DNA from: Gammaproteobacteria bacterium
Lineage (GTDB): Bacteria; Pseudomonadota; Gammaproteobacteria; GRL18
NCBI GenBank assembly: GCA_027012135.1
Contig: JALUZF010000063.1
Coordinates: 1 to 36,554, forward strand
Reading direction: 5' to 3'
Length of the DNA: 36,554 nucleotides
Shown here: one piece after another, positions 1 through 36,554 of the stretch
How positions within the stretch are numbered: position 1 is the first letter of the stretch
Layout: each line of letters opens with the position of its first letter
Position numbers and translations under genes: made by a program
The notes under the pieces: model-generated
What the model saw: only the letters and a program-made list of their open reading frames with translations
Database searches by the model: none
What the model was told of the DNA's origin: nothing

Positions 1-476
1 GGTAAGAATAGAAGTGTATTAATAATATCTACTAATAAATTTTGCACATAAATTTTTTTAGATGATAATCTAACAATATTTTTATTACCAACAAGAAGTG
101 ACAAAACCCATGAATAAACAAACATAACATCAACATTACTCGGTGTTATATGAAAAGCTACTCCTCTGGGTCTGTAAATATTTTTCCCTGAATAAAAATG
201 TTTTTTAAGTATGCCAATATGACTCTTTCGAAGCCAGAAACCTAATGCCACCAGTTCGCCATGTTGTCTGTATATTTTATTATTAAGAAGTGAATCACTG
301 AGCTGTTGACAAAACTGAACCACGGTCTCATTAAAGGGCGAATCAGATAGTCCAGCAGGCATTGATGATACGATCTTTTTTGCATCAGGCAAGTTTAGAT
401 CTTTACTCTTATCTAAATTACTGGTAGGTATCACTACAGCCTCGAGTTTCAGATTGAGGTAACCTTCCATAGACAT
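1..476 (-). CDS. LuxC-type acyl-CoA/acyl-protein reductase, N-terminal part (runs off left edge)
   Basis: This reading frame is open from an ATG at 474-476 to the window edge, about 158 codons, so only the N-terminal part is present. The translation contains GELVALGFWLRKSHI, then RPRGVAFHITPSNVD and LLVGNKNIVRLSSK. These match the LuxC/acyl-reductase family (PF05893), whose nucleotide-binding part has the H-x-x-P-x-N-V and GN-x-N-I-V patterns. LuxC enzymes reduce a fatty acyl group, held as a thioester on LuxE or CoA, to an aldehyde with NADPH. The start lies inside the end of the upstream luxE-like gene (59-bp overlap, different frame). An AAGGGC-like ribosome site lies about 10 bp before the ATG; a second ATG two codons later is possible. 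The stretch is very A/T-rich. The catalytic cysteine region lies outside the window, so activity cannot be judged. Confidence 0.82.
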   Translation of the reverse strand, partial: MSMEGYLNLKLEAVVIPTSNLDKSKDLNLPDAKKIVSSMPAGLSDSPFNETVVQFCQQLSDSLLNNKIYRQHGELVALGFWLRKSHIGILKKHFYSGKNIYRPRGVAFHITPSNVDVMFVYSWVLSLLVGNKNIVRLSSKKIYVQNLLVDIINTLLFL

Positions 477-1491
477 GAAAGTAATGCCCTTTTCTACCAC
501 ATGAACAATTATCAGTTCCTATAATTCGTCCTAAATCTTCAGTGAGAATACTATGACCCGGATAACTTCGTGGTAAAACAGATAAAAGCTGGATTAAACC
601 TTTTTCTCCATTATCTAATACACGATAAGTTTGAATATCTCTGATAAGTATATCTGAAAAAACCGGTGTATGTAAAAATCCATGTTCACATTCGACATAA
701 ACTGTTCCAGTCTGTTCAACCATTCCATAAAAATTATGCACCCTTGTATTTCCAAGAATATCATAACAGAATTGCTTAAATGTATGATTATCAACTGATT
801 GTGTTTGTAGCTTTTTCCATCCGCCACTATGAAAAAGAATGGAATTCGCTATATTCAGGCTTTGCCCCTGCTCTTTTAAAGGCTGAACAAGATATTTCCA
901 TATCATAAATGTAAAACCAAAAATCAATATTGTCTGATTAGAATGTTTTACGAGAAAATCATCAATAGCTTTATAATTTATGGACATATCACTATTTAGA
1001 GCATAGGTATGATCTCTTCCAAGAAATGATAACCCCTTAATACCAGCACCTCTTGCTGAAAACGATTTTTTATTTTTTATTATATCAGGCGAATCAATCA
1101 ACAACATCGGCAGCCTTTGTTTTCCAGTAAATTCCTGCAGGATTTTTGACAGAACTTTACTTTGTTCTTTAGCAGATTGCCCATCCAGAAAAATATTCGA
1201 TACATTTTCTGATGAAGTACCTGATGAATACAATCGTTTGAATATGTTATCCGATGAAATACTTTTTAATTCCAGCATTTTAAATAACCTTGCAACAATA
1301 TAGGGCTGTTGTTGACAATCTGACACTTCCAGTTTAAAGCTCATTGCATTTATTAAATTACGGTACTCCTTACAATTATTATAGTGATGAATATTCAATT
1401 GATTCAGTGCATTATTCAACAATATTCTTTTTTCATCATGCTTTAAGTCAAAAACAGGTAATGAATAAAAAGAGGATAACAAATCATCCAT
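418..1491 (-). CDS. LuxE-type acyl-protein synthetase
   Basis: A 357-residue protein of the LuxE family (PF04443, ANL-like adenylating enzymes). LuxE activates a fatty acid with ATP and holds it as a thioester for transfer to the LuxC reductase. Visible motifs are the phosphate loop LYSSGTSSE (residues 88-95), HSGGWKK (221-227), the YGMVEQTG segment (255-262, equivalent to the YGxTE motif) and DLGRI (319-323). A C-terminal CSCGRKG Cys pair is at 329-335. The start has a strong AGGAGAG ribosome site. It overlaps the end of the acyl-ligase gene by 8 bp, and the LuxC-like start overlaps its 3' end, so translational coupling is likely. No luciferase genes (luxA/B) are visible. In this setting the LuxE/LuxC pair probably makes an acyl-derived substituent for the glycan, not light; that role is inferred. 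Confidence 0.88.
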   Translation of the reverse strand: MDDLLSSFYSLPVFDLKHDEKRILLNNALNQLNIHHYNNCKEYRNLINAMSFKLEVSDCQQQPYIVARLFKMLELKSISSDNIFKRLYSSGTSSENVSNIFLDGQSAKEQSKVLSKILQEFTGKQRLPMLLIDSPDIIKNKKSFSARGAGIKGLSFLGRDHTYALNSDMSINYKAIDDFLVKHSNQTILIFGFTFMIWKYLVQPLKEQGQSLNIANSILFHSGGWKKLQTQSVDNHTFKQFCYDILGNTRVHNFYGMVEQTGTVYVECEHGFLHTPVFSDILIRDIQTYRVLDNGEKGLIQLLSVLPRSYPGHSILTEDLGRIIGTDNCSCGRKGHYFHVYGRLPQSETRGCSDTYQ

Positions 1492-2878
1492 TATTCAACT
1501 CTCCTGTTACCTGTTGATAAATCTTCATGTAATCTTTCTTGCCATTTTCATTATAAGGAAAAGATGATGTGTTTTTTACATGTATTAGACCGGGATAAAT
1601 ATGTAAGCATTCATGGAGGATGTGTTTAACTTTTTCAGACGGATCATCTTTGCTTTTGATCATAATAACCAGAGCATCATCCTGACCTGTACAGGCAGAA
1701 TCAAAGCCTCTTTCCAGAAGAAATTTTTCCACATCAGATAAATTAATACGTAAACCGGAAACTTTTATAAATCGGGACTTACGACCTGTTATATAATACC
1801 TGCCCTCTTTATCCCTATAAGCCAGATCGCCTGTATGTAATGAACCTAATTTTTCATCAGAAGCCAGATCATCTCTGTTATTGGCATAACCCATCATAAC
1901 ATTCGGACCTTTATATGTAAGCTCTCCTTCTTTATTAGCTTCTGTAATTAGTTTGTTTTCATTATCAATTAACTCAAAACGGCCTCCAGGTATTTCAAAT
2001 CCAATACTTTGAGGGTTTTTTAGCACCTGATCCGATGGCAGATACGACATTCTCGCAGTCGCTTCAGTCTGACCATACATTATAAAAAAACGTCTGGATG
2101 TTTTAGCAGCATATTCCGCAAAGTAAGTCACTAACTCAGGAGCAAGCTTCCCCCCTGCCTGTGTCAAAGTTTTCAGAGAGGGTAACTCCCTATCGGTTAA
2201 TTTTAGTTTTTTATATATTTCGTAGATATAGGGAACACCTGTTAAGCCAGTAATCTGATATTGTTCAATTTGCTGCCAAAAAGAACGAGTCATTATAGAG
2301 GCACTGGAAACTAAAACAGATGCCCCCGCGTATAAATGGCTGGTTAGTACAGAAAGACCGTAGGAATAACTTAATGGTAACGAGGTTATTGCACGGTCTT
2401 TTTTTGATATTTCCAGGTAGCTAGCTATTGATTTGGCATTTTCATACAGATTTGAGTTGGATATCTTAACTTGTTTTGGAGTACCGGTCGATCCTGAGGT
2501 TGAAAGTAAAAAACAGAGATCGGGATGTAAAGCAACTGGTTTATTTACCAAGTTTTCTATATTCTGACTGGTATCATCCGTATGATAAATAATATTCGGC
2601 AAGTAAATATCTATCAGTTTAGACAACATTGAGTTATCTACAGTTTCCGGAATTAAAAAAGCGACATGATGACTTCTCATAACAGCAGTTATGGCAAGAA
2701 CGGTTGCTATATTTTGCTGACACAGAATAAATATCAACAAAGGATTATTATTAACCTGATCAAGCTCCTCATTAATCTGATCGGTTTTCAGGCATAGTTG
2801 ATTGTATGTCATTTCAGAACCATCCTGATCAATTAAAGCTATACCCTGATGTTGTTCAAGAAGCCGCTTAAAACTCAA
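1484..2878 (-). CDS. AMP-forming acyl-CoA/acyl-ACP ligase (TTG start)
   Basis: A 464-residue adenylate-forming (ANL) ligase that activates a carboxylic acid with ATP and passes it to CoA or an ACP phosphopantetheine. The motifs are complete and in order: A3 loop STSGSTGTPK (126-135), A5 YGQTEA (268-273), A7/A8 HTGDLAYRDKEG and YITGRKSRFIKVSG (348-375), and the C-terminal catalytic lysine in NENGKKDY (443-450). The start is TTG at 2876-2878, overlapping the TGA of the preceding dehydrogenase gene as TTGA. It is chosen because a good GGTGGAG ribosome site sits 7 bp upstream, and the next in-frame ATG (codon 23) would cut into the N-terminal fold. The ACP two genes upstream makes an ACP-loading role attractive, but the substrate is unknown. 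Confidence 0.9.
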   Translation of the reverse strand: MSFKRLLEQHQGIALIDQDGSEMTYNQLCLKTDQINEELDQVNNNPLLIFILCQQNIATVLAITAVMRSHHVAFLIPETVDNSMLSKLIDIYLPNIIYHTDDTSQNIENLVNKPVALHPDLCFLLSTSGSTGTPKQVKISNSNLYENAKSIASYLEISKKDRAITSLPLSYSYGLSVLTSHLYAGASVLVSSASIMTRSFWQQIEQYQITGLTGVPYIYEIYKKLKLTDRELPSLKTLTQAGGKLAPELVTYFAEYAAKTSRRFFIMYGQTEATARMSYLPSDQVLKNPQSIGFEIPGGRFELIDNENKLITEANKEGELTYKGPNVMMGYANNRDDLASDEKLGSLHTGDLAYRDKEGRYYITGRKSRFIKVSGLRINLSDVEKFLLERGFDSACTGQDDALVIMIKSKDDPSEKVKHILHECLHIYPGLIHVKNTSSFPYNENGKKDYMKIYQQVTGELNNG

Positions 2879-3687
2879 AAGTGTACTCCACCATCCACAT
2901 CAATAACCTGACCGGTGATATAAGAAGACCAGTCACTTGCCAGAAAGAGGCAGGTATTTGCCACTTCTTCCGGCTGCCCAAAACGTTGCAAAGCAATTCT
3001 TGTTCGGATCTGTTCTTTTTCCTTATCAGTAAGTACTGACAACAGAGATGTGTTAATAACTCCGGGTGCAATTGCATTAACACGAATTTGATAATTTGCT
3101 AATTCCTGGGCCAGAGAACGTGTCAATCCACTGACAGCAGCTTTACTGGCAGCATAAATACTTTGCCCCTGCTGGCCATACTCTCCTAACATAGAAGCAA
3201 TATTTATAATGCTTCCGCCTCCATTACGGATCATTAATCTTGAAACATATTGGCAACAACGTATCACTGCAAAAGTATTAATTTCAAATTGAGACTGTAT
3301 ATCTTCTGATTTTACAAATGCCAGAGGTTTAGGTGTCATTTTCCCGGCATTATTGATTAAAATGTCGATCCCCCCAAAAGATGAAATATCTGCAAATGTC
3401 TTTTTTACTGTATTTTCATCTGTTAAATCAACTGCATAATATAATACTTTATTTGCATAGCCATCTGTTTTTTCTCTCTTGTTCAGCGGGGCTTCCTGAG
3501 AATAAATAAGCTGAATCTCGTGAACAAGCTCTTTAAGATTCTCTTCAGTTCTTGATATCAGAACAAGATTAACACCAGCACGAGCAAAGGCTTTGGCCAT
3601 TGCAGCGCCTATACCCCTGGATGCTCCTGTAATTATTGCTTTTTTTCCGGAAAGTTTCAGGCTTTGCTCAATTTTATAATTCAACAT
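2875..3687 (-). CDS. Short-chain dehydrogenase/reductase (FabG-like)
   Basis: A 270-residue classical SDR. It has the NAD(P) glycine motif TGASRGIG (20-27), NNAG (112-115), catalytic Ser165, and Tyr178/Lys182 in YAASK; the C-terminus ends in DVDGG, as in FabG-like reductases. Arg46 after the second strand (LISRTEEN) favours NADP(H). The ~20 residues around 64-78 (SQEAPLNKREKTDGY) look like an insertion between the cofactor strand and VDLTD. The gene overlaps the ACP gene by 14 bp upstream and the ligase start downstream. It therefore sits between a carrier protein and an acyl activator, suggesting reduction of a 3-oxoacyl-ACP or a related keto group. It could instead act on a sugar; the sequence alone does not decide. 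Confidence 0.9.
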   Translation of the reverse strand: MLNYKIEQSLKLSGKKAIITGASRGIGAAMAKAFARAGVNLVLISRTEENLKELVHEIQLIYSQEAPLNKREKTDGYANKVLYYAVDLTDENTVKKTFADISSFGGIDILINNAGKMTPKPLAFVKSEDIQSQFEINTFAVIRCCQYVSRLMIRNGGGSIINIASMLGEYGQQGQSIYAASKAAVSGLTRSLAQELANYQIRVNAIAPGVINTSLLSVLTDKEKEQIRTRIALQRFGQPEEVANTCLFLASDWSSYITGQVIDVDGGVHF

Positions 3688-3928
3688 TATATTTTTTCAA
3701 AATCTCTTTACACTTGCCAACACTACTCATATCAATAATATCATCAATATCCAGCATAATATTAAATTCAGCTTCCAGCTGGGCCACCAGAGCCATATGT
3801 GCAGTTGAATCCCACTGTTGAATACTATTATATTCCAGCTCATCATTAATCTGAGATTCAGAAATTGATAACGACTGGCTAAAAACTTTCTTTAAACGTT
3901 GAATATTGTTAACTTTAGTTTGAGTCAT
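3674..3928 (-). CDS. Acyl carrier protein
   Basis: An 84-residue acidic helical protein of the phosphopantetheine-binding family (PF00550). The attachment serine is Ser41 in QWDSTAHM, matching the D-S-x-x-x-[LM] motif of ACPs. The following helix (LVAQLEAEFNIMLDIDDI) is typical. It is a dedicated ACP, not the housekeeping AcpP, whose DSLD motif and fab-cluster context are absent. It is first in the overlapping run ACP-SDR-ligase-LuxE-LuxC and follows pseH by 36 bp. It probably carries the acyl group on which those enzymes act. The ribosome site upstream is weak. WDSxxH-type ACPs are often found in surface-polysaccharide and flagellin-glycosylation clusters (recalled, not searched). Confidence 0.9.
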   Translation of the reverse strand: MTQTKVNNIQRLKKVFSQSLSISESQINDELEYNSIQQWDSTAHMALVAQLEAEFNIMLDIDDIIDMSSVGKCKEILKKYNVEL

Positions 3929-3964
3929 AATTGATTTATATATCTCTTCTGGTTCAAAGATTCA

Positions 3965-4501
3965 TTATATTCTGATAATTTTTTTTAATTCGTTTTTACC
4001 TTGCAAATAACGTTCCTTTGTCAGATGCATAGTAACAATATCTTCTATTTCAGATACTATTTGATAGCCGAGTTTTTTGTTAAACCTTATTGCAGCCTGA
4101 TTTTGGGACAATACAATGGCTTCTAATTCTTTCTCACACAACTGGAAAAAAACAAAATCAAGTAATGCCAATGCCAGACAAAAAGCTAAAATGGTACCAC
4201 GATATTTTTCTTCACCAATATAGAGTCCTGTTTGCCGGTTTTCATAATTAAAATTTGCATACCCCACCGGTTTATCTTTGTATTCAACAACAAAATGAAA
4301 TGCCTGCTGGTTCTTTTGTTGTATTGAAATTTTTTGAAACCATTTTTTCTGTTCTGCTGTTGAAATAATCGACTGGGACAACATGTTTTTCCGTATTTCT
4401 GAAGAATTACGCCATGTCCTCAACAACTCCAGATCACACACGGTTACTTGACGCAATCTCAGTTTATACGCATTTATTACCTGTTGCTCTCTATTTTTCA
4501 T
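3965..4501 (-). CDS. pseH: PseH-type UDP-amino-sugar N-acetyltransferase
   Basis: A 178-residue GNAT protein. The N-terminal LRTWRNSSEIRKNM (27-40) and the following STAEQKKWF are the hallmark of PseH, which acetylates the 4-amino group of UDP-4-amino-4,6-dideoxy-N-acetyl-L-altrosamine with acetyl-CoA in pseudaminic acid synthesis. The acetyl-CoA part is degenerate but recognisable (GEEKYRGTILAFCLALALLDF), followed by NQAAIRFNKKLGYQ. It lies 152 bp downstream of pseC on the same strand, as in many Pse clusters. Position next to an acyl-ligase/ACP cassette leaves open that it transfers an acyl group other than acetyl. The pathway assignment is good; donor specificity is inferred. Confidence 0.85.
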   Translation of the reverse strand: MKNREQQVINAYKLRLRQVTVCDLELLRTWRNSSEIRKNMLSQSIISTAEQKKWFQKISIQQKNQQAFHFVVEYKDKPVGYANFNYENRQTGLYIGEEKYRGTILAFCLALALLDFVFFQLCEKELEAIVLSQNQAAIRFNKKLGYQIVSEIEDIVTMHLTKERYLQGKNELKKIIRI

Positions 4502-4653
4502 GTAATGATCAATTTATACATCACTAATAATCAATGATACTCTTTCCAGAATAAAGTAACTGAATCTGTAATTTATTCAATATGTTGGAAGCTTATAATG
4601 ATTTAATATTTTTTAATACTAATTTTAGTTATTTCTACTATCTGTATAATGGT

Positions 4654-5811
4654 TTAAACCAGTATTTCAGATAAGGTTCCGACGATATAATCTACTATCT
4701 CATCACTTAAATCAACATATATAGGGAGGGTAATAGCTTTCTGATAATAGGCAACACTCTCTGGAAAATCCTGTTCTTTAAAACCAATGTTTTTAAAAAA
4801 GGGTTGTGTATGAACAGGAATATAGTGTACATGGACACCTATATTTTTTTTCCGAAGTTCATCAAAGATTTCTTTTCGGTTTTTATTTAACTTATTCAGC
4901 TGTAAACAGATCACATACAGATGCCATGATGACTGACATGATTTATACTGTTGAGGAATATTCAGCGGCAGCGCACTTAATAATCGATTATAACGTTCTG
5001 CAATCTTACTGCGCCGGGATACAAATTCGTTCAGACGTTGCAGCTGAGATAATCCCAGAGCCGCCTGTATATCTGTTATCCGGTAGTTATAACCCAGTTC
5101 TGTCTGCTGATAATACCAGAGACCATGAGACTCACCTTCCATTAAAGAAGGATCTCTGGTTATCCCATGTGTCCTTAACAAAACCGCTTGTTCTGCCAGA
5201 GAAGAACTATTGGTCAGCAGCAATCCACCCTCCCCTGCAGTGATCATTTTTGCCGGGTGCAGGCTGAAAATGGTTATATCTGAATAACGGCAGGAACCAA
5301 TCCTGTGATTATTATATTCTCCCCCCAGGGCATGAGCAGCATCTTCAATAATTTTAAAACCGTATTCCTGAGATAAGTGGTAAATCGCTTCCATATCACA
5401 GGACTGACCAGCAAAATGCACTGGAATTATCGCAGCAGGTAAGCGGTCATTCTCCCTGGCAGTCTCCAGCTTCTGTTTAAGTACTGCGATACTAATATTA
5501 TAGGTATGCGGATCAATATCAATAAAGTCGATACTGGCACCGCAGTACAGAACGCAATTGGCGGAAGCCACAAAAGTATTTGGCGATGTCCAGACAATAT
5601 CGCCCTGACCAATCCCCAAAGCTCGACAGGCCAGATGCAGTGCAGCCGTACCACTACTGACAGCAATTGCATACTGTGCCTGACAATATTGTGCTATAGC
5701 CGTTTCAAATTGATTTACAACCGGCCCCTGAGTAATAAAATCAGATCGCAGTACCTGGACAACGGCCTCAATATCCTTTTCCGATATACTTTGTTTAGCG
5801 TAGGGTATCAT
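4654..5811 (-). CDS. pseC: PseC-type UDP-sugar aminotransferase
   Basis: A 385-residue DegT/DnrJ/EryC1-family PLP aminotransferase. It begins MIPYAKQSISEKDIEAVVQVL and has SDFITQGP, both characteristic of PseC. The PLP lysine is Lys188 in SLHPAKMITAGEGG; EDAAHALGG (156-164) holds the cofactor-contacting Asp and His. PseC transfers an amino group from glutamate to the 4-keto sugar made by PseB, giving UDP-4-amino-4,6-dideoxy-N-acetyl-L-altrosamine. Full family length, no frame damage. An intact pseB, normally the gene directly before pseC, is absent: only a short relic is found at 5850-5945. If pseC is active, its substrate must come from a pseB elsewhere in the genome. Confidence 0.92.
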   Translation of the reverse strand: MIPYAKQSISEKDIEAVVQVLRSDFITQGPVVNQFETAIAQYCQAQYAIAVSSGTAALHLACRALGIGQGDIVWTSPNTFVASANCVLYCGASIDFIDIDPHTYNISIAVLKQKLETARENDRLPAAIIPVHFAGQSCDMEAIYHLSQEYGFKIIEDAAHALGGEYNNHRIGSCRYSDITIFSLHPAKMITAGEGGLLLTNSSSLAEQAVLLRTHGITRDPSLMEGESHGLWYYQQTELGYNYRITDIQAALGLSQLQRLNEFVSRRSKIAERYNRLLSALPLNIPQQYKSCQSSWHLYVICLQLNKLNKNRKEIFDELRKKNIGVHVHYIPVHTQPFFKNIGFKEQDFPESVAYYQKAITLPIYVDLSDEIVDYIVGTLSEILV

Positions 5812-6104
5812 ATAGGTATTAACTTATCCTTCTGCCTGAATCCATAAATTCAACAGATGGAATAATAATTCAAAATAAGACGAAGAAACTTTTTCCCGGA
5901 TATGCTGGTACCACCGGCAGTTAAAATAGATTTGTCATTAAACACAGGTCTGTCCAGATAGTCTTTTTCTCTGTAAATCAAAGCCTGTAAAAAGGCCCCG
6001 TTTACTATGTATTAATGCTAAAAATAGCATATACTGAGCTTAAACACCACAAATTAATTTTCTATATATTTCACAAACTTACAACAGGATAGTCTAACAA
6101 TCTT
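5812..6104. other. Divergent intergenic region between pseC and the sialidase-like gene
   Basis: A 293-bp gap that must hold the promoters for pseC (leftward) and the sialidase-like gene (rightward). It contains the pseB relic. A perfect small palindrome, ATGCTA-AAAA-TAGCAT, lies at 6015-6030, directly followed by TATACT (6030-6035), a plausible rightward -10. No convincing -35 is seen 17 bp upstream. The palindrome could be an operator, but nothing else supports that. Confidence 0.45.
5850..5945 (-). pseudogene. Decayed N-terminal relic of pseB (UDP-GlcNAc 4,6-dehydratase)
   Basis: On the minus strand, a GTG at 5943-5945 opens 31 codons that end in TGA at 5850-5852. The translation includes FNDKSILTAGGTSISGKKF. 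PseB proteins begin with a very similar stretch (MFN-K-IL-ITGGTGSFGKK), in the same register and followed by a similar leucine-rich helix ending in NY. Here the nucleotide-binding glycine pattern is damaged (GGTGSFG becomes GGTSISG), the start is GTG, and the remaining ~300 codons are absent. It sits exactly where pseB belongs, immediately upstream of pseC. The frame is also open for about 20 codons before the GTG. The match is by eye over about 25 residues, so chance resemblance is not excluded. Confidence 0.6.
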
Positions 6105-7259
6105 ATGCCTGAAATTATAAAAAATCTGGTTTTGTACAAAAATTACCGTTTTTTTGCCTCTTTTCCAAGTATTGTACTTTTAAACAGTACTCAGAATAAT
6201 GAATCTCAGTTACTTTTACTGTTTCGCCGGGCCAGGGACAGTCGCTGGCTGCTGGACGAAGATAATGAGACGCATCAAAAATTAAAACACCTTGTGGATC
6301 ATATTGACAGCCGCTCCCAGATCACTGGAATATTTTTTGATTGTCAGCTTAACTCCTTAACAGAAGCGATACCGCTTAGCGCCAATCCGGAAGCAGCGGA
6401 TCAGGATGCGAATCTTTTATTGCTCAGGAACGGTTCATTATTACTTTCCTCTTTTTCCTGGTATCCCTTACATGCCCAGTTAGCCGAAGCCTTAAAAGAA
6501 ACCGGTACCCGTTTGTACGGGCATCCGGACATTACCGGCTGTCATTACCTGATGTGGGGTGGTTTCACCCGGCTCAGTCATGATCAGGGTAAAAGCTGGA
6601 CTGAACACAATTATTTGCCCCAGCCCCCTGGTGCTAAAGCCCTTATTCCCGATAAACGGGACTATCATGGCGGACCGGTTCGGGGGCAGGCCATTGAAGT
6701 GGGTAATGAAATTTTATTGCCGGTTTACGGCACACTGAATAAAGACAAAGTATCCTCAAGCTATCTGTATGTTAGCTCTGATCAGGGCCAGAGCTGGTCA
6801 TTCCGCTCTGTTATTGCACACGATCCGGAACAAAAGCTCAGTTTTACTGAACCGGCTTTGTTACATATAAAAAATAAAACCATTATGGCCTTTATTCGTA
6901 ACACTTCCGGCAATGATCATTTTGTTACTGCACTTTCCACTGACTGTGGTCAAACCTGGTCCCAATGGCAGGAAAACTTATTAACCGGGCATCCGGTACA
7001 TCCGCTTAAATTATCTGATGGCAGAATTTTCCTCAGTTACGGCTACCGTCATAAGCCCTATGGGATCAGAGCCCACTTAATGGACAGTAAAGCAGAGCAC
7101 TTGCTGGGAGATGAAATTCTTATTCGGGATGATGGTTTATGTGCTGATGTGGGTTACCCATGGGCTGTAGAACTGCCGGATGGTAATGTATTAGTGGTTT
7201 ATTATTTTACTCAGGAGGACGGTGTTCGGCATATTGCAGGCAGTATTGTGGAATTATAA
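6105..7259 (+). CDS. Sialidase-fold (BNR/Asp-box) protein
   Basis: A 384-residue protein with three clear Asp-boxes (S-x-D-x-G-x-x-W): SHDQGKSW (158-165), SSDQGQSW (224-231) and STDCGQTW (278-285). This marks a six-bladed sialidase-like beta-propeller (BNR families). Related segments are FASFPSIV (17-24), LLLLFRRARD (36-45), GGPVRGQAIEV (189-199), FTEPAL and FIRN (247-266) and PYGIRA (318-323). The first RIP-type arginine of classical GH33 sialidases is not obvious: the equivalent position reads SFP. No signal peptide is visible, so it is probably cytoplasmic. It is the only plus-strand gene among the minus-strand Pse genes. It may hydrolyse or bind a nonulosonic acid, or be a non-catalytic sugar-binding propeller; its real role is unknown. 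Confidence 0.78.
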   Translation: MPEIIKNLVLYKNYRFFASFPSIVLLNSTQNNESQLLLLFRRARDSRWLLDEDNETHQKLKHLVDHIDSRSQITGIFFDCQLNSLTEAIPLSANPEAADQDANLLLLRNGSLLLSSFSWYPLHAQLAEALKETGTRLYGHPDITGCHYLMWGGFTRLSHDQGKSWTEHNYLPQPPGAKALIPDKRDYHGGPVRGQAIEVGNEILLPVYGTLNKDKVSSSYLYVSSDQGQSWSFRSVIAHDPEQKLSFTEPALLHIKNKTIMAFIRNTSGNDHFVTALSTDCGQTWSQWQENLLTGHPVHPLKLSDGRIFLSYGYRHKPYGIRAHLMDSKAEHLLGDEILIRDDGLCADVGYPWAVELPDGNVLVVYYFTQEDGVRHIAGSIVEL

Positions 7260-7308
7260 CAGTATGCATTTGCACAAAAGATCATGTGAACATGGATGAT
7301 GTAAGGAC

Positions 7309-8301
7309 TTACGCATTATGCAAATCAATAATCCTGCTGGCAACCCGTCCTGCACCTTTTGCATCCACAATTTTTCTGGCCGTCTGACTGTATTGTTCCA
7401 GATTGTTATCCGTCAGTAATAATTCCGCCTGTTGCAGCAATTCATTTACCGGTTGAACTTTTCGGCAGTCCACACTCCGGCACCAGCCCAGCAGACTATG
7501 TTCCCTGGCTGCCAGCCACTGGTTATCCGCCACTACGGCAAACACCGAGGGAACAGCGCAGCAGGCCAGTTCAAAAATTGTGGAACCGGCTGCTGAAATG
7601 GCCAGCCGTGCCGTACTGAACAGCTCAGCCATATTTTGCACATTATGCCGATACTGGTAATGCTGCTGCTCACAATGCTTTTCAATAGCCGGCCCATCTG
7701 CACAGGCCGCTCCGGTAACAACAACTATCCTGTATGAAGTGATAGCATCATAATCGGCAACTGCCTTAATAACAGGCAGGGTCAGACCGGCTACATCAGA
7801 ACCGCCAAAGGTAATAACGATACGATTTCTGGTTTCAAATGCCGGCAGTTTGACAGTCTGAAAGGATTCTCCCAGTAAACAATATTCCGGCCCCAGTAAT
7901 AACTGGGCTCTGGATGATAATTGATAGCTGGTAAACGCCCGGGCTTTAGCCAACGGATTAATGATAATATCCGCATACAAATGCCCACGATTACCCATAT
8001 CATCCAGGACAATTAAATGGCTGTCCGGGTGTTTATACAACACATAAAGTTCCTCTGAACTGTATTCATAATGATCCACAATAATCCACTGATATGACTT
8101 ACTTATGGCCAGGAATTCATCTTCATTTTCAATACTGTGCAGCCTGTGAGGTGAAAGACAGATTTCTGAATCAATAATTTTACAGGCAAAGGTACAGGCC
8201 ACTCCCTGAGCATGCAGAGCATCGGCCAGGGCACGACAGCGCATTAAATGACCCATACCATTTTTTTTACCCGCATCCAGCCTGAAAATAGCCTGTTTCA
8301 T
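7309..8301 (-). CDS. pseG: PseG UDP-sugar hydrolase
   Basis: A 330-residue GT-B-fold protein. The N-terminus IFRLDAGKKNGMGHLMRC carries the PseG signature R-x-D-A-...-G-x-G-H-x-M-R-C, with His18 the usual catalytic residue. A C-terminal nucleotide-binding loop reads ISAAGSTIFELACC. PseG removes UDP from UDP-2,4-diacetamido-2,4,6-trideoxy-L-altrose, freeing the hexose for PseI. Its start overlaps the pseI stop by 4 bp (ATGA-type coupling). The sequence between motifs is complete, with GGSDV (glycine-rich loop) after VITF. Some PseG proteins are fused to PseH; here PseH is a separate gene about 2.8 kb downstream. Confidence 0.93.
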   Translation of the reverse strand: MKQAIFRLDAGKKNGMGHLMRCRALADALHAQGVACTFACKIIDSEICLSPHRLHSIENEDEFLAISKSYQWIIVDHYEYSSEELYVLYKHPDSHLIVLDDMGNRGHLYADIIINPLAKARAFTSYQLSSRAQLLLGPEYCLLGESFQTVKLPAFETRNRIVITFGGSDVAGLTLPVIKAVADYDAITSYRIVVVTGAACADGPAIEKHCEQQHYQYRHNVQNMAELFSTARLAISAAGSTIFELACCAVPSVFAVVADNQWLAAREHSLLGWCRSVDCRKVQPVNELLQQAELLLTDNNLEQYSQTARKIVDAKGAGRVASRIIDLHNA

Positions 8302-9353
8302 TGCAATAATTCCCAGCTAATAGCTGTACCCCTGGGTATGTCCTGCCTGGCCGTTTTGCCCAGCAGCTGTTCATAATGTTTTGGCGGCAGGCCGAAACCA
8401 GGGCGAATAACACGAATATTCTGTTCTGACAAACATTCCCCGGCCCTTATATCCCGGGAACAGTACACTGAACGGCGGTATTTTTTTGACACCTGTTCAT
8501 TATCTGAGCCACCGTACTGAACTTTTCCCATGGCTCTCCAGACGGTTTCAGTCTCCTGTACTAAGTGCTTCAATTCATCCGGTTCCAGAGAAAACTCTGC
8601 ATCCACACCACCGGCCTGGCGATCCAGAACAAAGTGTTTTTCAATGACGCAACTGCCCAGTGCTACGGCAGCCAGGGCCACACTATTACCCAGGGTATGA
8701 TCAGACAGGCCAACCAGGGTACCGAACTTTTTCTGCATATCCACCAGGGTAAGCAAATTACAATCCGATGCATCGGCCGGATAGTTACTGGTGCATTTTA
8801 ATAATACAACCTGCCGGTTTCCGCTGTCAGAAATGGTACCCAACAGTTCCTCAATTTCCTGTTCACTGGCCATACCGGTAGAAACAATCAGGGGTTTACC
8901 GGTTTGTGCCACTTTTTTTATCAGCGGCAGATCGGTATTTTCAAAGGAGGCTATTTTATAACAGGGTACATCAAGGTTTTCCAGGAAGTCCACAGCACTG
9001 GCATCAAAGGGTGAGCTGAAAGCCTGCAAACCAAGGGATCTGGCTTTTTTAAACAGGGGTTCGTGCCATTCCCATGGGGTCGCTGCTTTTGAGTAAAGTG
9101 AATACAGGCTTTCACCCTGCCACAAACTGTCCCTTTCAGTGACCATAAAATCCTGGCTGTTTATATCAAGAGTCATGGTCTCAGGCGTATAAGTCTGCAG
9201 TTTTATTGCATGAACGCCGGATTGAGCCGCAGATTCAATCATTTGCTCGGCAAGTTGATAATTCTGCTGATGATTACCCGATAATTCAGCAATAATAAAA
9301 GGCCTCTGCCGGGAACCAATGATTTGATTGCCTATATGGATAGTCTGGGACAT
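8298..9353 (-). CDS. pseI: PseI pseudaminic acid synthase
   Basis: A 351-residue NeuB-family synthase that condenses 2,4-diacetamido-2,4,6-trideoxy-L-altrose with phosphoenolpyruvate to make pseudaminic acid. PFIIAELSGNHQQN (18-31) is diagnostic for PseI over the sialic/legionaminic synthases. The barrel continues with IKLQTYTPETMT, SSPFDASAVDFLE, KIASFENTD, STGMAS, GLSDHT and IEKHFVLDR. A C-terminal SAF (antifreeze-like) domain covers about residues 290-350 (RRSVYCSRDIRAGE...GFGLPP). Full length. It is 27 bp downstream of the cytidylyltransferase and coupled to pseG, giving a pseF-pseI-pseG run directly after flgL. Confidence 0.94.
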   Translation of the reverse strand: MSQTIHIGNQIIGSRQRPFIIAELSGNHQQNYQLAEQMIESAAQSGVHAIKLQTYTPETMTLDINSQDFMVTERDSLWQGESLYSLYSKAATPWEWHEPLFKKARSLGLQAFSSPFDASAVDFLENLDVPCYKIASFENTDLPLIKKVAQTGKPLIVSTGMASEQEIEELLGTISDSGNRQVVLLKCTSNYPADASDCNLLTLVDMQKKFGTLVGLSDHTLGNSVALAAVALGSCVIEKHFVLDRQAGGVDAEFSLEPDELKHLVQETETVWRAMGKVQYGGSDNEQVSKKYRRSVYCSRDIRAGECLSEQNIRVIRPGFGLPPKHYEQLLGKTARQDIPRGTAISWELLQ

Positions 9354-9380
9354 GGTAGAATTATATTTTCCGGAAAAACT

Positions 9381-10109
9381 TCAGCTTATTTTCTTTTGTT
9401 CAACAGCTGCATTCAAGTCATAAATATACGGATATTGTTCTAAAACCGCTATCATTTCATCATAACTGAAGTCAGTCCTGCAGTGTAGCTTTTTATAAAG
9501 TTCCATAACAGCCCGGTAATCACTTTCCTCATCCAGTGTCAGACGATACCTGGAATGATCCGTGACATTCTTATATTGACCAAAGCTCAGTCTGTCCCTG
9601 ATGGTGCGATAAAAATAGGGAGTAACATGTTCTTTTTCATAAGGCTCCGAGGCCCTGTTCCAGGCTTCTTTTAACAGGGCATAGGAAAAGATTTCTGTAT
9701 CCATACCTCTGGGAAAACCTGCACCAGTACCGGCACTGACATAATCAAAGTGATGGCTGGTATAATAATCAATGGTCTTACGGGTAATTTCAGGATCAAT
9801 CAGGGGACAGTCACTGGTCTGGCGCACAATAATATCAGAGTCATCTGCTCCAGAAAAAGTGGCAGCCTGATAGTAACGATCCAGCACATTATCCGTATCA
9901 CCCTGGAAACATCGTATACCCAGAGAGTGACACAGGTCAACGATAGGCTTTTCCGTTCCATCATTGGTCGTAGCAATAATAATATTATCCTGATAATTAT
10001 CCAACCGTTCCAGCATTACCTGCAGTACTGGCTTATCACACAGGGGCAGCATTACTTTACCCGGTAGACGGGTTGATGTCATACGCGCCTGTATAATTAT
10101 AAACAACAT
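9381..10109 (-). CDS. pseF: SpsF-type cytidylyltransferase (PseF role)
   Basis: A 242-residue nucleotidyltransferase of the SpsF/CMP-KDO-synthetase-like family. The N-terminal IIIQARMTSTRLPGKVMLPL is the classic R-x-x-S-x-R-L-P-x-K nucleotide-binding motif. RQTSDCPLIDPE (95-106) is the metal-binding region, and RLTLDEESDY lies near the C-terminus. From position it should activate pseudaminic acid as CMP-Pse, the donor for glycosylation. The best-studied PseF enzymes (Campylobacter, Helicobacter) are NeuA-like; this one is SpsF-like, a related variant common in other Pse clusters. It follows flgL by 36 bp on the same strand. The symbol is given by role, with moderate certainty. Confidence 0.85.
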   Translation of the reverse strand: MLFIIIQARMTSTRLPGKVMLPLCDKPVLQVMLERLDNYQDNIIIATTNDGTEKPIVDLCHSLGIRCFQGDTDNVLDRYYQAATFSGADDSDIIVRQTSDCPLIDPEITRKTIDYYTSHHFDYVSAGTGAGFPRGMDTEIFSYALLKEAWNRASEPYEKEHVTPYFYRTIRDRLSFGQYKNVTDHSRYRLTLDEESDYRAVMELYKKLHCRTDFSYDEMIAVLEQYPYIYDLNAAVEQKKIS

Positions 10110-10145
10110 AAAATTAACTCTTAAGTTCTAAAACCTGAAACCGGT

Positions 10146-11102
10146 TTAAAGAAAATTAAATAAAGACAGGCCCTGAATTTTAGTAAAGGTCTGCTGAGAT
10201 GCCTGCAGGCCGATCTGCTGTTGTTCCAGCCGGCTAATGGCCTCAGTATAATCCAGATCCTGAGTATCTGATAATGTAGAGGCCAGCTGCACCAGATAAT
10301 CTTCATTGACGTTTTCCTGGCTTTCCGTAGCATTTAAACGGGCACCAATGGTCGCCTGTTTATCAACAATATGTCCCATGGCCGCATCCAGGTTACCTAT
10401 AATGCGATTCATGGAATCATGGAAATCTTCTGCAGGTACTGCAGTTGGAGAACCGGCATTAGTATTAAGCACCGTTTGCAGCTCTCCGACAATGGCAAAT
10501 ACACTCATGGGACTATTTGAAGTATTGATACCATTATCCGTGCCCCGAATATCCATAAATACATCAAAACCATTATCCCCACTGGCAATCTGACGGGTAG
10601 GCCCAATTTGCAGTAATTGCTGCCCCTGATCACCTTTATATTCTATAGTACCGCCATTATTGACAAAAGGCTGATTGCGATTATCAAAACCGGCAAACAG
10701 ATATTCACCATTGCCATTGGTGGTATTAGCCAGCCCTACCAGCGCTCCTAATTGCTGCTCTATTTCCTTACCGATATCAGCTCGCTGTACTGCATCATAA
10801 GTATCATTATTAGCCTGTATGGTTAATTCCCTTACTCTCTGCAGAACACTGACCACACTATCAATGGCTGTCTCTTCAATTTCCAGGGAGCTTTTTGTGG
10901 TCGAGATATTATCCTGAAATTTTTCAGTTCTGGATTTTGCCTGGTTCAATCCAAGTACACGCGCCGAGCCGGCCGGATCATCAGAAGGCACAACAATTTT
11001 TTTGCCCGTTGACATTTGCAGCATGGTTTTATTGAGATTGTAATTCTGAGTGTTCATAGCAGTAACACCCTGAGAATAAGCTGTACTGGTGGCAACTCTC
11101 AT
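10146..11102 (-). CDS. flgL: Flagellar hook-filament junction protein FlgL (HAP3)
   Basis: A 318-residue flagellin-like junction protein. The N-terminal coiled-coil part reads MRVATSTAYSQGVTAMNTQN, with STGKKIVVPSDDPAGSARVL, the flagellin/FlgL N-domain signature. The C-terminal helix reads YTEAISRLEQQQIGLQASQQTF and ends in LSLFNFL, as in FlgL. It joins the hook (through FlgK) to the filament. It is last in the flg run, 30 bp after flgK. Directly downstream come the cytidylyltransferase and PseI genes, so the filament junction and glycan genes may share a transcript. Length is normal. Confidence 0.95.
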   Translation of the reverse strand: MRVATSTAYSQGVTAMNTQNYNLNKTMLQMSTGKKIVVPSDDPAGSARVLGLNQAKSRTEKFQDNISTTKSSLEIEETAIDSVVSVLQRVRELTIQANNDTYDAVQRADIGKEIEQQLGALVGLANTTNGNGEYLFAGFDNRNQPFVNNGGTIEYKGDQGQQLLQIGPTRQIASGDNGFDVFMDIRGTDNGINTSNSPMSVFAIVGELQTVLNTNAGSPTAVPAEDFHDSMNRIIGNLDAAMGHIVDKQATIGARLNATESQENVNEDYLVQLASTLSDTQDLDYTEAISRLEQQQIGLQASQQTFTKIQGLSLFNFL

Positions 11103-11132
11103 AACTGTTTATCCTGTATCCAATTTATTATT

Positions 11133-13103
11133 CTAGGCCACTGAATTAAGAAGTGTCTGGAACATTTCATCTGCAATTGAAATAACTCTGGCGGAAGCCT
11201 GGTAAGCCTGCTGAAATTTCAGCAGATCGGCTGCTTCTTCATCCAGATTCACACCGGAATAACTTTCACGCTCGGCTTTTGCCTGCTCACTCAAGGTTAA
11301 CTGAGCCTTAAGATCCACTTCCGCCGAATGAGTTTTGGTGCCAACATCAGAAACAATAATTCCGTAAGCAGCCTGAAAATCGGTAGAGCTGTTTTCAATG
11401 GTTTTAGTTGTCTGTAGTTTGGCCATCAGCAGACCGTTACGATTATCATCATAAGGAGCAGAATTATTACTGATCACAAAAGCATCCGTATCAACCGGCT
11501 GTCCGGACACGGTAAAACTCATATTGCCGTAACCGGCAAAGGTGTATGTTCTGCCACCAAAATCTGTTGCTGGATCATAAGTCAGATTGCCACCCGGACC
11601 ACCTGTAACCACAAATCCCGGTCCACCTGCACCATCACCGTTAGCTGAATCAAAAGTCAGAGTAATATCTCCGGCAAGCGGTATATTGGTCGTATTAGTA
11701 ATAGAAGGCAAGGTGATTTTTCCGGTACCTGAATTTACGGCACTGCCATCTGCATTAGTAATGGCTCCGGAAACGACCGGGCCGGCCAGTGCAATATCCA
11801 GAACATTATTAACAGAAACATCAATACTGGATGCTGCGGCATAAGTTGGCCGCATTAAAAACGATTCACCGGCAGCAATTGTACTGTTTATTGAGAAACC
11901 CTCTGTTGCCTGTACTGCAGTGCTTAAGCCGCCAATAGTTGCATTACTGAAGACTGTCCCATCATTGAGCCGGGTCAGACTATAATTAGTACCATCATAA
12001 TCCAGCCGGTAGTCACTAGTGGTAAGCAGACGACTGTCAGTAATAGTAAGACTGGCAGTCGTTGCAGAATTTTGACCAGGCAAACCTGCTATCGGTCCAG
12101 CCTGGTCAACAAAAAAGTCCTGCCCCAGCGGAAAAGGTGCCGAGGTTCCCTGAATCGTCATACCCAGACGATGCTGGGTATTCATTTCTTCAGTTAAAGC
12201 CATAGCAACACGTCCCAGTGCCCGACGACTCTGTTCCAGTACACTGGCCTTAAAATCCAGTACCCCCTGCAGTTCACCACCGGTAATAGAGTTGGTTACA
12301 TCAACCGAACCCGCTCCCTGGCTCATAATTATATCCAGATCCTCGGCATTAAAACGATTTTTCTGGGTGGATAGAGTGGCAGCATTACCGCCTATCACCA
12401 GAGCCTGGCCGGAACCAATAAACAGGTTTGCCGCACCATCATCCTGATAAACAATACTGACATCAATTTTTTCAGATATCTGCTTGATCAGAGCTTCTCT
12501 CTGATCAATAAGATCATTAGGTAATTTACCCTGACCAGCACCAATTTTCTGCACAATATCCGCATTCATCTTGGCAATAGAACTGGCAGAATCTGAAATG
12601 TCCTGGGTAATATCAACCAGCGACTGATTAACCTGCCCGTTCAGCTCACTAAAACGGTCATCCAGAAGTTTAAAACGATCAGCCATGGTATTGGCTTCTG
12701 TTAATAAAACCTGACGCGAAGGCGTTGAAGAGGGATTATCATTAGCTTCCTGCAGGGCACTGAAAAAACTTTCCAGGGTGGGGGTTAAGCCGGAATCAGG
12801 ATTAGCCAGGATATTATCTATCTGGGTTGACAACTTAAAGTAAGCATCAAACTGGCCATACTGACTATTAGCATTTCTGATCTGCTCTTCAAGAAACTCA
12901 TTAGCCAGACGCACGGTATTCTGTACATCAACACCCGTTCCAATATAACCGGAACCGGAATATTGCGGTTTACGCGCGGCCTGCTCGGCTCTCTGCCTGC
13001 TATAACCTTCTGTATTAACATTGGAGATATTATGACTGGCTGTTGCCAGTTGACGCTGGGCTGTCAGTAAGCCTGATGTCCCAATCCCAAAAATGCCGCC
13101 CAT
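11133..13103 (-). CDS. flgK: Flagellar hook-associated protein FlgK (HAP1)
   Basis: A 656-residue protein with the axial-family ends expected of FlgK. The N-terminus has GIGTSGLLTAQRQLATASHN and NVNTEGYSRQRAEQ; the C-terminus has SGVNLDEEAADLLKFQQAYQ, then ISIADEMFQTLLNSV. A FlgK-type helical region (about 90-330) precedes a variable surface domain of about 250 residues rich in T, G and N, exposed at the hook-filament junction. It lies 117 bp downstream of flgJ, a gap with no obvious sigma-54 element, and 30 bp upstream of flgL. Confidence 0.96.
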   Translation of the reverse strand: MGGIFGIGTSGLLTAQRQLATASHNISNVNTEGYSRQRAEQAARKPQYSGSGYIGTGVDVQNTVRLANEFLEEQIRNANSQYGQFDAYFKLSTQIDNILANPDSGLTPTLESFFSALQEANDNPSSTPSRQVLLTEANTMADRFKLLDDRFSELNGQVNQSLVDITQDISDSASSIAKMNADIVQKIGAGQGKLPNDLIDQREALIKQISEKIDVSIVYQDDGAANLFIGSGQALVIGGNAATLSTQKNRFNAEDLDIIMSQGAGSVDVTNSITGGELQGVLDFKASVLEQSRRALGRVAMALTEEMNTQHRLGMTIQGTSAPFPLGQDFFVDQAGPIAGLPGQNSATTASLTITDSRLLTTSDYRLDYDGTNYSLTRLNDGTVFSNATIGGLSTAVQATEGFSINSTIAAGESFLMRPTYAAASSIDVSVNNVLDIALAGPVVSGAITNADGSAVNSGTGKITLPSITNTTNIPLAGDITLTFDSANGDGAGGPGFVVTGGPGGNLTYDPATDFGGRTYTFAGYGNMSFTVSGQPVDTDAFVISNNSAPYDDNRNGLLMAKLQTTKTIENSSTDFQAAYGIIVSDVGTKTHSAEVDLKAQLTLSEQAKAERESYSGVNLDEEAADLLKFQQAYQASARVISIADEMFQTLLNSVA

Positions 13104-13220
13104 TACCTGTCTCCCAGGGAATTACCCTTTATTCAATATACCTGTATAACTAAACCATTAGTATATATAACAAATATAACCTTTCTTTTAGCGTCCAGAT
13201 TTGCAGAAACTACAGACCTG

Positions 13221-14264
13221 TCAATTAAAGGCCACCTTATTTTTTAGTTGAGCCTGCACCTGGATATATTCACTATTTAAAACTTTCATAACCTTTTCTG
13301 AGTATTCAGGATCGGTTGCATAGCCTGCTTTGTGCAGTGATTTAATATAAGTTCGGTTAAGTTCATCATCAAAGTCCCTGTTATCCCTGGTGGGCTTGTT
13401 TATAGAAACATCATGCAATGATCGTTCCATACCCAGCGCTTTTCTATAGCGAGGACTGTTAAGAATAAAGTCCGCATAATCATTAAAGCTTTGTTCAAAC
13501 GAATCATAGGCTCTGAATGCGCTTTTTTGCTGGATCGGCCTGCCGTGAGCATATTCCATAGACAACTTATCCATCCGCTTGCCCTGCCAGTTCCGACCTG
13601 CCTTAATATTAAACAGGTTAAAACTGCTTTGCTGATCAGAAGCAATAATATGTTTTCCCCAGCCGGTTTCCAGTGCAGCCTGGGACAGAACAATTTCTGC
13701 GGATACACCCAGTTTTCTGGCAGTTTTTTCAGCCAAAGGCCAGAGTGTTTGTACAAATTCTCGAGGATTTTCAAAGTGGCTATTGTTCTGTCCCCCGGTA
13801 ATCGCTCCCTGGAATACAGGTTCAGACTGTTTCTGCTCTACCTGTTCAGGCTGGCTCATACCAGCTGAATCTTTTTTCTGCAGACCATGATAAGGATCCA
13901 TAAAAAACTTTCTCTGAGGCATAATCAGCTTACGCTCACTATTTTGTCCGTTTTGCACCAGACCAGCCTGAGTCTGTACCTGATCAACAATGGATTCAGC
14001 CAGTCCAATCCCCTGCCCTTTTGACAACTCCATGGCCAGCTGCTGGTCATACATATCTCGGTAGCTGTCCATAGCCTGACTTTTAAAATAGGGGTCTTCC
14101 ATACCGGTCTTACGCAGCCCCTTTATCATCATACTGATCATAACCGCTTCAAACTGGCGTGCCACTTCCGGCAAAGCTGAACGGGCATCTTTACGAGCTG
14201 AAGACTTTAAATTGTGTAAACCATTTAAATCAGTATAAATATCAGTTTTTGGATTAATACTCAT
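13221..14264 (-). CDS. flgJ: FlgJ rod-cap and peptidoglycan hydrolase
   Basis: A 347-residue two-domain FlgJ. The N-terminal rod-binding domain contains VARQFEAVMISMMIKGLRKT (34-53) and YDQQLAMELSKGQGIGLAESI. A low-complexity linker (about 105-165) leads to the C-terminal glucosaminidase-like domain, with SAEIVLSQAALETGWGKH (188-205) and catalytic Glu199, then SFNLFNIKAG and FNDYADFI. The enzyme caps the growing rod and opens the peptidoglycan so it can pass. Full-length FlgJ with the hydrolase domain is typical of gamma- and betaproteobacteria; alphaproteobacterial versions often lack it. It starts 12 bp after the flgI stop. Confidence 0.95.
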   Translation of the reverse strand: MSINPKTDIYTDLNGLHNLKSSARKDARSALPEVARQFEAVMISMMIKGLRKTGMEDPYFKSQAMDSYRDMYDQQLAMELSKGQGIGLAESIVDQVQTQAGLVQNGQNSERKLIMPQRKFFMDPYHGLQKKDSAGMSQPEQVEQKQSEPVFQGAITGGQNNSHFENPREFVQTLWPLAEKTARKLGVSAEIVLSQAALETGWGKHIIASDQQSSFNLFNIKAGRNWQGKRMDKLSMEYAHGRPIQQKSAFRAYDSFEQSFNDYADFILNSPRYRKALGMERSLHDVSINKPTRDNRDFDDELNRTYIKSLHKAGYATDPEYSEKVMKVLNSEYIQVQAQLKNKVAFN

Positions 14265-14276
14265 AGTAACTGCCAG

Positions 14277-15371
14277 TTAAATTATGATTAATTCAGCATT
14301 TAAAGATCCGGCCGATTTTAATGCTTCCAGAATCGCCACCAGTTCAGCAGGACTGGCCCCGATATTATTAATAGCCCTGACTACTTCATCCAGAGTTACT
14401 CCCAGATTAAACAGAAATGCACCTTTATTGGTGGCAGTCACTTCAACATCCGATTTAGGTACTACCGCAGTCTGACCATTGGAAAAAGCGGGTGGCTGAC
14501 TGATGGTGGGATCATTAGTAATAGTGACCGTTAAATTTCCATGTGAAACAACAGCAGGCTGTACAATAACATTCTGTCCGATAACCACTGTACCGGTTCT
14601 TGCATTAACCACTATTCTTGCTGCTGCGGTACCGGGATTAAAGGTCAGATTTTCCAGCATGGATAAATACGAGACTTTCTGAGACAGGTCAACCGGTGCA
14701 CTGACCCTGACCGAAGAAGCATCAATAGCACTGGCTGTACCCAGCCCCATAGTGTCGTTGATAACCTCAGCAAGTCGATGAGCCGTTGTAAAATCAGGGC
14801 GATGAAGATTTAAAGTAATTGAATTTCCATTAATAAAAGAGGTAGGGACTTCACGCTCTACAGTTGCACCATTAGGAATACGTCCACTGGTAGGTACATT
14901 AACGGTGACAGACGAACCGTCATTACCACCAGCATTCAGACCAATAACCACCAGATTACCCTGAGCTACTGCATATATCTGTCCATCAGCTCCTTTTAAT
15001 GGAGCCATTAATAAAGTACCACCACGGAGATTTTTTGAGTTACCAATAGAAGAAACATTGACATCAATTTTCTGTCCCGGCTTGGTAAATGGCGGAAGTT
15101 CAGCACTTAAAGACACGGCGGCCACATTTTTAATCGGCAGATTGGCACCTGGAGGTAAAGTTATACCTAACTGTTCCAGCATATTTCTCATGCTGTCGTC
15201 TGTAAAAGAGGCACTGGAATCACCGGAACCATCCAGCCCCACCACCAGGCCATAGCCCACCAGGTGATTGGAACGAATCCCGGCCACAGTAGCAATATCC
15301 TTAATACGCTCCGCCAGAACCGTATTGCTCAGAAAACAGGAAATAAGGAAGAAAAGAATAAAACGATTCAT
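14277..15371 (-). CDS. flgI: FlgI flagellar P-ring protein
   Basis: A 364-residue periplasmic protein with a Sec signal peptide ([20 protein letters not shown]). The mature start [20 protein letters not shown] and [11 protein letters not shown] are diagnostic of FlgI. The C-terminus ([20 protein letters not shown]) is also conserved. It polymerises into the P ring around the rod in the peptidoglycan layer. The gap between flgH and flgI (229 bp) is unusually long for this operon and is filled by a repeat element at 15449-15601. Confidence 0.96.
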
Positions 15372-15448
15372 AGCACAACACCTGCGTCAAAAAAATAACT
15401 TATGATTGGAACTATGGTTATAGATGCAAGAAAAGGGCCAGAAGAGCA

Positions 15449-15600
<152 letters not shown>

Positions 15601-15601
<1 letters not shown>

Positions 15602-16329
15602 TAGAAAGGCCATACATCACTAAGAAAGAACCGACTCCCCCACCCGGCTGAATTTGAATCATGCGTCAAACCAACCCCGCTGTATATAATCTGGGCATTG
15701 GCCACTTTTGAAGAGGATATTTTATTATCCAGGCCAACATCCCGACCGCGGATGATACCGGACAGTTGTATATATTCATCACCCTGGTTAATAGTAACCA
15801 GTTTTTCACCCTGTACGACCAGATTACCATTGGGCAAAACTTCTACTACGGTCACACCAATATTACCCGTTAAACTGTTTTTCTGTTCACTTTTACCTTT
15901 TGATTTAAAATCGGCGGTTGATTTTATATTAGCATTTAATGCCTGTAAAAGTTGATCAGCCAGACCGATTCCTGTATCTGCAACCGCATTACCTGTAGTT
16001 GCATCGGTTGTTACAGCTTTACCAAATACTACGGGATTGGATAAGCCGATATTAGAACCTTTTTTATCCTCAGTTTTGGTTTCTTTTTTACCGGTGGTTT
16101 TTTCATCAAATACCACGGTCAGAATATCACCTACTCGATGAGCCTTAACCGTTTCAAATAAATTAATATTATTACTGTTTAAATAAATTGAACCGCTACT
16201 TTGCGGGTTGGTAATAACTGCTGGTGGACGAACAGGTGCATATTTTGGATTATGATCCAGCCGTTCATGCGCACACCCGGATAATAATAATAATATAATT
16301 CCCGGAAATAACAGTCGCTTACTAATCAT
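15601..16329 (-). CDS. flgH: FlgH flagellar L-ring lipoprotein
   Basis: A 242-residue lipoprotein that forms the outer-membrane L ring. The start is set at ATG 16327-16329 (MISKRLLFPGIILLLLSGC). It has a GGTGAGAG ribosome site and gives an ideal lipobox (LSGC, Cys19). In-frame TTG and GTG codons just upstream would add only five residues. SGSIYLNSN, then RVGDILTVVFDEKTTG and SGIIRGRDV (the FlgH core) follow, and the end reads FFLSDVWPF, as expected. The stop TAG is embedded in the outer heptamer of the downstream repeat element. It starts about 37 bp after flgG. Confidence 0.95.
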
Positions 16330-16366
16330 AATATCTCTCACCAAAAGAATTTACTTAACACTTTTA

Positions 16367-17152
16367 TTATACATTCTGGGTAATATACTGCAGCATCTGA
16401 TCGGCTGTAGATAATGATTTGGAATTCATCTCAAAGGTTCGCTGTGTTTCTATCAGATTAACCAGCTCCTCCACAGTGTTCACGTTTGAACTTTCCAGTG
16501 ATCCCTGCAGTAAGGTACCTCTGTTATCCTGTGCCGGAATACCAGTTGAAGGTGCGCCACTGGAAACCGTTTCAAGAAACTGGTTGTCCCCAATAGGCAT
16601 TAAACCGGCCGGATTCACAAAAGTAGCTGTTTCAATAGTACCGACATTAGTAGGTGTCGTATTACCCGGCTCTAACGCAGAAACTGTACCATCAATACCA
16701 ATGGTAACTGATAATGTCTGTTCCGGCAGAGTAATAGCCGGTTCCAGAAGCATGCCGTCAGAAGTGACAATACGACCCTGTTCATCCACCTGAAACGAAC
16801 CGTCACGGGTATAGGCTATATCACCATTGGGTCTTAAAACCTGGAAAAACCCATCCCCCTGAATGGCAATGTCCAGAGCGTTATCTGACTGGATAATATT
16901 ACCCTGCATATGCATCTTCTGTGTTGCTGCCACTCGTACACCCGTACCTAACATCAGGCCTGAAGGTAAGGTCGTATCCTGCGTGGCCTGTGCCCCCGGT
17001 TGCCGATAATTCTGATAAATTAAATCTTCAAATACGGCTCTATCTTTCTTAAACCCCGTAGTACTGGCATTAGCCAGATTATTGGAAACCACCTGCAACC
17101 GCAACTGCTGCGCATCAAGCCCCGTCTTCGCTACCCATAATGCCGGATTCAT
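16367..17152 (-). CDS. flgG: FlgG distal rod protein
   Basis: A 261-residue rod protein, exactly family length. The N-terminal motif is LQVVSNNLANASTTGFKKDR; the central LDIAIQGDGFFQVLRPNGDI and the C-terminal ESSNVNTVEELVNLIETQR are the conserved axial-protein blocks, and MLQYITQNV ends it. It forms the distal rod through the P and L rings. It lies 73 bp downstream of flgF. That gap carries a partial copy of the heptamer repeat directly after the flgF stop. Confidence 0.97.
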   Translation of the reverse strand: MNPALWVAKTGLDAQQLRLQVVSNNLANASTTGFKKDRAVFEDLIYQNYRQPGAQATQDTTLPSGLMLGTGVRVAATQKMHMQGNIIQSDNALDIAIQGDGFFQVLRPNGDIAYTRDGSFQVDEQGRIVTSDGMLLEPAITLPEQTLSVTIGIDGTVSALEPGNTTPTNVGTIETATFVNPAGLMPIGDNQFLETVSSGAPSTGIPAQDNRGTLLQGSLESSNVNTVEELVNLIETQRTFEMNSKSLSTADQMLQYITQNV

Positions 17153-17195
17153 AATTTTCTCCTAGTCATAACTTTTATCTTTTAACGCCACACAA

Positions 17196-17222
17196 GGCTC
17201 TTTCTCAGCGCTCAACGCTCAA
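17196..17222. repeat. Partial second copy of the heptamer repeat between flgF and flgG
   Basis: GGCTC-TTTC-TCAGCGC-TCAACGC-TCAA at 17196-17222 repeats, in the same orientation, the right arm of the element at 15571-15601 (GGCTC-TTTC then TCAACGC units), with a single G/A difference in the first heptamer. It lacks the hexamer array and the opposite arm. Like the larger copy it lies directly after a flagellar stop codon (flgF, stop at 17226-17228). Confidence 0.85.
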
Positions 17223-17225
17223 TAA

Positions 17226-17969
17226 TCACCCCTGCAGTCTCAATAACTGCGAACTGGAACGATCCATCTCTTCTGCTTTTTTCATTAATTTAACCTGCAT
17301 TTCATACTGTCTGGAAAGGCTGATCATATTTACCATTTCGCCAATAGGATTAACATTGGAACTTTCTACCATTCCCGTTACCAGTTTGACTGTTGCATCG
17401 GCTTCTGCAGGCTGACCATTATTCTGCACCAGCAGACCCGATTCATTCTTAATCATATTGTTTAAATCCGGCTTGACCAGTTTTAAACGACCCACTACAG
17501 CCGTTGTATTATTCTCTGAATTTTCCGGAACAATACTGATAGTACCATCGGCAGTAATATCAATTTTCCTTGCCGGTGGAATAGTCACAGGGCCACCATC
17601 ACCCAGAACCGGCAAACCTGTGCCGGTAATTAACATACCAGTTTCAGTCCGGCGAAAATTTCCAGCCCGGGTATAAGCTTCAAAACCGTTTTTATCCAGT
17701 ACGGCAAAAAAACCCTCTCCATCAATAGCCACATCCAGAGGATTTCCTGTAGAAATCATACTACCAGATTTAAAATCCGTGCCCGGATTTTCAGTCATGG
17801 AATACACCCGACTCGGCATACCTTCACCAAATACTGGCTCACTTCGTGCTGCTGCAAAATCGGCACGAAATCCGGTGGTACTGGCATTAGCAAGGTTGTT
17901 CATATGCAGTTGCTGCTCAAGCATATTTTCCTTGGCACCAGACATGGCGAGAAATACAAAATTATCCAT
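17226..17969 (-). CDS. flgF: FlgF proximal rod protein
   Basis: A 247-residue rod protein. The N-terminus FLAMSGAKENMLEQQLHMNN and the axial block NNLANASTTGFRADFAAARS fit FlgF. LDVAIDGEGFFAVLDKNGFE and GMVESSNVNPIGEMVNMISL are the internal and C-terminal conserved blocks. It forms part of the proximal rod with FlgB and FlgC. A 231-bp gap separates it from flgE. That gap contains a stem-loop near the flgE end and a sigma-54-like element, suggesting that flgF begins a second transcript (flgFGHIJKL) as in Pseudomonas. Confidence 0.94.
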   Translation of the reverse strand: MDNFVFLAMSGAKENMLEQQLHMNNLANASTTGFRADFAAARSEPVFGEGMPSRVYSMTENPGTDFKSGSMISTGNPLDVAIDGEGFFAVLDKNGFEAYTRAGNFRRTETGMLITGTGLPVLGDGGPVTIPPARKIDITADGTISIVPENSENNTTAVVGRLKLVKPDLNNMIKNESGLLVQNNGQPAEADATVKLVTGMVESSNVNPIGEMVNMISLSRQYEMQVKLMKKAEEMDRSSSQLLRLQG

Positions 17970-18038
17970 GCTTATTTACTCTTGTTGGTCACTGAATTTT
18001 GACACTTACGAATGTATCAATCATTTACCAATAACAAT

Positions 18039-18052
18039 GCATTTATCACGCC
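18039..18052 (-). promoter_or_regulatory. Candidate sigma-54 promoter upstream of flgF
   Basis: Read on the minus strand, the site is TGGCGTGATAAATGCAT: the invariant GG and GC doublets are separated by 10 bases. It agrees with TGGCAC-N5-TTGCA at most other positions. It lies about 70 bp before the flgF ATG. In Pseudomonas, flgFGHIJKL depends on RpoN/FleR, which fits. Found by eye, so only moderately certain. Confidence 0.45.
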
Positions 18053-18166
18053 AGTTCTGGTTTTATTTATAGCGGAACTTCCACACAGACCATGAGAAAC
18101 CTGTTATTATTTAAAAAAGTAAAATTTTAGGGTGATGGACTGCTGATCTTTTAGAGAGTAGATGAA

Positions 18167-18185
18167 CGTGGGCAGAAAACCCACG
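18167..18185. terminator. Stem-loop downstream of flgE
   Basis: CGTGGG (18167-18172), loop CAGAAAA, CCCACG (18180-18185) form a perfect 6-bp G/C-rich stem 16 bp after the flgE stop. In the flgE direction no clear U-run follows (TTCATCTACT), so it may be a weak terminator or an RNA 3'-end stabiliser rather than a strong terminator. Confidence 0.45.
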
Positions 18186-18200
18186 CTCAAGGAAAGAAAG

Positions 18201-19454
18201 TTAAATTTGAATTAAAGTCTGAGTAACAGTATCAGCCGTTGTAATGGTCTTGGCATTGGCCTGAAAATTACGCTGCGCTGTAATTAAATTAATAAGCTGC
18301 TCTGTTAGATTAACATTAGAATCTTCCAGTGCACCCGAATTTATCAGGCCCAGATTACCAGCTCCTGGTGTGTTAATCACACCGGCACCTGAAGAAAAAC
18401 TCTCTGCCCAGTAGTTATCCCCTAACTGGCTTAAACCCTGGTTATTGGTAAAACCGGTTAAAATAACCTGGCCAAGATTATTAGACTGCCCATTAGTAAA
18501 ACGGGCTGTAATAATCCCTGACTGATCAACATCCAGACCGGATAATTGTCCTGTTGTATAACCGTTCTGGGTTAAATTAGTGACCCCGAAATCTGCACCG
18601 AACTGTGTTAATCCCGTAAGAGTATATGTAACAGGCTGGGGTGTTGTTGCTCCTGTAGTTGGTGTAGCAGAAAAACTGATTGTCGAAGCAGATGTCAGCG
18701 CACCGGTAGGACTGAATGTTATGGTATCGGGAGCCGCAAAGTTATCATTTGTACCACCCAGGGCATCAGTATATTTAATCCCCAAACGCCATAAGTTATC
18801 AGTTGGAGGAGCATTACCATCATTATACTTCTGAAAATACATAGCAACCGTTAATGGATTACCTAAAGAATCATAAGCGGTAAAAGCGGTAGTGTGAGTA
18901 TAAGACGTCGGATCAGCCGCATCTATATTAGTACCATTAGCAATCATAGGACTGGAGGCATCCAGATTTGCAAAAATCTCAGCCGTCGAAGTGGCTAAGG
19001 GATCAATACTGGTATTAGATAGCTGCAGGTTGGTAATATTACCCGTATCAATGGCATTTGAAATGGGATTCACACCATAACCTTTTAAGTTAGAGCCACT
19101 GTTATCAACAATAAAACCATCCTTATCTACTTTAAACTGACCATTTCGGGTATAAACCCGGTTTCCTGATACATCATCCATAGTAAAAAAACCCTCCCCG
19201 GTAATACCCAGATCAAGGTTATTCTCTGTAAAAATAATGTTACCCTGGGTAAACTGCTGTGCCGAAGCTGCCAGACGAACACCGCTGCCAATAGCCGTAC
19301 TGACTGAACCAAACTTACTGGTCGCATAAACATCAGCAAATTCTGCACGAGACTGTTTAAAACCAACGGTACCCACATTGGCAATATTATTACCGGTAAT
19401 TTTCAGGTCAGCCTGAGCTGCACTTAATCCACTTAAACCAATTCGAAAAGGCAT
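18201..19454 (-). CDS. flgE: FlgE flagellar hook protein
   Basis: A 417-residue hook subunit. The N-terminus MPFRIGLSGLSAAQADLKIT and NNIANVGTVGFKQSRAEFAD are FlgE hallmarks. A middle domain has TAFTAYDSLGNPLTVAMYFQ (about 190-210), the conserved hook D2 segment. The C-terminus has GALEDSNVNLTEQLINLITA and QRNFQANAKTITTADTVTQT. Length is in the normal range for a gammaproteobacterial hook protein. It lies 42 bp downstream of flgD and is followed by a stem-loop and a long gap, so it probably ends the flgBCDE transcript. Confidence 0.96.
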   Translation of the reverse strand: MPFRIGLSGLSAAQADLKITGNNIANVGTVGFKQSRAEFADVYATSKFGSVSTAIGSGVRLAASAQQFTQGNIIFTENNLDLGITGEGFFTMDDVSGNRVYTRNGQFKVDKDGFIVDNSGSNLKGYGVNPISNAIDTGNITNLQLSNTSIDPLATSTAEIFANLDASSPMIANGTNIDAADPTSYTHTTAFTAYDSLGNPLTVAMYFQKYNDGNAPPTDNLWRLGIKYTDALGGTNDNFAAPDTITFSPTGALTSASTISFSATPTTGATTPQPVTYTLTGLTQFGADFGVTNLTQNGYTTGQLSGLDVDQSGIITARFTNGQSNNLGQVILTGFTNNQGLSQLGDNYWAESFSSGAGVINTPGAGNLGLINSGALEDSNVNLTEQLINLITAQRNFQANAKTITTADTVTQTLIQI

Positions 19455-19496
19455 GATAAACCTCCTGCCAATAACTTTCTTTTAAAAAAAAACAAT

Positions 19497-20168
19497 TCAG
19501 CTAATCTCTTTAACTGCAGACAGTTCAATACTACCAAGACCTGATAAATTGAGCTTAATACCCTGACCACCCTGTCCTATAGAAACACTGTCAACCTTCG
19601 CACTAACCAGTACATCCTGTGCAACTGTTTCCGTTCCTACATCCGCTCTTGCCCGGATCCGGTAACCGCCGGGAGGCAAATAATTTCCGTCCTGATCCGT
19701 TCCATCCCAGGTAAACTTCACATCTCCGGCCGCCTGCGTACCCATGGGGATGGTTTTAACCAGCTGACCGCTGGCATCTTCTATTTCAATAGTCAGATTC
19801 GTAGTGGAAGAAGACAGATCCACCTGCCCTACTACATTCTCCCCGGTTTCCAGTTGCGCGATACCGCCGGGCGCCAGTACATTTCGTCCTACCAGACTGG
19901 AGGCCTGTAAGGCTGAGTTAGACTGCATATTAGCACTGAACTTATCAAAAGACTGCTGTAATTCCTTGGCGCCCGCGGCCGTTTCAAATTGTGCCAGCTG
20001 GCTTAAAAAATCACCATTTTCCTGTGGCTGCAGGGGATCCTGGTTCTTAAGCTGTGCAATCAGTAACTGCATAAACTGATCCTGTTTGGACACCTCTGCT
20101 TTAGGCTCATTTTTTCTGGTCAGGCCTAAATTATCGTAGAGCGCCACATTATTATTAATTGCTGACAT
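19497..20168 (-). CDS. flgD: FlgD hook-cap (hook assembly) protein
   Basis: A 223-residue hook scaffold. The start is ATG at 20166-20168 (MSAINNNVALYDNLGL): it has an AGGGGAAAG ribosome site 7 bp away. An in-frame ATG eight codons upstream lacks one and would place that site inside the coding region. QDQFMQLLIAQLKNQDPLQP is the FlgD N-domain signature. The Ig/FlgD fold follows (DASGQLVKTIPMG, FTWDGTDQDGNYLPPGGYRI). It caps the hook during FlgE polymerisation and is then discarded. It begins 58 bp after flgC. Confidence 0.95.
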   Translation of the reverse strand: MSAINNNVALYDNLGLTRKNEPKAEVSKQDQFMQLLIAQLKNQDPLQPQENGDFLSQLAQFETAAGAKELQQSFDKFSANMQSNSALQASSLVGRNVLAPGGIAQLETGENVVGQVDLSSSTTNLTIEIEDASGQLVKTIPMGTQAAGDVKFTWDGTDQDGNYLPPGGYRIRARADVGTETVAQDVLVSAKVDSVSIGQGGQGIKLNLSGLGSIELSAVKEIS

Positions 20169-20226
20169 TGTCTTTCCCCTGTCCCAGGTCATTTATTTCA
20201 AATATCATCTGTCTATACATACCGGA

Positions 20227-20643
20227 TTAAGATTTACCCAAATTAATCGTTCTCATTAATAACTGCTTGGTAGTATTGAGTACATCTACATTAGTCTGGT
20301 AAGAGCGTGATGCATCCATCATATTGGCCATGGCTTCTATGGGATTAACATTGGGCATAAAGACATAACCATCTTCATTAGCATTGGGATGATAGGGCTG
20401 ATACTGTGCTTTTAAAGGCTCTTCACTCTCAATTATCCTATCCACCTTTACCTTAGCGACAGAAGGATCACTGGAAAATTCATCCATAACAGTTTTAAAA
20501 ACCGCCTGCCGGGATTTATATGTCCCTTCCACACTGCTTGCCGCACTATTTACATTCGCCAGATTACTGGCCACCAGATTCATACGCACCGACTGAGCCG
20601 TCATAGCCGAACCCGATACATCAAAAGTATTAAACAACCCCAT
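20227..20643 (-). CDS. flgC: FlgC proximal rod protein
   Basis: A 138-residue rod protein. The N-terminus MGLFNTFDVSGSAMTAQSVR and VASNLANVNSA, then YVFMPNVNPIEAMANMMDAS and RSYQTNVDVLNTTKQLLMRT, are conserved FlgC blocks. A GGAG ribosome site precedes the ATG by 7 bp. It follows flgB by 57 bp; that gap contains a heptamer array next to the flgB stop. Confidence 0.96.
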   Translation of the reverse strand: MGLFNTFDVSGSAMTAQSVRMNLVASNLANVNSAASSVEGTYKSRQAVFKTVMDEFSSDPSVAKVKVDRIIESEEPLKAQYQPYHPNANEDGYVFMPNVNPIEAMANMMDASRSYQTNVDVLNTTKQLLMRTINLGKS

Positions 20644-20670
20644 AGTAATTCTCCACTATCACCAAACGCC

Positions 20671-20698
20671 TGAAACCAAAACCTATATCCTAAAACCT
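20671..20698. repeat. Short heptamer array (AAAACCT type) between flgB and flgC
   Basis: Four 7-base units in a row: TGAAACC, AAAACCT, ATATCCT, AAAACCT. In the transcript direction this reads AGGTTTT-AGGATAT-AGGTTTT-GGTTTCA, starting 2 bp after the flgB stop. A related AAAACCT-GAAACC pair lies at 10130-10142, just after the flgL stop. Imperfect, so the unit could be coincidental. Confidence 0.5.
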
Positions 20699-20700
20699 GT

Positions 20701-21114
20701 TCACTGCCCTTTTATAGCCTTAGTCAGGCTTTGAAACTTACCCGTCATAAAGCGCAGACTGGCACTATAATAAATTGAATTTTTGGAAAACTCGGTTTTC
20801 TCCAGACCGCTGTCCACCGTATTGCCATCCAGCGAAGGCTGATATGGATTACGATACTTAATATCCACAGAAAAACCCGCCTGGCCGTTTTGCATGTGTT
20901 TACTATTGGTTGCCGCCATTTTTAAACGGGATTTGCTGAACTCAGAGCGATTATCCGTGGCATCTGCCATAGCCGCTTTAAAGTCAAAGTCTTTAGCCTT
21001 ATACCCGGGAGTATCGGCATTGGCCAGGTTAGAAGCCAGTATCTCCGAACGTTTTGAACGCAGCAACAGAGCATCATCATGCGGCCCCAGGTATTTATCA
21101 AAACTTATTCCCAT
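20701..21114 (-). CDS. flgB: FlgB proximal rod protein
   Basis: A 137-residue rod protein, first gene of the flg run. LLRSKRSEILASNLANADTP with GYKAKDFDF is the FlgB N-terminal block, and the C-terminal helix NSIYYSASLRFMTGKFQSLT is also typical. The start is fixed by AAGGA 9 bp upstream. It builds the innermost rod with FlgC, FlgF and FlgG. No flgA, flgM or flgN lies upstream; the next gene is a divergent aldolase fusion. A sigma-54-like element is about 100 bp upstream. Confidence 0.95.
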   Translation of the reverse strand: MGISFDKYLGPHDDALLLRSKRSEILASNLANADTPGYKAKDFDFKAAMADATDNRSEFSKSRLKMAATNSKHMQNGQAGFSVDIKYRNPYQPSLDGNTVDSGLEKTEFSKNSIYYSASLRFMTGKFQSLTKAIKGQ

Positions 21115-21211
21115 TATGACTATCCTTTAAAACCAGCCGGATTATTAATTTTCAGGCTGTCTTTCTTAATCTGTTTTAGCTATCTGTTTTAACTAGTTGT
21201 TTTTCTTTAAA

Positions 21212-21225
21212 GCAAGGCGCATACC
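21212..21225 (-). promoter_or_regulatory. Candidate sigma-54 promoter upstream of flgB
   Basis: On the minus strand the site reads TGGTATGCGCCTTGCTTT: GG, ten bases, GC, with TGG-x-A and TTGCTT matching the -24/-12 consensus. It lies about 100 bp before the flgB start, the right distance and orientation for an RpoN-dependent rod/hook operon. Recognised by eye, without scoring. Confidence 0.55.
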
Positions 21226-21346
21226 AGTTTTATAGTTTTCTTATTTTTCAATTACTTATAATTTTTACTTGCATAAACAGCATTTAAACAGAGCATAAAA
21301 CGGCAAGGCTTTTCCATTCACCGGCAATGGTGTTTAAGCTGGCCGA

Positions 21347-21374
21347 TTGACAAATAAAACCATTGGCTTATGCT
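21347..21374 (+). promoter_or_regulatory. Candidate sigma-70 promoter of the aldolase fusion gene
   Basis: TTGACA at 21347-21352 (perfect -35) and TATGCT at 21369-21374, with a 16-bp spacer, lie 33 bp before the ATG at 21407. This is the clearest housekeeping-type promoter in the window. It is divergent from the flgB sigma-54 site. An AGGCAGGA ribosome site follows it. Confidence 0.6.
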
Positions 21375-21406
21375 GTCTGTTTTGTTAGCAACAGGCAGGA
21401 AAAATC

Positions 21407-23425
21407 ATGCACAATCTCTGGGATGAACGGGAAGCTCAACAATATACGGATGAACTGGCATTGCGGGTTTACAGTTCCCGCTTACTGGGCCGGGACAAGT
21501 CACTGGTTCTGCACGGCGGCGGTAATACCTCCGTTAAAATAAAAGAAACCAGTATTGTCGGCGAGCAGGAAACCATTCTTTATGTTAAGGGCAGCGGCTG
21601 GGATCTGGAAACCATTGAGGCACAGGGCTATGCACCGGTGCGCATGGCACATCTGTTAAAACTGGCTAAACTGCCGCAGCTGACTGATGCCCAGATGGTC
21701 AATGAGCTTAAAACCCATATGACCATTGCCTCAGCCCCGGCTCCCTCTGTAGAAACCATACTGCATGCTCTGCTGCCCTATAAATATGTTGATCACACCC
21801 ATTCTGATGCCATTGTCAGCATTACCAATACCGCTAATGGCGAGGACAGAATTAAAGCCATTTACGGCAATAAAGTGGTGATTATTCCTTATGTTATGCC
21901 CGGTTTTGATCTGTCCAGACTGTGTGCCGAAGTATTTCCGCAGCAGGCAACGGACAAAACTATTGGTATGGTACTAATGAACCACGGCATCTTTTCTTTT
22001 GGTGACACAGCCAAAGAATCCTATAACCGTATGATTGAACTGGTTTCTATGGCGGAAGACTACCTGGCCCGTGAACAGGCTCTGGATATTAGTGCTCATT
22101 ACACAGAAGGTTCATACATCAGCTCTGATATAGATATTCTGGAACTTTGCCGTTTCCGGCAATTATTATCCACAGAACTGCAAAAACCGCTGATTATCCA
22201 CCAGACCCGGGATAAACAGACACTGGGTTTTGCCAACCATCCGGATATTAAACACATCAGCCAGCAGGGCCCGGCCACACCCGATCATGTAATCCGTACC
22301 AAACAATTACCCATACTCTTATCTGAACTATCCGATGATTTTAACAAAGACCTGCAGCAGTACATTAAACACTATAAGGCTTATTTTGAATCCGGCGCCC
22401 GTAATCCCCATGACGGCCAGCAGAAAACCATGCTCGATCCCCTGCCCCGTATGGCCCTGCATAAAGAGGCCGGCCTGCTGACCATCGGCAAGACCATAAA
22501 AGAGGCTCAGATAGTTCGGGATATTTATCAGCATACTATGGATATTATTCTGCGAGCCACCCAGCTGGGCGGTTATTGTGCTCTGCCGGATCAGGACATT
22601 TTTGATGTGGAATACTGGGAACTGGAACAGGCCAAGCTGAAAAAATCCAGCTCAGCCTGCGGCACCCGTTTTGACGGAGAAGTAGCCCTGGTCACCGGTG
22701 CAGTCAACGGCATCGGCAAAGCCTGTGTTGATTCTCTGCTGGCACGGGGGGCCTGTGTGGTTGCCCTGGATATTCTGCCGGAAATCAAAGATCTGTATCA
22801 GCGTCCCGACTATCTTGGCATCTGCTGTGATGTTACAGATGAGCAGGCTCTGGCCTCCGCGCTGGAAAAAACCATTCGCCAGTTTGGCGGTCTGGATATG
22901 TTGATCCTCAATGCCGGTATTTTTCCCGGCGGCTGCCGGATCGAAGACCTGACTATGAATAAATGGCGCAAAGTGATGAATGTTAACCTGGATGCCAACC
23001 TGTCCCTTATGAGCAGGGCTCACCCGTTTTTAAAACTGGCGCCCAATGGCGGTCGGGTCATTGTTATGGGTTCCAAGAATGTCCCCGCACCCGGCCCCGG
23101 CGCGGCCGCTTATTCTGCTGCTAAGGCCGCTTTAACCCAGTTAGCCCGCGTCGCAGCCCTGGAGTGGGGACAGGATAATATCCGTATTAACATCCTGCAT
23201 CCCAATGCTGTATTTGATACCGCCATCTGGACAGAAGAAGTGCTGGCATCAAGGGCAGAACATTATGGTTTAAGCGTACAGGAATACAAAACCAATAACC
23301 TGCTTAAAACTGAAATCACCTCTCATGATGTAGCCGAGCTGGCCGCAGAAATGTGCGGGCCGTTATTTGCCAAAACCACAGCGGCTCAGCTACCCATTGA
23401 TGGAGGCAATGATCGGGTGGTCTGA
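21407..23425 (+). CDS. Fused class II aldolase / short-chain dehydrogenase (RhaD-ADH-like)
   Basis: A 672-residue two-domain protein. Residues ~1-400 are a class II aldolase/adducin domain: LHGGGNTSVK (35-44), Glu117, the zinc-binding HTH (His130, His132) and MNHGIFSFGD (191-200, third zinc His193). Residues ~421-672 are a classical SDR: VTGAVNGIG (429-437), LNAG (501-504), Ser556, Tyr569 and Lys573 in YSAAK, ending in IDGGND. Proteins of this layout are annotated as bifunctional rhamnulose-1-phosphate aldolase/lactaldehyde dehydrogenase in bacteria using non-phosphorylated or variant deoxysugar routes. Here no rhamnose or fucose gene is nearby, so the sugar substrate is unknown. All visible catalytic residues are kept in both halves. 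Confidence 0.88.
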   Translation: MHNLWDEREAQQYTDELALRVYSSRLLGRDKSLVLHGGGNTSVKIKETSIVGEQETILYVKGSGWDLETIEAQGYAPVRMAHLLKLAKLPQLTDAQMVNELKTHMTIASAPAPSVETILHALLPYKYVDHTHSDAIVSITNTANGEDRIKAIYGNKVVIIPYVMPGFDLSRLCAEVFPQQATDKTIGMVLMNHGIFSFGDTAKESYNRMIELVSMAEDYLAREQALDISAHYTEGSYISSDIDILELCRFRQLLSTELQKPLIIHQTRDKQTLGFANHPDIKHISQQGPATPDHVIRTKQLPILLSELSDDFNKDLQQYIKHYKAYFESGARNPHDGQQKTMLDPLPRMALHKEAGLLTIGKTIKEAQIVRDIYQHTMDIILRATQLGGYCALPDQDIFDVEYWELEQAKLKKSSSACGTRFDGEVALVTGAVNGIGKACVDSLLARGACVVALDILPEIKDLYQRPDYLGICCDVTDEQALASALEKTIRQFGGLDMLILNAGIFPGGCRIEDLTMNKWRKVMNVNLDANLSLMSRAHPFLKLAPNGGRVIVMGSKNVPAPGPGAAAYSAAKAALTQLARVAALEWGQDNIRINILHPNAVFDTAIWTEEVLASRAEHYGLSVQEYKTNNLLKTEITSHDVAELAAEMCGPLFAKTTAAQLPIDGGNDRVV

Positions 23426-23480
23426 ATTTGTTATGATAGAACTATTCCTTAACCTAAATTAATAAAAGGTATCTTCTTTA

Positions 23481-24305
23481 ATGAAAATTTTGATGAAAAA
23501 ATGGTTTATAAACACAACTGTTATTGCATTACCCGCAATTTTCCTTTCACAAGCCGTACTGGCCGATGCCACCGTTACCTATGAACAACTTAATGGTGCT
23601 CAGAAAACCACCAACACCATGAAAATCAAAAACGGTAAAATCCGTTTTACACCGCCAACCCAGACCAATAATTACAGTATTTATGACAGCCAGAGCGGTT
23701 CTTTAACCCATGTGGATACCAACCAGAAGCGCTACCTGTCCATGGACGAAAAGGCCATTGCAGAACAGGCCCAAAAAGCCAGAGAACAGATGGAACAGAT
23801 GCGCAAGGCCATGGAGGCCAAAATGGAAGGCATGCCTCCAGAGCAGAGAGAACAGGTGGAAAAAATGATGAATAATCACCTGGCCCGGGTAGATAAAACC
23901 CAGCCTGCACCGAAACTGGATCAGAAAAAAACCAGCCGCACTGAAACCGTTGCCGGCATTGAATGCACCGTGTATGAATCCTTTTTTAACGGGGTTAAGG
24001 TCAGTGAAATCTGCATAGCAGAACCGGACAAAATGGGACTGAACGCTGCCGATGCCCGGACTCTGACCAATATGCAAAGTTTTATGAAACAGATGCAGAA
24101 AATGGCCCAGCAGATGATGAACACCAATACTCCAGTTTCAGAAATCAACGGCATTCCTTTGCACACCAGACTCTATGCACCGGACGGCAGCATTAAGCTG
24201 GAAACCCGTTTATCCAGTATTAATACGGATAAGCTCAGTGATGACACTGTCAGCATTCCAGCCGGTTACAGCCAGATTAAAATGAATCAGATGCCGGGCA
24301 TGTAA
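23481..24305 (+). CDS. Secreted Met/Gln-rich DUF4412-like protein
   Basis: A 274-residue protein with a signal peptide (MKILMKKWFINTTVIALPAI... cleaved near AVLA-DATVTY). The mature part starts as a beta-rich segment (VTYEQLNGAQKTTNTMKIKN, then RFTPP, YSIYDSQSGSLTHVDTNQKR), the DUF4412 pattern. A charged, Met-rich amphipathic region (about 90-140: EQAQKAREQMEQMRKAMEAK) follows. Another Met-rich stretch is at about 195-220 (MKQMQKMAQQMMN). Two Cys (in IECTVYE and SEICIAE) may form a disulfide. Function is unknown. The Met clusters invite comparison with metal-binding proteins, but this is not evidence of one. The gene follows the aldolase fusion by 55 bp and overlaps the convergent leuA by 19 bp. 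Confidence 0.75.
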   Translation: MKILMKKWFINTTVIALPAIFLSQAVLADATVTYEQLNGAQKTTNTMKIKNGKIRFTPPTQTNNYSIYDSQSGSLTHVDTNQKRYLSMDEKAIAEQAQKAREQMEQMRKAMEAKMEGMPPEQREQVEKMMNNHLARVDKTQPAPKLDQKKTSRTETVAGIECTVYESFFNGVKVSEICIAEPDKMGLNAADARTLTNMQSFMKQMQKMAQQMMNTNTPVSEINGIPLHTRLYAPDGSIKLETRLSSINTDKLSDDTVSIPAGYSQIKMNQMPGM

Positions 24306-25744
24306 GTTTCAGACTGAACTGGACGACTATGCGTCGTACTTTTAGAGCCTTTAGCCGTCCGGTTAGAGCCCTCAGCTCTCCGGTTAACGTCCTTGGCCGT
24401 CCAGTCAGTATGACTATTACGTCTGTTGCTCACTGCCGTCCATTGTTTAAACAATTCAATCACGGCTTCACGGTCCATTTCTGCACCGCTTTGTTCAGTA
24501 ACCTTCTGCACCATTGATGCAAAGGCGATCTGCTCTTCCCTGCTCAGTTTAATACCCAGCGCCTGCTCGATGATATAAGCCACACCGCCTTTTCCCGACT
24601 GGCTGTTAATACGGATCACCTCTTTATAACTTCGCCCTAAATCCGCCGGGTCAATGGGCAGATAAGCCACCTCCCAGACCTGACCGGGCTGCTGATTTTT
24701 CAGGCATTTATTAATCGCATCCTGATGGCTGCCGGAAAATGCCGTATAGACCAGTTCCCCGATATACGGGTGTCTGGGATGCACAGGGATCTGGAGCATA
24801 CGACTGATCAGCTCACTGATGGACTGAATGTCCGCTAAAGCCAGTTGCGGATCAATACCCTGACTGTACAGATTCATGGCCAGGGTAATTAAATCAGCAT
24901 TACCGGTACGTTCCCCATTACCCAGCAAGGTGCCTTCAATCCGTTGTGCACCGGCCAGCATGGCCATTTCAGCAGCAGCAACCGCACAGCCCCGGTCATT
25001 ATGAGTGTGCACACTGATAATCACATACTCATGATAATCTATATGATTAATAAACCATTCCACCTGATCCGCATAAATATTCGGCATGGACACTTCCACC
25101 GTTGCCGGCAAATTTATGACGACCGGATTATCCGCTCTCGGCTGCCAGACCTTATTAACGGCATTGCAGATCTGCACGGCAAAATCCAGCTCAGTCGCTG
25201 TAAAACTTTCCGGTGAATACTGAAACCGCCAGCGGGTATCCGGCTGCTGCTCAGCACAGTCCTTAACCCATTGCGCCCCTTTAACGGCAATATCAATAAT
25301 CCCCTGCTTATCCAGAGCAAACACCTGTTCCCGCTGAACTCTGGAAGTGGAATTATACAAATGCACCATAGCCTGACGAGCCCCTCTGAGCGCTTCGAAG
25401 GAACGTTTAATCAGAGATTCCCGTGCCTGTGTCAACACTGAAATGGTGACATCTTCAGGAATATACTGCCCTTCAATTAAAGTTCGGACAAACTGAAAAT
25501 CATCAGCAGAAGCCGAAGGGAAACCCACTTCAATTTCCTTAAATCCCATCTTCACCAGCCATTTAAAAAAGGCCAGTTTCTGCTGACTGTTTAAAGGCTG
25601 TTTTAAAGCCTGATTACCATCACGCAGATCCACACTGCACCAGATTGGTGCCTGAGTAAGCACCTTATCCGGCCATTGACGATGGGGCATGGGCACCGGC
25701 TTAAAAGGCCGGTATTTCTGATAGTTAAAAGCAGCAGATTTCAT
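24287..25744 (-). CDS. leuA: 2-isopropylmalate synthase lacking the C-terminal regulatory domain
   Basis: A 485-residue LeuA of the fungal/actinobacterial type (KYRPFKPVPMPHRQWPD; SVDLRDGNQA at 37-46). It condenses acetyl-CoA with 2-oxoisovalerate, the first committed step of leucine synthesis. The metal-binding HTHNDRG (247-253), GNGERTGNADL (275-285) and SGSHQDAINK, PIDPADLGRSYKEVIRINSQ and SGKGGVAY are intact. Homologues of this type continue into a ~100-residue leucine-binding LeuA_dimer domain. Here the family resemblance stops near residue 434. A hydrophilic 50-residue tail with 7-residue repeats (DWTAKDV, NRRAEGS, NRTAKGS) replaces it and overlaps the convergent gene. The enzyme could be leucine-insensitive, or impaired. 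Confidence 0.9.
   Translation of the reverse strand: MKSAAFNYQKYRPFKPVPMPHRQWPDKVLTQAPIWCSVDLRDGNQALKQPLNSQQKLAFFKWLVKMGFKEIEVGFPSASADDFQFVRTLIEGQYIPEDVTISVLTQARESLIKRSFEALRGARQAMVHLYNSTSRVQREQVFALDKQGIIDIAVKGAQWVKDCAEQQPDTRWRFQYSPESFTATELDFAVQICNAVNKVWQPRADNPVVINLPATVEVSMPNIYADQVEWFINHIDYHEYVIISVHTHNDRGCAVAAAEMAMLAGAQRIEGTLLGNGERTGNADLITLAMNLYSQGIDPQLALADIQSISELISRMLQIPVHPRHPYIGELVYTAFSGSHQDAINKCLKNQQPGQVWEVAYLPIDPADLGRSYKEVIRINSQSGKGGVAYIIEQALGIKLSREEQIAFASMVQKVTEQSGAEMDREAVIELFKQWTAVSNRRNSHTDWTAKDVNRRAEGSNRTAKGSKSTTHSRPVQSETYMPGI
24344..24406. repeat. 21-bp tandem repeat in the 3' end of leuA
   Basis: Three consecutive imperfect 21-bp units, in frame, encode DWTAKDV, NRRAEGS and NRTAKGS (LeuA residues 447-467). 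The next codons (KSTTHSR) look like a weaker fourth. On the minus strand the units share a core of the type AACCGGAnnGCTnAnGGCTC. The array sits where the regulatory domain should be. Confidence 0.7.
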
Positions 25745-25924
25745 AAGTTTTCTCTATTAATATTGTTGTAACTATTTCTTCCCTTCATTAACCAATAGTA
25801 TATACAAAGTCCGTTAAAATTAATGTGCTAATTTCCCACACAAACGACAATATATGAAATATTATTTTAATTATGTTAGATTTATAGGCATAATATTTCT
25901 CTTTTATCCACTTTAAGTATTTTT
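25745..25924. other. Divergent regulatory region, leuA / lrp-like gene
   Basis: A 180-bp, very A/T-rich gap (runs such as TATTATTTTAATTATG) between the leftward leuA and the rightward Lrp-family gene. Lrp-type regulators often control a divergent target and bind A/T-rich DNA, so this is the expected operator region. I could not pick out a convincing binding-site consensus. Confidence 0.4.
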
Positions 25925-26401
25925 ATGAAACTAACAAAAATGGATATCCGTATTCTGGATGAGATTCAGAACAACGGCCGAATAAGCAACCTGGAACTGG
26001 CTGACAAAATCGGCCTGTCTCCTTCGCCCTGTTTAAGAAGAGTCAGGCAACTGGAAGAAGCCGGTTATATTGACCAGTACGTGGCCCGGCTAAATGAGAA
26101 AAAACTGGATTTAAAACTGGTGGCTTTAATTCAGATCAGTATGGACAGGCATACGCCGGAGCGTTTTGAAAATTTTGAAAATATTGTGAAAGATTTTGAT
26201 GAAGTGCAGGAGTGTTACTTAATAACCGGTCAGAGTGCCGATTACCTGTTAAAAGTGATTGTTCCGGATATGGAGCATTACCAGGATTTTTTACTGCAGA
26301 GATTAACCCGAATAGAAGGGGTGACCGGGGTTCAGTCCAGTTTTATTATGCGCAAAGTACTGGACAGGACGGCGCTGCCATTAAAGTATCTTGATAATTA
26401 A
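25925..26401 (+). CDS. Lrp/AsnC-family transcriptional regulator
   Basis: A 158-residue regulator. The N-terminal winged helix-turn-helix reads KMDIRILDEIQNNGRISNLE and LADKIGLSPSPCLRRVRQLE (5-44), followed by GYIDQYVARLNEKKLDL. The C-terminal RAM effector-binding domain has VQECYLITGQSADYLLKVIV (71-90 of the domain region) and QSSFIMRKV. The length is that of Lrp. Divergent transcription from leuA, with a shared 180-bp A/T-rich region, makes leucine-responsive control of leuA the simplest guess. That would matter if LeuA has lost feedback inhibition. Its effector is not deducible from sequence. Confidence 0.92.
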   Translation: MKLTKMDIRILDEIQNNGRISNLELADKIGLSPSPCLRRVRQLEEAGYIDQYVARLNEKKLDLKLVALIQISMDRHTPERFENFENIVKDFDEVQECYLITGQSADYLLKVIVPDMEHYQDFLLQRLTRIEGVTGVQSSFIMRKVLDRTALPLKYLDN

Positions 26402-26416
26402 AGCTGAATTGTAATG

Positions 26417-26442
26417 TGTTCCCACGCTGGAGTGTGGGAACA
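26417..26442. terminator. Bidirectional stem-loop between lrp-like and ialB-like genes
   Basis: TGTTCCCAC (26417-26425), loop GCTGGAGT, GTGGGAACA (26434-26442): a perfect 9-bp stem in the 55-bp gap between convergent genes. It suits both transcripts. There is no long U-run on either side. The sequence also resembles the palindromic GTTCCCACGC...GTGGGAAC repeats dispersed in many bacterial genomes (recalled, unchecked). Confidence 0.65.
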
Positions 26443-26456
26443 AACCATATTGCAAT

Positions 26457-26963
26457 TTATTTCAGTGACTTAAAGCCCGCTGTAAAGCCTTTAAGTGAAA
26501 CAGGTACTTCAATCACCTGCTTGGCACTGGCGGCAAACTTAACACTGCCTTTTTCACCGGCCTTCATACCCTTGATAATTTCAGGCTTCAGTTCAATACC
26601 GGCTACACAGCCATTTTTAACACACACGGTAAAAGGCACGCGGACAGCCTTGGCCGTACCGCCTTTAAATTCCAGTCCAGGAGGCAGCATAACACCCAAT
26701 GGCAGAGTAATTAAAGCCTGTGGGGTAGTTTTGCCTGGCGGATAACCCACGGCAACCTGCATAACGACCTTACCCTTATCATTGGTCACATTCTGAAACA
26801 GGTTACAGATCTCCTTGCCGGATTTAGGCAGTTTTTCACAGGCCACTGTCCAGTCCTTGAACTTTTTACCATGTTCCGGTTTCGCCATGGCTGAACCGCT
26901 TAAAATAAAACTCAGGACAAAAACCATAATAAAAGCGGTTTGGATTTTTAACTTTGAATGCAT
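26457..26963 (-). CDS. IalB-family periplasmic protein
   Basis: A 168-residue exported protein. The start is set at ATG 26961-26963 (MHSKLKIQTAFIMVFVLSFI) because a GAGGA ribosome site ends 8 bp upstream. The in-frame ATG five codons earlier has none, and it would put that site inside the coding region. The signal peptide is cleaved after SGSAMA. The mature protein starts with a KFKDWTVACE block, then ICNLFQNV and TPQALITLPLGVMLPPGLEF, the invasion-associated locus B pattern (PF06776), plus a CVKNGC Cys pair. IalB relates to host invasion in Bartonella, but homologues are widespread in free-living proteobacteria and their function is unclear. No invasion role should be inferred here. Confidence 0.85.
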   Translation of the reverse strand: MHSKLKIQTAFIMVFVLSFILSGSAMAKPEHGKKFKDWTVACEKLPKSGKEICNLFQNVTNDKGKVVMQVAVGYPPGKTTPQALITLPLGVMLPPGLEFKGGTAKAVRVPFTVCVKNGCVAGIELKPEIIKGMKAGEKGSVKFAASAKQVIEVPVSLKGFTAGFKSLK

Positions 26964-27333
26964 TAATATTTTCCTCATTAAACGCGTTATTTAACCTAAA
27001 ATTAATCAGTTGATAATTTTGACACCGGCAAAACCGGCTCTTAAAATTTATAAATTCCATTTTCTACCCATGAGCGGGTAAGCAGCCATGAGCGGGTAAT
27101 AAGCATATTAACGACAGGCGGCAAAACAGACAGGCAGAAGCAGATTTTTTATAATAATTATTTCAATCTACGTTTAATCAGACCAAAAATCAACCATTAG
27201 GTTCACAAAACCCTCGATAAAAGTCATTCTCCTGTCATTCCCTATATATGTGATATTTCACTTATATTTTTTTCAGGTTCATTTCAGTTTTAACTGACTA
27301 TAATGCTGGCAATAATACTAAACTGGATAAAAA
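26964..27333. other. Intergenic region upstream of the efflux operon, with 18-bp-period direct repeat
   Basis: A 370-bp gap between the leftward ialB-like gene and the rightward efflux operon. It contains CCATGAGCGGGTAA twice (27068-27081 and 27086-27099, period 18 bp). A perfect TATAAT at 27299-27304, 29 bp before the first efflux ATG, is preceded by a weak -35 (GTTCAT). The same ten bases, TGACTATAAT, recur in the ycbK/ycbB-type divergent promoter at 33780-33789. No gene or regulator is visible, so control of the efflux operon is not apparent. Confidence 0.5.
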
Positions 27334-28569
27334 ATGAGACCCGCTAAACCCGTAATCCCCCGTATATTTCCCCGTATTCTAAGCTGTGTAATGGCTCTGC
27401 TGTTACCGGCTGCCGCTTATTCTGCTCCTGCTGAACTGGTTGCCCTGCTGGATAATATTATTGAAAACCAGCCTGAACAGCAGATCACTCAGGGACTTCA
27501 GGAAATGCACAGCACTAACCAGCAATATTCTGACAGCTGGATAGCCGGTGATGTAGACCTGGTGGTTCATCATGAAAACGATACCCTGACTGATAATGAT
27601 GACTATAAAAACTGGCAGGTTGGGGTTGAATTTCCCCTCTGGCTCAGTAGTCAGAAGCAGGCTCAGAAAACTATTACCCGCAGTTACGGCGAACAGCTCA
27701 GTGCCTATCAGCTTTATCTGCGCTGGTTAGCCTCTGAGCAGCTGCGTAAACTGGTGTGGAATTACCGAACCGCTGAAATTGAAGTGGACGCGGCCCGTTC
27801 AGCACTGCAGAAAAGCCAGTCCTTATTAAACAAGGTTATACTAAAAGTAAAAGCCGGTGAAAGTCCCAGGATTGACCAGCTGCTGGCCCATAAAGCCGTG
27901 TTAAAACAGCAGAACAACCTGGTACAGAAACGCAGCACTCTGACCATTGCTCAGAACCAGTTCAGGCGCTGGACCCGAACTCATAATCTGCCCCAGAATA
28001 TCCTGGAACAGCCGCTTTCGCCATTACCGCTGGATCAGCATCCTAAAATCATTCAGCTTTCATCGGCTCTGCAGATTTCCCGGGCCATGATGAAAAAAAC
28101 CCAGGCCGGAAAACGGGATAACCCAAAAGTATTTCTGGGTGCCCAGAATGATAAGGATAAATCCAGTGAAAACAATTCACTGATCCTTGAAGTTTCCATT
28201 CCTCTGGGTGTTAATCCTGGCTTCTCCCCCCGCCTGGCAGAAAAAAAACGCAATGTGTATGAACAGCAGGCGGTACTGGACAAAGCCAGAATCCAGCTGG
28301 AACAGGCCATTTTTCAGGCTCAGCAGCAGCTGACTTCTGCACAACAAAGTATTCATCTTGCCAAAGAGCAATATGCTATCAGTATCAAGGCACTCAGTAT
28401 GTCAGAACAGGCCTATCAACTGGGTGAAACCAATATTCAGAATTTATTACTGGTACAGCAGCAAACCGCAGAAGCAAAACGTGATTTCCGGCTGGCAGAG
28501 GCCCGTTCAGGCCAGGCCATTGCAAACTTAAACCAGGTATCCGGACATATTTTAGGAGCACAGCAATAA
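27334..28569 (+). CDS. TolC-type outer-membrane efflux protein
   Basis: A 411-residue TolC/OMF-family protein with a signal peptide (RIFPRILSCVMALLLPAAAY-SAPAELV). It has the duplicated amphipathic helices of the family: coiled stretches at about 130-215 (LRWLASEQLRKLVWNYRTAE, AARSALQKSQSLLNKVILKV) and 315-400 (QQQLTSAQQSIHLAKEQYA, SEQAYQLGETNIQNLLLVQ). YQLGETNIQNLLLVQQQ is the typical second OMF helix signature. It forms the exit duct through the outer membrane. It is slightly shorter than CusC/CzcC (about 450). The stop TAA overlaps the next ATG by one base, so it is coupled with the adaptor and pump genes. Confidence 0.88.
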   Translation: MRPAKPVIPRIFPRILSCVMALLLPAAAYSAPAELVALLDNIIENQPEQQITQGLQEMHSTNQQYSDSWIAGDVDLVVHHENDTLTDNDDYKNWQVGVEFPLWLSSQKQAQKTITRSYGEQLSAYQLYLRWLASEQLRKLVWNYRTAEIEVDAARSALQKSQSLLNKVILKVKAGESPRIDQLLAHKAVLKQQNNLVQKRSTLTIAQNQFRRWTRTHNLPQNILEQPLSPLPLDQHPKIIQLSSALQISRAMMKKTQAGKRDNPKVFLGAQNDKDKSSENNSLILEVSIPLGVNPGFSPRLAEKKRNVYEQQAVLDKARIQLEQAIFQAQQQLTSAQQSIHLAKEQYAISIKALSMSEQAYQLGETNIQNLLLVQQQTAEAKRDFRLAEARSGQAIANLNQVSGHILGAQQ

Positions 28570-29711
28570 TGTTCATAATGTTTTTACGTATCTATTCGGG
28601 ATCAATCCCGATGCTTATTCTTAGCGGCGCTCTGCTGCTGGGCAGTATTTCTCAGTCCGTTTTTGCCCAGAGCCTGAAACTGACCAATGAACAACAACAG
28701 GCCATGGGTATTAAAATCCAGCAGGCAGAGCCGGTAAAGGTAGTACCCAGTTCTGTTTTTCCGGCTCAGGCAACCATTCCGCTAAAAACCATACGCAGTC
28801 TGGCCAGCCCCCTGTCCGGCCAGATTGTAAAGCTTAATTATGTACACGGTCCCATTAAAAAAGATGACATTATTGCAGAAATAGAGAGCCCCGAGCTGCT
28901 GCAGCTGCAGGAAGAATTTCTGGCCACCTTATCCGATCTCAGTATCAGTCAGCAAAACCTGAACCGTGCCCGCAAATTAAACCAGAGCGGTATTTCATCC
29001 ACCAGGAAACTGCAGCAGGCTTTAACCGATGTAAAAAAACTAATATTGAAAGAAATTCAGTTAAAGCAAAAACTGGCTCTCTATGGCATGGCAGAATCCG
29101 CCATTGAAAAAATGGAGCAGAATAAAAAGCTGCAGCCGGCCATTCTGCAGTTAAAGTCCCCCATTGACGGACAGTTATTTGATCTGAAAGTACGCCTGGG
29201 TGAACGGGTGGAAAAGAACCAGAGCATTATTTCCCTGGGTGAAACCAATCCTATTATTCTGGCCGTCAGAGTGCCCGTAAGCATGGTCAATGAACTGGCT
29301 AAAGGACAACAGGTTGAAATATTGGGAATGCATAAAACCGGTGAAATCCAGCATATCGATTTAATGGTTGATCCCATGACCCAGTCTGTAGATGTCCATG
29401 TTCAGGTACAGAATGATGATAATTCTCTGCGTGCCGGACAATTGTTTAAAATCCGTTTTTTAATGACACCAGATCAGGCTACCTTCAGAATCAACTCTAA
29501 CGCCATCAGTCAGTTTGATGGTAAAACGGTAGTATTTATTCAGACCAGTAAAGTGATTAAACCTCTGCCAGCCAGAGTCAATAATATTACCAACCAGCAG
29601 CTTTATTTTACTCCTGCAGCAAACTATTCAGAACCGCTTATGGTATGTGTTCAGGGCAGTACTGCCATTAAATCCGCCCTTGAGGCACAAAGCAGCTCTG
29701 AGGCTGAATAA
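28569..29711 (+). CDS. RND efflux periplasmic adaptor (MFP/CusB-CzcB type)
   Basis: A 380-residue membrane-fusion protein. After a signal segment (PMLILSGALLLGSISQSVFA) comes a lipoyl-like half (SPLSGQIVKLNYVHGPIKKD, IIAEIESPELLQLQEEF). A helical hairpin follows (LSDLSISQQNLNRARKLNQS to LALYGMAESAIEKMEQ), then the second lipoyl/beta-barrel part (QLKSPIDGQLFDLKVRLGER; VQNDDNSLRAGQLFKIRF). These are PF13533/HlyD_D23-type features. It links the RND pump to the TolC-like duct. It starts one base into the OMF stop and has GGAG upstream. No N-terminal lipobox is seen. Confidence 0.9.
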   Translation: MFIMFLRIYSGSIPMLILSGALLLGSISQSVFAQSLKLTNEQQQAMGIKIQQAEPVKVVPSSVFPAQATIPLKTIRSLASPLSGQIVKLNYVHGPIKKDDIIAEIESPELLQLQEEFLATLSDLSISQQNLNRARKLNQSGISSTRKLQQALTDVKKLILKEIQLKQKLALYGMAESAIEKMEQNKKLQPAILQLKSPIDGQLFDLKVRLGERVEKNQSIISLGETNPIILAVRVPVSMVNELAKGQQVEILGMHKTGEIQHIDLMVDPMTQSVDVHVQVQNDDNSLRAGQLFKIRFLMTPDQATFRINSNAISQFDGKTVVFIQTSKVIKPLPARVNNITNQQLYFTPAANYSEPLMVCVQGSTAIKSALEAQSSSEAE

Positions 29712-29720
29712 GGAGTTATT

Positions 29721-32700
29721 ATGCTAGCCCGAGTATTACAGTTTTTTCTTGTCCAGCGTACCCTGGTGGTCCTGATCGTGTTTGCCCTGCTGGCCGGCGG
29801 CTGGCAGGCTTTTCAGAAAATACCTATTGACGCCTTTCCCGATGTTTCCCCGGCTCAGGTTAAAATGATTTTCAAGGCACCGGGTATGACACCCTCAGAG
29901 GTCGAGCAACGTATTATTGCCCCCCTGGAGCTGGAACTGCTGGGTCTGCCCAAGCAGAAAATATTACGTTCACTGGCCAAATACGCCATTGCCGATATTA
30001 CCCTGGACTTTACCGAAGGCACTGACATTTACTGGGCCCGGCAACTGGTTTCCGAACGGCTGAATAATATGGATCTGCCTGAAGGCGTCACCGGCGGTAT
30101 GGCGCCTCTGTCCACACCGCTGAGTGATGTCTTTATGTTTACCATAGAAGGCAGCATCATGAACAATATGCAAAAACGCGATCTGCTGGACTGGGTGATC
30201 CGCCCTGCTCTGCGCTCAGTTCCCGGTGTGGCCGATGTTAATGTTCTGGGCGGTTATGTGCGCACTTTTGTGGTTAAGCCGGATTATCAGAAACTGCAGA
30301 CCTATCAGATCAGTATTGATGAGCTGATTGACGCCTTACGGGAAAATAATAAAAATGACGGTGCCGGACGCTTAAACCAGGGAGAAGAAGTCCTGCTGGT
30401 CAGAACTCAGGGTAATTTAACCGGTATTGAAGATATTCAGAACATTGTAGTGGAATATAAAAACAATGTAGCCATTACCATTAAGGATCTGGCCACTGTG
30501 GAAATCGACTCCCTGTATCGTAACGGTGCCGTTACTCAGAACGGCAAGGAAGAAGTGGTTGAGGGACTGGTCATGGCACTTAAAGGTGCTAATGCCCGGC
30601 AAGTCATTACCGGTATTGAAAAACGTCTGAATGAACTGCAGCCAGCCTTTCCTGAGGGCATTTCTGTATCAGTATTTTATAACCGCAGCGATCTGGTCAA
30701 TACCGCTATTTACGGAGTATCCAAATCCCTGATTGAAGCCGTGGTACTGGTATTAATGGTGCTGCTTTTATTTCTGGGTAATATCCGGGCGGCCATCGCC
30801 GTTGCCCTGATCCTGCCTCTGTCTGCTTTAATGACCTTTATCTTAATGCGCTGGTACGGTTTATCGGCCAACCTGATGTCTCTGGGCGGTCTGGCCATTG
30901 CCGTAGGTATGCTGGTGGATGCCGCCGTGGTGGTGGTTGAAAATATTGTTTCCCACCAGGAAAAGGATGCTCACAAACCTCAGGGGCAATTGCCTAAAAT
31001 GCATATTATTTTCCGGGCACTTAAGGAAGTCTCAACACCGGTGATTTCCGGTATTTTAATTATTATGACGGTCTTTCTGCCGCTGCTGACCCTGGAAGGT
31101 CTGGAAGGCAAACTGTTTGTCCCCGTAGCGCTGACCATTATTTTTGCCCTGGGCGGTTCACTGGTATTGTCCCTGACCATTATCCCGATTCTTGCCTCCT
31201 TTATCCTGGGTAAACCTTCACACCAGGAACCCTGGCTTATCCGAAAACTGCTGGCCATTTACCAGCCGGTTTTACAATGGAGCCTGAAAAATGACAAAAT
31301 TATCGTGACCGGTGCCGTGATTGCCCTGGTCTTTGCCGGGTTTATTTATACTCTGGTGGGCAAAACCTTTATCCCGCAGATGGATGAAGGTTATATTGTG
31401 ATGCAGATAGAAAAAACACCGTCCATCAGTTTAAAAGAATCCACTCAGATGGATATGAATATCCAGAAAGCCATTCTGGAAAAAGTGCCTGAAGTTAGCC
31501 GTATGGTAGCCCGGGTGGGTTCGGACGAAATCGGCATGGACCCCATGGGACTTAATGACACCGATACCTTCCTGATGCTCAAACCTGCCGAACAATGGCG
31601 TATGCAGAGCAAGGAGGAACTGATAGCGGCGATTCGTGAGGTACTGGAAACCCGCTTTCCCGGTATTAACTATGCCTTTACCCAGCCCATTCAGATGCGG
31701 GTGGATGAAATGCTCACCGGAGCCCGCGGTGATCTGGCGATTAAAATATTCGGTAACAACCCGGAAGAACTGAACCATGTGGCCCGGCAGATGGTCAGTA
31801 TGGTTAAAACCATTCCCGGTGCCGAGGATGTTTATACCCAGATGAACGAGGGTCTGCGTTATCTGCAACTTAAGGTTAACCGGGATATGGCCGGCCGTCT
31901 GGGACTGAGTGTGGATCAGGTTGAGGCCATATTAAGAGCCCAGATCAACGGTCTGGAAACCGGCATTATTTATGAAGGTATCCGCCGTATTCCCCTGATG
32001 CTGCGTGCCCCTGAATCCTACAAGGCATCCAGCCTGGAAATGCTGCAGCAGCCGGTTACTGTGAATACACCAGGAGGCATGAAAACCGTAATGCTCAGTC
32101 AGCTGGTGGACGCAAAATCAACGGAAGGGCCGGTATCCATTAAACGAGAACAGAGCAAACGTTTCTCTGTGGTGGTGGCCAATGTCAGCGGCCGGGATCT
32201 GGTCGGCTTTGTTGAAGAAGCCAAAGCCAGGGCCAAAAATTTGAACATACCAGCCGGTTATTATTTTGAATGGGGCGGTAAGTTTGAAAACCAGCAACGC
32301 GCTGCACAAAAGCTGGCCATTGTAGTACCCGTTGCTCTGGTACTGATCTTCCTGATCCTGTTCAGTACCTTCGGCTCCATACCCCAGGCACTGATGGTAT
32401 TAATTAATGTACCCTTTGCCCTGATCGGCGGCATTGTCGCCTTATGGCTGACCGGTGAATATCTGTCGGTACCGGCTTCTGTCGGCTTTATTGCCCTGCT
32501 GGGTATTGCAGTACTGAACGGCGTGGTCATGATCACCTATTTTAACCAGTTACTGGCTAAAGGTCTGACCCTGTCACAGGTGGTCATGGAAGGTGCTCTG
32601 CGGCGGCTGCGTCCGGTTCTGATGACGGCATCCATTGCCGCTTTAGGTCTGGTGCCGCTGGTATTTGCCACCGGCCCCGGCTCTGAAATACAGCGCCCTC

Positions 32701-32795
32701 TGGCCATTGTGGTAATTGGCGGATTGATCAGCTCAACACTTTTAACCCTGCTGATATTACCCATTATTTTTAAACGTTTCGGCAAATATTCCTGA
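29721..32795 (+). CDS. Heavy-metal-type RND efflux pump (CusA/CzcA family)
   Basis: A 1024-residue RND permease. The N-terminal helix and IPIDAFPDVSPAQVKM (34-49) are the HME-RND signature. TM4 reads GGLAIAVGMLVDAAVVVVEN (389-408), keeping Asp400 and Glu407 of the proton path. The GG-start matches CusA-like pumps more than CzcA's DFG start, so monovalent or unclassified metal export is possible. The second porter half has GMDPMGLNDTDTFLMLKP (532-549 region), and the C-terminal TM block has LGIAVLNGVVMITYFNQLLA. AAGGAG lies 7 bp upstream. The substrate is not provable; it could also export other toxic compounds. Confidence 0.92.
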   Translation: MLARVLQFFLVQRTLVVLIVFALLAGGWQAFQKIPIDAFPDVSPAQVKMIFKAPGMTPSEVEQRIIAPLELELLGLPKQKILRSLAKYAIADITLDFTEGTDIYWARQLVSERLNNMDLPEGVTGGMAPLSTPLSDVFMFTIEGSIMNNMQKRDLLDWVIRPALRSVPGVADVNVLGGYVRTFVVKPDYQKLQTYQISIDELIDALRENNKNDGAGRLNQGEEVLLVRTQGNLTGIEDIQNIVVEYKNNVAITIKDLATVEIDSLYRNGAVTQNGKEEVVEGLVMALKGANARQVITGIEKRLNELQPAFPEGISVSVFYNRSDLVNTAIYGVSKSLIEAVVLVLMVLLLFLGNIRAAIAVALILPLSALMTFILMRWYGLSANLMSLGGLAIAVGMLVDAAVVVVENIVSHQEKDAHKPQGQLPKMHIIFRALKEVSTPVISGILIIMTVFLPLLTLEGLEGKLFVPVALTIIFALGGSLVLSLTIIPILASFILGKPSHQEPWLIRKLLAIYQPVLQWSLKNDKIIVTGAVIALVFAGFIYTLVGKTFIPQMDEGYIVMQIEKTPSISLKESTQMDMNIQKAILEKVPEVSRMVARVGSDEIGMDPMGLNDTDTFLMLKPAEQWRMQSKEELIAAIREVLETRFPGINYAFTQPIQMRVDEMLTGARGDLAIKIFGNNPEELNHVARQMVSMVKTIPGAEDVYTQMNEGLRYLQLKVNRDMAGRLGLSVDQVEAILRAQINGLETGIIYEGIRRIPLMLRAPESYKASSLEMLQQPVTVNTPGGMKTVMLSQLVDAKSTEGPVSIKREQSKRFSVVVANVSGRDLVGFVEEAKARAKNLNIPAGYYFEWGGKFENQQRAAQKLAIVVPVALVLIFLILFSTFGSIPQALMVLINVPFALIGGIVALWLTGEYLSVPASVGFIALLGIAVLNGVVMITYFNQLLAKGLTLSQVVMEGALRRLRPVLMTASIAALGLVPLVFATGPGSEIQRPLAIVVIGGLISSTLLTLLILPIIFKRFGKYS

Positions 32796-32808
32796 GGGAG
32801 AGGCTGGT

Positions 32809-33105
32809 ATGCAAAAGTGTATTTTAAGACTGATCACAGATAATGAACTGTATGATTCCATAACCGACTGCCTGCTGACCTTCCCTGACCGGGAACTGGA
32901 ATTTATGGGATTCTCCATACAGGCCCATACCCGGATGCTGGGGGACATCAGTGAACAGGTGTCCGGTTTTAAGCAGAAAATGCTGATTGAAATCACCACG
33001 CACAGCGATGAAGCCCGGCTGATTTATCAGCATGTAAAAAGTACTCTGACGGAAGCCAACTTTGAGACTCAGCTGTATCCCTTACTGGAACTGGATCACC
33101 AGTAA
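32809..33105 (+). CDS. DUF3240 family protein (PII-like partner of RND pump)
   Basis: A 98-residue protein resembling DUF3240 (PF11582), small proteins commonly encoded next to CzcA/CusA-type pumps in gammaproteobacteria and thought to have a ferredoxin-like/PII-like fold. MQKCILRLITDNELYDSITD starts it, FMGFSIQAH follows, and VSGFKQKMLIEITTHSDEAR is the second-half core. It starts 13 bp after the pump stop with GGGAGAGG as ribosome site, so it is the fourth gene of the operon. Its end overlaps the convergent DUF882 gene by 10 bp. The function is unknown; a sensory role is conjecture. Confidence 0.83.
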   Translation: MQKCILRLITDNELYDSITDCLLTFPDRELEFMGFSIQAHTRMLGDISEQVSGFKQKMLIEITTHSDEARLIYQHVKSTLTEANFETQLYPLLELDHQ

Positions 33106-33752
33106 CGAACCCGGCCGGTATCCATATGAATAAAGTCTGAACGCCGGTAATAACCGACACCACCGACTTTCATGGCCATAGCCAGTTCACGCAGGCGGCG
33201 GGTATTATAACCTTTAAGTCGAATATCAATGGCCTTACCCTGCATATGCAGGCTGCGTTTGGCGACCCCGGAACTTTTTTTGCGCAACAGGGCATTGGTT
33301 TTTGGGGAGCGGTAAGCCGATATTATCTCAAAGTCATTTTCAATGCCGCTTTTCTGCTGTAATACAAACAGCGCATCCAGCAGGTTTTTATCAATTGGAT
33401 GAATTTCTTCGGTACGAAAATCACATAAAAAACGATTAATTTCATCCAGAGCAGAGTCTGAATAAGTATGGCCATTATAATATTCAATGGCCAGATTTTT
33501 ACCGGTATGGGTATGGTAAAACGACAGTTCTCTTTTTTGTCCCAGTACAGCCCCCATTTTTGATGATACAGTGTTAGACGATGCCGCTTTAGCCATTACG
33601 GCAGCAGGCATAGCCATAGATAAGGGCATGGCCAGTAAACCGGAAACCAGTCGACGTCTGGCGTGTGAAACGGAAACGGTTTCACATTGCGTCTTCCGTG
33701 CCGAAGACTGCATAGAGTGATTATCTGTTATAGTATTTTGATGTGTTATCAT
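33096..33752 (-). CDS. Tat-exported DUF882 (YcbK-type, peptidase M15-like) protein
   Basis: A 218-residue protein. HARRRLVSGLLAMPLSMAMP (30-49) is a twin-arginine signal, so it is probably exported folded. The domain is DUF882/peptidase M15A-like: SAYRSPKTNALL (145-156), SLHMQGKAIDIRL (167-179) with zinc ligands His169 and Asp176, and FIHMDTG (207-213) with His209. Such proteins resemble D-alanyl carboxypeptidases/L,D-endopeptidases acting on peptidoglycan; the E. coli paralogue YcbK (MepK) cuts mDAP-mDAP cross-links. The gene diverges from an L,D-transpeptidase gene that makes those same links, as in E. coli where ycbB and ycbK are neighbours. A role in trimming them is a fair inference. Confidence 0.88.
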   Translation of the reverse strand: MITHQNTITDNHSMQSSARKTQCETVSVSHARRRLVSGLLAMPLSMAMPAAVMAKAASSNTVSSKMGAVLGQKRELSFYHTHTGKNLAIEYYNGHTYSDSALDEINRFLCDFRTEEIHPIDKNLLDALFVLQQKSGIENDFEIISAYRSPKTNALLRKKSSGVAKRSLHMQGKAIDIRLKGYNTRRLRELAMAMKVGGVGYYRRSDFIHMDTGRVRYW

Positions 33753-33772
33753 TTATTTACCGTTTATTTATC

Positions 33773-33789
33773 ATTATAGTGACTATAAT
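33773..33789. promoter_or_regulatory. Symmetric divergent -10 palindrome between DUF882 and L,D-transpeptidase genes
   Basis: ATTATAGT-G-ACTATAAT is a perfect odd-centred palindrome of 17 bp. It puts a TATAAT on each strand, facing each other: rightward at 33784-33789, leftward at 33773-33778. Each would serve one divergent gene, the leftward one only about 21 bp from its ATG. Weak -35 elements. It may equally be an operator that overlaps both -10s. Confidence 0.5.
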
Positions 33790-33862
33790 AACCTTTAGAC
33801 AATCCATTTGCCCAAAAATGCGGGCTATACTTCACATTTATAGTAAATATTGAGATTCATGC

Positions 33863-35518
33863 ATGAAATTTAAAGCTTTAAACCCTTTTCTGAGCTTTTT
33901 GCTGTCCCTGCTTATACTGTTTGCCTCTTCCGTATCCATGGCTGCTGTTTCCGATGACATTAAACATCTGGTGCAAAATCCTGTTAATGGTGAACTGATA
34001 GTTTCCGGTATTAAGCTGGGCGTACCTGAAATTGTCCGTAATTTTTATCAGTACAATGACTATCAGCCGACCTGGAATGACAAGGGTAAAATTAAAGTTT
34101 TATTAAAGCATATTAATGACAGCTATAAGCTGGGGCTATCTCCAGAAGATTATCTGCAAAATGAACTTAAGACCCGACTGGATAAAATGTTTAAATCAGA
34201 CCGGGAAAAAGCAGAACTGGACATACTTCTGACCGATGCCCTGGTCAGACTGGCTTACCATTTAAAATTCGGCAAGGTCGTGCCGTCCACTCTGGATCCA
34301 GACTGGAATGTCAGACGGGCATTTACTTCTGCCGATCAGGTAGCCAAACTGCATTATGCCCTTCGTTCCAGTGACAAGCTGCAGCAGCAGCTGGAAAAAA
34401 TAAGCAATATCGGGCCTGTTTACCAGGGACTGATCGATGCTCTGGCTCGTTATCGTGCCATAGAAGCTCAGGGTGGATGGCAGCCCATACCTGCCGGCCA
34501 GACTATTAAACCCGGCATGTCCGATCCCAGAGTGCCGCTGATCATCGCCCATCTGAAAATAGTCGGCGATTTAAAAACCGATAACTCCAGTGACGATAAA
34601 CCGCTTTATACCCCTGAAATTGAAAATACCGTTAAATCTTTTCAACATCGTCATGGTCTGGAAGATGACGGGGTTATCGGCAAGGGCACCCTGGAACAGA
34701 TGAATATTCCTGTAGCCCGGCGGATCAAACAGATCCTGGCTAACCTGGAACGTATTCGCTGGGTTAATGATAATCTGGGTGATGAATTTGTGGTGGTTAA
34801 TATTGCCGGTTTCCAGGTTTATTATGCCAAAAATAATAAAGTCTTCTGGCATTCAAAAGCACAGGTCGGAACCCGTTATCGAAGAACTCCAGTGTTTCGT
34901 GATGAAATTACCTATGTCGAATTTAATCCAACCTGGACCGTGCCGCCCACTATTCTGCGCAAGGACGTTTTGCCAAAACTGAAAAAAGACCGTGGTTATT
35001 TAAAGCAAAAGAATATGCGTATTATTGACCGCAATGGTAAAACCATTGATCCCAACAGTATAAACTGGTCCACGGTCACAACCCGAACCTTTCCCTATAT
35101 GATCCGCCAGGATCCGGGGCCGAACAATGCCCTTGGACGGGTTAAAATTATGTTCCCGAACAAGCACATGGTGTATCTGCACGATACCCCCAGCAAAAGT
35201 AAATTTAACCGTGCTGAACGAGCCTTCAGCTCCGGCTGTGTCCGGGTACAGAAGCCCTTTGAACTGGTGGAATTATTATTAAAAGACCCGCAAAAATGGA
35301 ACCAGGAGAGCTTTAAAAAAATTCTCGACAGCAGGAAAACCCAGAGGGTCAATCTGAAACAACCGGTACCGATTCTGCTGCTGTATTTTACGGCCCGAAT
35401 GGGTGAACAGGATCAGGTGTATTTCTTCAGAGATGTCTATAAACGGGATGAGAAAGTGATTAAGGCTCTTGAACAGCCGTTCAAATTTGTAAGCCCGGCC
35501 AGCAAATCCAGCAGCTGA
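33863..35518 (+). CDS. L,D-transpeptidase, YcbB/LdtD type
   Basis: A 551-residue periplasmic enzyme. It has a signal peptide (FLSFLLSLLILFASSVSMAA) and a family-specific region up to ~210 (Scaffold domain; FYQYNDYQPTWND at 61-73). A peptidoglycan-binding domain is at about 217-282 (FQHRHGLEDDGVIGKGTLEQ). The YkuD catalytic domain is at about 308-475, with YLHDTPSKSKFNRAERAFSS leading to the SGCVR motif (catalytic Cys459, His440). It links peptidoglycan by 3-3 (mDAP-mDAP) bonds. Length and order match E. coli LdtD, slightly shorter (615). The substrate-capping region between HDTPS and SGCVR is intact. Confidence 0.93.
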   Translation: MKFKALNPFLSFLLSLLILFASSVSMAAVSDDIKHLVQNPVNGELIVSGIKLGVPEIVRNFYQYNDYQPTWNDKGKIKVLLKHINDSYKLGLSPEDYLQNELKTRLDKMFKSDREKAELDILLTDALVRLAYHLKFGKVVPSTLDPDWNVRRAFTSADQVAKLHYALRSSDKLQQQLEKISNIGPVYQGLIDALARYRAIEAQGGWQPIPAGQTIKPGMSDPRVPLIIAHLKIVGDLKTDNSSDDKPLYTPEIENTVKSFQHRHGLEDDGVIGKGTLEQMNIPVARRIKQILANLERIRWVNDNLGDEFVVVNIAGFQVYYAKNNKVFWHSKAQVGTRYRRTPVFRDEITYVEFNPTWTVPPTILRKDVLPKLKKDRGYLKQKNMRIIDRNGKTIDPNSINWSTVTTRTFPYMIRQDPGPNNALGRVKIMFPNKHMVYLHDTPSKSKFNRAERAFSSGCVRVQKPFELVELLLKDPQKWNQESFKKILDSRKTQRVNLKQPVPILLLYFTARMGEQDQVYFFRDVYKRDEKVIKALEQPFKFVSPASKSSS

Positions 35519-35538
35519 CAGTATCACGACCCTGGAAG

Positions 35539-35558
35539 TGCGGGCATTCCTGCCCGCA
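35539..35558. terminator. Stem-loop downstream of the L,D-transpeptidase
   Basis: TGCGGGCA (35539-35546), loop TTCC, TGCCCGCA (35551-35558): a perfect 8-bp G/C-rich stem 20 bp after the stop, followed by TAATATATG but no T-run. It lies between two convergent genes and probably serves both. Confidence 0.65.
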
Positions 35559-35717
35559 TAATATATGATAAACCGTTTTAAAAGTACATCTTAGTATTTT
35601 ACCGATAATACTTTATAGTAATAAAAACCTTGATGAGTTTACTGGTCTGATTCATTAAATCAATTCACAATGAAAATATTATTATTTAGGATGCATCAAT
35701 AAATGAATGCACACGAT

Positions 35718-36554
35718 TTAAGAATCACTGTCCTGAATAGTAATTCCGTCACGTAATAACGGCAATAAACTTTCCGCAGACAATGCCCTGCTGTATAAAT
35801 ACCCCTGAAATTCATCACAGCCCTGCTGGCGTAGAAAACGAGCCTGTTCAACAGTTTCAATTCCTTCGGCTATGACACTCAAACCGAGCTGTTTACCCAT
35901 CGCAAGAATGGCCAGGGTAATTTCTGTGGCATCTGCATTTTTGCCTATTTCCCGGGTAAAGGACTGATCGATTTTAAGCCGGTTCAGGGGGAAATTGCGC
36001 AGGCTGCTGAGGGAGGAATAACCGGTGCCGAAATCATCAATGGCCAGCTCCATACCCTGCTGTTTTATCTCCTGCATGACCTGTATGGCATTATCCATAT
36101 CATGCATCAGCGAACTTTCCGTAATTTCCAGTTCCAGCTGAGAGGGCTTAATACCCGTTTGCTCCACAATACGCCGAATGCTGTCAGCCAGGCCGGGTAC
36201 AATAAACTGCAATGGTGATACATTAACTGCCAGACGTAAGGGTCCAAACCCTTCATCTGTCCAGCTCCTAAGCTGCTGACAGGCGGTTTCCAGCACCCAC
36301 TGACCAATAATATTAATCAGCCCGACATGCTCGGCAACCGGAATAAAGGTGTCTGGTCCGACCCAGCCCAGTTTTGGACTTTCCCATCTCAACAGCGCTT
36401 CAACACCGACAATATGACCATCATGGGCATTAACCTGGGGCTGATAAAAGACCTTGAATTCCCCTCTTTCCAGAGCATGTACCAGAGCCTGCTCCAGACG
36501 CGAACGGACCTGCAGTTTCTGACCAATATCAGATGAGTAAATACACAATGGCTC
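35718..36554 (-). CDS. EAL-domain c-di-GMP phosphodiesterase, C-terminal part (runs off right edge)
   Basis: About 278 codons of an EAL domain; the frame stays open to the edge (…EPLCIYSSD…), so the 5' end, probably a GGDEF and/or sensor domain, is cut off. A TTG at 36546-36548 is not taken as the start, because homologous GGDEF-EAL proteins continue there. Key motifs are all present: VEALLRW, VNVSPLQF, ELEITESSL, AIDDFGTGYSSL, LKIDQSF, VIAEGIET and CDEFQGYLYSRAL. The metal-binding Glu/Asn/Glu/Asp-Asp/Lys/Glu residues and the QGY motif all remain, so hydrolysis of c-di-GMP to pGpG is likely. A link to motility control is plausible but only by general knowledge. Confidence 0.93.
   Translation of the reverse strand, partial: EPLCIYSSDIGQKLQVRSRLEQALVHALERGEFKVFYQPQVNAHDGHIVGVEALLRWESPKLGWVGPDTFIPVAEHVGLINIIGQWVLETACQQLRSWTDEGFGPLRLAVNVSPLQFIVPGLADSIRRIVEQTGIKPSQLELEITESSLMHDMDNAIQVMQEIKQQGMELAIDDFGTGYSSLSSLRNFPLNRLKIDQSFTREIGKNADATEITLAILAMGKQLGLSVIAEGIETVEQARFLRQQGCDEFQGYLYSRALSAESLLPLLRDGITIQDSDS

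Follow-up and report, generated by a model that had tools for sequence, protein, structure and literature searches.

A carrier-protein cassette with LuxE- and LuxC-like genes beside a flagellar pseudaminic acid cluster as a proposed source of a short acyl group for PseH

The window, the whole stretch of 36,554 nucleotides analysed here, is a single, complete contig (C63) from the draft genome of a gammaproteobacterium. Close to its left end, PseH is encoded together with PseC, PseG and PseI of the pseudaminic acid (Pse) pathway, and it is followed by a run of five genes, referred to as the cassette. The genes concerned are:

3-476 (ATG start) or 3-500 (GTG start), minus strand: LuxC-like acyl reductase, N-terminal 158 amino acids (PF05893, 3.9e-9, partial)
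418-1491, minus strand: LuxE-like acyl-protein synthetase, distinct subfamily (PF04443, 6e-50; Cys352 in RGCSD; SARGAGI motif)
1484-2878, minus strand: ANL-family acyl-AMP ligase, TTG start (AMP-binding PF00501, 1.6e-41; all core motifs)
2875-3687, minus strand: SDR, FabG-like reductase (adh_short_C2 PF13561, 3e-65; TGASRGIG, Ser, YxxxK)
3674-3928, minus strand: acyl carrier protein, ACP (NCBIfam ACP models, weak, 5e-5; phosphopantetheine Ser41)
3965-4501, minus strand: GNAT sugar N-acyltransferase, PseH-like, lacking the GxG loop for the CoA pyrophosphate (TIGR03585, 68.5 bits)
4654-5811, minus strand: PseC aminotransferase, which makes the 4-amino acceptor sugar (TIGR03588, 548 bits, above the cut-off)
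7309-8301, minus strand: PseG UDP-sugar hydrolase (TIGR03590, 195.7 bits, above the cut-off)
8298-9353, minus strand: PseI, NeuB-family synthase (PF03102, 9e-89, SAF domain)
9381-10109, minus strand: PseF-type cytidylyltransferase (KdsB-type models, 9e-14; position)
10146-11102, minus strand: flgL, the last flagellar gene directly upstream of the pse genes (PF00669, 5.9e-27)

The organization of the locus ties the pse genes to the flagellum, as flgL, with the flg hook genes upstream of it, ends only 36 bp before the start of pseF. The order then continues with pseI, pseG, a gene on the opposite strand, pseC and pseH, and a gap of 36 bp separates pseH from the ACP gene. Within the cassette, successive genes overlap by 14 bp, 4 bp (TTGA), 8 bp and 59 bp, the last value being counted with the LuxC ATG start at 476. 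The overlaps are those given in a preliminary description of this DNA, and its joining of the cassette to a pseudaminic acid cluster is borne out as well, here and in relatives of two phyla. The same run is present in a genome of the same genus at 80-89% protein identity. The dN/dS values of the cassette genes and pseH against this relative (0.06-0.20) indicate purifying selection, and together with the shared run they point to a working gene set rather than a chance arrangement.

Both flagellins of the genome are encoded on a separate contig (C166), where a Maf-type gene (PF01973), cut by the contig end, lies divergent to a flagellin gene. No pseB above the cut-off was found in the draft genome. 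The best PseB-like match (C159) was rejected as the missing gene, as it sits in a different polysaccharide locus; pseB may fall in an assembly gap.

A motif check confirmed the active sites that had been described as intact in the ACP, ligase, SDR and LuxE. The codon of ACP Ser41 lies at 3806-3808, and the DS motif is kept in 28 of 28 relatives; identities between the ACP and its relatives are 38-89%. The SDR motifs (TGASRGIG, S and YxxxK) are complete and the protein matches FabG models. The ligase carries STSGSTGTPK, YGQTEA, HTGD and NGKKDY, and its best PDB sequence match is an oxalate-CoA ligase. It is proposed to be the enzyme that loads the ACP. In one related locus (L050), ACP, SDR and ligase genes occur without LuxE and LuxC.

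The RGCSD motif of LuxE is intact in the window and kept in 31 of 33 sequences in the comparison of relatives. The AF2 model of this protein (pLDDT 89) has a PaaK/ANL-type adenylating-enzyme fold. The window LuxC is truncated by the contig end upstream of the catalytic QxACSSP cysteine motif, which is kept in 30 of 32 LuxC relatives; the window copy would lie beyond the contig end. The fragment is 32-54% identical to cassette LuxC proteins of relatives, and a search for its remainder in the draft genome returned none. LuxE and LuxC are fused in two loci (L015 and L019), suggesting that the two proteins act jointly. Beside some cassettes lie genes for FabA/FabZ-like dehydratases or for enzymes that use thiamine diphosphate (IlvB-like or transketolase pairs), which would suit aldehyde chemistry.

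The preliminary description referred to LuxE with LuxC as activating and reducing acyl groups; the family scores set the present pair apart from its bioluminescence namesakes. Against the NCBIfam LuxE equivalog, the window LuxE reaches 76 bits (relatives 58-86) for a cut-off of 550, and the LuxC of a relative (L006) reaches 32.5 bits against the LuxC equivalog, for a cut-off of 750. Scores so far below the cut-offs indicate that the cassette proteins differ from the fatty-acid enzymes of bioluminescence.

Proteins related to the window LuxE are encoded in Gammaproteobacteria, in Bacilli and Clostridia-type genomes and in a deltaproteobacterium. Plasmids or megareplicons of Deinococcus, Ponticoccus and Rhizobium carry them too. 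In an even sample, the cassette was found in 4 of 370 gammaproteobacterial genomes and 13 of 399 Bacilli genomes (the centre genome counted). Its occurrences span more than one phylum and are mostly accompanied by pse genes, and the pseudaminic acid/flagellin setting is shared by relatives of two phyla. At 10 of the 13 Bacilli cassette loci, pse genes lie within 10 kb, some with maf, fliD or fliS. A PseH above the cut-off is encoded in 10/13 Bacilli cassette genomes versus 20/386 others (p 3e-10, relatedness ignored). For Gammaproteobacteria, with a PseH at E<=1e-10, the counts are 3/4 versus 51/366 (p 0.01, relatedness again ignored). No LuxE relative was found in viral contigs, i.e., no sign of viral carriage, and an E. 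coli collection contained nothing that matched the L048 cassette at the DNA level.

The cassette is tied neither to pseudaminic acid nor to flagella. In Deinococcus (a capsule locus), Rhizobium and a deltaproteobacterium, its partner is a PglD-type hexapeptide acyltransferase. Megasphaera, for which a flagellin was looked for and not found, has related genes for LuxE, LuxC, a ligase and an ACP next to one for a metallo-beta-lactamase-fold protein. The common denominator of the loci is a carrier-protein module together with some acyltransferase.

The acyltransferase of the window is an atypical PseH. Its 68.5 bits on TIGR03585 are below the equivalog cut-off of 93.1, as are the 68-70 bits of the PseH proteins of G009 and G325, and it is devoid of the GxG/A glycine loop of GNAT motif A, which contacts the CoA pyrophosphate. 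The equivalent region of Helicobacter pylori PseH contains Gly103, whose main chain binds this pyrophosphate (PMC4363471). The loop is absent in 22/22 carrier-linked PseH and present in 33/33 carrier-free PseH, the latter consisting of 13 from gammaproteobacterial pse clusters and 20 cassette-free Bacilli controls. The 22 include 10 sequences added after the hypothesis was formed (nine Bacilli and one Ponticoccus), and all 10 are without the loop, as predicted. The PseH of L050 is without it, as is that of L059, which is fused to FkbH; in L048, a regular-expression match corresponds to the strand before the loop, not to the loop itself. On the tree, the loop trait requires three changes, only two of them on well-supported branches, and all match carrier linkage. 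A single origin of the 19 PseH of pse-cluster cassettes is not rejected (p-AU 0.37), and with loop loss amounting to two to three independent events, significance in terms of independent events is out of reach.

The gammaproteobacterial cassette PseH proteins have an Asn at the proposed general-acid position. The nearest folds to the window PseH include H. pylori PseH and FdhC, a hydroxybutanoyl transferase. By alignment, FdhC appears to be without the loop too, yet it was solved with bound CoA. The loop loss thus fits an acyl-ACP donor, but neither proves it nor excludes CoA.

Three other candidate marks of the cassette PseH were discarded. Loss of the catalytic tyrosine is not distinctive, since cassette-free gammaproteobacterial PseH mostly have His at that position, not Tyr. 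The YIG[DE] signature beside the loop is found in cassette-free Bacilli PseH as well. A low score does not mark ACP pairing: the ACP-paired PseH of L050 has 105.6 bits, and among the Bacilli cassettes, too, several PseH proteins are above the cut-off.

The nature of the acyl group can be approached through the flagellin glycans of Aeromonas piscicola AH-3, a cassette-bearing group II strain. Published analyses report a pseudaminic acid derivative of 376.14 Da on its polar and lateral flagellins; a further unit, of 102 Da, is described at the distal end of the glycan. According to the same reports, an AH-3 mutant in fgi-1, the conserved GT2 gene directly downstream of luxC in group II (PMC7874193), retains a lone 376-Da sugar, which places the extra 60 Da on the nonulosonic acid. 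Exchanging one acetyl of Pse5Ac7Ac (316.127) for C4H6O3 (102.032) gives 376.148, in agreement with both the 376.14-Da derivative and the 102-Da unit. No other chemically reasonable acyl made of C, H and O brings the sugar within 0.03 Da of 376.14; this match concerns one strain and literature values, and a different formula or attachment site is possible. The computed masses with 3-hydroxybutanoyl, octanoyl and tetradecanoyl are 360.15, 400.22 and 484, so the 376-Da sugar leaves no room on pseudaminic acid for a fatty acyl of at least eight carbons. Of the earlier suggestion of an acyl or aldehyde-derived group for pseudaminic acid, the transfer of an acyl to Pse is retained as the best reading.

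Bacterial amino sugars are known to bear small hydroxyacyl groups on nitrogen, including malyl and 3- and 4-hydroxybutyryl (PMC3210612). The assignment of a C4 acyl is doubtful, far more so than the general transfer from acyl-ACP by PseH. O-methylglyceroyl has the same formula as the C4H6O3 acyl, but the cassette contains no methyltransferase. In the group I strain AH-1, 403 Da is reported instead of 376. The 236-264-Da unit of the Shewanella sfm operon was set aside as evidence, as different genes are involved.

We consider, with a probability of about 0.6, that the cassette serves as an acyl-donor module built around a carrier protein, making a short hydroxyacyl-ACP which PseH uses to N-acylate its sugar. 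The Asn at the general-acid position, the few events of loop loss, the CoA-bound FdhC, and the truncated LuxC and missing pseB of this genome weigh against it. The strongest of the alternatives, although rather unlikely, is that the acyl group is destined for another glycan sugar or an O-antigen, for instance the terminal 102-Da unit, and that PseH is an ordinary acetyl-CoA enzyme. The pse-less cassettes in capsule-type loci with PglD-type acyltransferases would agree with this, as would the polysaccharide genes that follow LuxC in L006 and L007 (nucleotidyltransferase-like and UDP-galactopyranose mutase-like) and the reported distal position of the 102-Da unit in AH-3. However, pseH immediately precedes the ACP gene in the window, L006, L007, L009 and L048, the loop change tracks the carrier, and the 376-Da sugar retained by the fgi-1 mutant carries its extra mass on the nonulosonic acid.

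It is improbable that the SDR, acting as a FabG, makes a 3-hydroxybutanoyl-ACP whose acyl is moved to Pse, with LuxE and LuxC as accessories. Nonulosonic acids are known to carry this group as an N-acyl (PMC3210612), and both the FabG matches of the SDR and the LuxE/LuxC-less locus L050 speak for it; the predicted 360.15 Da is nevertheless not the 376.14 Da observed in AH-3, and the conserved, sometimes fused, LuxE-LuxC pair would be left unexplained. A fatty-aldehyde or "liposugar" module, with LuxE-LuxC reduction of a long-chain fatty acid that is bound for the glycan, was put forward in the published accounts (PMC7874193, PMC4875605) and draws on the family names LuxE, LuxC, FabG and ACP, but is very unlikely given the scores against the long-chain equivalogs and an AH-3 mass that fits C4H6O3 only, not octanoyl or tetradecanoyl.

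For the short hydroxyacyl-ACP module, we infer each enzymatic step, the acyl group and the flagellin target as follows. LuxE, LuxC and the SDR would build or lengthen the acid: a carboxylate would be activated on LuxE and reduced by LuxC to the aldehyde, then by the SDR to the alcohol. In the simplest case, a C4 dicarboxylate such as malate would be converted into dihydroxybutanoate by LuxE, LuxC and the SDR. The ANL ligase would adenylate the small hydroxy acid and load it onto Ser41 of the ACP. The loop-less PseH would then use this ACP-bound acyl, instead of acetyl-CoA, to acylate the 4-amine of UDP-4-amino-4,6-dideoxy-AltNAc. PseG, PseI and PseF would lead to a CMP-pseudaminic acid with the hydroxyacyl at N7, and Maf would transfer the N7-hydroxyacyl pseudaminic acid to flagellin.

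A more specific and more doubtful proposal is that the carrier-linked PseH proteins form a distinct class of acyl-ACP-dependent nucleotide-sugar N-acyltransferases, and that LuxE-LuxC are short-chain carboxylate reductases supplying a dihydroxybutanoyl-type group to flagellar pseudaminic acid. If true, it would tell what the 376-Da unit of Aeromonas is, and perhaps also the 102-Da one. More generally, a module feeding short hydroxyacyl-ACP to PseH would account for unassigned flagellin glycan masses and would place LuxC/LuxE chemistry outside bioluminescence. The missing loop would then be a sequence marker for genomes that put a non-acetyl group on pseudaminic acid. The five-gene set is found in the flagellin islands of many bacteria, where it has so far been labelled as fatty-acid or "liposugar" genes without a test.

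The gene arrangement itself is real, conserved and already described in Aeromonas; new here are the specific reading of its function and the evidence against a long-chain acyl. The Aeromonas-like relative mentioned in the preliminary description is a published one, the polar flagellin island of Aeromonas group II (Forn-Cuni et al. 2021, PMC7874193), described there with pseH, orf1 (ACP), orf2 (reductase), orf3 (AMP ligase), luxE, luxC and fgi-1. Judged by this published gene order, the five genes follow pseH there just as they do in the window, and the island is likewise linked to pse genes. In the published island fgi-1 follows luxC; the window contig ends inside luxC. The chemistry assigned is different: that account takes the genes to be for a fatty aldehyde and possibly a "liposugar", a reading that the present evidence disfavours. 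Flagellin islands of enterobacteria combine the same enzyme families (Acp, LuxE, LuxC, CaiC and FabG; De Maayer and Cowan 2016, PMC4875605), known there from annotation only, and their fatty or "liposugar" part was inferred. No cassette mutant is reported in the available text of either paper.

The LuxC-LuxE complex of the lux system (PDB 7xc6) is built of the same families, and its C-terminal LuxE cysteine is kept in the window, while that of LuxC would lie past the contig end; no luciferase gene is seen here, however, and the cassette proteins are far under the equivalog cut-offs. In comparison, FdhC (PDB 5kta, 5ktc) has a GNAT fold near that of the window PseH, transfers a hydroxybutanoyl group and likewise shows no GxG loop in the alignment. 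The two proteins share 20-21% identity and act on different sugars, and the FdhC structures contain CoA.

The same-family genome G010 carries, at an apparently equivalent locus (L050), a gene run that lacks LuxE and LuxC and whose ligase is only 26% identical to its counterpart:

L050, 7560-12566 and 13397-14539: pseB-pseC-pseH-ACP-SDR-ligase gene run

The arrangement gives the impression that one acyl module was exchanged for another at this locus.

The pseudaminic acid cluster of the window is interrupted by a gene on the strand opposite to its surroundings:

Window, 6105-7259, plus strand: BNR/sialidase-like protein

No evident signal peptide was found in this protein. Orthologues occur at the pse loci of the family members L006 (54%), which bears the cassette, and L050 (62%), and the LuxE cassette may be present or absent at pse loci with such an orthologue. 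A faecal phage contig also gave a 31.7% match.

Further arrangements were identified among the compared loci:

L059, 3581-5812, minus strand: PseH fused to an FkbH domain, inside a complete pse cluster
L036, 5180-15862 (family member): LuxE, LuxC, ACP, NeuB-like synthase, ligase and GNAT in a single locus
L015, 9902-12289: LuxE-LuxC fusion protein, clostridial genome
L019, 9926-12283: LuxE-LuxC fusion protein, clostridial genome

The domain composition of the L059 fusion suggests glyceryl transfer to pseudaminic acid. L036, in which a transposase separates LuxE from LuxC, also encodes a FabA/FabZ-like dehydratase and an IlvB-like thiamine-diphosphate enzyme. In Megasphaera and Megamonas (L020-L022 and L026), a conserved set located away from sugar genes comprises ACP, LuxE, LuxC, ligase and a metallo-beta-lactamase-fold protein.
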